NCBI GenBank assembly: GCA_025330725.1
Contig: JAIWND010000001.1
Coordinates: 1,116,001-1,180,000 of the forward strand
DNA from: Chlamydoabsidia padenii
Taxonomy: Eukaryota > Mucoromycota > Mucoromycetes > Mucorales > Cunninghamellaceae
Direction: 5' to 3'
Length of the DNA: 64,000 nt
Part shown: piece after piece, positions 1 to 64,000 of the stretch
Position numbering within the stretch: position 1 is the stretch's first letter
Layout of the letters: the number at the start of each line of letters is the position of its first letter
The notes under the pieces: generated by a model
Databases searched by the model: none
The model's input: only the letters and a program-made list of their open reading frames with translations
What the model was told of the DNA's origin: nothing
Made by a program: the position numbers and the translations under genes

Positions 1-572
1 ATGAATTCATCCGTGCCACTTTGCTTCCCATGTTATCTTTTATGGATCACTAGTATTAGTTTCCCCCTCCCCACTTTTTTTTTTTTTTTACCCTTCCCCT
101 TCATTATTATAGCCTCTTCATATGATGCGTTTATTTTATTATATATATACACACACACACATTTATATATCAAATCAATCAAAATAAATAAAGTAATTAT
201 TGATCTTTTTTATCATCATGCCTGTCATTCATGCGGCTCATATGTTTAAATCCCGACTCAAAACAAACGCAAAACCTGTTTACTTTGTATCACACCTACA
301 GACCTTTAACCCAAAAATGGTAAAAATTTGAACCCAGAAAGTCAAAGGAGGGATTCGATTGGATAAAAGCAACAAATACGGGGTTTAAATTTTTTCAATG
401 ACTTAAAACGGCGATTGAAAGTAAAGAGAAGAAGTTTCATTGGAGTATATTAAAAGCCAGTTCTGTAAGGCAGACAAGCTCTTTTTTTAAATGTCAGATT
501 ACAACAGCTCTACCTTAATTGCCTGCCAAATGGGTTACGGTTTTCTTTGGCTTCAGTGAAAGCGTAACCATG

Positions 573-615
<43 letters not shown>

Positions 616-821
616 TCAAGATAAGGCAAATATGGACATTTTTATTGAAGATAATGGAAAGTAAAAAATTGAGTTAAATGAATCTTGTTGTGATTATGAC
701 TATATAATTATATGAGTGATATCATTGTGATAAGTTTCGATGGCGAATATACTATAACAATATATCTATAAAAGTGAGAGAGAGAGAGAGAGAGTTACTT
801 AAGTGATTAGTTTGTAAATCC
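1..821. other. Intergenic, no supported gene
   Basis: AT-rich DNA with no convincing coding exon. The ATG-initiated frame at 1-249 is low-complexity and lacks family character. The stretch holds a TTTAAATCCCG motif at 245-255, another at 379-390 (CGGGGTTTAAAT), a 36-nt A run at 578-613 and a short GA microsatellite near 772-795, just past the 3' end of the transposase-like gene. Confidence 0.6.
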
Positions 822-3800
822 TTATTGAAGGTTGCAGTTGTTTAAAAACCAGGAGACACCAAATTTGTTGTGATTGATAATATGCTGTTTCGAAGAGTTG
901 ACCATATGCATATCCAAGGTACATTCAGCTTTTAGTTCATCCAACTTGTACACTACAGAGGAAGGAGATGCAACAAGATAGCCAAGATCATCTTTTCCAT
1001 GACAGAGGTAGCGAACCACAGATAAACTGTCAAGTTTCTTCACCTTCCCAATAAAGAATATCCGGTTGGTACCATTTTCAGTTGAGAAGACAGCAAAAGT
1101 GCCGTGATTGATGTTGATAGGAGAGCTATTGTTGTCGGTCAATTCGCGGGAACCATCGAGAAACATTTCATAAAACTGCTTGTTGTCGTTGATAAATTGC
1201 CTGATGCCGCTTCCGTATGTCACCGTCGAGTTTGTACTGTCCTTCCAAGATCCACCTTCAATGATATGGCGCAACATTAGTCGTTTCCCGAAGATTTTCG
1301 CAAGGTCACGGGAGGTTGATTGACGATTAGTGTGTGCAATAGCTTCCCTTACGAATTTGTTGTACTGTTCCCCTTTTTCTGTTTCATAGTGGAGGGCGCA
1401 TCCAAATCGGATGATGTCGTCAGTGAGGTGTTGAAGGAGATGTGTCTTTGGTTTTGTTGACAGTGATCCATATTGGGGGTGTTTACAGTCGTATTCGTAT
1501 AATTCCTTCGTCAAATCAGCCACGGCCTTCTTCACATAGGCCACGTATTCGTCCAGGTTGGCAGGTATTTCCTTTATAAAAACAAGAGAAGATAAAACCC
1601 CTAATGCATTAAATAGCTTACCTATTTCTTGAATATCACTGTAAGAGGGACCAGTGAATTCATAAGTGATCACCAAAGGAAGGCATTGCGTTAGTATCTT
1701 GAAATCGCGACCGAGGAAAGAGCCACAGTGAGTAAGTTTAGCACGGAATGTTCTTGTAAACCCGGTAGATCCTTGGTAATGTTGTAGACTTGATTCCATT
1801 TTTTGAAGCACCTTTTTCTTGTTGCCAATGACATCCCTGACCAAATGTTCCACCAAGTATTTTGCAATACCTAAAGAGATTGTGTGTAGGACTTCCACAG
1901 GGGTGTCTTTAGAAGGGTCGAAAGAATCCAGATCCAGTAGTCGTCCAGAGCCGGTATCCTTGAATTTGAGATCCTTGTAAGAGGTTTCATTTTCAGTCAC
2001 ACCAGACAGGATAGCATTAGGATCTATAGTTGCCGCAAGGTAGTGTTGTTTTATTCTTGGAGTGCACTGCCCAACGAAGAGATCTTGCAATTGAATGTTA
2101 CCACGGGTTGTCTTGAGCTGAAGATTTTCGTCGTTGTTGTTGATCGTGTTGCAGCCGTTGATATCCTTCTTGGTCTTGTGGTTTCTCTGATAGCATTTTC
2201 GGCACGGGAATAGAGACGTCAGGCCAAAAATACCACATAGCTGTGAATGTCGAGGATTGTCAGCAGTGATACAAACAATAGGAGCCACCACCAATACGTC
2301 TTCATTGTATAAAGCCGAATGCATGACCACCCCCTTTTCTAGTTCAGAAAGATCTTGAGTAAGAGTAGGAATCATGTGCATGGATGTCAGACCAGTATTA
2401 CAACGTACCCCCGCAACAAAGTTGATGTTGGCCCGTTTGTTACGTTCTTCGATAGGTAAAGCACCACATACCATTGACCAGGTATCATAAAGATTGAATT
2501 GTTTCGATATGTTACCGGAAGTGTCGTCAGTAAAAAAAATAAGAGGGACAATCTGGACCTTGTATAGTTTACCGTTGCTGTTGGGGATCGTTTTTTTCAT
2601 CGGATGTTGTCCATTGATGAGTTCTTGGTGTCGTTCAGAGAGTTGAATGAATCCGGATCCATCTGGTGTTTGAGAGACGCACTGGAGTTGCTTCAAGGGT
2701 TGCTTGGATAAGATAGCACGGATGTTTGAGATTTGAGTAGAGAAGACACGAGATTGCACAATACAAAAAGAAGGACATGATTCATTGGATGAGACTACCT
2801 GGACTTCATACCCTTGAGCCATCACAGTGCCATAGAGCAGATAATATCTATCTAATAACAAGCAAATAGTTTTTCCTGTATCATGCACTTCAACCAAATC
2901 CCCCACCCAATAATCCATCCCATTGATTGTCATTACCGGTTGTTGGAAGAGATGATGTTGTCGCCATTTCGAGCCTTGTTGAAGAGAAGTAGCACCATTA
3001 GGAGTGTCATCGGGAAGAGCTGATATGTATGGCGATTTTCTGGGGTTGTCGACCAAAAGGCGTAATATAGATGAAGGAAGGTTGATGTGATATGTTTCCT
3101 TTATTGTTGTTGTTGTGATAGCTGCATCATTAGAGGTGTCGGTGGCGCGAGTGGTTGCTGGTTTTTGCAACTTGGTGATTTCCACTTCGACAGAGGAGGT
3201 CTTGAATGTCGGGACGTTGTTTTTCTTCCTGATGTTGAAGTTCAAGAGGGCATCCAGCTTTGGCAATTCGAATGGCGCAGTTCCAGCTTCACCTTTTAAC
3301 TTGACCATCAATTCCACCAGATACAATACCTTTTTTAAAGTTCTCTGAGACACCGGTTCGTCGTCACCATGAATAAAGGCATGAAGGATCATCGTCTGTA
3401 AGTTTTTGAAAGGATATGTCGAGCCATCATAATCCGCCTGGAAGGTCGCAAAGTCAGCGTTAGCAGCTTCACCTGGATCACCAACGGTTCCTTCAACGGA
3501 TTCGTCATCAGATTCGTCAAAGCACCTGAATCGGGTAGTAAATGGCCCCAAAATATCTTCTTCGTCGTCGTCATCGGTATCGTTGTCAATGTCGGCGCCA
3601 CTGTTATGACCTTCATCCCTTTCACTATTGCTTGAGGTTCCACCCTCCATGTTGTTTCCTGAAGATTCCATAGCCTGAGTGTAATCCATAGAAGCAGATT
3701 CTTCCACCTTTTTCAAATGGCCTTTCGACTTGAGGTGACCGTTGTAAGCTTTCTTGTTATAGGACTTGTTGCAAAGTTTACAAAATTTCTCGGTTTTGAT

Positions 3801-3929
3801 TTGTAAGAGATTTGTAACGTGTGTATTGGTCTTTTTTATCTTGTTACTTTCTCGAGTAATTAAAGAAGACCTTTTGCAATTGTTGCTATTGTTGTTGCTG
3901 TTGCTGGTCACGATGTTAGGATTAACCAT
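822..3929 (-). mobile_element. Tnp2-like DNA transposase ORF with N-terminal zinc finger
   Basis: A single uninterrupted exon of 1,035 codons, starting at the ATG at 3929; the frame is open seven codons further up but only a TTG lies there. Near residue 50 there is a C2H2-like finger (CKLC...GHLKSKGH), followed by an acidic low-complexity linker. The central part contains FFTDDTSGN, then ITADNPRHSQLCGIFG followed by a CRKC zinc-binding pair, and later EVLHTISLGIAKYLVEHLVRD. This order resembles the Tnp2/Plavaka class of CACTA-like transposases that are common in zygomycete genomes; that placement is from family knowledge, not a search. The C-terminal segment (about 780-900) is the usual alpha-helical tail. 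No frameshift or internal stop is present, so the gene is either recently active or domesticated. I could not identify terminal inverted repeats with confidence. A promoter-like CGGGGTTTTAAC lies 65 nt upstream. Confidence 0.7.
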
Positions 3930-5304
3930 GTTAAAGAGCAATAAGTACAAAAAAATAAAAAGGGACAGTATTTGTTCTTATTCAGCGCCCGATCGGGGTT
4001 TTAACAAATAACTTAAAAAATTTGTCAACTCTTATTTGTTGGGCCTCTTCTTCTTTCTTAAACTTTTTTTCTTTTTCATCTGACATTAACACTTCGCACA
4101 TTCCAAAGTGAGGTTACTTGTAACCTGAAGAGTTTATTGAAGATAGGGGAAGAAAAGGTTGTACAATATCTGTAGTAGTAGGCTTTAGTTTACCTATTGA
4201 CAATGCTATGCGCATTGTCATTCCTCACTATCTACTACTTTTTGTAATGAATATCTCTTGGCGATGGATGGTAGCCCTTTGGTAATGAATGGATGGAAAC
4301 CCCAGGTAATGGATGAATGGATGCTTCTGAAGATGGATGAGCCGGTGCTCTTCACAGACTTTCCGGCGATGGATGATGGTCGCTCCGTTGACTATGGTCG
4401 TTTCGGTGGCTGGCCCTTACCTTTGTAGCATAGATCGTAATATAGACTGTAGAAATAACTTGGTGCATATATATATATATATTTGTAATAAAAGACCATT
4501 TATTCTCCCAAATTTTAATAGCAAATGACACGTAATACGTGATTGAAAAGCAGTGATCATGAGCAATGGACAGTGGTCAGTGGATGATGATTACAGTGAT
4601 TCTATTGGCTATCACGAAAGGTACTAATCCCAAAGTGGATAAAAATTGGCCAAAATTTTATTTTGCCTTGCCCTTGCCGTAAATAGCAATTTTAGAATCG
4701 GAATTATAAAAAAAATCTTTGGGTGTGATACCAATCGAAAAAAATAAAGTTCCATTTTATGTGTCACCAGTAAGATAGGTCTACTTTTCATGTGAAGAGA
4801 ATGGAGTTGATTCTCCCACTGGCGGGATCTGAAATGTGGTGCTGGGCTTCCCTTTCCCCGCATGATTAAACTACGATTATCCCCAACCTGTCGCATTATT
4901 TTGGGTTTGAGGGGATGTCAAAATACACACAAAGTATGGTATTAAAAAAAAAAGCTTTCCTCTTCAAGTAGAAAACTATATAAAAGTATAATGGAGGACC
5001 AAACGTACCAAACGTAAGTTTACTACTATTGTCGCCAGCCCTTTAATTTCACCACACCACACCACACCACACTTCCCACTATGACCCGTCAACAGTCCTA
5101 CACCATCGTACATGTATAGCATATATATTTGACAATATTTTTTATTAAGGTATAAGTGTAAACATTACTAAAAGAAGGGAATATAAAGTCATAACCAGAA
5201 TCCAGACAAGCTTTCCGATCCATTTTCCCTTGTGGTTCACCTTGTAGTTCATGATATACGCCATATTATTATTATGCCACCACAAAATGGTCAAGGAGTT
5301 CCGC
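3930..5304. other. Intergenic; GATG-rich stretch and a hairpin
   Basis: No gene is supported. A perfect inverted repeat TGACAATGC with 5-nt spacer lies at 4198-4220. Irregular GGATGAATGGATGG-type repeats fill about 4262-4350, and an AT microsatellite lies near 4469-4482. The frames at 4624-4896 and 5145-5387 look random; the second is 3' flank of the next gene and contains its AATAAA-type signal near 5140. Confidence 0.5.
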
Positions 5305-5898
5305 CTATTTGTCACCTGCAGCCGTTGTTTTAGGTGAGGAATCGTCGCCACACTGATTGTTGTCAACACCTTCAACTCTGGCATCACTGTTATTGTCTAC
5401 GTAATCATGGTCGAATCCATTAAAACCATTAGAGTCCCCAGTGTCCAAAGTCTTTGATTGTTGAGAAGAAGCAACATCAACAGAAGAGGAACCAACAGAA
5501 GAGGCATCAGCAACAGAAGCACCAGCAACAGAAGCACCAGCAACAGAAGCACCAGCAACAGAAGCACCAGCAGAAGAAGCACCAGCAGAAGAAGCACCAG
5601 CAGAAGAAGCACCAGCAGAAGAAGCCTCAGAATCAAAAGCGAAAGCTTTGAGGTTGAATCGGAGGCGCTTACTATGATGAGTAATCACTGGCATTCTTTT
5701 TTTTCTTGGTTTTTTCACTTGATACCGCCTGATGTCAAATCGTAGATATTTGGATATAGGCATAACGTCAAAAGGGTTAAAAATAAACGAGTAAAAGCAG
5801 TAAAAAGAAGGGAAGGAAAAGAGAGGGGGGAAAAAAGGAGGGAAGAAAAAGAGAGGGGAAGGGGCTTTGGTATTTTGGTCGGCGATTAAATAGTTCAT
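5305..5898 (-). CDS. Hypothetical protein with SAGAS/VAGAS pentapeptide repeats
   Basis: A single-exon frame of 197 codons if the ATG at 5898 is used. A later in-frame ATG, reading MPISKYLRFDIRRY, begins after a hydrophobic Phe/Pro-rich stretch and may be the true start. A basic segment (KKPRKKRMP) is followed by about eight tandem copies of a five-residue unit (GASSA or GASVA), encoded by a 15-bp minisatellite at about 5500-5625. The tail is acidic and Asn/Gly-rich. I do not recognise the family. The composition suggests a disordered or cell-wall/spore-coat type protein, but there is no proven signal peptide; if the first ATG is used, the Phe-rich segment could be a weak hydrophobic leader. 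A likely poly(A) signal follows downstream near 5140. Confidence 0.45.
   Translation of the reverse strand: MNYLIADQNTKAPSPLFFFPPFFPPLFSFPSFYCFYSFIFNPFDVMPISKYLRFDIRRYQVKKPRKKRMPVITHHSKRLRFNLKAFAFDSEASSAGASSAGASSAGASSAGASVAGASVAGASVAGASVADASSVGSSSVDVASSQQSKTLDTGDSNGFNGFDHDYVDNNSDARVEGVDNNQCGDDSSPKTTAAGDK
5500..5625. repeat. 15-bp coding minisatellite
   Basis: Tandem copies of a 15-bp unit, GAAGCACCAGCAACA or GAAGCACCAGCAGAA on the plus strand. They encode the GASVA/GASSA repeats of the overlapping minus-strand gene. Copies fall in two homogeneous blocks (the CAACA type, then the CAGAA type), which suggests recent slippage or unequal exchange. Confidence 0.85.
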
Positions 5899-6391
5899 CT
5901 AAAAAATTGACCTACACACTGTTTTTGACAGGTAATCGTGGAAACACTGTAAAAAGTGACTCCACTCTAGGAGGAAGACGAATCCTCATTTAACTATTAT
6001 ATTAAGAAATTCTCCCAATATCGGAAGACCATGGGCAACATTTTATTGAATGTGCTTTATGCAAGTGTATCATTTTGAAGGAATCCAAGTAAGCAAACAA
6101 CCAAACAAAAAAGTGCCATCCTATTACTGTGGTTTTGTTAAAATCAAAAAGTGTGAATAATCCTTTTTTCTTTTGATCACTTGTATTGAATCCCGATCAG
6201 TTCCACAGATCTGTCATTTTCATTTTAAAGTTCCTGATCCGTAGTTTCGGGGGGGGGGGAAAGAGTCGGAATGTGAAATGTTGGCCTGTCAACGAACCAT
6301 AAAAAAAAAGATTTTTTTTTTTCTTTTCACAAGTTTTTTTTTTTTTCTTCTCTCTTTCTCATTCACTTTTTATTTATTTATTTATTTGCGA
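5899..6391. promoter_or_regulatory. Promoter region of the MFS gene
   Basis: Non-coding DNA between divergent genes. It contains a G9 run near 6250 and long T-rich tracts between 6310 and 6360 immediately before the MFS start codon. No clear TATA box or CGGGATTTGAA-type motif was found here. Confidence 0.4.
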
Positions 6392-7552
6392 ATGGTGGAA
6401 CAAGATATTGCACTTGGTTATTTAAACGAGCGACGACCTTCATTCCAACCTAATGTGACATCGGACACCATGGTGGGATCTACATTGACAAAACGACATG
6501 ACAGCGACAATGACACGGTGACAAGCTCGCCTAGTACTTGTCATTCCACCGACCAAGTACATTCGAATAATCAAGAATTCAGTTTGCCTCCTGTGGATGG
6601 TGGACTCAATGCTTATTTGGTACTTGTTTCTGGGTTTTGTATTGAAGGTGTCGTTTGGGGTATTCCTTTCTCTTATTCGGTCATGCAACAGGTAAATAAC
6701 AAAAGTCGTTTAACAAAGTGTATCATAATACTCATCTCTCTTTTTTGTATAGCATTATCATCAATTACCTGAATTCAAGGATGCAGGGATCACACAACTG
6801 GCTATTGTTGGTACTCTTACTACAGCATTGGCTTATATTGGAGTAAGTAAAAGGAACCCCCCCTTACTTTTTGGTAAAGACTAGACACGATATTGACTTT
6901 TTATATATATATATACTTTTTATAGGGTGCTCTTGTTGGTGTGTTGGGTGGTAGATTTAGTTTGAAAACAATGATGTATGCTGGCTCTCTGACTATGGTG
7001 GTTGGTTTAGTGGCAGCCAGTTTCGCTACTCAAGTATGGCATTTGGCATTAACACAAGGGTTTATCCTAGGTCTTGGTGGAGCTTTTGGTAAAAGACAAG
7101 AAAAGAAAAAAAACAAAAGGTGAAAATATACTAACACATTAATACATGTAGTTTATAATAGTTTCATGACATTTGTGCCTATGTATTGGTTCAAGTATCG
7201 TGGTATAGCAACAGGTATCATCTTTGCCGGTGCTGGGATATTTGGGTTGGTCTGTCCGATTGTGGTGGAAAAGGGGTTGAATGCGATTGGATTCCGATGG
7301 ACACTTCGAATCATGGCGTTATTTGTCTTGGTACTCTGCCTAGGCTCATCCATCATTGTCCGACCTCGATATGCTCCTGATGCTTCGACAACCAAACAAG
7401 TCCATTTGTCCCGAAAAGACTTTAAATTCATCATGACCAAAAAGTTTGCTGTGCTTAGTTTTTGTGTCTTCTTCCAGGGCTTGGCTTACTTTATTCCCAA
7501 CTTGTTTATTCAACGTAAGTCGATTTCCTCATGAAATACTAACTAACTAGCC

Positions 7553-7584
<32 letters not shown>

Positions 7585-8181
7585 GACTAAACTTCATTTA
7601 TATCTTAGCATATGCGCTCTATATTGGTGTATCCGATCAAACTTCGACAACTTTGGTATCTATCTTGAATGCCATGACTATTATTGGTCAATTATCTTTA
7701 GGTTATATCTGTGATCGGTATGGTTATTGGACTGCAATCGTGGCATCTTCCGCGGTGGCCTCCATCAGCACCTTCTTCTTATGGGGGTTCGCAGGAAACT
7801 CTTTGGGGATCTTGATTGCGTATATTGTCATCTATGGTATCTTTGGTGCTGGTTTCACCACATGTTTTCCTTCAATGATATACGACGTTGCCGAAGCTGA
7901 ACCACGTCAATTCATATTGATCAATGGTAAGAAATGGTGGATGATAATGATGGATATAGATTCTTACTTTTTTTTTTTTTTTTAATGCGTATCACATAGG
8001 TGCTTTTATGTTGCTTCGGGGCATTGGTAATGTGGTGGGAACTCCTTTAGGCTCCATGTTTTTGACATCTGCTACAGCCATTTCCAGTGGTTGGCATGAT
8101 ATTACCTATTTTGTCGGTAGTACCTTGTTAGCCAGTGCTATCTGTGGTGTCATCCGTGGGGTGATGATCATGCGCTCCTAA
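6392..8181 (+). CDS. MFS transporter, monocarboxylate transporter (MCT/SLC16-like) family
   Basis: Six exons join into a 471-residue protein: 6392-6691, 6753-6842, 6926-7088, 7152-7514, 7609-7926 and 8000-8181, all with GT-AG borders and preserved frame. A hydrophilic N-terminus of about 60 residues precedes PPVDGGLNAYLVLVSGF, which matches the DGG-type motif before helix 1 of monocarboxylate porters. About 12 hydrophobic segments follow, with the loop GQLSLGYICDRYGYW resembling the MFS motif-A/RxxDR loop. The family moves monocarboxylates or related small acids with protons across plasma or vacuolar membranes; the substrate here cannot be told. The upstream ATG-less leader is pyrimidine-rich, typical of this window. 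The fourth intron contains a T run of about 25. Confidence 0.85.
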
Positions 8182-8335
8182 TCTTTTACAAACAAATATA
8201 ACATAGACATAGATAAACATACTGTTAACATTTAATAAATATACATTTTACATATACACATTGGATTAAAATACAATATAGTTATGCTTTATTTACAAAT
8301 TGGGTTGATAATCTAACTAGAGTGGGAGGGGACGA

Positions 8336-9205
8336 CTATATTGTAGATGTGGGTGATTGTCCTTGGTATTCCTTGAGTTTGATGTCAAGGTGATGTCGTA
8401 TATACTTGTCCATTTCTGTGTATCAAGAATAATAATAATAATAGTAAAGGGGGATCAGTAAAGGCACACTATATTGTATACTATTTTCTTTTTTTCTTTT
8501 TTTTTTACCTTCCAAGGTCATGGTATCATCCAGTATCAAAATCCCTTTGGCCAAGTCACCACCATCCATAGGCAAAGATAAAAACAATGTAGGAAGTCGA
8601 CCCCACCACCGTTCGGGATGTAAACTAGGCAACCATTGAACCAATTTGTCGGCGGCAGCTTGACGATCGACTTTGTCATCACACATAAAAAAAGGTTGTT
8701 CCAGTACCATCGCTCTTGTCCATACCCCCTGAGTCTGTTGCTGCTGTTGTTCTTTGTATAAAGCCTCGGCAAACTCTTGTTGTAAAGATCGATGACCCTG
8801 GTGTTTTTTCTTTGGTGGTGTTATCATGGCTTGGACGGCATCCTGATCCGAAGGTAAAATAGAGATATCTAATTGTTGACACAGAGAGAAGAATGTTTGA
8901 ATGGTCGGCCAGGCTTGCTTGGGGGTGGAAAAGACAACACCTGGTAGGATGGATGCGCATGAGGTTTTCCGTCGTCGTTGTTGTTGTAGTGCTCGTTTGT
9001 TGTAAAAGGATAATCGTACAGGTTCGGTCAATGGGGTGGAGGTGTTGGGCCGAAGAATAGGATCGAGGACAGTATATAATTGTTGTAACATGTTGGCATT
9101 GTGTTGTTTCTTGATCCCATCCCCATGAAAGAAATCAGGATGTACTTGTAATGTGAGCTTCTTCAAGTAGGGTTTGATTAACGACGTCGCTACCGGTTTT
9201 GCCAT
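8336..9205 (-). CDS. TCAIM-like protein (DUF4460/DUF4461-type)
   Basis: Two exons on the minus strand, 9205-8509 and 8415-8336, give 258 residues. The frame is open two codons above the ATG but only TTG lies there. The N-terminus reads LKKLTLQVHPDFFHGD, a J-domain-like helix with an HPD motif as in the DUF4460 domain of T-cell activation inhibitor, mitochondrial (TCAIM). The C-terminal half resembles the paired DUF4461 region but is short relative to animal TCAIM, so the gene is a reduced version. TCAIM proteins are mitochondrial in animals; no cleavable presequence is certain here, although the first 20 residues are basic with few acids. It is divergently transcribed from the next gene, sharing about 165 bp that contain CGGGATTTAAAC at 9278-9289. 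Confidence 0.6.
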
Positions 9206-9277
9206 GATCAAAAACAGAGAGAGAGAGAGAGAGAGAAAGGTCTTTTCTAGTAATGACCGTTGACGGGGATTGAAAAT

Positions 9278-9289
9278 CGGGATTTAAAC
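9278..9289 (+). promoter_or_regulatory. CGGGATTTAAAC motif in a divergent promoter
   Basis: One copy of the recurrent window motif (C/GGGATTTGAA or TTTAAA variant). It lies 73 bp from the TCAIM-like start and 81 bp from the start of the acidic protein gene, so it could serve both. Confidence 0.5.
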
Positions 9290-9369
9290 TATTTCTTTCA
9301 AATTCTCAGCATCTCCTTTCTTTTTTTTTTTTTTTTTCCATTTGCGTTCCTTCCCATTTAGTTTCCAAC

Positions 9370-10325
9370 ATGACCACAAACATCTATATAGTCACTCGGC
9401 TCGATCGGTACCCTAACAAAACCCCAGAGGTTTATATTGCTGGATCGTAAGTAACTTGAAACAAAAATAATACTTCCTCCTTGATACCCATTCAAGAACA
9501 TTATCTAAACCAACTTTTCTTCTTCTTTTGTTTACGTGTCTATTCGAAACTAGGTATCTTGACAAAGAACAAGCTTACAAGAATGCCATGATTCTTCAAC
9601 TTGAACAAATGCTCAACAATTCGTCTACTTGGTCAGCTCAAGCTATTCAACATCGACGAGACAACATTATAAAACGATGCCAAGGTCTTGCTCCCACCAC
9701 GACTTACCAAGCCCATTTCGAACACTTATTCCCACCTCACGACAATCTCTTTGACGATTTATGCAATGTCCATTATCAAGTCCATGATACCCAACCTCTC
9801 GCACCAGACACACCAACCACCAAGGTATCTCTTCTCGGCCACTCTGACTCGAAGGAAAACACACTCGTCCAAGAATTGATGGGTATCTTTTTAACCGACG
9901 ATGAAGAAGATTTGGATAATAGCAATGGCGAAGACGACGATGATGACGATGATGAAGAAGAATACGATGACGACGATGATGATGATGAAGAGGAAGTGGA
10001 TTTAGGTGATGTGGACTCGGAGGACAGCAAAACTAACAATGATGACACAGACAATGATACTAAAGACAACAATGAAGAAGATGAAATGACTAGTGATGAT
10101 GATTTGACAACATTACAACAAAAGGATTCGACCGAGGATGAAGGACCTCAAACCATGGTGGATGAAATTGTAGACGACGATGATGATGATGATGATGATG
10201 ATACACCACAAACGATAGGACACAAACGATCTTGGGAATCAACGAAACTTGAAGACGACGAAATCGATGAATTGAATGACGATGAAGAAGAAGCTCTCAA
10301 TAAACGACCTAAACCGACACAATAA
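9370..10325 (+). CDS. Acidic protein of unknown function
   Basis: Two exons, 9370-9446 and 9554-10325, encode 282 residues. The N-terminal 140 residues look folded, with no recognised family: MTTNIYIVTRLDRYPNKTPE, then YLDKEQAYKNAMILQLEQML. The C-terminal half is an extended Asp/Glu tract interrupted by Ser, Thr and Asn, ending with small basic patches (GHKRSWE and NKRPKP) that could be nuclear localisation signals. Acidic tails of this sort occur in histone chaperones and nucleolar proteins, but nothing in the folded part ties it to one. The tract is made of GAT/GAC/GAA codons, so slippage is likely. The gene shares its short promoter with the TCAIM-like gene. Confidence 0.7.
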
Positions 10326-10821
10326 TATTCCTTTCCCTTGTGCTTACATAATAATCACCTCGATGGATCCTACCCCCACTTTTTTTTACCGCTTCTGTTA
10401 TATCATTATTCATTTAGACATCATGCCCTTTTGTACACACACCTAGTTTAGTTCCTCTCTCTCTCTCTCTTCCGCTCTCTTGTTTTTTTATTGCATTCAT
10501 CTTTTACATATTGATTCCCCCCCCCGTTGTTGTTTAATTACTTTTTATTAATAAAAATAACATCATGTCCAATGCTTTTATTGTCTCCTTATGTGGGATT
10601 CTCTTTGTGTGGGATGAATGGAAGAGGTGAAGGTCGGGGTTTAAATGGTTGGTTTTGCATGAATCGAGTCAAGACACTGTAAAGACTGGGTATAAACTAC
10701 TTTTTATTATTATCATTTATCAATATTAAAAGGTAAAAGTATTAGTCAATTAGGCTTTATACATACTATAGCTATGTGATAAAAATAAGAGTGGAGTAAA
10801 AGGTAATAACAAGTATTCTAT
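10326..10821. other. Convergent 3' flanks
   Basis: The region between two convergent genes contains a CT microsatellite (10457-10470), AATAAA-like signals near 10547-10556 for the plus-strand gene, and one CGGGGTTTAAAT copy at 10634-10645. No gene is seen. Confidence 0.5.
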
Positions 10822-12878
10822 CTATCTATGATCCCGCAATTCAAAGTAGGTACTAGCAAACAAGGAGCACCGGACTGATACGTCCCAATCAATATGTTCC
10901 AAAAAACGTCGTTCAATCAGATTCCTATATAATATGCATTATATATATGTATATATATATATATAAGAGTTGGTTGGTGTCAACTATAATGATTCTAGTT
11001 TTCTAACTTACACATGCTTGATATCCAGTTCAGGGAAGATCTGAACAAAGTCCATATTGTATACCGCGCAATCATCCCATACCTTGATAGAAGTAAGTAG
11101 TCCTGCCAAAACAATCAGCCGCCAGTTTACTTCACAGAGATGTTGTTTCGAATTTTCCAGCATTCGTTCAATATATATCACTGTGATAATAGCATGTTCC
11201 GCAGTCAACTACATATATTTTTATTTATAAAGTTAGATCACACAAGATGATAGATATCTTTTTTTTTTTTTTTTAACTTACCACTCCGTTTTCAAAGATG
11301 TAGGCTATTTGATCAAAGATGTCTTGCCAGTGAGCTACGGGGACGGTTGCAAAAAGTTCTTGAGCATCTTCTCCAGGGTGTAAATCAGGGTGAGCCACAT
11401 AGGTAGTGTCGGAGGTGAATTGTTGATAGGCATGATTATATCGAATAATGTCGAATAAAGTCAAAGACACACTATAAAAACAATGTGAGCTTGAATGATT
11501 CTTTATATATCTATATCTATGCTTACCTTTTTAATGTACTGATGATACGTTCTTGAGGTTGTTGTTGGCCATGGAATTTCTCTTGCCATTGTAAAGCAAA
11601 GGAGGTTGATGAGATGGACCTAGTAGTATATTGGACTTGATCGTCCACATCCAGGCTCTTCCGTTTCCCGAGTCCCATCTTGATAAAAGGCACTGAGAGT
11701 TCGTGCTTCATATTGGTATCCGTCTTGCTTGCCTTGATGGTTTGTTTTGCAGATGTTCCAGGTGGGCTCCAAGGGGTTTTCACGTTGACTTTGTCTTTTT
11801 GGGTGGCAAGAGAGTCGTCCATATCCATGCTGCTGCCATCATCAGTGCTATCATCTAGATTGGCGTCAATTTCCAAGTCAATAGCGTCGAATAATAATTG
11901 GCGCTCTTGTGATCCGATTCGTTGTGGTGGCGATTGTTGTTGTTGTTTTAGACTGCTACTGTTCACCGATTCATCATCTATTTTGACTAAATAACAATGA
12001 TAGAGAGTTGAATAGGTGTTTTTACTTTTTAATTGGAGTTTACCTTTTGCATTGTTATCTGATGAAAAAGACTTTTCCAAAGCAGGTTTAGCAACACCAT
12101 TGGAATCATGACAAGTAGTATTGATGCTGGATTTGAGTTGAGGCTGTATGCGTTGGCTGCTATTTTGGATGACCCTTCGTACCTTGGTGCCGAGCCTTGA
12201 TAACATAAAAGAGACGCTTCGTCGATATCCTACACTACCATCTTTCAGTGGCCGATTTGATTTTGAGAGAGAGGAGGTCGTCGTGATGGATGCTGATGAA
12301 GGCAAAGAAAAAGACAAGGCGGGTGATGTATACTGTTCATGTTGATGTTTGATATGGAGTTTTTGTGGTGGAGTGACATGCAAGGTGTCGATTTTTGCAT
12401 GAACCGAGGATATGTCGGAAATATTTTGATTGGCAGACATTTTCGTGGGACCACCAAGAGCCATAGGAGTCACAGAAGGATTTCTTCTTTTTGGAAAGGT
12501 CCATGAGAACCAAGAGGACAGCAGGCTTGTTGATTGACTTTTTCGACATGATTTCACTGGTGCCCCTTTTATAGATAATGATGATTGATTGAGTTGCAGT
12601 TGTGATAAAGAGGAAGAGACGGATTGACAGAGAGAGGCAATATTCATTGTCGTTTTGGCCCTTGATGATGGAGTAATATCAGAATCGGGATGACCAACAG
12701 AAGCTGTCGATAACCAAGTGTTGAACAGTTGTTGACAAAGAGGAAGAGCTTCAGCAGGTACACTTGATAACAGGGCCCTATCTATTTTCGGTAATGCGTC
12801 GCGTAAAGGCTGCACCAAGTCATGTGGAATCGAAGGTAGGAAGGATCTGCCATTTTGTTGTCGTTGTAGTTGTTTTAG

Positions 12879-12949
<71 letters not shown>

Positions 12950-13001
12950 GCCTAATAAATGCAGGGTCAGAACAGGATGATACCATACTATTCGAATACA
13001 T
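10822..13001 (-). CDS. Cyclin-Y-like cyclin with long disordered polyQ N-terminus
   Basis: Exons 13001-11527, 11471-11282, 11208-11012 and 10924-10822 give 654 residues. A 57-nt in-frame GT-AG intron at 12043-11987 is also plausible and would shorten it to 635. The cyclin fold is at the C-terminus: VSLTLFDIIRY, then LTAEHAIITVIYIERML, then RLIVLAGLLTSIKVWDD and ERRFLEHIDWDV. These match the cyclin-Y (CCNY) subfamily, whose animal members activate PFTAIRE/PCTAIRE kinases at membranes; fungal partners would be Pho85-like kinases (inference). The N-terminal 480 residues are Ser/Gln-rich and probably disordered, and include 24 consecutive Gln, all CAA, encoded at 12879-12950. A basic FSWTFPKRR segment may bind membranes. 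Confidence 0.8.
12879..12950. repeat. Pure (TTG)24 / CAA microsatellite
   Basis: 72 bp of uninterrupted TTG on the plus strand, encoding 24 Gln at the N-terminus of the cyclin-Y-like protein. The purity suggests length polymorphism between strains. Confidence 0.95.
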
Positions 13002-13417
13002 TTTGAGGAAAAAGAAAGAGAATGTGTTAAATAAAATGCAGGTGATTCCGGAATTTGTATCTTTGTCAATGATTGATAAAAATAGCCCACATTTTTTATA
13101 TAAACTGACTTACCTGTCCCTGGATCACCCTAGCGATATGAGTTCACTTGTTCTATACAACTACAGTCAGGATGTACCTAGAGTAAAAATATGTAAAGTT
13201 GATTAGTAAGATGCCAGTTTTAACCAAGTTGACAAGGTACAATAACTTACCGGGTACCAAATAGGTGTTCGTTTGAGAGAATTGTGCATAATAGGGAGAG
13301 TCTGCACCAATGTCCTAAAAAATAAAAAGTTAAAAACGGGTAAATTTTATAACACCGACAAAAGACATGTACCACATTGCATACCAGAGAGAGAGAGAGA
13401 GAAGATGTTTCCTTTAT
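13002..13417 (-). promoter_or_regulatory. Spliced-looking leader of the cyclin-Y gene
   Basis: On the minus strand, segments at about 13315-13252 and 13179-13117 are each bounded by a good acceptor (TTTTTTAG, TTTACTCTAG) and a GTAAGT donor. The second has stops in all three frames, so they are best read as 5' UTR exons rather than coding exons. A TATAAAA sits near 13350 on the minus strand. RNA-seq would decide. They could instead be alternative 3' exons of the coiled-coil gene upstream. Confidence 0.35.
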
Positions 13418-14599
13418 TCAGACACAATACACTTTACCAGGAGTAGTAAAACCATGATCAGTATCATTAGGATCTATTGCTACGAATGGAGGAGAGATAA
13501 CAAATAAGACTTGACCATCAGGTTTGCCTTTGCTATCCGCCTTCATGATAGTTGAATCGAAAGCCACCAGTCCACCTTCTTGAATATGTTGATGTTGTAT
13601 TTCAATGTCCTGCCCCTTGATAGCCAAGTTGAGTCTTGCTGCTCTAGCGACAATTTTCCCAATCTTCTGCTGTTGATTCTTCGTATAGTCGCTGTCTTGA
13701 TTTTGTAGTTCAGGATAAATATGACCGAGCAGAGTCAAGATCGCCTCCACCAAGTTGTCCATAGCCTGTTCGATCGTTTCACCTTCGTCTTGAGCTTGAT
13801 TGGCCAAGAGAGCACTCATCTGTTGTCTGAATCGTTGTGCCCAGTCTTCGTTATATCGTCGCATCCAATGACTGACTTGATCGTAAGCTTGATTTACAGA
13901 TACACCAATATGTAGAGGTTGATCAAAAATGTGTTCCACGAGCATTTCCATCACCAGTTTTTCAGTCAGCATGGTAATGTGCCTTGATTCCAATAGTTCA
14001 CCGTCATTCTTGATTAGGTGCTTTTTCAAAGCGGCTTGGTTGTACTTGTTGAAGAGGAAGCTTGTGCCTGATTGCTGATCCATTTTCGCCTTGAGTCCCA
14101 TGCAGAGATTGTTGAGTTGACTTGATACATGAGTGATTTCGTGTTGTATAGTCGATAAATCATCATCAGTAGCCTTGATCGACTTGACATGAGCATAAAA
14201 CTTGGTTTCCATTCGCTTGTAGTCTTCTTTCTTGGCCTCAAGTTCACGTCGTAGAGCAGAGTAGGCCGCATCCAGTTTGTTGTATCTATCCATTTGTTCT
14301 TCCAGTGTTTGTTTGGTTCGTTTGGCAGTATTCAATTCTTCTTGTCGTTCCAAAAGTAATCGAGCAACAAAAGCTTCCTTTTCGGCGTGTATCTTTTCAA
14401 CGATTTCCTTGTGTATGTGTAGTGATTCGTGGAGAGAGTGAATCACCAAATCCTTGTCAGAATCCGTATCGCTGGTGATATATGATAACCGGCGCTTGTC
14501 ACCGATTTCCATCGTTGTTGAATCAGTGCTGGTGGTAGAAGGTCGTGGGTTATCTGGATGGTCGATAGAAGAAGTTGAGGTTGATGATGATAGTGACAT
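13418..14599 (-). CDS. Coiled-coil protein of unknown function
   Basis: A single exon of 393 residues, with the ATG at 14599 confirmed on the minus strand. Residues 1-45 are Ser/Thr-rich. About 55-150 form a long coiled coil (HKEIVEKIHAEKEAFVARLL and following heptads). About 195-310 appear to be a compact helical domain (EKLVMEMLVEHIFDQPLHIG, then DQVSHWMRRYNEDWAQRF). The C-terminus (GQVLFVISPPFVAIDPND) is beta-rich. I do not recognise the family, but the folded half looks conserved rather than random. A strong TTTCAAATCCCGCCCGCC motif lies 69 bp upstream at 14668-14685, which could make the gene a member of the proposed shared regulon. An ATAAA signal overlaps the stop codon region. Confidence 0.7.
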   Translation of the reverse strand: MSLSSSTSTSSIDHPDNPRPSTTSTDSTTMEIGDKRRLSYITSDTDSDKDLVIHSLHESLHIHKEIVEKIHAEKEAFVARLLLERQEELNTAKRTKQTLEEQMDRYNKLDAAYSALRRELEAKKEDYKRMETKFYAHVKSIKATDDDLSTIQHEITHVSSQLNNLCMGLKAKMDQQSGTSFLFNKYNQAALKKHLIKNDGELLESRHITMLTEKLVMEMLVEHIFDQPLHIGVSVNQAYDQVSHWMRRYNEDWAQRFRQQMSALLANQAQDEGETIEQAMDNLVEAILTLLGHIYPELQNQDSDYTKNQQQKIGKIVARAARLNLAIKGQDIEIQHQHIQEGGLVAFDSTIMKADSKGKPDGQVLFVISPPFVAIDPNDTDHGFTTPGKVYCV

Positions 14600-14667
14600 G
14601 ACAAAAAGAAGTTTAGAAGAGAAAGAAGAAAAGAAAAGAAAAAAAAAAAGGAGAAAGTAAAATCATA

Positions 14668-14685
14668 TTTCAAATCCCGCCCGCC
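14668..14685 (-). promoter_or_regulatory. GGCGGGCGGGATTTGAAA motif
   Basis: The longest GC-box-plus-TTTGAA copy in the window, 69 bp upstream of the coiled-coil gene's start codon. In gene orientation it reads GGCGGGCGGGATTTGAAA. Confidence 0.6.
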
Positions 14686-14722
14686 AATCAATTTTCAAAT
14701 ATGTAGACTTTTTATTTCACAA

Positions 14723-15111
14723 CTAGAAGGTCTTTGCTGTTCCATTTTCGACGAGATATCGTGCTATTTCGTCAGTGTTGGAAGTATTGAAAACGCTCCT
14801 ATCGATTGAAAAGGTTAGATACTGGTTGGACCGGAAACACATCCTATCCATCAAGACACTTACTCTAATTGACCTTTTGAAGGCCGATCGGCAGGAAAGA
14901 CGTTTCCACCAGCTGGACTAGTGAATATATCAAAAGATTGAACAACATCAACAATGGGAATAGTCTTGTCCTTTTTCCATTTGGCAACCATGTCCGGGAT
15001 GGCAATAATGTAGTATTCTTCACCACTTTCACTTTTGTGGATAAGTTTGCAGGTGCCTTCACGCATATCTGAAGCAGAAATATTGTTGCCGTTTTTCATG
15101 TTAACACCCAT
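14723..15111 (-). CDS. SBDS N-terminal-domain protein (Rtc3-like)
   Basis: Two exons, 15111-14864 and 14798-14723, give 107 residues. The whole protein corresponds to the N-terminal FYSH domain of SBDS: CKLIHKSESGEEYYIIA, DMVAKWKKDKTIPIVDVVQS, FDIFTSPAGGNVFPADRPSK and a C-terminal helix ending NTDEIARYLVENGTAKTF. Stand-alone versions in fungi are named Rtc3/Hgh-type in yeast and bind RNA or influence RNA metabolism and stress tolerance; full-length SBDS (Sdo1) releases eIF6 from 60S subunits. The length is right for the stand-alone class, so this is not a truncated SBDS. TTTCAAACCCCGCCGC lies at 15231-15246, about 120 bp upstream. Confidence 0.85.
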
Positions 15112-16512
15112 GTTGTCTGTTCTTGTAAATCAAAAGATATGTAAGGTAAAAGTAAAAAAAGTTTTTCACCGGTGGTTAACTACTTTATATGTGTTTCAAA
15201 CACTGGCATCATTGAAACCCCTGTTGGCTGTTTCAAACCCCGCCGCATGAACGGTACTATTTCAAGCACTGGAATGTTCTCTTTCCGAGCTGATTTTTAA
15301 AATTCCGCCTTTTACAAATCCCGAACACATTTTCATTTTGGTTTTGTTATTAAAAAAAAAAAAAAAAGGGAGAGCAACAAAGGAGAGTAGCCTCCATTGA
15401 GTTCATAGTGTTTCCACCATGATCTGCAATAACTATTCCTATGACAAAAACTATTGGGTGATTACTTGCACCATAGCTAACTTCGCCGTAATTGATACAA
15501 GTAGGACACCACAGTCTTAAGAAAGACCGCTTTTCAATAACCCTTTACAGGTACACATGTCTGGAGAACTTCCCTAACGCAATATGAGGTAGTTCAATTA
15601 CCCAAAAACCATATAAATGGTAGTTTGGTGCCCGAAAAACCTTTCGTGTGTGTTGTGCGTCAAACATGCAGATCTTCCCTGTTGCTAAAGAAGAGGAGAA
15701 AAGAGTTGAACACCCCCGTTGGTTTAAATACTCTCTTTCTGTGAAAAAAATTTTTTTTCCTTGTGACTTACGACTTGGATACTCCAAAGTAGCTCCGAAC
15801 TGCCGCCATTGGCCAGTTAAAAATAAAGGGGCGGGCTTTTTGTTTTTATCGGCGCTTGAAAACCTGCATCATTCTTTCAATTTACCTCAACTCCATTCAT
15901 GACAAAGCATCAAGTTATACATTATCCCTTGGCTTGATAATTGCAACATACTTTTCTAAATCTCACATCATTCTAAAAAGCAGCCTTATAATGCCAAAAG
16001 AAGAAGAAAAACAAGGCACACAATCGATGATTGCGGGTTTTGAAATTGTCTGGAACTGTTTTTTTGTAGAATGTGATTGCCATCCCACATCATCTTAATC
16101 CTGTCCTAAACAGGTTATTGTTAGTATCTATTAGCCATTCAGTGAGCAACGGTGTTCGCCTTTAAAAACTTTTCCATGATTGAGCCCCCGCCATTCATGC
16201 AGCTGTGAATAATTTGAATGGCCGCCTTGTTTCTTTTGATGAAAAAACAAGGCTGACATTGTTTAATCCAGTTGAAAACTAGACTTGACCCTTCAATGGT
16301 GTTTATGTTTGATATCAAATCAAGATAATCTAAGACAAAAAAAAAAAAAAAAGAGAGAGAGAAACGACGATTTATAAAAAAGACGTTCTTTATTAATTAA
16401 TGTATGTCTGGAGGAGGGAGATGCAATAGGTGACTAAAGTAAAAGAGTGTGTATGTATAAATGGTATATGATAACACGTTTTCTAATAAACAACTAATAA
16501 TTAAAGGGTAGA
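15112..16512. other. 1.4-kb intergenic region without a supported gene
   Basis: Short frames occur on both strands (for example 15648-15902 and 15545-15787) but none has family character, a credible start or intron signals. Motif copies are at 15231-15246, near 15301-15326 (two half sites) and at 16034-16048 (GCGGGTTTTGAAAT). An A run followed by GA repeats lies at about 16336-16360. Confidence 0.45.
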
Positions 16513-19500
16513 TTATAAGAGAGGGAGAGTAAATGGTTCCAAACGTAGCTTGACCGACCGGAGTTTGGGTGAGGTGGGTTGCCAGGCATCGAAGAGTAGC
16601 CGTAGTTGATCCAGTTGATCGGCCCAAGTAGAGTTTCCAAGTATTTCTTGATCTTCACATAAGCCGCGCATGGCCCAAGGGAGATAATATGGATTCTTGT
16701 TGATAGTTTTGGCTTGAAAAGGTCGAAGTATCACTTCACCTGCAGAATGATGACCGTCACCAAAAAGAAGCCCGCCATTGCTAAGACCATTATCCAATTT
16801 GTCATCGTGGTTAATCAATACCGCCTTGCCCAGTGGATCCGTTTCAAACAAATGCTGTACGGCCAAATAATACACATCCAACTCTTCGTAGATCGTCGAA
16901 TGTCCACCTTCCAATGCGTATAAACTTCCCGCCAAGACTTCACTAAGATGAGTCATCAAGCCATGATCCGACAGCCCAGCATTACGCAGTCGAAGAGCAA
17001 AAGTAATCAGGTGGATGATAAAGTCGTTTTCAGGTGTAAAGATATGGCCATCGATGTAGACTGATCGTACAATGTTGGGATGACTAATGGCTGAGATGAT
17101 GGCTGAGTAGAGTGGCACCACCTGGTCTTGCATAGAGCCCACTAAGGTCAATTTTATCCCACGTTGCATGATATAAGTCAAAGAAGTTCGGAATTTCTTG
17201 GAAATGTCGCTTTCAGAATCCATGAATTCAAATAGTTCGCGAGCCGCATCCGCTTCAAAATACTAAAGAAAAAAAAAACGGTGAGTTACTCATTATAAAA
17301 AGGGTGAATGACATTACCTTGACTATCAAACTGCCTTTTAAAACAGGGAATGGACCATGAGAGATACCAGCCATAGCGAGCATACCCACTGATTGTCGAT
17401 GTGTATGGATGTGCCCTCTTTCCAATAACCGATGCATCAACATAGCCGAGACAGGAGTGCCTTGAGAGTGAGTTGCCCACAGAATCACATCCGCCATAGA
17501 GACCGCTTCCAACCATTCCGAGTGGTGAATCAGATTTGCATACAGTTTATTCACCCTATCTTCCACTTTTCCTTCGCCTTCCAATGGTATACTGGTGATC
17601 GTGGTCGTGTTTTCCGAGATGGCCAATCCATGTTCTTGTTCAAAGTACTTTTTGACAGCAGCCACCATTTGTTCGCAGAATTTCGTCGATGTGCCAGTTG
17701 GTTCACCTACCACACTGCGTACTAGCTACATATACATACATAAAAGAGTGTGAGATCATCAGTTGAGTGGTAATGTTTTATTATTCTTACCTTCATTGGA
17801 AACCATCCATGGACCCCGATGACTACCACTTTTTTACCTGCCAAACCATGAGGATCAGACTTCATTTCATCAATAAACCGAGCAAACCGAGCTTTCATTT
17901 GTTGTCGCCAAGAATCCGGATCAGTGAGGATGACACGATCATTAGCCTTGTTTAAATTGATGGTGGATGCTTGTTGTAAAAGAGACTGAATAGATTCCAT
18001 TGCCTTGTCAATCAAGTTCCCCACAGATGGTTTGTTCGTTGGTGTTACTGCTGCTGGTGGCACACGATATTGAGATCGGAATAAGGGCAAAACATAATTC
18101 TTTTGTCCCCCTTCTTTTTTGATGGTGGTCACAGGTTGTACAGATGATGATGTCGATGATTTCACAGGAGCCGTTGTGGCTGTGGTATGGACGTTTGTTT
18201 CATGCCGATTGGTTAATTCGTCGTTGTATTGTGGTTTTGATGTTTCTTGTTGCTGATTGGCTGCTGCTGCTGGTGTTGGTGGTGGTGGTGAGAGAATAAG
18301 CCAAGACCAGAATCCACTTTTATTTGCTGCTGCTGCTTCTTGATCCATTTGTTGGGGCTGATCCGTTCCGATGATTTGATGAGCTTCATTCGTGCCGCCA
18401 GTGTCAGTGACTCGGTCAAGTGATGGTGGGTCCAATGGTAGTTGCTGCATTTGTCCATCAGGTTGGTGTTGTCCGTTTTCTAATGTTGGGCGCTGTAGAT
18501 CATCCGATCCTCCTCCTCCTATTACGTCAGTGGTCGTATCAGTGCTGGATGATGGTGACATGGGTGGTGGAAGTGGTTGGATCATGTCTAAAAGATGCTT
18601 TTCTGCTAGTGAGACGGACATAATGGATGTCCTGCCCTCTGTTGTAGTGTGGTCAATGGATGATGGTGAGGTGGATAAGGTGCTATCGGTACTGGTGATG
18701 ATAGGTGAGTGAGTTTCAAAGACAATATCCCCATTTGCTGAGACACTGGTGGAGAATCGAGTGGCAGAGCGTTTTGGTGAAGGATGCATGACAGGAGTTG
18801 GCCGACAAGTGGTATTATTAGAGTGAGAAGAAGCACAGGCGGTGGTTGCTGTTGAAGAAGTCCGACTAGATGCAGAGTTGGATCGTTCAAGTTGTTGCTG
18901 TAATAATTTAGGGTGGTGAAGATAGTGGTGATGTTGATGCTGTTGTGGTGAAGGTGCTGGTGAAGGTAGTGGTACTGGTAGAGAAGGTGGCGAAGAAGAA
19001 ACCGACCTAAGACTGGCCACACTTGTATTTGCAGAAGGTTGTCGTTCGGCTACTTTTGTCCCCACGGAAAGACTTGTACCAGAGCTAATGGTTGTTGTTG
19101 TTGTTGTAATGTTGAGATCGCCAAGTTGAGCATACTGTCGCTGTTGTTGCTTTTTAATTAGTTCCGCAGATAAGGCTATTGATGCAGCTGAGGAGTTTGA
19201 GGTGTTGATAGTGGTTTCTTCTTGTTGAGTATAATGTTGGTGGTATAAGCTGATAGTGTCGTCCCCAGAAACATGAACTGCGGTCTTCTTGGCAATAGCA
19301 ATTGATTTAGGTGAGATCATTACTTTTTCAGATAATGGCAAAGAGGTTGAAGAGGAGTTGAAATGTCCATGGTGGGTGTATTGAAACCTAGGTGATGCTG
19401 TTTGAGGCTGTGGTTGTTGTGGTGGTGCAGGTAGTGGTGGTGGTGGTGGTGGAAGTGTTTTCTTCGTAGAATGATTCCACTGGTGTAGCCAATTAAACAT
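16513..19500 (-). CDS. Large fungal alpha/beta-hydrolase-like protein
   Basis: Three exons, 19500-17792 (through 17791), 17725-17318 and 17262-16513, encode 955 residues with every junction in frame. Residues 1-490 are Pro/Ser/Thr/Gln-rich and disordered. The C-terminal 400 residues look like an alpha/beta hydrolase: strand plus oxyanion-type loop VVVIGVHGWFP (about 558-568), and nucleophile elbow WATHSQGTP with Ser657, a variant of GxSxG in which the first Gly is Thr-His. An acid could come from the YIDGHIFTPEND region, and LEGGHSTIYEE is a candidate His. Uncharacterised yeast proteins with a VIGVHGWFP-type start are probably the same family (from memory, unsure). Lipase or esterase activity is inferred only. 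The start codon is the first ATG, and GTCGGATTTGAG lies just upstream. Confidence 0.75.
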
Positions 19501-20232
19501 TCAAATAAATGTCGGATTTGAGAAAACGTGGTCTGCAGGAGGAAGAAAAGTGGAAGAAAAAGAAATTGAATCAAAGGGAAAGAGGACACTTGTCGGAGCT
19601 GAATTTTCGATATGCACGTGAATCAACGAGGGAAATGGGGTGGAGGAAGATCCCTTAATATAATGCTTTATAAAAGGATAAAATGCTTATTAGTATTACT
19701 TAAAAAAAACAGCATTGCTTGAATTGCATGGAGATCGGATGACAACTCACTACTACTTTTCTGTCAGTACATTATCTTGCTTGTACTATTTGAATTATAA
19801 CTTATGACGAAGAGTGGGATAGAGAACCTTTGTTGATTGATATCCTGGCAACAACAGCAGCGAAAACGGAGTTAATATGCGTGTATCAGTTTGCTTGTTT
19901 GTTTGTTTATTTGTTTGTTGCTTTGCTTTGTATGGTTTTTTCCTTATAGAGAACTAAAATCATGAGCCGCAGTCTTTTTTTTTTTTCTTTCTTTACGCAT
20001 ATTATACCAATTGGAACATGATGTTGATATTGGACTGCCTTTATGCTTTCAGTGTACCTTAAATCAGACCAAGTCTTTCATTGTATGCCATGGGTTTTGT
20101 GATCTTCTGGTTTTCAAATCCCGATGACCGAAAAAATCATTGCACAACAAATTTTTTTTTTTTCATAGTCGCTTTTTTTTTTTTTTTGTTTTGACTTTTT
20201 TTTCTCTCTTTTATTTTTCTCGAAAACTCAAC
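19501..20232. promoter_or_regulatory. Divergent promoter region, hydrolase/importin
   Basis: Non-coding DNA between divergently transcribed genes. It contains TTTCAAATCCCG at 20112-20123, about 110 bp before the importin start, followed by T-rich tracts at 20150-20215 (typical pre-ATG leader). A GTTT repeat lies near 19895-19920. Confidence 0.5.
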
Positions 20233-23200
20233 ATGGAGGTAAGAATAACCAACTTTTACAAATTTGATACTGTAATTCAGAATAGAAGCACTGATACTAA
20301 CACCTGTTAAATGGTCTTGTTGTTTTGTTATCACTCCATGGATTTGATTTGATCAGGCTTTTGTTGCAAACCTAGATGGACTATTGACTCAATTGGCAAC
20401 GGCACAAGACTCTGATACTATCCGAAACGTAGGTGCCCTTGTTAATACTTTTTAAAACCATCCTCATCCTCTCTTCATTTAGGCCACTTCTACTTTGAAC
20501 GCTCAAGTATACTCCTCAGCGGACTGTGTGCCTGGCTTGGTTGAAATCATTAGTCGATCACCTCACTTTCAAGTGCGACAATTGGCTGCTGTTGAACTTC
20601 GAAAACGGATCTCTAAATGGTGGATGGAAGTACCTGAAGCCACTCAAATCTCGATTCGTGCTCAACTTTTACAAATCGTCCTTAATGAACAACAGTAAGT
20701 TACCACAAGATAAAGGACAATCATATACTGACTATACTTTTTTACACTTGATAGAGAATTGGTGCGTCACTCTGTGGCTCGAGTGATCTCCTCAATTGCT
20801 CGGGTCGACATGCCTGAAAATAAATGGCCTGATCTATTGGCCTTTTTGAATCAAGCCTGTGCTAGCAACAACGCCATCCATCGTGAAGTTGGCACTTATT
20901 GTCTATACACACTTTTTGAAGTTATTGCCGACTTCTTCATGAACCATACTGCTCCTCTCTTTGACCTATTCTCCAAGACCATTGTGGATCCTGAAAGCAA
21001 GAATGTCCGTGTCACCACTGTTTTGTAAGTTGAAAAAAATGGCCTCATGAAATTTATACTAACGTTATCTTTTATTGGTTATGATTAGAACTTTGGGTAA
21101 ATTGGCTGAATATATCGATAGTGAAGATAAACAGAACATCGTAAGTATTAAAAAAGGGGAGGTAATGATATAATAGGTGTACTTACTTTAGATGGCTGTT
21201 ATTATAAATAGAAACTATTCTGTGATATGATCCCTGCCACTGTCAACGTATTGGAACAATGCTTGAAGGATGACGATGAAGAAAATGCAAGCAAGATTTT
21301 TGAAGTCTTTGATACCTTGTTAATGCTGGTAAGATCTATATATATATATATGGAAATGGGGTCACTGATATAGGGTTACTCTCTCTTTTTTCAGGATGCT
21401 CCTCTTTTGTCAAAACATTTGGCCAATCTCATTCAATTCTTCCTCACTATTGGTGCTAACCGTGAATTGGACGATGCTCTCCGTGTCATGGCTTTGTCAT
21501 TCTTGATGTGGGCTGCTGTTTAGTAAGTAGTGTATATATATAATGTGTGTGCTATTGCTGTTCACTGACTGATTCTTTTTTATCTAGCAAACAAAACAAG
21601 ATCCGTACTCTCAAACTTGTTGGATTCATGGTGGAACAATTGATGCCTATTGGTACTGAAGCTGACCCTGAAGATATTGATGAAGATTCTCCTTCTCGAG
21701 TAAGTGGTCTAGTAAGGATGATTTACATGACTCTTTGAACTAACGATCTTTTTTTTTTTTTTTTTTTTTGGTATGTTTTAGCTCTCTTACAAGGTACTCA
21801 ATGCTCTCGCTTCCAACATGCCTCCTCAACAAGTATTCCCTATTGTGATGCCTTTGGTCTTGTCCTACATGCAAAACCCCGACCCTAATTATCGAAAGGC
21901 TGCTATGATGGCATTTGCTGTCATTATCGAAGGCTGTGCGGAATATATGAGCCCCAAGTTGAATGAACTCCTCCCTCTGGTATGCTCTGGTCTCCAAGAT
22001 CCTGAAATTATTGTCCGTCGGTCTGCTTGTATGGCCTTGGGTTGCTTGGCTGAAGAATTGGCCTCTGACATCTCGGAACATCATCAAGTCCTCTTGCCGC
22101 TTGTCTTCAACTTGATGAGCGACACTAACCCTGAAGTCACTAAACACGCATGTAATGCTTTGGATGCTATCTTGGAAGGTCTCGGTACGGATGTGTTACA
22201 ATACTTGCCTATGCTTATGGAAAAACTTTTATTCCTTTTGGACAATGCCAGTCAAACGGAAACCAAGGCGACAGTGATGGCTGCTATTGGTAGTGGTGCT
22301 CATGCTGCCGGTGAAGCTTTCCAACCTTACTTTGGTGAAGTCCTTCCTCGTATCCGTCATTTGATGTCACTCAAGGAAACTGCTGATGATAACTTACTCC
22401 GTGGTGTGGCAACTGATTCTGCTGGTGCGATTGCTGAAGCTGTGGGTGCCGACATCTTCCGTCCTTATACTCAAGACCTCATGAACTTGGCGATTGAACA
22501 ACTCCAACTTGATACACCTCGTCTCCGTGAATGCTCCTATGCCTTCTTCTCGATCTTGGCTCGGGTGTTTGGTGAAGAATTTGCACCTTATCTCTCGATC
22601 ATTATGCCTCCTATCCTCACTTCTTGCAAGGCTGAAGAAAAGAACGAGCCCGGCACTTTGGAAAACACCGAAATCGACTTGACTTTGGGTGATGGTGATG
22701 ATGACGAAGACGACTTTAGTGCCTTTAACTTTAACTCTGCTATTGCCGACGAAAAGGAATTTGCTGCTGATGCTCTTGGTGAACTCTTTGAAAACACCCG
22801 GACTCACTTTTTGCCCTATGTTGAATCTGCGGTCCAGGAACTCTCTGAACTCTCGTATCATTTGTTTGATGGTGTGCGCAAGGCGGTGGTGGGCAGTTTG
22901 TTTGGTTTCCTCAAGACATTCTACTCTCTCTCTGAACAAGGTGAATGGGTTGCTGGTTTGCCTGTCAACTATCCTGTGTCTGAAAATGTTGCCAACATGA
23001 CATCCATCGTGATCCCTACCATTTTGATGATGTGGAAGGATGAAGATGATCGTATGGTGGTTGTACAAATCTGTCAAGAACTGATTCAGTCCCTTAAACT
23101 GATGGGTCCATCAATCATTGCTGAACGTAAGTAAAAAAAGAAAAAAAAAGAAAAGAAAACTCGACTAACAAGTGTTTATCATTATATAGATGTGGAAGAC

Positions 23201-24245
23201 ATCTCTCGATATGTATTGGATATCTTTGAAAAGAAGTCAGTGTGCCAACAAGCTTTTGATGATGAAGATCTCGTTGATGAAGACGAAGAAGCGGAATCCG
23301 AATCTCTTTTGGTTGGTGCTGCTGCTGATTTGGTGGCTGCTCTCTGTGAAGTGATTGGTGAAGGTTACTCATCTTACTTTGATGTGTTCTTGCCTTTGAT
23401 CTCTAAATACTATGTAAGTAAAATAATGAGAAAGGAAAAAAGGTATGATGGACTTGAACTGATTGTTATGTATTTTATATATATATATATTATAGAAAAA
23501 GACCAAGGCTTCATCAGAAAGATCCATGGCCATTGGTTGCTTGGGCGAATGTATCACTGGTGTCAAGACTGCCGTCACTCCTCACACTGAACGTCTTTTG
23601 CAATTGTTTACCAAGGCTTGTGATGATGAAGATCAAACAGTGAAGAGCAATGCTGCCTATGCTTTGGGAATGCTTGTCACTCACTCTCAAATTGATCTTA
23701 GCTCGTAAGTGATCATAAAGATTAGGAAATCGGGATTATGCTGACCTTCTTTTATATACTATATATATATAGACAATACCCTACCATCTTGGCTTCACTC
23801 CACCCATTGTTCCAAAATCAAACTTTGGTGAACGTGACCGATAATGCTACTGGTGCTGTTGCTCGATTGATCCTTGCTCACCCTGATGCCATGCCTCTCG
23901 ATCAAGTCTTACCTGTCTTTACTGGTGCTCTTCCATTGAAGGCTGATTATGCTGAAAACGAACCTGTCTTCAACTGTATCATTCAATTGTTCCACTCTAA
24001 CAATGCCTTTGTAAGTACATGTTGTTGGGGGGTATTATTCTTTGTGATATCATTACTCACTCTTCTTTTCATAGGTCCTCGGTCATATTCCTCAATTCCT
24101 TCAAGTATTTGCCCATGTATTATCGGATGAAGCACAATTATCGGAAACTACTCGGGGACGATTGATCGAATTAGTGCGCGCTATGCATGCTCAATCCCCT
24201 GACTTGAATATTGCTGCCAGCGATTTGGGTCGATTCTTACTATAG
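20233..24245 (+). CDS. KAP123: Importin-beta family karyopherin, Kap123/importin-4 type
   Basis: About ten coding exons. The first contains only two codons (ATG GAG) before a GTAAGA donor, and the stop is at 24243-24245. The product of roughly 1,070-1,100 residues is built of HEAT repeats throughout. The N-terminus carries the importin-beta N domain (VRQLAAVELRKRISKWW), which binds Ran-GTP. An acidic loop (LGDGDDDEDDF) lies in the middle, and HEAT-rich stretches such as CMALGCLAEELASDI follow. Order and length match Kap123/IPO4, which imports ribosomal proteins and histones H3/H4 through the nuclear pore. The second half includes GAIAEAVGADIFRPY and FDGVRKAVVGSLFGFLKTFY, characteristic of that subfamily. 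Introns are 50-90 nt. The motif TTTCAAATCCCG lies 110 bp upstream of the ATG. Confidence 0.9.
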
Positions 24246-24506
24246 AACTTTTTTATATTCTTCATCCCCTTCCCCCCCCCCTCTCCCCTCCCATTACTTT
24301 ATATAGCCCTGTAGTTGTAGTCGTAGTCATACTTATAGATGTAGATAGCAGTAGATGATCTATTCACCTTCTACCCTTTTTGTCTTGTGTTTTATTTTTA
24401 TTCTTTTATCATTCTACCACATTCCATTATAATAAAATAGAAACCAATCTTCTCTGTATCTCAAATATTCATGCACCATGAACAAAAAATGAAATCGCTG
24501 GATTTT

Positions 24507-24518
24507 CGGGATTTGAAA
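24507..24518 (+). promoter_or_regulatory. CGGGATTTGAAA motif
   Basis: Exact copy of the recurrent motif, 132 bp upstream of the DJ-1 start codon. Pyrimidine-rich DNA follows at 24575-24615. Confidence 0.6.
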
Positions 24519-24649
24519 TTTAGTTCTCGTCGACACAGCGCTAAATCAAACCCCTTCCTTTGACTTTTATAAATTTCCCTGTTGGGTTTCTTTTCTTCTT
24601 TTTCTTCTTTGTCTTTATAAATTTATCTTAATACATTATACTCAACAAC

Positions 24650-25563
24650 ATGGTCTCAGCTCTTGTCTTTCTCGCCAATGGCACCGAAGAAATGGAATTC
24701 ACTATCGTCGGTAAGTCAAAAAGAAAAGAAAAGAAAACTCAAGCATGTCAAACGTACTCATACTATTTTTTCTTTATTGTAGTGGATGTTCTTCGTCGCG
24801 CAAATATTGAAGTGACAGTGGCAGGTATCGATCTAAATGGTGGACATGCCGTTTGTAGCCGTGGTTTAAAGGTCGTGCCAGATATTCCCTTTGAAAACAT
24901 TCAAGAAAACGATTGGGTAAGAACATTTTAAGAGTTTGAACAAAACAAGGACTAATGATACTTCTTTAATTGTAGACAAAATACGATGCGGCAGTTGTTC
25001 CTGATGGTTTGAAAGGTGCTGAAACATGTCGGGATCATCCTCGAGTACAACAATTGTTAAAACAGCTTGACAAGGAAAACAAGTGGGTGGCCTTTATTTG
25101 TGCAGGTAAGTCGGCTCTCTCCCATCTTGATAAAATGACACTCACTTTTTTTTTTTTTTTCTTCTTTAGGTACTATTGCAGCTAAAGCTGCTGGTATTGG
25201 TAAAGGACGCTCTGCTACCTCCTACCCAGCCTTCAAAGAAGAGCTTGCTGACTGTAAGTAATAATAATAAACGTCGACAAGTATCATGAATCTCACCTTC
25301 TTTGTTTATGTATTGGATGCGTTTATTAGTCTACAACTATTCTGAAGACCGTGTGGTGACGGATGGCAATCTAGTGACAAGTCGTGGACCCGGTACAAGC
25401 TTTTTGTTTGCTTTGACCTTGGTCTCTAGGCTGGTCTCAGTAGAGGTAAGATTTATATGATCGTCATAACATATGCGATCGGAACTAACTTTGCTTTTTT
25501 CTTTTATGGTGATAGATGTCCTCCCACTTGAAAAAGGAGATGTTGACAACGGCTGAATTGTAG
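24650..25563 (+). CDS. DJ-1/PARK7 family protein (glyoxalase III/deglycase-like)
   Basis: Five exons give 190 residues, the usual DJ-1 length. The conserved acidic residue sits in GTEEMEF (Glu16, equivalent to human Glu18), and the reactive cysteine is Cys107 in VAFICAGT. CSRG (Cys45) matches human Cys46, and [13 protein letters not shown] is the family's C-terminal signature. Two positions differ from animal DJ-1: the PGG loop is PDG (residues 74-76), and the active-site-adjacent His of THPL is Tyr in SYPAF. The family detoxifies methylglyoxal or acts as a redox sensor or chaperone in cytosol and mitochondria; these substitutions may alter catalysis. The first intron splits the codon of Val20 or so. 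A GTTTA pentamer array lies in the 3' UTR. Confidence 0.9.
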
Positions 25564-25572
25564 GACAGTGGT

Positions 25573-25612
25573 CTTTAGTTTAGTTTAGTTTAGTTTAGTT
25601 TAGTTTAGTTGA
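25573..25612. repeat. TTTAG/GTTTA pentamer array
   Basis: About eight tandem copies of a 5-bp unit lie directly after the DJ-1 stop codon, in its 3' UTR. Confidence 0.85.
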
Positions 25613-25772
25613 CTCTATTTAATAAAACCGATTCTTTGATGCGTGATTCAACGTGACAAGGATACATACATACCTCCTTGAAACAGATTTAAACTTGGCT
25701 TGATCACCCAACTGGATTGCTTTTACATTTATTATGCAAATCGGTATAGTCAGTCTTTTAAAACTGTGTATG

Positions 25773-25786
25773 CCGGGGTTTGAAAT
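25773..25786 (+). promoter_or_regulatory. CCGGGGTTTGAAAT motif
   Basis: Variant of the recurrent motif, 147 bp upstream of the membrane protein start. A T16-type leader runs up to the start codon. Confidence 0.5.
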
Positions 25787-25932
25787 ACAAACAAAGCTGC
25801 ATAGAAAAGAAAAAAAGGGGGAAGGGGCGCGAGTCTAAAAAATAAAAAAGTACTATATTTTTTTAATTTTTGATTCCTCCTTGTCTTTTTACTTTTCTTT
25901 TGTCCTTTTTTTTTTTTTTTTTACAATCTGCC

Positions 25933-27055
25933 ATGAATTCAGATGCATCTGGTACAGTTGTAGGTTTCTCTGACCCACCTAATGTACCGGAAACCGCACT
26001 CTTCTCCTTTAATCCTCTTGTTTATCTCTATTTTATGCTCTCCTTCTTCTTTGTCCCCTACCCACTTTATCGGTTTATTGCTCATCGAAACAATTGGGAA
26101 CTGAATACTAAAACTTGGGCTCGTCATTGGAGCGATACGATGTTTGGATGTAGTTATGGGGTGATACTCTTTGTCTTTGGTAATTACTCACATTGCTTCA
26201 GCTGGATTACTGTCGTGGCCTTTTATCCTTCATTATTTGGTTATGGTTGGATCGCCGAACTTCCTTTTACCAAGACTTCATTGCCTAATATTCGTAATTG
26301 GCCCATGGGCATGTGGGTTGTCTTCTTGACAGCTTTAGGGTAAAATCATCATCATTCATCATCTCTCTTTCAGTTTTCTCAACTCATTCATTTTATATAT
26401 TATAGAATCATATTGGCTTTTGCTGCCTTTCACATATACCTTGCATCTACCTTGACTCTTCCTTTTGTGGCTTACTACGTATGTGGGTTGCTGATCCCTC
26501 TCTTCTTTATGGTACTGGCTATTTTATTGATCAAGGAAGTGAATAACAATTGGATACGGACAAAATATCACCAGTGGGCTCTCACTCGATATCAAAAGCG
26601 CCATCCACAACCACCTGCGCATCAAGATGAAAAAACACAACAAGAAGGTGATGGTCCAGCACTTTCTTCACACGGTGATACAAACCCTTCGACCCCTGAT
26701 CTCGAATCCAATCAGCCGATTCTCAAGAATCCTTATACCTCGCGTATCTCTCTCCATCTACACCATTGGCAAATATTCTACATGTTGGCTTTTTTCACCA
26801 GGTAAACTGATATAGTGTGCAAAAAAAGAAGAAGACTCTTTACTAAAAATAATACTTACGGTAGGTTTACTCATCCGGTGTCACAAGTGGCCGCTGGGAT
26901 CGTCTTGGCTTGTTACATGGAAGGAATCTGTGCTTGTAAGTTGATCAAATATATAGGTATCATACAAGGATTAACTTCCCTCTCTTTTTTTTTTTTTTTT
27001 TTTTTTTTTCTCATCCTCTACAGATGGCTACGATTATCTTGTCAATGATGACTAA
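25933..27055 (+). CDS. Multi-pass membrane protein of unknown function
   Basis: Four exons, 25933-26339, 26406-26801, 26865-26935 and 27024-27055, encode 301 residues. At least six hydrophobic segments are visible: FNPLVYLYFMLSFFFVPY, DTMFGCSYGVILFVFG, a short one near SWITVVAFYPSLFGYG, MWVVFLTALGIILAFAAF, VCGLLIPLFFMVLAILLI and a C-terminal pair around HHWQIFYMLAFFT. A polar, probably cytoplasmic loop lies at about 205-255. The LHLHHWQ...TRF...GICAYGYD ending resembles the C-terminal region of fungal LCCL-type membrane proteins, from memory only. No catalytic motif was found. The last exon is only ten codons long and follows an intron with a T run of about 27. Confidence 0.7.
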
Positions 27056-27857
27056 TTTGTTGTTTGTGAATGGTTGTTGGTTGCTGTCCTTCATGTTTGT
27101 TGATCTTTTCATACCTTATACTATTTATCGTAAACTAATCAAATAATTAATAAAAACCTATTATACTACGTTTACTTGCATTTGATTTGATCGATACAGT
27201 GCATTTTTCGTATCTTGACTACTATTTGGCATGGTACATGGACATAACGTTTGTAGCACTCTCCCTTTGCCCTCATACACACATAAATGTTTTTAACTAC
27301 TATTACAATGCGAAGGCGGAGTCTAGACGAAATCAGACTTTAAGCACTTTAGATTCTTTTGAATTCTTTATCTCAATTATCATGTCTCAATCATCACTAT
27401 TCAAGCATCATGCCTCAATCATCATGCCAAACCTTATATTTTATTTAGTGTAAATACTCTTTCTCCCCACCACAATATTTTTTAGTTTTATAAATACAAG
27501 TTTCTCAATCAATAAAAAATTAGTACAAAACCAATCTCAAGAAGTCTTATTATAAACTATCTATCTTTTATACAGTTACTTTATCTTTTGTGGTTTTTCT
27601 GTTATACAAGATCCATTTTTACCTTATTTCAAATCCCGATTTCCATTTTGGGATTCTCTTTTTTTTTCTCTCTCTCTTTTTAACAAGTACATTCGAAAGG
27701 TTGAATCTAAACCAAAAAAATTCTGGTGCTCACTACTTTAATACATACAAAACATACTTTTTGAACCTAAGATACTCTAGCATCTACCAGATTTAGCCGT
27801 ATCAAAAGGATACGACTCACTTTCACACTCCGAAAAACGAGAGGTAAAAGCAAAAAA
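27056..27857. other. Intergenic DNA upstream of tRNA-Phe
   Basis: A TTTCAAATCCCG motif at 27627-27638 is followed by a T/C-rich stretch as in the leaders of coding genes, so a transcript starting near 27690 is possible, but no ORF beyond 68 codons follows. An AATAAAAACC poly(A)-type signal for the membrane protein gene lies near 27147-27156. Confidence 0.4.
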
Positions 27858-27930
27858 TGCCCCGAGCGTGGATCGAACACGCGACCTTTAGAACTTCAGT
27901 CTAACGCTCTCCCAGCTGAGCTATCAAGGC
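27858..27930 (-). tRNA. tRNA-Phe (GAA)
   Basis: The 73-nt minus-strand sequence folds as a canonical cloverleaf. The acceptor is GCCTTGA/TCGGGGC with G-U pairs and discriminator A. The D-arm is GCTC...GAGC, the anticodon stem TTAGA/TCTAA with loop CTGAAGT (anticodon GAA), and the T-arm GCGTG-TTCGATC-CACGC. There is no intron. A run of six T immediately downstream (plus-strand A6 at 27852-27857) is a Pol III terminator. Confidence 0.97.
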
Positions 27931-28147
27931 TTATATATTTCCAAAATTGGTATGTAATATATAAAGCACTAAAGCGGAGTTTAAAACATAAAACATTTTT
28001 TAAAGCTTCCTAGCTCTTCCTTTTCCTGTGTAATTGTTGAGAAAAAAGAACTGTACTGTTGGTATTGATTTGTTTTTAATTTTGGCGGATAGGTGTAATC
28101 CATTGCCACAAAAATTGAAGGAAGACCGAGAAGACAAATCGACCAAA

Positions 28148-28925
28148 CGGGATTTGAAAATCCGCAACGATGAATTTTTAGAGGGTCAAAACGGGTTTCT
28201 TTTTTTTTTTTTTTTTTTTTTTTTTTTCTTTTTTCTGCCTTATGACACCAAATGGTTTAATTCAATAATATATGCTACATCAACTGCTTACCATCTTTTA
28301 TACTCTGAACTATCAGGAAATGAACTCTGTCCTACTTGGCGAATGTTGGTAAGTTTGAACAATAATGAAACGAAACTTTGGACTTTAGTTAAAATTACAT
28401 TATAGTGGCATAATGCCTTTTTTTGTTTTATTTTATTCTTCATTCGACTTTATCAATCAGTGACTAACACAGTTTATTTTGTGACCATGATACGATACCT
28501 GTTTACCAACTTCGATAACGATCTGGGCACCAACCATCAACAATCTACAACACAAACAATAGTTTTTACAACATCACTAATACGTAAAATAGTACCTTGT
28601 CGTCAGTATATTTGAATACTTTTGCCATGAAGCATTGTCTCTTGGGAATCGGACAACTTTACTTATGAAAGCCAACAACCAAGAACGAACGAGTGGGTGG
28701 ATGATCGAGTTGAACAACAAAATGAATTCTCCAGTTGATTCTTTAGCTTGGTGGTAGCAGCGTCGAAAAAGGAACTTACTGGGAATAGGATGGATCTACT
28801 TTGTCGAACTACACCTTTTGCCTTGGGGGTATATCACCTACCCATTTATACAAATAGCATTTTAATGTAGTTGACTTTTTATTTTTAATTTTTTTTAATT
28901 TTTTTTTTTTATTTAATAAAAACCA
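28148..28925 (+). ncRNA. Probable spliced non-coding transcript
   Basis: No long frame is present, but the stretch has the layout of an expressed gene in this genome. The motif CGGGATTTGAAAATCCG is at 28148-28164 and a T-rich leader at 28199-28235. An intron-like segment at 28349-28405 has donor GTAAGT and acceptor ATTATAG, and AATAAA lies at 28915-28920. It could also be a decayed gene. Transcription has not been shown. Confidence 0.35.
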
Positions 28926-29193
28926 GACTTGTTATATGTAATAATGTGATCTTTAGGTTTCCAATACCTGACCATCATACTGTCAGCACATATTTTCATG
29001 CGAAGACTTTTGTACTTGTCTTTGTTGTGGTTTATATTTATCCATCGCCGTTTGAAGGTTATCCAATAACTAGACGATTTGGGCCCGCATCATCATCATA
29101 CATATAGTACTTGGTTCATGATGCCCCTGAATCCACCACGCCTGATTCTTGTAAAAAAAAAAAAAAGTTCAGTGGGGTGTAGGATAGTTGTGG

Positions 29194-29917
29194 ATTGCTA
29201 AGCGCACGGAAAATGCGCACGGGATTTTAGAAGAGCACTACTCGCTCAATTATTAACGGATGCTAATGATTAAAGTGGCGATATGGATACTATGATATAT
29301 TTCCAACATACTTTACCGCAAAAGCCAAGCCCCACGACCCTTGTATCGGTCAGTCCAAGCTTGCGATGTCTTTTATCTGTCATTTGTAAGAAGAAGAAGA
29401 CGAAGAGGGACTTCGTTTTCAAAACCCGCCCGCCCTTAAGATTTGGAAAGGGCTGTACTCGCTCCAATTGTCAACGGATGCTAATGATTAAAGTAGCGAT
29501 GTGGATACTATAGCGTATTTCCGACTTGAGTCACTGCAAAAACCAAGTTCGAAGACCCTCGTGTCGGTATGTTCAGACATGCGATGACTTTTACCTGTCC
29601 TTTGTAAGAAAAAAAAAAAAAGAGTATGGAGGAACCAGATTTCATTTTCAGATCCCGCCTGCCTCTACTAAAATTTGGAAAGGGCTCTACTCCCTCAATT
29701 GTCAATGGATGCTAATGATTAAAGTGACGATGTGGATACTATGGTATATTTCTAACATGAGTCACCGCAAAGGCCAAGCTCCAAGACCTTTGTGTTAGTC
29801 TGTCCAGGCCTGCGATGACTTTTACCTTTCCTTTGCGACGAAGATTATTTTATTTTTTCTAGTCGAAAGGAAACCAGTTTCAAATGCCGAATACCAAAGT
29901 TCCGTGCGCCTAGCAAT
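29194..29917. repeat. Repeat element with 18-bp inverted termini and three internal tandem units
   Basis: The ends are ATTGCTAAGCGCACGGAA at 29194-29211 and, inverted, TTCCGTGCGCCTAGCAAT at 29900-29917 (one mismatch). Between them lie three direct copies of a 218-231 bp unit, each containing TGCTAATGATTAAAG (starts near 29261, 29479 and 29710). It has no coding capacity. It looks like a non-autonomous inverted-repeat element or a satellite captured by one. No clear target-site duplication is seen. Confidence 0.75.
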
Positions 29918-30074
29918 TCCTGGGCAGTTTGCTCAAGAGACCCCAGATCGTCGCCGATTCCCGGGGTTTGAATTTCGTAGAAAGTTGCACAACTTCTTTT
30001 TGATCAGAGAATTACAAATGGTTGTTCTTTTTATTATAAAAGTATAATAACATAACATATTATATCAATAAAAG

Positions 30075-30224
30075 CTAATGTCTTAATGTGGGTTCCAAGG
30101 GGAAATGTTCCTCTCTTTCGTTCACGTACAGCTTGTTCCAAAGTTCTTTCAAAGGCCCAGGTGTCTCCCAAGCGTTTTCAGGACGGAGCCAAAGTCTCAA
30201 AAGATGGCGCCTGTCAAGGAAAGG

Positions 30225-30269
<45 letters not shown>

Positions 30270-31542
30270 GTAAGTCTGTGATTTCATGCGGTTCGTCTTA
30301 ATCTGTACCTGTTTTTCTCGCTATCGGTGTATCCATTTCTGGCATGGAAAATGGAAGTGTTGCTGATGTATTGAATGTCCCCCTTTTTAAAGTTAACACT
30401 AAGACTGTATTTCTCGGCAGTGTAATGAAGATAATCCAGGGCTTCCGCTTGAGCTTCAGTGATAGGTGGGAGGTCATCTCTAGCGACGAAAAAAAAAAAA
30501 GTAGATGTTTATTCAAGTGATAAATCTTGTTATTGATGGTATTTACCTTCTTGGATTTTTACCGAATCCAGTAAAATTACGTCGAGCATATTGAATGATC
30601 AAATGGTTTTGATGATAGTACAAAAGAGGACGAGTGAAGGAGCCATACTCGGTGTAATCACTATAATCATACCACAGAAAAACAACTAGTCAATGAAACC
30701 CCAGCAAATGACTCGTCTGTTACCTTTGGAAAACCCAATCAGAAGCCAATGTTTCAATCAAGTCAGGCCGTTCTTTAGCAATTTCGTTATAGACAGTCCA
30801 GCTCGATGCGATCTTTGATTCCCCGCCTTGTTCTGCAACTCCCACAGCAAAAAGAGAAATGATATCGCCAGCATCAGTATGGAAAACTTGATGATCATTT
30901 GTATAAGCAGGAGCCAATATTTCTTCCAAGTGACGTTCTTTACTAGTAACTAAATCAGTGATATGGGCTATGATCAAAAAGTATAAGAAAAGAAAGGAAA
31001 TGAGTATCGGAATTTGAAAATGCATGAATTTTTTTTCTCATGGATTTTTTTTTACCTAGTACATGCTTGCCCTGTAAACCACGTTTACCCACATAAGATG
31101 AAATACCAACATAGGCAATGACTTGTTGTAACCTAGTATAACGATCAGGGTCAATACCGCGCACCACCAAGAAACCGCGACCTTCGATCACATCTTCTTC
31201 AATCAATTGCTTCAGTTTGGGACCCAAGGTAGGCAAATTAAACGTGGTATCTTTTTCAATCGCCGACAAGGGTTTTTCAGAGTTTTCAAAATCAAGGACG
31301 GCTTGATGGACTTCTTCGATCTCTTGAGAATTCAATTGATAGACCCATTTTTCTTCTTGACCTTCATAATCTTCACCTTTCCAGATCTTGGGACCTTCCA
31401 ATTGATCAGGGAAACCTTCAGGGAGTTCCTTGGTTAGGTCTTCTTCGGCCAAGCGGCGAGCCGTGCGTTCTTGCCAGTTCTTTCGATCAGGCAAATAGGT
31501 GATATTGGGTTGAGTCTTGTTTAATACTTGTACAGTAGGCAT
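30075..31542 (-). CDS. TauD/TfdA-type Fe(II)/2-oxoglutarate-dependent dioxygenase
   Basis: Five exons, 31542-31056, 30967-30724, 30660-30547, 30479-30309 and 30210-30075, encode 383 residues with all phases consistent. The metal ligands are visible: His192-x-Asp194 in VFHTDAGD, and the distal His in SIFHARNGY, followed by the 2-oxoglutarate-binding Arg in RRHLLRLWLRP. The N-terminus (ARRLAEEDLTKELP...GPKIWKGEDY) is typical of the fungal clavaminate-synthase-like/TauD group. Members hydroxylate small organic acids or sulfonates in the cytosol; the substrate cannot be named. The last intron (30211-30308) contains a 44-nt T run on the coding strand, yet its acceptor CTTGACAG restores exactly the conserved RRHLLRLWLRPENAW segment, so splicing across it must work. 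Confidence 0.9.
30225..30268. repeat. A44 homopolymer inside an intron
   Basis: 44 consecutive A on the plus strand, equivalent to T44 in the last intron of the dioxygenase gene, just upstream of its acceptor. It could act as an extended polypyrimidine tract. Confidence 0.9.
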
Positions 31543-32469
31543 AGTTAATCGTAAAAAAATAATGTTAGGAAATAAAAAAGAAAAAGTAACTTGGGTTTTA
31601 TAGTCGATCTCAATCAGCATGAATAATCTGTGTGTGTGTGAAAAGCTAAAATTGAATCGCCGACAGTTAACCTATCATCTATTTGTGTGTGATGTTGTTA
31701 GAATACTTGGTAATGGTGACATTTCTTTGTTGACTGTCACCATTTAACTTGCAATGTCGATAACAACAAAAAAAAAAAAGCTTAATGATGGTTTTCTTGT
31801 TTTGTGATACAATTGGTCTCATGCAACCAAGAAGAGCGGGATTTCAATTTTGATACTTTTTCTTCTCTCAAGTCGAGCATAATTAAAAATCGTTATCGAG
31901 GGTGCATATTTCCCCCCCCCCAAAAAAAAGCAGAATAATAGTGATATGATTGGATTATTATGTCTGTTAGAAATGCAGGCAAAGCCCAGTATCATCACAG
32001 AGGCATCGCTCTTTTCTTGTTCTGATAGTAATAAAGCTGGGCAAAGGATGCGTCCACTATTATCACTGTAATCAAAACTCAAACATCTTACAAAGCATCC
32101 AAGTCTTTTTTAGATTGCTATTGAATATCATGCCATTTGACAAGAGAATGAAACTACATTTTCAACTATGGCGAAATAGCTGAGTTTAGCCATCTGATTT
32201 TAAGAAAATGTGAATCCCGATTTTATTTCAAATTCCGTCCAGCGTTGTGCAAAATCATCATGTGGGAAGGGGTAAATCATTTTCCCTCTTTCTTTCCACT
32301 GCTCCTCCTGTGCATCCCAACTGATCTTCTCTGGTCCATTCACATTAGTTGCAATGAATACCATCGGCATGACCAAAGGGCGGGACAAAAGGTAAATTGA
32401 ACAAAGGGTTTTAAACAATCTATCAAACAATACTAACTGGAATACTTTTTCAAGGTAACAATTGTGTTA
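31543..32469. other. Divergent intergenic region, dioxygenase/small gene
   Basis: Two minus-strand frames (31819-32082 and 32200-32430) have no recognised family. The second ends over the motif pair AATCCCG (32212-32219) and TTTCAAATTCCG (32226-32237), which makes coding use unlikely. GCGGGATTTCAATTTT lies at 31837-31852. Possible promoter for the plus-strand gene that follows. Confidence 0.4.
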
Positions 32470-32807
32470 ATGACGATGGCAATTCGAAAAAAAAATAAAC
32501 ACTTCAGCTTGGCTTCTCTCTTGAGTAAAGTCAAAAAAAAGACTGAAAAGGGAGGTTTTGATATCATCACCGATCAAGGTAAGCTAGGCGATACTTTACA
32601 AACTCCTTTTTTTATTGAACATACGTATTCTTTTTAATTTAATAGGATAGTGATGCAATACCGGTTTTGGGATGAATGGAAATCAGAAGCCTTATCAGTC
32701 AAGACTATCAATCGAAAGGTAGGTTTTTTGGTGGTCTATTTACGATTTGTCTGCTATAGGTTTGTCAAATCAACCGACACATTTGGATTCATGACGATTA
32801 TTTTTGA
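32470..32807 (+). CDS. Small basic hypothetical protein, tentative
   Basis: Three candidate exons, 32470-32578, 32651-32718 and 32760-32807, join in frame into 74 residues beginning MTMAIRKKNKHFSLASLL, continuing QYRFWDEWKSEALSVKT and ending IHDDYF. Borders are GT-AG. The second intron would be only 41 nt, which is short even for fungi, so one exon may be misplaced. The first intron uses the second of two close AG acceptors (GGATAG), because the first gives an immediate stop. The product is basic and soluble with no known motif. The upstream half-site pair at 32212-32237 fits a promoter. Low confidence. Confidence 0.3.
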
Positions 32808-33317
32808 CTTCGCTATATAACAAGGCATGATGGTAAAGCAAAAAAAAAAAGAGGGGGGGGGGGCAACGGGTTGGATGATACCTGTACTGCTTACTAACTA
32901 CTTCCCCTTTTTTGTCATTCTTACGTACAGAAACAATAATTTGATGATCCTCCTTGATTCCATTTACGATAGATTCAACCCTAGTATATAGATCACACAC
33001 CCCACTCCTTTACAATCTATTGTGTAATACCCCTCATCTATTATAATAAAGAACTTTTTGTAAAATCTTTGACCATTAGTTTTAAATCAGCTAATACGTA
33101 ATATATGGATATCTATAACATGGTCTAAATTTATATTGAGGTGGTTTACTTGGTCTTAATATGATAACTATGCCAAAGGCCGTCAATAAAACCAAAGAAA
33201 GAATTCAGGTAAATGACTTCGGGTGTAAAACCAGCCGAGTTCGGCATATATTCTATTCCTCCAATTCAATGAAAGATGGCCGACCCGCATCTATGCCGTG
33301 GTCAAAAAAGAAATCTA

Positions 33318-33350
<33 letters not shown>

Positions 33351-33443
33351 CTCAGAACCTCAAAAACATATATAAAGACCCCACCCTCACTGCTGTTTTA
33401 TCAAAAAATCATTCAAAACAACAACAACTCAACTCTAATCAAT
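32808..33443. promoter_or_regulatory. Promoter of the secreted Cys-rich gene
   Basis: AT-rich DNA with AATAAA near 33046, then a T31 run (about 33320-33350) and a TATA-like TATATAAAGACC near 33370, about 75 bp before the ATG at 33444. A CAACAACAACTC leader directly precedes the start codon. Confidence 0.45.
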
Positions 33444-33647
33444 ATGAAATCTTTCTTCGCTTCTTTCTCTGTTGCCGCCATCGCTGCCATGCTCTTGTCC
33501 TTCAGTGGTGTTGACGCTTACAAAAGCCATACCTGCTACATGATCTGTAACGGTTCCCTTGAATGCCCTCCAGGTACTGAATTGAGACCTATGCCTCAAG
33601 GTCGCAGCAACGATGGCTGCTTCACCTGCTGCAGGGATTTGAACTAG
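33444..33647 (+). CDS. Small secreted cysteine-rich protein
   Basis: One exon of 67 residues. The N-terminus MKSFFASFSVAAIAAMLLSF is a textbook signal peptide, with cleavage likely after GVDA (about residue 24). The mature peptide of about 43 residues has six cysteines arranged CYMIC, CPPG, CFTCC, enough for three disulfides. It ends in RDLN with no membrane anchor. Such peptides in fungi include effectors, antimicrobial peptides and cell-wall proteins; the Cys spacing does not let me choose. The gene has a strong TATA-like promoter and a compact 3' end, suggesting high inducible expression. It converges on SLY1. Confidence 0.8.
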   Translation: MKSFFASFSVAAIAAMLLSFSGVDAYKSHTCYMICNGSLECPPGTELRPMPQGRSNDGCFTCCRDLN

Positions 33648-33959
33648 ATCCTCTCTTTATTGGATTGGTAGTATCTAGTCATCTGCTCTTTGCAGTTTAC
33701 CGATTCCCCACATAGTTTATAAATCCTGATGTTTTTTCCTTTTTCTTTCTCTGTTCCTCTCTTAACAATAAAAAAAAATGATGGTTTGACCGCCCTTTAA
33801 AAAAATGCCTTCTTGCATGATAAAAATTTAAATCCCGGCATAATCGTTCCGAAAAAGAAATGACCACCATGTTATCTTTAATTGACATCCATGTTCAAAG
33901 TTGTTTATTATAATAAAGGGTGGGGGGATAAAAATATAAAGACAAGTTATGACTAAAAT

Positions 33960-35778
33960 TTATGTTTCGTTGCCTAATCTACCAAGTTGTTGAAGGAATT
34001 CGCGCGGCGACAGGATATCCGTAGAGCCATAGGTGATTTTCTTTCTTTGGTTGTTGGCCTAATCATTACAAAAAGTCAGTTAGTAACAATGTTATACCCC
34101 CCCCCTTGCAACTTACCGAAGCCAATTCCTGTAGATTTTGATATTCCACATAATTTCCACCACCGACAACAAACACGATGGCTTCCTGGAAAGATACCTT
34201 GTTTTGACGAGGAGAGCGATTATTCTTGCCAAGTTTAGGATCAAAGTATAAAAAGTCATCAGCTTTGGAAGGTTCATTTTGAGGTGGTGACATGATATCC
34301 GATACAATTTTACTAATCACCAACTCCTTCTTGACCGGTAGCAAGTTCTTGACCCCTGACAGTAAGTTTTCGAATCCACCACCTAGTCCGCCTTCCTTTA
34401 ATCGATCCGTCAACTGAAAGAGAGAAAGAAAGAAAAATTTAGATCTTTTTTATTTTTTATTTTTTCTTTCTTACCCTGTTTCCGATACTGCTGAATCCAC
34501 GGAATAGATCATTTTGAGAAAACCCGCCAGATGCATTTGGATTTGGGGAAGAGATCATCGACGTCATTCGCATCAATGCACGCACCCTATTGAAGAAACA
34601 TCCATAAGACTAGTTAGTGTGATTCATTAACGTTTATGAGACTTACTTTTCAATATATTTAAGTGGTGCCATATCACAACCAGCAGCTTCCAAAGCCTTC
34701 TTGTAAGTAGCCATATCTTCAGGGGAGACTTCTTCAGCAATAGACAGATAGTAAATCAAAAAGAGTCGCATCTTGTCTTCAGGGGTTTTCTTTTCAGGAT
34801 CCCCAATAGTTTCCAGTAGTAATGACTTTCCCTGTAAAAGTAGTATATATTAGTAAATTATCATACATGCACCCTCTTCACTTACTTGTCTGGTAATGTT
34901 TTCTTCAATCTGGAAGAATGTATCCAATTGTCGATCCTTGATGTGGTTGAGTAGAGCCGTTGCCACATTCATATGCATATCTAGTGTCGCTTTTCTTGCT
35001 GTTAATTCCGGTAAGGCATCGATTGCTGATTTGAGAATTTTGGTGTTAGATGACATATCACTACAAAAACCACAAATACATATCAGTCACCACCATGCCT
35101 ACATTTTATTTTATCACTTACATTTGACCCACATCTTCCAGAGAGCTGACACCACTTATCCGAGTGATTTCTGCCGCATCCTTCTTGTAGTTATTCAGTT
35201 CGATATCAATGTCCTCTATTATAAAAGCGAGATGTTAAAAAAAAAAGTTGGTGATCATCGTCATTAGGATCATTGTATGGGGTTACCTGCTACTTGTGGG
35301 AAGGGACTGGAGGCGTTCTTGTTCCAGAAAAAGTCCTTCTTGTCCAAATCATAGCTACGCTTTGTTTGATTGTGTTCATCAGCCTATTAGAAAGATTAAT
35401 ATTGAGGATTAAACAAATGTTTTCGATTTACTTACTTCAATGGTAATCCGATTGAGCTTCATAGACAGTACATCATGGACGAGTGATTGGTAAGTCCAGG
35501 AATGACCGAGCATAGGAGTGATATCCATACTACGATCAAGAAGAATGAGCACTATAACAAAACGTATCAATTTTATTGATTAGTACTGTAAAAACAACAA
35601 CAAAGGTAGTGATTCTTACCAGGTCGTTGCAAGTTGACAGAGTTATTGGAATTTTCGGAAAACAAGTTGGTACGAGAGTTCATAACATGATCTCGAAGTT
35701 TTCCATCCAACTTCCGGGCAATCATTTCAGCAGCATTTCCTCTAGGGCATCGAATGATGGGTATAATGCCTAATAAGA

Positions 35779-35810
<32 letters not shown>

Positions 35811-36789
35811 GAGAGAGAGAGAAGCATTAATATCCCCCCCTTTTTTTTTTTTTTACCTAGTATGATTTATCAACTTACCCAAAGTTACGATCACAGAGAA
35901 GAGAGAGTTGACAGCTTTATCAATAGTTTCTTCAATCAAGCTTTCAGGGGCACTCGGGTTATTCAAGTTGACAAAGGATTCCGTTTGGTTGAGAGAGAAG
36001 ACATCCGCATTTGTGCAGATAAAGTTGAGATATTGATCATAGACCTAACGTATCCTTTGGTTAGTAATTGCTATAAAGAGTCATTATGATACGACTTCTT
36101 TTACCTGAGTAACGGCATCGGATGTATTGTTGGTAATAGTCGTTGTGGCGAATTCTTCCAGTAAAGGACGAGGAATTGTTGAGCAAAAGTTGATATAGTA
36201 AGAATCATACAAGTTTCGGTTCAAGTCCTATTTGTTTGAATCATATAATTAGTATACATTTTAGTTTTTTTGGTTTTATACTACATTACCTCGCACACCT
36301 TTTTGATGTTGTCGGATGTGGGTTCAATAAAGTAAATGGCTGGTACATCAGGTAATGAAGATCGTTCTTGATTCAAAAGCCTATAAAGAGAGAGTAAGAT
36401 TAGTAGCCGTTCCCTAACCCACTCTTATTCCATACTTACATATGCACCGTGATACCATTTTCACGAAGATCGTTGACCCGCATAATGGAAGATACCACAT
36501 CTTGCCCAAATTTGTCAAACACCAATACCTTCCATACCGAGTTGTCTTGAAGTACTTTGGCATCACTGTATTCTTCCATTCCTTTTTCATTGTCCTTTGG
36601 TGTATTAAGATTGAGCATGGATGCAACGGCAGCTAGGTAATCACACAATTAAAAAAAGGTTTAAATCATCAAGAAGCGCGGAGGGGTAAAGGGGATGAGG
36701 TAACAATCAACAGCGTGAGTTTCAATGTTTTCTTTCTTACCATATTGACTTGACCGTAAGGTAGTTGTTTCTGTTATATTTGTCACCAT
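33960..36789 (-). CDS. SLY1: SLY1/SCFD1, Sec1/Munc18-family SNARE regulator
   Basis: A multi-exon minus-strand gene from the ATG at 36789 to the TAA at 33960-33962, about 640 residues. The order of conserved blocks matches Sly1 end to end: VWKVLVFDKFGQDVVSSIMRV at the N-terminus, YFIEPTSDNIK-type and YDSYYINF-type blocks in the following exons, SYDLDKKDFFWNK, the LDMHMNVATALLNHIKDRQLD helix, and near the C-terminus YFDPKLGKN then QEAIVFVVGGGNYVEYQNLQE. The final exon ends LQQLGRLGNET. Sly1 binds the ER/Golgi syntaxin Sed5/Ufe1 and promotes SNARE assembly in ER-Golgi transport. It is transcribed away from HAC1 across a 640-bp shared promoter with AATCCCG (36879-36885) and TTTGAAATTCCGCC (36889-36902) 90-113 bp upstream. 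Confidence 0.9.
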
Positions 36790-37431
36790 GTTTGAATATA
36801 GTGTAAAAAGAATGAAGGACAAGAAGATGACAGAAGAGAAAAAAAAGAGGGAAGAAATCAAAAAATCACAACATTTGCAATCCCGACATTTGAAATTCCG
36901 CCTCCCTTGAACTGCTTTTTGCTAAAGGGGATCCATCAGATGTGCCTCTAATTGATTACATTCTATATATAGATGGTTAGATAAAGGTATGCCTGTATAC
37001 TTTGTTAGCTGATTGCATGAGAATCGACACTATACGTGGACGCTTATTATATGATGTGATGAAATATTGATTCATTTCCCCTCCTATAGCACGCATAAAT
37101 GATAAAGGGATCCCCACCTAATACAAAAAACATCCGCAGTCTTGGTGCGTGGTTTAAAAATATTTTGACCTCCCTTTTTTCGTTGGAAAGAACATTTGTT
37201 CAATTTTGATTGGTTAATATTCATCAGCCCGATTTTTTTAAAACCTCACCCAGTTTCTCATTTTTTCACTTTTCCTTTTTCTTTAGACTTTCATTCTTTT
37301 TTAAAAACTCTTTTAACAAAACCTTGATCTATTTTCTTCCATTGGGTGGTGGTAATAGATCTGTTATTCTAGTTTTTATATATACATCTTTTGGTTTTTG
37401 TTATAAACACACACTTTTATTTGGCACTCAA
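36790..37431. promoter_or_regulatory. Divergent SLY1/HAC1 promoter
   Basis: 642 bp between the two start codons. On the SLY1 side are the half-sites AATCCCG (36879-36885) and TTTGAAATTCCGCC (36889-36902). A TACGTGGACG element near 37033-37042 contains the ACGTGG core seen in unfolded-protein-response elements. The HAC1 leader is T-rich and about 200 nt long. Confidence 0.5.
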
Positions 37432-38566
37432 ATGACTTGCAGTAATACTGATGCTTTGGCGGCCTTGTTGTCGTTACCTGTGGACTTTGCTATCGATCCT
37501 TTGGTGACACTACACTCCTCTTCCATTCCAAACTTGTTTCCTCTTACTTCTGATTTGACTCCTTATGAAGAAGACTCCAGCAGTACAGCAAGCTCATCTC
37601 CTTCTTTGGCCTCTTTATCAGATATTGGTACGACTTGCACCAATCAGCCCATCAAGAGCAAACCTGTGATCAAGAAATCAAGATTATCTTTGGAAGATAA
37701 AGATCAAAAGACAAAAGAAAGGTAAATATACATATATACATATACATAATAACATGTCATACAGTCATCTAATCACATCTACTTTAAATAGAATACTACG
37801 AAATCGTGCAGCTGCTCAAGAATCCCGCGATAAGAAACGACGTTATGTGGCTGATCTGGAAACCAGCAATCAACAATTAAGAACTGAAAACGAATCTATG
37901 AACAAACGAATCAAGCTATTGGAAACTCAAAACCAAACCATGTCCACACAATTATCCGACTTTGCTCGCCAAATCGCCGAATTACAACAACAACTTTTAT
38001 CCAGCAATTCAACGTCAACATCATCATCTGCAACATCTACTTCTTCTCTACTTGCTCATGGCTTTTGCGATTCAGCACGGATCGCGAAAAGTTTACTTTG
38101 TATCACTTCACATTACCTGTAGTCAACATCCAACCATACTCTACTCTCGTTATATATATATTTGCTTTTGTTATCAGTACAAAATCGTAATGGATGCTCT
38201 CAACCCTGGACCTCTCTTCAAACAAAACCCACCACCCAATGGAAATGAATGAAAATGGTTATAAATAACGATGTGTCCTCCCGTATGGATTGGTTGGTAT
38301 GACGACTCTTTTTTTATGTGTATGATCTAGTATTCTTTCTCCCTGCAGCGGAGGTCGTGAAACAAGTAATAGATCAAGAACAAATGGTGCAAGGTGATAT
38401 TTACAACAACAACAACAACAGTTTACTGCCTTCTCCGATGTTATCTCCTCATGTATCCTTGTCCTCCGATGATGAAACCGAAGTCAATGAACCTTTATCT
38501 CCTCCTCATCATATTGGATTCCAATTGGACGACTTCTTTGATTGGCAAGGTCAACAAACTGTGTGA
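37432..38566 (+). CDS. HAC1: HAC1/XBP1-type bZIP factor with unconventional IRE1 intron
   Basis: Exons 37432-37721 and 37792-38075 are joined by a normal GT-AG intron. The second part encodes the bZIP: KERILRNRAAAQESRDKKRR basic region (about residues 94-113) followed by Leu/Ile heptads to about 160. It matches Hac1/XBP1, including the NRxAAxxSRxKK core. Read on without further splicing, the frame stops at 38122 (206 residues). If the 270 nt between 38076 and 38345 are removed, the frame continues through 38346-38566 with AAEVVKQVIDQEQ and an acidic tail ending LDDFFDWQGQQTV, giving 264 residues. That tail (many Asp/Glu/aromatics) resembles an activation domain. The borders sit in hairpins that fit IRE1 sites (see separate entries). 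Role: master activator of ER chaperone genes. Confidence 0.85.
38063..38089 (+). promoter_or_regulatory. Candidate 5' IRE1 cleavage hairpin
   Basis: TTTTGCGATT pairs with GATCGCGAAA (10 bp, two G-U), leaving the 7-nt loop CAGCACG with G at position 3. IRE1 would cut after position 38075 (CAG|CACG). The usual sixth-position G is C here, but the loop size and cleaved G fit. Confidence 0.7.
38338..38354 (+). promoter_or_regulatory. Candidate 3' IRE1 cleavage hairpin
   Basis: CTCC pairs with GGAG around the 7-nt loop CTGCAGC (38343-38349), a full match to the CNG|CNGN loop consensus. Cleavage after 38345 yields exon 3 at 38346. CTGCAG would also pass as a spliceosomal acceptor, so the site alone is not proof. 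Confidence 0.7.
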
Positions 38567-39090
38567 TTGTGCTGCTATGATTAAATTTGTTTAGTAGTTT
38601 GGTTTTTATTTTATTTTATAGTCATATATCTTGGTTAGCTCTAGCTATAGTCATTTGTCCATATGTTTTTACTTCATCCATTGTTATTAGTTCCCCTTCT
38701 TTCCCGATCTTCATCATTCCACTAATGTCCTTTTTTTTTAACTTTATTCTATCTTTTTACTTAATAAAATCTTTCTATATCAGATCATTTATGCATTTGG
38801 ATCTTGTCTTCTTCTATACTACATAATCAACAAGGTTTTATGGTATAAATGATCTTTACTAACAGTAAATACATTACCCTGTATATAAATGCTATACTAA
38901 GACACATCATGTTAATCTATACTACTTGTATACTATTATGCCCACACCCATCCAAAGATTCCGGTCTTTTGCTTCTTGTTCCCAGTTAATAGTATATGAT
39001 AGGCGCAAAAGTATTCCATACGTTCTTCAGGTTCATATTAAGTACCTTCAAAAGGCACTACACCCCGAAAATTTTAAAACCTCTTACGCG
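38567..39090. other. 3' flank of HAC1 and intergenic DNA
   Basis: AT-rich 3' UTR and intergenic DNA with an AATAAAATC signal near 38763. No gene is supported. Confidence 0.5.
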
Positions 39091-39630
39091 GGAAATGCAA
39101 GGCGCACGGGATTTTGGTGCTCGGCGTTTGAAAATGAAGTTCACTTTCGTCTGCGTACGTACATACAGTACATAGGGGAAAAAAAACTTCACCGCAAAGA
39201 AAAGGTAAAAGTCATCGCAAGTCTGGACTGACCGACATAAGGGTCTTGGAGCTTGGCTTTTGCGGTGACTTATGTTGGAAATATGCTATAGTGTCCACAT
39301 CGCCACTTTAATCATTAGCATTCGTTGACAATGGAGCGAGTAGAGCCTTTTCCAAATCTTAGTAGAGGCAGGGGGATCTGAAAATGAAATCTGGTTCCTC
39401 TTCGTACTTTTTTTTTTATTCCACATCCTTTTTTTAAAAAAGTCAGGGTAAAACGATCTTGAGGCTATATTGCTCCATATAAGGTACTTCGTACAATGAT
39501 CATTATGTAAAGTTTGTTGGAAATAGGCTAAGGAACGCACATGGTCACTTTTGTCATTAGCATCGCTTGTTCATTAAGGTAGTAGAACTCTCTTAAGATT
39601 CCAGGCGAGAGTAAGCGGGTTTTGAAATAA
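39091..39630 (-). repeat. Dispersed 220-240 bp repeat, array of about two units (minus orientation)
   Basis: The left end AATGCAAGGCGCACGGGATTTT resembles the inverted terminus of the element at 29194. One good unit follows at about 39200-39410 (core ATCATTAGCA at 39311) and one degenerate unit at about 39470-39630. The stretch ends with GCGGGTTTTGAAAT at 39615-39628. Confidence 0.7.
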
Positions 39631-40985
39631 GTTTTGTCTTGTGTGTTAATTTTCTTTTCTTTTCTGCCATAAAACAGCAAATAAAAAATCCTTTATCTTC
39701 TTTTCTTTTCCCCCTCCGCTCTTTCCCATTTTATCACAATTCTACTTTTTCGGGTACTCCCCGCTTTGTGATTGGTAAATTACATCTATTGACTACAACA
39801 CTCCTTACATTACTGATTACAACTCGACGCTTGCACCATCTTATACGACATAGTACACTTTTTGTAAATACTCACACACACATTTTATGACAGACAAAAT
39901 GTAACCAAACCTTTCTCTCTCTCTCTCTCCGGATGAGAACGACAGGCGCTTCTCAAGTGGATTAATCAATGGAGGTAGGAAAAAAAATGGTAGTGATAGA
40001 GGCTGACTCTCTATGACAGGGCTGTGTACTGAAGACTGGAGATTCTCTCTTTTTTTTTTTTTTTAACCAGCATATAATTACAAATCTGACTACAGAATCG
40101 ACTGACAAAAGGTAAAACTAAAAAAAAGACTGGATGATGTGAATCGGTCTTCTCTTCTTGGACCATCTACTGACAATAACCTTGATAGTGGCTGGTGATC
40201 AACGACATATTACGATAAGTCATCTTTCTTCTAGTACGATCAGGTGATCAACAATACAGCCGAATCAGGATTTTTTCTTCGGCAAGATTAGACTGTCTGT
40301 ATACAGTAGGATCTGGTGGTGAACAAATACATTTAGTGGTGGTGGATATCTCTTCGATTGGATCAAATGATTGGATGATAAACACAAGCAATGGTTGATT
40401 GACGAGTCTATACTTTTATTACAACTAGATACTAGTCAAAAAAAGATGCCATGGAATTGAACGTTGTGGATGAACCTCAGCAAAGTTGAACTTGTGTCAA
40501 AAAGGGGTAAGAACTAAAAGGAACAATACATGTTTAGCGTCTTTGTGGTTGTTGTTTATACTAATCTGTTTTTACTCCTGTAGGGTGTACTTTTTGAGGA
40601 TTTTAGTACTGCCAATGTTTATGTGATCAACTATGCGTCGTTTACAAGTTGTTGGGACATATCTATGTTGCTCAAAGCAGTTTGGCGGGAACAGCAGTGA
40701 TCAAATAACCCACATCATGTTAGGTGGATCAACACCAACACTAACTCATCTCCGGCATGATCGATCAATGGAACAATAGAATCAGCAATCAGTTATAGAT
40801 GTGGATATAAAAGTAGCGCCATCCACCTCTCACCTATACCATCAGCATAAGCACCCAATCTTTACGACGCGGCAAAAAGAAATAGATATACTTTGATTAT
40901 AGTCCTTTAATTTAGTTTGACGAAGAATGATCAGCATATACTTCACCCTTTTTATACATACAATTAAATTAATAAAAACCTACTA
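39615..40985 (+). ncRNA. Probable spliced non-coding transcript
   Basis: No frame over about 83 codons exists. Gene-like signals are ordered on the plus strand: GCGGGTTTTGAAAT at 39615-39628, a T/C-rich leader to about 39730, a well-formed intron at 40507-40583 with donor GTAAGAA, branch-like TACTAAT (40559-40565) and acceptor CTCCTGTAG, and AATAAA at 40971-40976. It could be a decayed protein gene. Expression has not been shown. Confidence 0.35.
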
Positions 40986-41888
40986 TTTTAATCTGACTCT
41001 TTATTCGGATAAACTATAATGTTCACTATCATCGGGATTATACCCATGATTTCTTTCCAAGTGAAAATGAAATGCATCTCGATTTAATCACGAAAAATCG
41101 TTGGTCACAGCAGATTATAATCATACCAAATCATACATAGTCCTGGAAGAAGCAAGTGGATGATGACCAAGAGGGGCAGTTACAATAGGCGATAATGCAA
41201 ACCCCGATTATGCTAAAAATCTGATAGGTGTCACCTTTAAGTTACACGTTAGGTCATCACGAGCTTTATTAAATAAAAGCAACAAAAAAATATACGATGT
41301 TTAAAAGTAGTTGAAAGAAATGATCAAAAGCAATCATAGATAGGAAAAGAAAGCAAACAGTCAGTTAGTACATGTGATCAGCTCTTTTTGTCTATGGAAA
41401 TGGTAAAGCGTACCTGAAACAGTGAAGGGTTGGAAAGCGGTAACTCGCCAGGAAAACTGTAATAAACCCCCCCCCCGGATGCAGTCCCGATAGCCACCTA
41501 TATTCGTGAATGTTCGATTGGGAAATCGTTGAAGCCTCAGTGGCACATACGGGAAGTGGAAGGAGGAGGGCGGAGAGAAGAGACACCTGGTCAAATGAGC
41601 TTGAAGGAGAGGAAGGAGGACCAGGCAATTGAAGAAGAGGGAGAAGAAGAAAAAATGAAGGTGAAGAAATTGCAGCCTTTTATAAGATGAAGGAACACCC
41701 TCGTCAATCAATGTGAGGTAATAATAGAAGAATGAAAAGGGGTAGCTGAATTAATCAATTCAATCAATGTTGGGGAAACGGTAGAGTCGTATGTAGGAGT
41801 CAGGTTCATTATTTACGAATACTGATCATCAAGCCAGTTTGTAATGGTGGCGGGATTTCACATAATTTCCTATCAATGCAAAGGGAAA
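40986..41888. other. Intergenic; no supported gene
   Basis: The minus-strand frame at 41361-41711 is Phe/Pro-rich, interrupted by a C9 run and has no recognisable domain. GGCGGGATTTCA lies at 41849-41860, just before the repeat array. Confidence 0.45.
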
Positions 41889-42510
41889 TGCTAGGCGCAC
41901 GGAATTTTGGAAGAGCACTACTCGCTTAACTGTCAACAGATGCTAATGATTAAAGTGGCGATGTGGATACTATAGCATATTTCCAACTTACTTTACCGCA
42001 AAAGTCAAGCCCCAAGATCCTTGTGTCAGTCTATCCAAGCTTGCGATGACTTTTACCTGTCCTTTGTAAGAAGAACAAAAAGTACGAAGAGGAACCAGAT
42101 TTTATTTTCAGATCCCGCCTGCCTCTACTAAGATTTGGAAAGGGCTCTGCTCGCTTAACTGTCAACGGATGCTAATGATTAAAGTGGCGATGTGGACACT
42201 ATAGCATATTTCCAACATAAGTCACCGCAAAAGCCAAGCTCCAAGACCCTTATGTCGGTCAGTCCAGACTTGCGATGACTTTTATCTGTCCTTTGTAAGA
42301 AAGAAAAAAAAGTACGAAGAGGAACCAGATTTATTTTCAGATCCCGCCCATCTCTACTAAGATTTGGCTCTACTCGCTCAATTATCAACAGATGCTAATG
42401 ATTAAAGTGGTGATGGCATATTTCCAACATACTTTACCGCAAAAAATCAAGCTACAAGACTTTTGTGTCAGTCTGTCCAAGCTTGCGATGACTTTTGCCT
42501 GTCCTCATAG
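41889..42510 (+). repeat. Dispersed repeat, three tandem units (plus orientation)
   Basis: Begins with the terminus-like AATGCTAGGCGCACGGAA and continues as three direct units of about 223-229 bp; the TGCTAATGAT core starts at 41941, 42170 and 42393. The third unit is internally deleted. The units match those at 29.2-29.9 kb closely by eye. Confidence 0.8.
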
Positions 42511-42811
42511 AAAACAATTCATTCATTCATACCTTCCCAGCGCCTTTTGCATTTCGATTCAAAGACAGCCTAATAGCGAAGCCACAACTCCCAACTCGTT
42601 TTTTGTTACTACGCACCAACACATTGGTGCCCAAAAAAGCGGTGTTTCAAAAGGCGGGATGTGAAAGTTTAGTTTGAGATTGTCCTAGGATATTTTAAAG
42701 TAGATGAACTAAGCAAAACTTCAAAACCCCTGTTTACTATTATATATCTGTGGATTAAAGAAAAGTATCATCTTTTTTTTTTTTTTTTCTTTTTACTTAA
42801 CAAAAAGAACC

Positions 42812-44497
42812 ATGTCCACCCTGAATAAAATTAAGGAAACTGTTGACGAACAATTGAACGGAGGCGCCACTTTTATTAGTAAGTCATCTACCAAGAACCT
42901 CACAAAAGATGTTCATTTTTTTCTTTATAGTCTTTGGTGCATCAGGTGATCTGGCAAGAAAAAAGACCTTCCCAGCCCTTTTCCGCTTATACAAGAACAA
43001 GCTTTTACCTAAATCCACCAACATTCTCGGGTATGCACGCTCTCATTTGGATCATGATGCATTTTTGGAAAGAGTGACCGAGCATATCAGTAAAGAAGAA
43101 GACAAGAAAACTGTGGATGAATTCACCAAGCTGTGTAGTTATGTGTCTGGACAATATGATGAAGATGATTCCTTTAAAAAGTTGAACGAGGTGATATCAA
43201 AATCAGAAGATGAGCGGGGAATGAAATCTGGACAGAAAAACCGTATCTTTTACATGGCTTTACCCCCGTCGGCGTTTTTGGACGTGGCCAAGGAATGTCG
43301 AAAGTTGACTATCTCTCCGGATGATCAGAGTGTTAATCGTATTGTGATTGAGAAACCATTTGGAAAGGATACGGATTCTTGTAATGAACTATTGAAGAAC
43401 TTGAAACCACTGTTTAACGAAAATGATGTAAGACTTGCATGAATGTCGGGATTTACAATAACTTCGCCTTTTTTTGTTAGACTTATCGGATCGATCATTA
43501 TCTTGGGAAAGAAATGGTCAAGAACATCATGCCATACCGATTCTCGAACACTTTGTTTTCTTATTTGTGGAACAGTAGCCATATAGATTCAGTTCAGATC
43601 ACTATGAAAGAGCCATTTGGAACAGATGGCCGGGGTGGTTATTTCGACGAATATGGCATCATCAGGGATGTAATGCAAAATCGTAAGTCCGCTATTCATG
43701 CGAACCAAAAATACACTAATACTAAAACCTACAAACATATGATTCTAGATTTACTTCAAATCATGTCACTTGTAGCCATGGAACGACCTATTGGACGAGA
43801 TGCGGAAGCGATTCGTGATGAAAAAGTCAAGGTACTACGATGTGTCAAACCCATCGAATTAAAAGATGTGTTGATCGGACAATATGTGGGGAATGGTTCA
43901 TCCCCTGGCTACTTGGAAGACAAAACCGTCCCTCAAGACAGTTTATGTGCAACCTATGCGGCAATGGTACTGTGGATCGACAATGAACGTTGGGATAAGG
44001 TGCCATTTATTTTAAAGGCCGGTAAAGCATTGGACACTGCCAAGGTGGAAGTACGAGTACAATATAAAAAGGTACCGGGTAGTCTCTATGGTGGTGTGAG
44101 CCGTAATGAAACCATCATGCGCATCCAACCTAATGAAGTGATCTATACAAAGTTCAACAACAAGAATCCTGGTCTGACCGAGCACACGATGGTGACTGAA
44201 ATGAATCTCACATATAAAGAACGTTTCAAAAACTTGCAGATTCCCGACGCCTATGAGTCTTTGATCTTGGATGTCATGCGAGGCGATCACTCCAACTTTG
44301 TACGTGATGATGAACTGGATGCGGCTTGGCGGATCTTTACTCCTGTCTTGCATCAAATCGAAAAAGAACGTATCAAGCCTGAACCTTACAAGTATGGAAC
44401 CCGTGGTCCTGATCAAGAAAGTCAGTTTGTGCAGAAATATGGGGTCGAGCAATTAACGCAGGGTTATACATGGCCTCAACAAGATGTCGAGGTGTGA
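42812..44497 (+). CDS. ZWF1: Glucose-6-phosphate 1-dehydrogenase
   Basis: Four exons, 42812-42878, 42931-43427, 43481-43682 and 43749-44497, encode 504 residues, the normal length. The NADP-binding fingerprint is IFGASGDLARKK near residue 25. EKPFGKD and the catalytic YRIDHYLGKE (about residues 187-196) are intact, as is EPFGTDGRGGYFDEYGIIRD in the C-terminal domain. The enzyme oxidises glucose 6-phosphate to 6-phosphogluconolactone in the cytosol, producing NADPH for the oxidative pentose phosphate pathway. The otherwise conserved RFANR segment reads RFSNT, a deviation near the dimer/substrate region. TTCAAAACCCC, a weak relative of the recurrent motif, lies about 90 bp upstream, and a T18 run is in the leader. 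Confidence 0.95.
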
Positions 44498-44509
44498 TTG
44501 AAATCCCGC
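44498..44509 (-). promoter_or_regulatory. TTGAAATCCCGC motif
   Basis: Recurrent motif (complement GCGGGATTTCAA) just downstream of the ZWF1 stop and 113 bp upstream of the PIP-box gene's ATG. The intergenic gap is only 125 bp, so the motif belongs to the downstream gene. Confidence 0.5.
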
Positions 44510-44622
44510 TCTTTTTTTTTTTTTTCTGATTGTCGCAAAATTTTCCCTGCGCTTTTTGAATACAAATAAAATAAAAACACTACAAAGCTCTTCTTTCCCC
44601 TTAATTTTTTCACTTTTACATC

Positions 44623-45525
44623 ATGTCTACTTTGAAGACGTTTGGATTCAACGTTAGGCGTAAAAGAACTCAAGAATCACCAACTCCTTCAAAACAAGAC
44701 AAAAATATCACCTCGACTCATGAATCCAGCGTAGTCTTTACACCAGCTGCCGCTTCACCAATTGACTCGTTCCATCTTCACAAGTCAAAACCCACCAAGC
44801 GGAAATCACCACCTAAACAAGCAACTCTATTGCCCTTCTTCTTTACTCAACAACAACAAAAACAACAGGCATCATCACCAAAATCGAATACCCGTGATAC
44901 TCCATCATCTCAACAACAACAACAACAACAACAACAACAAATAGAACAGCACTCACATTTGATACCACAGCAACAATCGAATACTGATAAGGACGACGAA
45001 AACGAGGTATGCCAGATTCGACGACGCGTCTCTTTGGTGGATTTGTTACCATTACTTATGGAGACTTATCATAACGACGTTGACGACTTTAATTCACACA
45101 ATGACCAACAGCAAACCCGACCCATGATTCTGCTTCAAGTAAAACCAAGTAAAACCATCTATGCGATACCTGGCGAAAAGACTCAAGAACGACCATGTTT
45201 AAGGCGCCAACGACAATCCGAGGAAAAGGAACAAGGTAAAAAAACAACCCCCAAGTAGAAAGGGGGAAGGGCTATGACTGATCTATCTCTTTCTCTCTGT
45301 TTTTACTTAGTAAAAAAACGATCGTGCTCAACAACAACAACTATACTCAAAAAGAATCATACCTACCCTTTCCTGGATGAATTCGACTCTCAAGAAGACG
45401 ATAATGGTTATACATCAATGCGGCATTGTCTATCAACACAACAAGTCAACTCTTTGCTTTTGGATATTGCAAACGAATACTTGGCTTTTGACAATAACGC
45501 CTGGTGTGCTACTTATCTAGGCTGA
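44623..45525 (+). CDS. PIP-box-containing, PCNA-binding candidate
   Basis: Two exons, 44623-45235 and 45311-45525, give 275 residues. Most of the protein is disordered and Gln/Ser/Lys-rich. At residues 66-73, QATLLPFF after a basic KRKSPPK stretch is a full match to the PCNA-interacting peptide consensus (Q-x-x-L-x-x-F-F), of the kind found in replication and repair proteins. The N-terminus MSTLKTFGFNVRRKRT and the C-terminal helix QQVNSLLLDIANEYLAF look conserved. A second structured patch, RRVSLVDLLPLLMETY, lies near residue 140. I cannot name the family; a replication or chromatin role is inferred from the PIP box. A polyQ of ten (CAA) follows. The promoter carries the E2F-like motif. Confidence 0.7.
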
Positions 45526-45656
45526 AGGGTTATGATGTTTAGTTATAGTTTATGTTTATTTACTTTAGCTCTTTTTACGTTATTATTTGCTCTCCATGCT
45601 TTATCTTTATACATCAACATCTTAATAAAAATGATAAGTATTGACACAGAAGGGCG

Positions 45657-46125
45657 TGCGGGATTTAAAAATGGGGTTTGCTCTCGACTGTAAAAAATAA
45701 AAGAATCTTCGTCCCACTTTTTTTTTTATATGCAAATGACAGGTAAAAGTCATCGCAAGTCTGGACTGACTGGCACAAGGGTCTACGTACTTGACTTTAG
45801 CTGTAAAGTATGTTGGAAATATGCCATAGTATCCACATCGCTACTTTAATCATTAGCATCGGTTGACAGTGGAGGGAGTAGAGCTCTTCACAAATCTGGG
45901 TAGAGGTCAGCGGGATTTGAAAATGAAGTTTGCTATTGTCTGTAGAATTTTCGTCGCACTTTTATTTTTTGCAAATGACAGGTCAAAATCATCGCAAGTC
46001 TGGACTGACTGACACAAGGGTCTATGTGCTTGACTTTTGCTGTAAAGTAGGTTGGAAACATGCTATAGTGTCCACATCACCACTTTAATCATTAGCATCG
46101 GTTAACAATTGAGCGAGTAGTGCTC
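45657..46125 (-). repeat. Dispersed repeat, two tandem units (minus orientation)
   Basis: Two direct units about 240 bp apart (core ATCATTAGCA at 45849 and 46089), reverse-oriented relative to 29.2 and 41.9 kb. Each unit includes GCGGGATTTGAAAATG or GCGGGATTTAAAAATG, for example 45910-45925. Confidence 0.8.
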
Positions 46126-46328
46126 TTCCCATTTTTGACCAGGAATGGGCCTACCAGCCAGTCAATATAAGTCATTTATGTAGCTTAGGGTGTTGTTATT
46201 GTTTTGTGTGTCAATAGATAAGTATGTGATTTTTTTCTTCCAAGATCAATCATCCTAGACTCACCTTTTTTGCTACCCATAGTGAAACCCTCAACGCAAA
46301 AAGTCTCACCCCCCTCGATTTGCATTAT

Positions 46329-46346
46329 GGCGGTGTTTGAAATTTT
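46329..46346 (+). promoter_or_regulatory. GGCGGTGTTTGAAATTTT motif upstream of RPL39
   Basis: Variant of the recurrent motif, 94 bp upstream of the RPL39 ATG, followed by T-rich leader DNA. Confidence 0.5.
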
Positions 46347-46422
46347 CTCTTTTCATGATTGAGGCCCTCTTTTTTACTTTTACCTTTTTTCTTTCACTTT
46401 TTATCTTTCTACAAGAACGACG

Positions 46423-46806
46423 ATGGTAAATGAATACGTCGAATAACGGTGAAATGGATGGATGGACGATTGAACGGAACGAATACGATGGAATGGATGG
46501 ATGGATGGATGGAAAAGAGGTCAACAATGTGAATTCCGGCGGAATCTTGGAATTGATCATCAAACGTTAACCCCCTTCTTCTTTAATTATAGCCCTCCAA
46601 CAAGTCATTTATCACCAAGGTCAAGCTTGGCAAAGCTCAAAAGCAAAACCGTCCTTTACCTCACTGGTTCCGCCTCAAGTCTGATACCAAGATCCGGTAT
46701 GTGTTTGTATATAGTATTATTTGTAAACAGTGTCTAACTCTCTTTTTCTCTCTCTAGCTGGAATGCTAAGCGTCGAAACTGGCGCCACACCAAGTTGAAC
46801 ATCTAA
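46423..46806 (+). CDS. RPL39: 60S ribosomal protein eL39
   Basis: Three exons. The first is the ATG alone (46423-46425), directly followed by a GTAAAT donor; then 46593-46696 and 46758-46806. The 51-residue product has the standard length and pattern: [19 protein letters not shown], then LPHWFRLKS and [11 protein letters not shown]. It is a component of the large subunit near the exit tunnel. The first intron (167 nt) contains GGATGGATGGATGG-type repeats. The motif GGCGGTGTTTGAAATTTT sits 94 bp upstream. Confidence 0.95.
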
Positions 46807-47591
46807 AATGTAAATCGATTAGGTGGTTATGGATTAGTGACTTATTGTAGTTATAAATTAAGGGCAATATGTCCTTTTATGTATCATGCATTGCAAATAA
46901 TAAAATAAAACGGATCTCTGATACAAATTAGAATGTGGATGATTTATGCGGGATGGATTGCAGCAGTATGTATATGTGATGATAGTATGATAATGGAATA
47001 GGAGGTATTAGGAATCAGGGGGTGCTTGATACGTAAAAAGGTGGCAAAAAAAAAACATGGGTAAGGGCTATATAGTTAGAAGGTAAACTTTAATGAAGCT
47101 GATATATTTGACAAGTGTGATTGGTGATGTTTCGAATAGGTGATGACACTGTGAGGATAGGATTTGGTTTGATTGAACGGAAAGGCCCCCGGAAGCGCCA
47201 TTTTAAGTTGCAAATCAAATCCCGAAAAAGGGAATTTGACTTGGCAGGTAGTTGTCAAAAAGTGCCCCTGTGTTACCCACACGAAGACAGCACACCAAAG
47301 GAACGTTCTGTTTTGTTGTCGTTTTTGAAAGAGAGAGAGAAAACACACATACTCATACTGTTCATTGTCAATAGGATAGTACTTTATAGATTGTGCTTCA
47401 GATTTATCGTTCTATTATCTTTTTAGGCGTAAAAAAAAAAGAGTACTCATCCCTAATTTGGAATCAAATAAATAGGTGAAGCCGGCTAACCAATCGAAAC
47501 TAACCCATCTTTTCCTTTTCCCTTCCCTATCTTTATTCTTCTTCTTTTTTTCTCTTCTTCTTCTTTTTCTTTTTCTTTTTCTCTTTCTTAT
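46807..47591. other. Intergenic DNA, RPL39 to F-box gene
   Basis: RPL39 3' UTR with AATAAAATAAAA near 46900. Then come CAAATCCCG at 47213-47221 with a facing GGGAATTTGA, and a C/T-rich leader at 47515-47590 directly before the F-box ATG. No gene is supported on either strand. Confidence 0.5.
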
Positions 47592-48719
47592 ATGACCCTT
47601 CATCAACACTTTCTTTCGAGTGATACGATTTTGATCCAACTGTGCTATCATTTATCTATCCGTGATATTGTGATCCTCAGCCAAACGTGTCGGGATTTAA
47701 ACCAGCGATTATTTCATGAGAGTCAAGTGTGGGAAGCCCGACAATTGATTTTCCAACCTCAAGATAAACCATGGGTGATACGCCCCTCGGTGATCCGACA
47801 GCTTCTTCCGACTTTACCGAGGCACCATGGGTTGAAGAAATTGATGATCCACGATATACCGGATATGATGGATGTGTTTCTCATCTTTGATCATTGTGCT
47901 CATTCTATTGAGCAGTTGGACCTGATTTTATCTTATTCACAATGTCATCAATTATGCATGCACCTCGAAGCATTCTGTTTCCACCTAGCCACTTGTCAAG
48001 CCTGGAATAAAATACCATTGACTTTGCATCAGTACACCCTGGATTCAAACCAGTTATACCATCAAGCGCAGCAAAGTTTAAAGTCATCATCCCACCAACC
48101 TTTTTTTATTAATCAGTTGATAGCGCATGGGCTACCGACTCGGATGGATGATCCGCCCTTTGAAATGCTAAAGCATATTTCCATCCACATTCAATCCCCG
48201 ACAACATCTCAAGCTACACCATGTGATCCAATGAGACTTTTATCATCATCCACTTTGATACAGCAATTCCATCATCTAATGACATTGTTATCACGACACA
48301 CATTGGTTTTATCATCCAGCCGATACACATCCGACTACCCTCACACAGGCACCAGCACCTCCGGAATTTCAATTCCCGACTCCGCCCCTCCCGATCTGTC
48401 AGTTTCATCTTCCTTGACATCGAAATCATCGTCAAGGATCAACATAACCAGCCTGATCGAGAAACGCCAATCGGATGAAAGGAAATCCATCAAGAGGAAA
48501 AAGAGCCGGCAGCAACAGAGTGAGAAGGAACAACAGTATTATCATCGGATCGAACAGCTCAGTCATCAGTACCGAAGATCGGTCTCCAGCTCACCACCTC
48601 CCTCACCACCCACCCCACCACCTCATCGGATCGATTCTTTCCTTCCTTCCAGTCGTCGCTCAACTCAAGCACCCATAGTGCATGTCATGCGATGCCAACG
48701 ACCTCGGTCTAAAAAGTAA
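47592..48719 (+). CDS. F-box protein
   Basis: One exon of 375 residues. Residues 8-50 form an F-box: LSSDTILIQLCYHLSIRDI, VILSQTCRDLNQRLFHESQV, WEARQLIF. F-box proteins recruit substrates to SCF ubiquitin ligases via Skp1. No LRR or WD40 repeats are obvious after it; the middle holds Leu/His-rich helices. The last 120 residues are Ser/Pro/Arg-rich and disordered, including PPPSPPTPPP. The substrate is unknown. The frame is clean and the ATG is the first in a T/C-rich leader. Confidence 0.7.
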   Translation: MTLHQHFLSSDTILIQLCYHLSIRDIVILSQTCRDLNQRLFHESQVWEARQLIFQPQDKPWVIRPSVIRQLLPTLPRHHGLKKLMIHDIPDMMDVFLIFDHCAHSIEQLDLILSYSQCHQLCMHLEAFCFHLATCQAWNKIPLTLHQYTLDSNQLYHQAQQSLKSSSHQPFFINQLIAHGLPTRMDDPPFEMLKHISIHIQSPTTSQATPCDPMRLLSSSTLIQQFHHLMTLLSRHTLVLSSSRYTSDYPHTGTSTSGISIPDSAPPDLSVSSSLTSKSSSRINITSLIEKRQSDERKSIKRKKSRQQQSEKEQQYYHRIEQLSHQYRRSVSSSPPPSPPTPPPHRIDSFLPSSRRSTQAPIVHVMRCQRPRSKK

Positions 48720-49238
48720 ACCTTATGAATCTAAACTTTTTGTCTTGGGCTATGTAGATAAACTAATCATCCTTTCCCTTCTTTATCTTTATATGACGTT
48801 TATTATTGTATATGCATTTTGAATAAAAAATAAAAAGACTTTTTTTTTTCTTTTAAACATTTGATGTTATTACAAACTATAGTTCGGTCGGCAGTGTAGA
48901 TGTATGACATGGATTCATCTTCCGACGCCATCAAATAGAGTCGACTTTTTAGTAGAAACCGTTGAAACAAATAGATATGCAAAAGAAAAAAAAAAAGCCA
49001 TCAATGCAAATTGAGTCGGAAGTTAAATTTCCATCCCGCCCTTTCTCCCTTCCACCCTATCGTATGATTCAAATGTTTTCATCAAAGGAGAGCTCTTTTT
49101 TTATTTACTTGTTTACAGAAAAATAGATTGGCGCTACCCTCGCGCGAAGTGAATACGCACAGATAGAGGAAACGGACTGGGCTATAAATGTGATCCTCCT
49201 CTTTCTTTTTTTCTTTTCTTGTTTTTCCCCCACCTCTA
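48720..49238. promoter_or_regulatory. F-box 3' flank and zinc-knuckle gene promoter
   Basis: AATAAAAAATAAA near 48822 ends the F-box transcript. TTTCCATCCCGCCC (49028-49041) and a TATA box in GGGCTATAAATGTG (about 49179-49192) precede the small zinc-knuckle gene by about 200 and 50 bp. Confidence 0.5.
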
Positions 49239-49391
49239 ATGCCTCTTAAACCATTAAACTTACAAGGTGGACAATGGTAAACATTTTAAAAAGAAAGAAA
49301 GAGAGAGATGATTGATGATCCTCTCCTCCTTATTAGTACTTGGTGTGGTAAATATGGTCACAAAAGACCTAGTTGTCCTTTATTGAAATGA
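49239..49391 (+). CDS. 30-residue CCHC zinc-knuckle microprotein
   Basis: Two exons, 49239-49276 and 49337-49391, joined through a 60-nt GT-AG intron give a 30-residue protein starting MPLKPLNLQGGQ. After splicing, Cys13-x2-Cys16-x4-His21-x4-Cys26 forms a perfect CCHC zinc knuckle, with the first Cys codon created across the junction. It ends PLLK. The gene has its own TATA box about 50 bp upstream, a pyrimidine-rich leader, and the GC-rich recurrent motif at 49028-49041. Zinc knuckles bind single-stranded nucleic acid, so an RNA-binding role is likely but inferred. It is too short for ordinary annotation. The alternative is a fragment of a larger gene, but no flanking coding exon is visible. 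Confidence 0.7.
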
Positions 49392-49804
49392 ACGAGCTCC
49401 CTTACTCTTTATGATTACCTACCTATGAACTCACTTATGCCCATATGCATGATGATACCTATTAATGACTGATGATGTACAATTTCCACCTTACTATTTT
49501 CTTTATACTCGATAACTTTTGAACTTTATATAAAGTCCGAGCGCACACCTTCTTTTCCCTCTCACTCTTTAGTTTGCCGATCAATTGACATTTATAGGAT
49601 GATGACAGCAAGTTCTTGTCACTTTGTTCTGATTTTAAGATTTCAAGTGCCGATATGTCATCTATTCTTAGTTCCATTTTAATTTGATATGGTAGCTGTA
49701 TTAGAGTTTGAGTATGGGAAACGTGTGATACACATGGTTGGATGGGACCATGCCCCCTTTTCTAAATCATCGGGGTTTATTTTTTTTACAATTTTGCAGG
49801 AATT

Positions 49805-50250
49805 GGCGGGATTTCAAATTTTGAAGGGAAAAAAAAAAAAAAAAAGAGCTCTCCCCCTTTTTTCTTTTTTCTTTCTTTTCTCATTCATCTTGATTGATGC
49901 TATTGTCACCAGTCAAACTTTGCCAGCATTTAATTTTTTGTTAATAGTAAAAGGCAAGTACAACAACTCATTATGAATTTCCTCTCAACAAACTAAAGAT
50001 GGAGGAAACTAAACAGAATAACTTTTGTCTCTCTTTTATAGGGTCGCACACACATGGACAGAAACTTGGGTATTTGTGTGTACTCGGCTTGGGCCCCTTT
50101 CTACCTCTATGACTGTGACACGGACACTTTTTTTATTATTATTACTTCTTAGTATCATTAGTTAGTCAGTATAGGATAATCAAAAGCAGTGATAGATGTA
50201 GATTGTATGTTTAGGACGGGGGGTCTAACTTTGTATGTTGTTGAAATAAA
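49805..50250 (+). ncRNA. Probable transcript with tiny or no ORF
   Basis: GGCGGGATTTCAAATTTT at 49805-49822, a T/C-rich leader at about 49850-49890, an acceptor-like TCTCTCTTTTATAG at 50028-50041 and an AATAAA near 50245 mark a transcription unit. The only frames are under about 40 codons (for example an ATG near 49999 reading MEETKQNNF). I could not assign a protein. Confidence 0.3.
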
Positions 50251-50552
50251 AAAAAGAGATAAATAAACCTGTATGTTTAGGGGATGGGGAACGCAGCGTC
50301 ATTGTCTACATATTATAACCAAAGTGTCACGTTATTATACCTTTTTGCCACACCTAAGCTTACGAACAGTCTCGGTAAATATTAAAAAAGGGGGGGAACG
50401 GGGATGATGGATACGGGGGGGGGCGGAGTGATTCTATTTCTTTCTTCACGTAATCCCTTTATTTTTTTTTTCTTCTTCTTCTTCTTCTTTCTTCTTCTTC
50501 TTCTCTTTTCTTTTTCTCTTTACTTTATATATATATATATATATGCAAGATA
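50251..50552. other. Intergenic
   Basis: G-rich runs near 50390-50425, then CTT/TTC repeats (50475-50515) and an AT microsatellite leading into the next start codon. No gene. Confidence 0.5.
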
Positions 50553-51053
50553 ATGTCGTTTGATACTAGAGATGATTTATGGCAACCTACTACAACTGAT
50601 TGGTCTAGTAATACTCTTCCACCTCGACCTCCAAATGACACCAATACAAGTGTAGTATCATCCTTATTAGCAAATCATCATCATCATCATCATTATCAAC
50701 CACCTACGTCTACATCCACTTCATCAAGCACAACTACATCTGATATCATTCCACCACCCAGCTTGGCAGGATCATCAGACGACAAGGTCACACATCCGGA
50801 ATGGGGTGTTATGAAAGATCAAGAATTCCATCCATTGGCTCACAAACATCAATGCGACCTTGAAAACCTGTATCAAACTAACTCGGCCCTATCTGATTTT
50901 TACTTTTGGCAAGCAAGTCTCGGTGGTTACTGTATGGCGGATATGGTCCAAAACATTGTTGTGTCTTCAGATCAAGCTTTTGTTTTGGTACGTCAAATCG
51001 TTGATGGTGCCCCTCCTCCTGGTCGAAAAAAAAAAAGTAAAAATAAAATATAG
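50553..51053 (+). CDS. Hypothetical protein with His6 and Ser/Thr-rich linker
   Basis: One exon of 166 residues. Residues 1-90 are low complexity (Ser/Thr/Pro with a His6 run). The rest looks folded: HPEWGVMKDQEFHPLAHKHQ, then YFWQASLGGYCMADMVQNI, and ends in a basic GRKKKSKNKI. I do not recognise it. The ATG sits in an AT microsatellite leader. AATAAA-type sequences follow the stop. A cytosolic or nuclear location is likely, as no signal peptide or membrane helix is present. Confidence 0.55.
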   Translation: MSFDTRDDLWQPTTTDWSSNTLPPRPPNDTNTSVVSSLLANHHHHHHYQPPTSTSTSSSTTTSDIIPPPSLAGSSDDKVTHPEWGVMKDQEFHPLAHKHQCDLENLYQTNSALSDFYFWQASLGGYCMADMVQNIVVSSDQAFVLVRQIVDGAPPPGRKKKSKNKI

Positions 51054-51346
51054 TCCAAGTTTGGTTGTTTTAAACTAGTCATTTATTATTAATTATACAA
51101 TAGTAGTATAGTATAAATGATATTTTATTCCTTTTTTTATATATATATATAGCTATAATATGTAATAAACAAGTTAAAAAAACAATACCTTGTGTGTAAA
51201 AATGGGGGAAAGGTGTAAAATAGGGGATAAATAAAAAGGGGTGGTGGTGGTGGTGGTGGTGGTGGTACGGGATGATGTTGATGTTGATCCAAAAAGGTCC
51301 GTGTCGATGCTGTTTTGTTGTTTTGTACGTTTGGTGTAAAGAAGGA

Positions 51347-51915
51347 TTAAATGCATAATCTATAACTGACATATCGACCAGCCGTTTCACTTTCCCGAAG
51401 AATCTTGACGACTTGACCACGTTTCAAACCATAATAACGAGCCACTGGATCACTGTGTTGAATACGAGGTAGTTGTGTATCCTTAAGACGATATCGTTGC
51501 AATAAAACCGCCTTTTCTTCGTTAGTCAAGACTTCATGCTTTGGTACGAGGACGTGATGGGTAATATTGACCAAAAGTTCGTTTTCATGAAAGGATTCGA
51601 GAGTGTGTTTCGAAGGTAAAGATTGCATCACCTTGTTGGCCGAAGACGTCAGACTGTTTTGATAGACACAAATACCTTTGGGAATCTGTTGCTGTGCCAT
51701 TCGTTCGACAAACCTAAGTATGAAAAAGACATAAGTTTTTTGTGTATAATGGTTGCTATTGTTGTTGTACTTACACTCTTAAAGGTTTGACACCAACGGA
51801 CTTATCCTTGGGGAAGAACACAAGGAGCTGGTCAGTGGGATCGTCCTTCTTTTGGACAACAAACGTTAAATGGTCACGACTAGCAAAGATCATAAAATGA
51901 GTGATTAGCAATATT

Positions 51916-51953
<38 letters not shown>

Positions 51954-52183
51954 ACTTACTCTACATCACCAGAGGGAGCAAAAGTTCGTTTGAAGAGGTC
52001 CAATTCCATCCCAAGTTCTGATTGAGAAACAAGGTAGCCCTAATAAAAGAAAAGAAGATCGAATTTGTTTATATAAAGTATATCATTACTTAACAATAGA
52101 CTTACTCTATCGTGAACCATTTGATGGGTGGTACGAAAAACCCTCCATAAACGGGTCACTTCATTGTTGCTACTATTGTCCAT
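51347..52183 (-). CDS. RPB5: RNA polymerase subunit RPB5/RPABC1
   Basis: Four exons encode 210 residues. The ATG is at 52183 and the stop at 51347. The N-terminal jaw domain begins NEVTRLWRVFRTTHQMVHDR and continues GYLVSQSELGMELDLFKRTF. The conserved C-terminal assembly domain reads HHVLVPKHEVLTNEEKAVLL, RLKDTQLPRIQHSDPVARYY, GLKRGQVVKILRESETAGRY and ends SYRLCI. It is a shared subunit of Pol I, II and III that contacts downstream DNA. It is divergent to RPT4, with about 390 bp between starts. An AT microsatellite expands one intron (about 51920-51950). Confidence 0.95.
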
Positions 52184-52571
52184 GGGAAGGGAGGGTTGAT
52201 AAAAGAGAGATAAAAAAGAAGAGGAAAAAAAAAATCCCAACTTGAGAGCATAATAATGGGCTGCGACTCAAAAAAAGCCACAGCTGGAATTGAATTCAAT
52301 CGTATACCCTACCTCTTTAGTAAGGAAGATCGACTGGATAACTAAAGGCTGGCCACCATCATGATAATTTAAAGTATGATGAATAATTGCAAGTATCGTA
52401 CATAGGGTAATCATCAGTTGTAATCAATGTGAAGTGAAAGGACCCGAAAAAGGAAATCGGAGTTCGAACATCATGGGGGGGGGGATTGCGTGGTTCTTTA
52501 CGAAAAAAAAAGGGGGATTTCTTTCTCTCTTTCTTTCTCTCTCTTTTTTATCACTTTATACATTACTCTTC
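52184..52571. promoter_or_regulatory. Divergent RPB5/RPT4 promoter
   Basis: Contains a weak motif relative (GGACCCGAAAAAGG near 52440), G9 at about 52473 and a CTTT-rich leader before RPT4. A tRNA-like stretch here was rejected. Confidence 0.4.
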
Positions 52572-54260
<1,689 letters not shown>

Positions 54261-54583
54261 TGGATAGCTTGTTTTATTAGTATAAATATCTCAATGCCTT
54301 TTATAATAAAATGTATATCTTTTTTGTCCAGCTTCTGTTTGACATTGTATGTCTCGGAGAATCATTCATATTTTTAACTCTTTATTTTATTTTATTTTTT
54401 TTTCAAAAAATGGAAATAGTGTGGGTATTTATATACATGTAGACATGTCAATAATTACTAGTAATGCCTACAAACGGATGGTGTAGAATTGTCTTTATCA
54501 AAATCATGCCGGATGAACCCACTCAAATGCCCGGAACTTCAAATCCCGACAAGCAACTTTTTGCTCACCTGAAACTTTCTTTT

Positions 54584-54651
<68 letters not shown>

Positions 54652-54713
54652 TTATTTTAACCTTTCCTTCTCTTTTCTTTTTTACTTTTTCTTTTTAACA
54701 AAACTGTACTATA
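54261..54713. promoter_or_regulatory. Promoter with T64 tract upstream of the TORC2 gene
   Basis: Holds the RPT4 3' end, TTCAAATCCCG at 54538-54548 and a 64-nt T run at 54586-54649, continuing as T/C-rich leader to the ATG at 54714. Confidence 0.6.
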
Positions 54714-55874
54714 ATGACCATTCATGCACATTGCACTTCACCAACCAACTCATTTACCTCATCACCACCCTCAGAATATACGGACACCGACACTTTAATC
54801 GACTTTGAAGTTACTTTGCATTCACCCGAAACCCATACACATGCGTCTGTTAGTTTCTCTCACCAACTTCCAACACGATACCCGGAAACGTTCAACTCAT
54901 CGCCACCATTCTTTGCACCTTTAGAAAACAAAGCGCTTCCACCGACAAGAACACCACCCCCACCAAAGAAACCTGCGGATTTATACAAATCACCCAACAT
55001 GGAGAAACACTCAAGGCATCATACGACAGGGGAGGAGTCACTCACTACTACTGCTCACCACAGACACTTTATTAATGCACCACTTCCATCACTTCCACTT
55101 ACTTATCAATCCCACTTGCCTCCGAATACCACGACAATGAACAACAAGACGGATAGTGTTTGGCAAGCCTTATGCGTCCGGGTATTACCTCTATTTAATG
55201 GCGAAGGTGTCCAAGGTGCGGTAGAAGATATGAATGATCTTTTAAGGTAAGAAAACCAAACCCTCTCTCCTTCCCTTGCTTAACTAACCGCTTTTATTAT
55301 TATAGACAATGTTTATCAGATCCTATCTCGCCTCAACTTGTTTACAACATTGAAACCTTATTACATGATGGTATGTTTACTTTGAATACCAAGCTCTTTG
55401 GTGTGACGGACGAGAAACTCTTGGATCGACTGGTCGAACAATGGTCTTTCTTCTTCACCTATGCCTTGCCTTATTTTGAAGCCGTCTTTTTACCACTACG
55501 AACTGATTATGGATGGCACAATGTACGAAACATGGCTTTACAAAGTTTCCGGGATGATGTGATTCTACAACAAACCAAACGTTTAGAAGGTAAAGAGGGA
55601 GGGAAACACGATATAGCTCAATTATTCTTCTTTTTTTTTTTTAGGTGTTTTCAACAGGTTGTTTACAGCGGAAGGATTCTCTCAAAACCCGGTGGCTACT
55701 GCTGCTAAAATGATACAGATGATCTCGCTCTTGGCCTCTGCACCAAGTTCTAATGAAGAAATGGATCGTATCTTGGCCAAACTCAAGATTATCATAATGC
55801 GTAAAGGTGGATCACCAACTGGTATGGTCAATCCTTGGTATGGCAAGAAAATGATAGACAATGTATTGATATAA
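54714..55874 (+). CDS. HbrB-family TORC2 subunit (Bit61/PROTOR-like)
   Basis: Three exons, 54714-55246, 55306-55589 and 55645-55874, encode 348 residues. The first 145 are Pro/Ser/Thr/His-rich. The rest is the HbrB domain: VWQALCVRVLPLFNGEGVQG, then a helix-rich block with YALPYFEAVFLPLRTDYGWH and the C-terminal MIQMISLLAS helix. The family includes yeast Bit61/Bit2, Aspergillus HbrB and animal PROTOR/PRR5, all subunits of TOR complex 2 acting at the plasma membrane in growth polarity. It is inferred to be in TORC2 here. Upstream lie TTCAAATCCCG and a T64 tract. Confidence 0.8.
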
Positions 55875-56080
55875 AATCATTCCAATGGATCACTAGTTAT
55901 AGTATATACTCCCTTTTATTATGATAACCGAAATAAAAATAAAAATAAAAAAGGAATCATGTATTATATTTGCGGGGGAGGGGTACATGTCAACATGTCC
56001 CTAGGGTCAAACGAATAGAGCCTGGCAAGAATTGGGTGGGCGGGTCTCCACTTTTTTTTTCCAGTTATACAAAAGAGAAT
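55875..56080. other. Short gap
   Basis: TORC2 gene 3' UTR with AATAAAAATAAAAA near 55931 and a gap with no gene. Confidence 0.5.
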
Positions 56081-56460
56081 GACATCTCAGGCTTGACCTG
56101 ACTGACACAAGGATCTGACTATTTGACTTTTGTAGTAAATTATGCTGGAAATACACCATAATATTCACATAGCCACTTTAATCATTAGCATTGGTAGGTA
56201 TTTGAGTAGTAATTCTGACTAGGGATTGAGCCTACAGTACGACGAAGACTGGGCGGGCGGGATTTGAAAATTGGGAAAGGGAAAACTTTTTTTTGGGAGG
56301 GGGATTTGGAGTACAGATCATCTTCACCTTGGTCTGATGAACACAAGTGTCTGAGAGCTTGGCATTTGCTGTAACATAGGTTTGGGAGGCATCATAGGAA
56401 AATTACAGCCACTTTAATTGTTAGTATCGGTTGGCAATTGAGTGAGCAATGCAATTTACT
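56081..56460 (-). repeat. Dispersed repeat, two diverged units (minus orientation)
   Basis: Core ATCATTAGCA at 56181 and the degenerate ATTGTTAGTA at 56417, about 236 bp apart. GGGCGGGCGGGATTTGAAAA at 56251-56270 lies between them. These are the most diverged copies. Confidence 0.65.
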
Positions 56461-56810
56461 AGCATGATATGCCCAGATGAAGACAAGAGGTTATCAAGAC
56501 AAAGATAGATAAAGGGTCAAATTTTATTTTTATTGGTTGGTTGATTGATGAATGATAAAAATGCAATGTGTAGAATGGGATGTATGCAGTAAATGATGCA
56601 TGAACAAATGATAGCTACACACACACACACACACACACAAAAAGAGTACATGTTGTATATAAATAAACTTTTATTTTGCTGTAAAAGTTGACAGTATGAT
56701 ATGACATCTACGATATGAATTAAGTAAAAACAAAAAAAAAAAAAGGGGGGGGATGATGATAAACTACACAGTGATCTATTTTTATATAAAGGTAATCCAA
56801 GTAAGAAGAT
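56461..56810. other. ENP2 3' flank
   Basis: Contains a CA microsatellite at about 56617-56640 and a G8 run. It probably holds the ENP2 terminator. No gene. Confidence 0.5.
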
Positions 56811-58993
56811 TTATGATCTTGAGCGACGATTGCCACCAGCGGATTTTGATTTTCCACCGCGACTACCAGATTTAGGCTTGAAGGACATTTCCATACCACC
56901 CATAGAAGTACGAGAAACACGATGACCTTCGTTTTGTTTTTTGGCTTTGGAAGATTGTAATCGAGTACCAAATGATTTGTTGTCGTTGCTTTTGAATTTC
57001 CGTTCGGTGCTTCGAATGGTTGTGAGAGGTTTTGGTTTTTCAGTCGTCTGTTGATGTTCCCTTCCACGTTGTCCAATCATGTCACTATCACCATCACGAT
57101 CCGAATCCATATCATTATCATCATCCATTTCATCGTCGTCGTCGTCGTCGTCGTCGTCGTCATCAGAATTTCCAGTAAAGGCATCCATAGATCGTTGTTG
57201 TCGTGCACCAGGATGTAAGAGTTCGTATTCTTTGGATTCCATATCCACCTGGAATTCGGGATCGGCAAACATGTCCTTGAATCGATCGTCTTCCAAAAGT
57301 GAGGTGGTTTCTGTCTTTTTCTTCTTGTTGGTTTTGCTGGTATCTTCCAATAATTTCTGAGCGAGTTGTTTGTTGACTGCTGGTAATTTGTTGTTGGCAC
57401 GAATACGAGAGGCACGTTCTTTTTCCATCTTTTCCCGTACTTTTCGTTGTTTGTAATCGTCGTATTCGAATGGATTGGCAATAAGCTTGGCCTATGAATA
57501 GTAAAGAAGAAGAGGAAGAAGAAAGGTGAGTGATAGAATGATCCAGTGTGTATGTGATTTACCTTTTCGTACAATCGTAGATCCACAAAGAACCCGTGCA
57601 TATAAGCCTTGAGTACATTTGTACCCATAAGATGTTCCAAACCCAAAGCAGCCAATTCCTTTCGAGTAACAAACTTGTATTCATCATAAACATCACGATT
57701 AGGATTTTCTTCCATTTCTTCTGTGAGATTTTCCAAGAAGGAAGCCCAGGCAGGAGCAGGACCCAATTGAGGAATATAATAAGCACCCATTTGTATACCC
57801 TCTTGAGCAGTAAAAAGAAGACCACTGTCGCCAACCATGCAAACATCATTGATATCAGTTTCAGGTTCAATAGAAGTAAAATGTTTGCCCGAGTTTCGAT
57901 CCCAAATCTTGACAATCTTTCGATCTGCCACCACCACCTTGTCGCTTCCACCAGTTTCGGAATCACCATGTCCCGAGGCAGATACACCATCGTGGAAATG
58001 GATGTTTTTGATTTCAAACCCATATTGATGATCCTTGACGAGGTAAGGCACACTAGCACGCAAATCATAGAGTAAAGTGTGACCAGTACTTGTTCCCACC
58101 CCCATACTGAGCCCGTCATTTCTAAACGCCAATGCTGTTACTTCCACCGGTTGGTCCCGACTGACGACGGATTGAGGAAGAGGCAAGTGATCCAATAAAC
58201 CAACGCGAGCCTTGGAGCGGGGGTCCCAGAGTTCCACCGTACCGTTACCCGTGCCAAAACCAAACAATTGATGTGCAGGGTTGATCTTGACGCAGTTGAC
58301 ACCAGAGGGGGAATCGGTTTGAATCGAGTTGAGGAATCGACCTTGGTCCAAGTTGAGTCGATATACTTCACTGCCGGATGTTGCCACCATTAAATCACAA
58401 GAGGGTGTATGATATGCAAGATCTCGCCCAAACATGGGCACCCGAGTACGGTAATGAATCCCTCCTTGAGCATGTAATTCAACCGACCGATCGTTTTGTA
58501 ACAAGACTGACTTTGTCCAATCGTCGGATAAGATCTATTAAAAGTTTACAAAAAAAAAAAAGAGGGGGTTAGTTTTTTCTTGTCATTGTGTATTCATTAT
58601 ACTTACTTCAAAATTAACAGTTTCAGCATCAGTATGACGTTCGAATTTCATGGATACTTCTGCAAATTCATACACACGCATTTGAGGTTTGTAAGTACCA
58701 GTGGCCACAGCAAAGTTTCCATCCTTGGTGATCTTGATCTTATTGGAAGCTTCAGGGAATTCAAAGTCTTGAAGAAGTTCCACTCGAGTTCGATAATCTA
58801 TTTACAACAAAACAGTTAGATCCTTTCTTCTTCTTCTTCTTCTTCTTTTTTGTGATCAAGATAACTTACCAAAGTCCTTTTTCAAAGCCTTCTTCTTTTT
58901 ACGGACTAGCCAATCGGGTATCGATCTTGATCCTAGACCACCAGAGACAGTGTATACTTTAACATTGTTGGCAGTTGTAACGGGTAAAACCAT
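56811..58993 (-). CDS. ENP2: Ribosome biogenesis protein ENP2/NOL10
   Basis: A multi-exon minus-strand gene of about 660 residues, starting at the ATG at 58993. The N-terminal region, NNVKVYTVSGGLGSRSIPDW and LQDFEFPEASNKIKITKDGN, and the WD40-type propeller (GTGNGTVELWDPRSKARVGL, SDKVVVADRKIVKIWD, APAWASFLENLTEEME) are diagnostic of Enp2. The NUC153/C-terminal part includes LLEDDRFKDMFADPEFQVD, an Asp-rich run at about 57141-57165 and a basic Arg/Ser/Gly tail. It is a nucleolar component of the 90S pre-ribosome for 18S maturation. GCGGAATTTGAAA lies at 59082-59094, 89 bp upstream. Confidence 0.93.
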
Positions 58994-60025
58994 GTTGTAA
59001 ACGATCCAGTTGTAGGAGTAAAAAGAGGAAAGGGAAATCGAAAAATGCAAAAGCTGACCTCAAAGCCACTTTCCAACAAAAGCGGAATTTGAAATTTCGG
59101 AATTGGGAAGATAACTACTTTTGGCTTTGAATTGCTTGCATGAAACTTAAAACTTACTTTCTACTGATACTACATAAACCAATAGTACACATAGATGCAT
59201 CATGTATCTTATAGATTATCAGTTGTTCTTTTAAAAGAATGTAAAACACCATGCAGACGTCTTTTATGTAGTTGATTTTTATTGATTATAGGGAGGGAAT
59301 GGTAATATGTATGTAGGATCTAGATCTAGTGATATAAAACATGGTATGTAAAGATGGAAGAGAGTTCGGTTTTATTGCAGATCACCAGATAGTTGACATT
59401 ACTAAATTGAGTGAAGAATAGAAGATGCTTTTTTTTTTTTAGTACAGTATCAGGCGATAATTGTCTTCTTTACGAATGCAATCAAAAAAAAAGAAAAAAT
59501 GAGTCTACTTGGAGGAATCCCATCATAAATTCAAATTGTTGGTTTTATCATGGAGTATTCCCCCGTAGTTGATTCACTTGTCTTTAAAATAAACAAAAGT
59601 TATATAGCTATAATGTAAGCACGACAGATTTGAGAGAGAGAACCCCCCCCCAAAAAAAAAGTATACATATTCAAAGCCCGCTTTCTGACTCTTTTCATGA
59701 TCAATGCAATAGACAAGCATAGCCTAGTTTCCTTGTATCCATAATGTTATTTAATCCCTTTTTCCTTTTTTCATACATTGATTAGGATTTGATAAAGAAT
59801 ATCAGATCTGTTAATGAGAGTTGACTTTATAGAGAGGATACTTGGTGAGGTCAGTTGCCAAGTCTGAGAGAATCATAGTGGGAGATTTTCAATCCCCGAT
59901 TTTGGGTCGCGCCTTTGATTACCCTTTCGCTTGTTTTTTATTTTTCCACCTTCTTCTTCACTTGGACATCACTCTTTAATTCAATCCTTGACCATCACTC
60001 ACCCTATCCACACAGTTATCTTCTA
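58994..60025. promoter_or_regulatory. Divergent ENP2/ARPC4 intergenic region
   Basis: 1.0 kb without a gene. On the ENP2 side is GCGGAATTTGAAA (59082-59094). On the ARPC4 side, TTTTCAATCCCCGATTTTGGGTCGCGCC lies near 59887-59913, about 115-140 bp before the ATG. C8/A9 runs are near 59644. Confidence 0.5.
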
Positions 60026-60939
60026 ATGGTAAGAAATAGAAAAGAAACAAACTAATTGTAAACCAGTATCGCAGAAGCAACTGGAAAAAAAAAAAAAAAG
60101 GCCAAGGATGTGATGAAAGATGAAAGATAAAGGATGGTTGCCCGGTCGAATACAACTTGAACATTGTACTCATCTTGTATTCTTTTTATCTTTCTTCTAG
60201 TCCAACACTCTTCGTCCTTACTTGACTGCTGTACGCTCCTCATTGACCGCCGCTTTATGTATTGAAAACTTTTCGTCCCAAGTAGCTGAAAGACACAATA
60301 CGCCTGAAGTGGAATCTGGGTAATATAAAAGAAAATGATACTATATAAATGATATTAACACACACACACACACACACACTCTCTCTCTCCCTTACCTTTT
60401 AATAGTAAATCCAAAGAAGTCTTGTTGAACCCTCTAGTCATTAGTAGAAACGAAAACGAAAAGGTCTTGATCGAATCCTCTGTCAACTCGATCCGTGTCA
60501 GCATTAAAATCAAACAAGCAGATGATTTGGAACGTATCTTGTGTCATAAATTCTCTCGATTTTTGATGCTTCGGGCTGAAAGTTTTGTGATTTTACGTCG
60601 TGTACCGGTGGAGGTAAGGATGGGAAAGGAGGAAATGGTGATAAATGGTGATGACACTCACTTGTCTATATATATATATTGATCTAGGGCTACGATATCT
60701 CATTCTTAATCACGAACAAACACACGGAACAAATGTACAAGCATAAATTGGTGGACTTTATTGTGCACTTTATGGAAGAAGTCGACAAGGAAATCTCGGA
60801 AATGAAACTCAGTGTCAACACAAGGGCCCGTATCGTTGCCGAAAGCTATTTATCTCAAGTAAGTATATGAAACAGATGGATGACAGCTTTTATAATTTAC
60901 ATGAACCAACTGATTTATCTTCTTTTATAGTTCGCCTGA
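60026..60939 (+). CDS. ARC19: Arp2/3 complex subunit 4 (ARPC4)
   Basis: Five exons encode about 168 residues. The first is the ATG alone (60026-60028), followed directly by GTAAGA; exon 2 starts at 60201 with [75 protein letters not shown] and [17 protein letters not shown] follow. It matches ARPC4 nearly end to end. It is a structural core subunit of the Arp2/3 actin-branching complex at endocytic sites and hyphal tips. The second intron contains a CA/CT microsatellite. It ends FA. Confidence 0.95.
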
Positions 60940-61908
60940 TCTCCTCCTTTAGTTTAGTATCATCACTTTTATATTATACTTCTTCAATAAAATAAACTGC
61001 TGGAATCCTATTTGATTGTATTACCGTTACTGTCTTTTAAATTGGTATTGCTGTGCTCTGGTGACGATGATGATGATGATGATGATGATGATGTTGTTGT
61101 TGTTGGTGCAGAGATCGGCATTACAGTCGATAGATACTAGACTACCTTGATTAAGTTTTGTGTTTCAGTTTGGGGGCGTACATGGAAAAGGCAAAAAAAA
61201 GTCAACTGAGAATGGAAGGTCAAAGTGGAGGGTTGCATTTAAATCAGCCGTTTGTTGTTACTTGTGTATATGCGTTTGTATTTGTATAGGGAGAAGGTTC
61301 GGTTAATGTTCTCTCTCTTGACGATAGGTCACCTGAAGATCTAAATGCGAATGAGGGGAAAGGTCATGTGCGTCGTACTGAGCCTTCGCTCTTTCAAAAA
61401 AATAAAAAAAAAAGATGAACCTTTTTTAGTTACTTGAGCCCAGTTTCCAATAGTCGCTCTAAAAAAGTCATCCTATAATACTTTTTTTTTCTCTCTCTCT
61501 CTCTCTCTCTTTCTCTTATACAGATTTATATTTCGACCATTGCTATTGGTCTTTTTATTATTTGCAATGTCATTCTTTTTTATTTTATTTTATCATTTTA
61601 CATGTTGCAGGAATGGGGTTAAGTTTAGGCAGTGAGCTGGATTTCAATTACCACAATGTCATAGTCAAAGCAAGGCTGACCAACCAAATTGCTTAAAAAT
61701 TGGTTTGGTGTGACCAATCAGCGACCTTTTTTTGTGTAGAAATACGCCCAGCTTTCCCCGCTTTTTTTTCGCTTTCTTTCCAACTCTTTTCTCTCTTTTT
61801 TTATTTTTTTTTTTTTTCCCTTTTTACTTTTTACCTTTTTATCGCTGGCGATTCAATCTTATTACCACATTTACCTTAAACTACTTTTATATACATTACC
61901 ACACTCTC
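60940..61908. other. Intergenic DNA before the CSL gene
   Basis: AATAAAATAAA near 60986 ends ARPC4. A GAT repeat followed by GTTGTT lies near 61061-61100. CTCTCT near 61491-61510 and T-rich DNA precede the next start. The weak motif-like GCTGGATTTCAATT is near 61637. No gene. Confidence 0.45.
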
Positions 61909-64000
61909 ATGACCTCTTTTGTGCCCTTGGATGAAGTCATCTCACGTAAAAGAAAACAAGAACCTGGTAACCTGTCGGACTATGTCTACTCTTCTCCGAA
62001 CTCGCCTTCGCATACATTGAATCTGTCTACTGATGTAATGGACCATGGCTATCCTTTTGGTGTTGACCCCAACTTGACGACTTTTGAATACTCTTCTGCG
62101 ACTGACTATTCATCATTTGCCCATCACCAACATTCAACGGGACTGGAACAATTCAACAACAACAGTGGATTGAATTCCAGACGTCATTCGGTCGCAATAG
62201 GGGAAATGGATTATCATTATCATTCAACCTTCAACATGAATAAAGGTGATCATTTGTCTATCAATACTGACCATCATCTCGATAACTTGAACAACAATTT
62301 ACCTTTTATGAAACAAGAACCACTGGACGAAATGAATTGGGACAGCACGGATTTTCAGCATTTATTTGGTGGAACCTCTTTACCTTCCTCCTTCTCTTCT
62401 CATTCAAGCGGGACTACATTTGACACTTTGGATCAACCTGCTACTCATCAACGTACTTTGTCTCTACGATTGGAAAACTTGCCTTCATTACAACAACATC
62501 AAGATCATGGTCCATGTGCCTCACCAACTACACCTGTCTTCTTCTCTCCTACCTTTTTGGACTCACTCAAAACAGAAGAAGAGGGGAATAACTTCAATAC
62601 CAATCCTTCTATTGGGTCTACTCTACTTGCTCAATCCATTGATCATCAATACCAATACCCACCTACTCATCATCAACAACAACAGGAACATGATATTGAT
62701 CTTTCGACAGGTTATATTGTACACCCTGATCAATTGGCTATGCAACTTTCTGTACAACAACAACAACAACAAAAACCTTCTGGTCTTTGGCTGATGGATT
62801 CTACAAGCTCAACCAAGCGACAATCTGTATCGAAACGACGATCAAGTACCAAAACAATCAAACAATCACCACCCTCTTCACCAGCCACCACCACGTCTAC
62901 TTGCTCACCATCTCCACCAATCACACCTTCTCAACATGTATCCAACTTTGAATCATCCTTCCATCACACTCATCCTTCCATTCCTGAAGAAGACGATGAT
63001 ATGGTATCAAAAGGAGCAAAGACAATCACTGATGATACTTTGGAACGCCATGCCGAACGACGCGTGAAAAATAGTTTGGTATCAGCACGCATCGTACAAG
63101 GGGCCATTTCTGCAGCACAACTTAAACCTTTGATACAACAATATCTCTTGTCTGATGACCCAAGCTCTTATGGTGAACACTCTGTTACGCTTCTGACCAG
63201 CAGGGTGGCACAGAAAAGTTATGGAACTGAAAAACGGTAAAGAAACTAACTGACTGACTGACTAGAACTATTTTTTTTTTTTTTTTTAAAGTTTTCCTCC
63301 TAAATATCTTTTTTTTTTTTTTGGCATTTTATTATATTAGGTTTCTGTGTCCTCCTCCTACAACCATTCTATCTGGTGCATCATGGTGGACAACAACGGG
63401 TGATCAGGATGAACTGGCGACAAGTCAATTTTACTCTCCTTCTGCTAATGGTGATATTCTTTGTCCACCCAAATTGACTATTCATATCTCTGGTGAACCA
63501 TCAAGTCATGATGGCACGTTGGAATGGTCTTATCCCAATGGATCAGTGATCGATAACGGCACGCCCTCTTTAGCAGCAGCAGCAAGGGCCTCCAGTCTAG
63601 GTGAAACTACTATCTCTGGTAAATGTGTCTCCAAACAACTTCATATCAATGATGCAGATGAAAAACGACGTCGGGTGGAAGTCATGGCTAAAATTCAACT
63701 CGGTAACGGTCTTTATTTGGGCACTTTGACAAGTAAAGGAATCAAGGTCATCTCAAAACCAAGCAAAAAACGACAAAGTCTCAAAAATATGGAATGTAAG
63801 TACTAATCGTGACTTTAGGTTTAATTAATCTGACTCTTCCAACTTTTTATTATTAGTATGCATCCATCATGGTACGACTGTGTCTTTGTTTAACCGGATT
63901 CGATCTCAAACAGTATCAACAAAGTACCTGGGTGTGTCTAATGATGGTGACCCTTCTGGAAATGGCAATGCGGGCACTTGTTTTGTGGCACGCACTGGCT
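61909..64000 (+). CDS. CSL/RBP-J-family transcription factor, truncated by the window
   Basis: Exons 61909-63236, 63341-63795 and 63857 onward; the gene runs off the window. The N-terminal 360 residues are Gln/His/Ser-rich and disordered. From about residue 380 the CSL DNA-binding core appears: AQKSYGTEKRFLCPPP across the first intron, then the Rel-homology-like part with KPSKKRQSLKN, and FNRIRSQTVSTKYLGVSNDG of the beta-trefoil in exon 3. Fungal CSL proteins (Cbf11/Cbf12 in fission yeast) bind GTGGGAA-type sites and control lipid metabolism, adhesion and cell division without Notch. The C-terminal beta-trefoil/Ig part is missing only because the window ends. Confidence 0.9.

Follow-up and report, generated by a model that had tools for sequence, protein, structure and literature searches.

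In Saccharomyces cerevisiae, HAC1 mRNA contains a 252-nt intron, which is cut at G661 and G913 and pairs through nucleotides 764 to 782 with positions -38 to -20 of the 5'UTR; 11 bp are enough for repression, and the 5'UTR arm is C-rich among the bases named in that account (PMC8881652). The block acts on initiation, with a degrading tail as back-up (PMC5114014). The HAC1 intron of Kluyveromyces lactis is 297 nt long, and pairing of +909 to +936 with -52 to -28 has been predicted (PMC6116095). In these accounts, the 5'UTR-intron mechanism is tied solely to long introns, those of S. cerevisiae and yeasts close to it (PMC6116095), and the association is called unique to the Saccharomyces clade (PMC8881652).

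The HAC1-like gene of Chlamydoabsidia padenii (Mucorales, Cunninghamellaceae) considered here resembles S. cerevisiae HAC1 in encoding a bZIP factor, in hairpins of the IRE1 type, in its long intron (270 versus 252 nt) and in an intron arm complementary to the 5'UTR. With K. lactis, which belongs to the Saccharomycetes, it shares by description the long IRE1-type intron and a predicted 5'UTR complement. Unlike in S. cerevisiae, the 5'UTR arm is G-rich and lies at -95 to -80, its partner occupies intron positions 154-169, and the 5' loop deviates at position 6, all of this being known here from sequence. The new tail gained by splicing would have 72 residues, compared to 18 in S. cerevisiae.

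In metazoan XBP1, two hairpins are combined with a frame switch and a short intron. Its loop shares the CTG/CAGC motif (slashes denote cuts), which reads CUG/CAG in mammals (PMC6037481), and its intron, given as 20 to 26 nt (PMC8881652), would be too short for a pairing arm. Among other fungi, HAC1 of Candida parapsilosis also has a long intron of the IRE1 type (626 nt), but unlike in C. padenii no 5'UTR pairing is described in the main text of the report (PMC6222058). HXL1 of Cryptococcus neoformans is, like the C. padenii gene, an IRE1-spliced bZIP gene with a C-terminal frame switch; its intron is short (56 nt), and no 5'UTR complement is reported for it, in contrast to C. padenii (PMC3154848). 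The same IRE1-dependent switch of the C-terminal frame is found in hacA/hac1 of filamentous ascomycetes, but with introns of about 20 to 23 nt (PMC4488935). Among the literature matches listed, judged by titles and beginnings of abstracts, none dealt with a HAC1 intron of Mucorales or its 5'UTR; the 2011 survey of Hooks and Griffiths-Jones may already list long Mucorales introns.

Structure of the HAC1-like gene

The window, that is the whole stretch of 64,000 nt of DNA that was analysed, belongs to contig C1 (2,477,794 bases) of the 34.2-Mb C. padenii assembly. Features of the locus are compiled in Table 1. The closest match is the public C. padenii protein P0001, which shows 99% identity to the unspliced product over the aligned part. 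Beyond the gene's own two matches, six other matches in the genome show 29 to 38% identity. Pfam searches with the gene product detected bZIP_1 (E=3.9e-10) and bZIP_2 (E=4.2e-10), both above the cut-offs. For the 5' coding part to join the bZIP exon, the ordinary intron between them must be excised.

Without further splicing, the bZIP frame had been proposed in a sequence-only reading of this DNA to stop at 38122, and removal of 270 nt to join it to a 73-codon acidic ORF. Both proposals agree with the frame analysis: excision of 38076-38345 yields an open frame of 264 codons versus 206 for the unspliced form. Exon 2 finishes one Ala codon and contributes 72 codons and a stop; the figure of 73 counts the completed Ala codon. 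Residues 1-192 are common to both products and are followed by a 14-residue tail (RIAKSLLCITSHYL) in the unspliced and by 72 residues in the spliced form.

Table 1. Features of the HAC1-like locus of C. padenii (positions refer to the window)
Feature	Position	Strand	Description and basis
5'UTR arm	37337..37352	+	TTCCATTGGGTGGTGG; -95 to -80 from ATG; perfectly complementary to the intron arm; presumably transcribed
Exon 1a	37432..37721	+	coding start of the HAC1-like gene, ATG at 37432; frame and homologues
Ordinary GT-AG intron	37722..37791	+	within the bZIP coding sequence; GTAAAT...TAG; joined frame KERILRNRAAAQ present in relatives
Exon 1b	37792..38075	+	bZIP basic region and zipper, ends at the predicted 5' IRE1 cut; Pfam and frame
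5' hairpin	38063..38089	+	loop CAG/CACG at 38073-38079, 10-bp stem (two G-U pairs); coding side conserved
Predicted IRE1-type intron	38076..38345	+	270 nt; frame restoration; exact junction in P0009 and P0011
Stop codon, unspliced frame	38120..38122	+	206-aa product; frame analysis
Intron arm	38229..38244	+	CCACCACCCAATGGAA; complements the 5'UTR arm; core CCACCCAATGG; intron positions 154-169
3' hairpin	38338..38354	+	loop CTG/CAGC at 38343-38349, 5-bp stem (one G-U pair); PAAE read across it in relatives
Exon 2	38346..38566	+	encodes the acidic C-terminus AEVVKQ...DDFFDWQGQQTV, followed by the stop; frame and exon-2 homologues

The predicted IRE1-type intron and its hairpins

The two hairpins with 7-nt loops claimed in the same reading were recovered with their coordinates, their loops and the 10-bp stem of the 5' hairpin. 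Their assignment to the IRE1 type applies to the 3' loop, CTGCAGC, but not fully to the 5' loop, CAGCACG. The motif of S. cerevisiae IRE1 is CNG/CNGN or CNG/ANGN (PMC6037481); the 3' loop is canonical in this respect, while the 5' loop, with C instead of G at position 6, falls outside a motif that is that of S. cerevisiae IRE1 and not of Mucorales. This deviation lowers the case for predicted IRE1 splicing, but does not end it. Candida glabrata, in which the hairpin structure was retained, the motifs were altered and IRE1 splicing was lost (PMC3561209), may be taken by analogy as a warning.

Both hairpins are present in the minimum-energy fold of the whole mRNA, the 5' one with a 5-nt loop. 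Hairpins with CNGCNNN loops and stems of at least 5 bp occur seven times on the plus strand and twice on the minus strand of the 64-kb window, and the stem of the 5' hairpin is the longest among these nine. A single hairpin of this kind is not rare; the weight of the pair comes from the frame switch and from conservation. By inspection, the predicted junction allows four registers, and GT-AG, GC-AG or AT-AC borders do not arise in any of them. In-frame GT-AG pairs can be drawn on paper and were rejected, fitting junctions and conservation poorly. A search of Rfam with the region 37100-38800 at E values up to 1 gave no match.

Conservation at the cut sites

One protein search with the bZIP gene yielded 58 homologues. 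Across the 5' cut, 43 of them read FC[DG]SARI, and the Arg of this motif means that position 6 of the 5' loop is C or A, never G. Two gene models, P0009 from Hesseltinella vesiculosa and P0011 from Mucor lusitanicus, contain FCDSAAEV, the exact predicted joined form (FCDSA/AEV). The remaining 13 homologues show neither sequence. They comprise, from Mucorales, P0016 (Apophysomyces) and P0037 (Rhizopus), which are modelled differently, and, from more distant sources, P0043 and P0046 (Endogonales), P0049 (Bifiguratus), P0052 (chytrid), P0053-P0057 (Mortierella and kin), P0051 and P0058. At the 5' cut, FRESAALA or FCQSAVLA replaces FC[DG]SARI in P0043, P0046 and P0053-P0056. The 5' cut site may have a different build outside Mucorales.

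Thirty-six homologues, selected as those ending in the unspliced form, were aligned to the window. SARI is invariant in these and mostly followed by AK, beyond which the tails diverge, as would be expected if the hairpin constrains the bases in question. For the 3' side, a search with an alignment of seven exon-2 sequences (A3), in which the 8000 candidates with the most words in common were scored, detected at least 42 proteins, P0037 and 41 new ones (P0059-P0099). PAAE[VA] is read across the 3' site in 33 of the 41 new exon-2 ORFs, though its Pro codon is intronic.

Public models of Mucorales HAC1 genes are inconsistent: they show unspliced ends, a separate exon-2 protein, apparent GT-AG joins or a partly translated intron (P0016). 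In Halteromyces radiatus, the bZIP part (P0002) and exon 2 (P0090) are modelled as two proteins, and M. lusitanicus has, besides P0011, a model of the unspliced form (P0023) and another of exon 2 by itself (P0074). A search with residues 155-285 of P0016 retrieved P0016 itself as the sole match.

IRE1-type RNase and RNA-ligase domains in the genome

An IRE1-type RNase domain is encoded on contig C56 of the C. padenii genome. When it was compared with solved structures, IRE1 proteins matched best, with 2rio in first place. When kinase and sensor parts were sought with a 400-residue piece of this locus, no Pfam match was obtained at 1e-3. The RNA-ligase domain PF09511 was detected at two loci, C17:329380-330120 and C12:840249-840970. 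The arrangement suggests a segmental duplication of the ligase loci. Zn2Cys6-like reading frames, alike by eye, are located upstream of both. A search for PF08302 gave no match and likewise none in the controls, so it was uninformative.

With hairpins, frame switch, intron length of 270 nt, acidic exon 2, conserved cut sites and both enzyme domains, the HAC1/XBP1 logic that had been recognised from the letters of the sequence gains support, and 38076-38345 is very probably an intron of the IRE1 type.

Complementarity between 5'UTR and intron

Not mentioned in the sequence-only reading was a perfect complementarity of 16 nt between 37337-37352, upstream of the start codon, and 38229-38244 within the intron. 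The longest complement in 400 dinucleotide shuffles was 12 nt. Among 400 real pairs of regions with the same spacing from the window, two reached 16 nt, both of which may be the site itself. With an approximate stacking table, the gap-free helix has an energy of -35.2 kcal/mol, compared to a mean of -17.2 (s.d. 3.1), and was matched by 10 of 1500 placements, all ten containing the site. ViennaRNA gave -30.1 kcal/mol for the hybrid of the arms and costs of 6.7 and 3.2 for opening them, which leaves about -20 kcal/mol net as a local estimate. The length of 16 bp exceeds the 11-bp threshold for an attenuator of the yeast type (PMC8881652). The earlier hope that a long intron in this lineage would be evolutionarily informative gains weight because the 5'UTR complement is present.

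Other calculations did not indicate pairing. The minimum-energy folds of the whole mRNA, computed for three assumed starts (1241-1321 nt), contain none of the 16 arm pairs; with two of the starts, the energy penalty for imposing all 16 is 17.6 or 19.3 kcal/mol. Such folds exclude pseudoknots and ignore translation and proteins; their outcomes are kept here as negative results. Duplex energies over the full length of both regions did not set this pair apart, 928 of 1000 pairs with the same spacing being as low or lower, in a measure that permits endless interior loops in A+T-rich sequence. Taken alone, it gives the pairing no support.

The 14-mer CCACCACCCAATGG occurs four times in the genome, in both arms and in two copies within a duplicated stretch on contig C5. 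The latter are located at 278506-278519 and 322933-322946, in repeats 44 kb apart that share 97% identity over about 1.2 kb and otherwise show no notable similarity to the HAC1 region.

The arms in related fungi

A homologous HAC1 locus in relatives was not confirmed in two scans of viral contigs and one scan of genome contigs. The public exon-2 proteins are informative in another way: their ORFs extend upstream into the intron, and their residues constrain its bases. The set consisted of P0059-P0099 and P0016 (42 proteins), 32 of which were usable, with 15 or more residues ahead of PAAE or, failing this, of the PSP motif. The 11-nt core CCACCCAATGG is admitted by ten of the 32 ORFs (P0016, P0059, P0066, P0074, P0075, P0077, P0081, P0089, P0093 and P0094), in frames 0, 1 and 2, as opposed to at most four for any of 2000 permuted motifs. 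The ten are partly dependent, exon 2 being identical in P0077 and P0081, 94% identical in P0059 and P0074 and 78% in P0093 and P0094. Named sources among them are M. lusitanicus (P0074) and Apophysomyces ossiformis (P0016), and exon 2 of P0077 and P0081 matches Rhizopus arrhizus P0037 at 96%. The ORFs that did not match include five consisting of exon 2 only, without PAAE, and several possibly starting downstream of the arm.

A variant with one base changed, CCACCCAGTGG, is admitted by P0079 and P0080, and also by P0077 and P0066. Among the Rhizopus-like ORFs, the A form alone fits P0081, the G form (CCACCCAGTGG) alone fits P0079 and P0080, and either fits P0077; P0076 spans the position of the arm, yet contains neither form and thus no core. 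The distance from the end of the core to the 3' cut is 48 to 130 nt in the nine matches with a readable cut, and 103 nt in C. padenii. The Apophysomyces intron would measure 155 nt, if the gene model is continuous there. Met-Glu starts were noted in 11 of 41 exon-2 proteins, ten of these being ORFs with PAAE, which would follow if gene callers had taken the ATGGAA within the arm as a start. Judged by these reading frames, the intron arm is conserved in several Mucorales.

As to the 5'UTR arm, CCATTGGGTGG is admitted by only one member of the set of 58 bZIP homologues, P0047, in a stretch ahead of its likely start (LLHWVGTM). Permuted motifs fit this stretch alone in 18 of 20000 cases; with all 58 N-terminal parts, 237 of 2000 match at least one protein. 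Most other bZIP models begin at the start codon and are silent on the 5'UTR. One relative may carry the 5'UTR arm, as a single, weak case.

Proposed function of the intron and alternative explanations

The gene of C. padenii is rather likely to be a HAC1/XBP1 orthologue spliced by IRE1 and provided with a yeast-like brake between 5'UTR and intron, by which one intron would exert two levels of control. In the unspliced mRNA, a helix between 16 nt of the intron and 16 nt of the 5'UTR would impede the loading of ribosomes and keep the output of the short unspliced bZIP protein low. Upon ER stress, IRE1 would cut after G38075 in one hairpin loop and after G38345 in the other, and the exons would then be joined by an RNA ligase. 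Splicing would remove the partner of the 5'UTR arm and at the same time exchange the 14-residue tail for the acidic tail of 72 residues. This scheme, in which we infer cleavage, ligation, transcription of the 5'UTR arm, helix formation in cells and translational repression, builds on what the sequence contains: the frame, the hairpins, the complementarity, two conserved cut-site regions, a conserved intron arm, and genes for an IRE1-type RNase and RNA ligase. That the brake is a working one in C. padenii is a matter of judgement, and we consider it fairly likely.

In the most serious alternative, HAC1 is spliced by IRE1 as well, but the intron arm does other work, such as protein binding, mRNA localisation or docking of IRE1, and its complement in the 5'UTR is due to chance or secondary. 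Support for the intron arm from several relatives, compared to support for the 5'UTR arm from this species and perhaps P0047 only, would agree with such a role, as would the whole-mRNA fold without the helix. It would leave to coincidence a perfect 16-nt complement in the right place, far beyond the shuffles and the helix null, whose 14-mer is found elsewhere in the genome only in one duplicated stretch. We regard this explanation as unlikely, though still worth serious attention.

A spliceosomal intron, with a donor at 38091 (GTTTAC) and an acceptor at 38348 (CTGCAG), could join the frames independently of IRE1. This pair keeps the frame, the 3' end of the intron is pyrimidine-rich and ends in CAG, and a GT-AG intron of this kind would account for the sequence SARIAKKE(S/A)E(V/A) in the models P0012-P0014. 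The junction in P0009 and P0011, however, is of the IRE1 type and obtainable from no GT-AG pair here. By a crude measure, an intron-like pattern comes after GTTTAC in one of 37 cases in the window, versus nine of 62 for GTAAGT; a CTRAY motif is absent between 38091 and 38348, and the two hairpins would be left unexplained. Spliceosomal removal is accordingly improbable. Least probable is that both arms are DNA elements, transcription-factor sites of the CCAAT-box type, and not RNA partners: CCACCCAATGG contains CCAAT, a copy of which precedes the gene at a possible place for a promoter box, but a 5-bp box cannot account for 16 complementary bases, the conserved 11-nt core within the intron of relatives is left unexplained, and no CCACG was seen by eye at the set spacing from CCAAT that defines the mammalian ERSE.

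Evolutionary implications

Returning to the IRE1-spliced HAC1 gene with a 5'UTR-intron brake as the preferred reading, the G-rich 5'UTR arm, compared to the C-rich arm of yeast, makes a separate origin likelier, and the brake probably arose independently of that in yeast. We lean somewhat towards a yeast-like HAC1 brake throughout Mucorales, that is outside Dikarya, either of independent origin or as an ancient fungal feature lost where the intron shrank. If this is true, a link between IRE1 splicing and relief of a translational block has arisen two or more times in evolution, or its age has been greatly underestimated. Public gene models in which the HAC1 gene is split or misjoined would be corrected as well, and the contrast between long HAC1 introns and those of only about 20 nt would find an explanation: long IRE1 introns would be long because a pairing arm must fit in.
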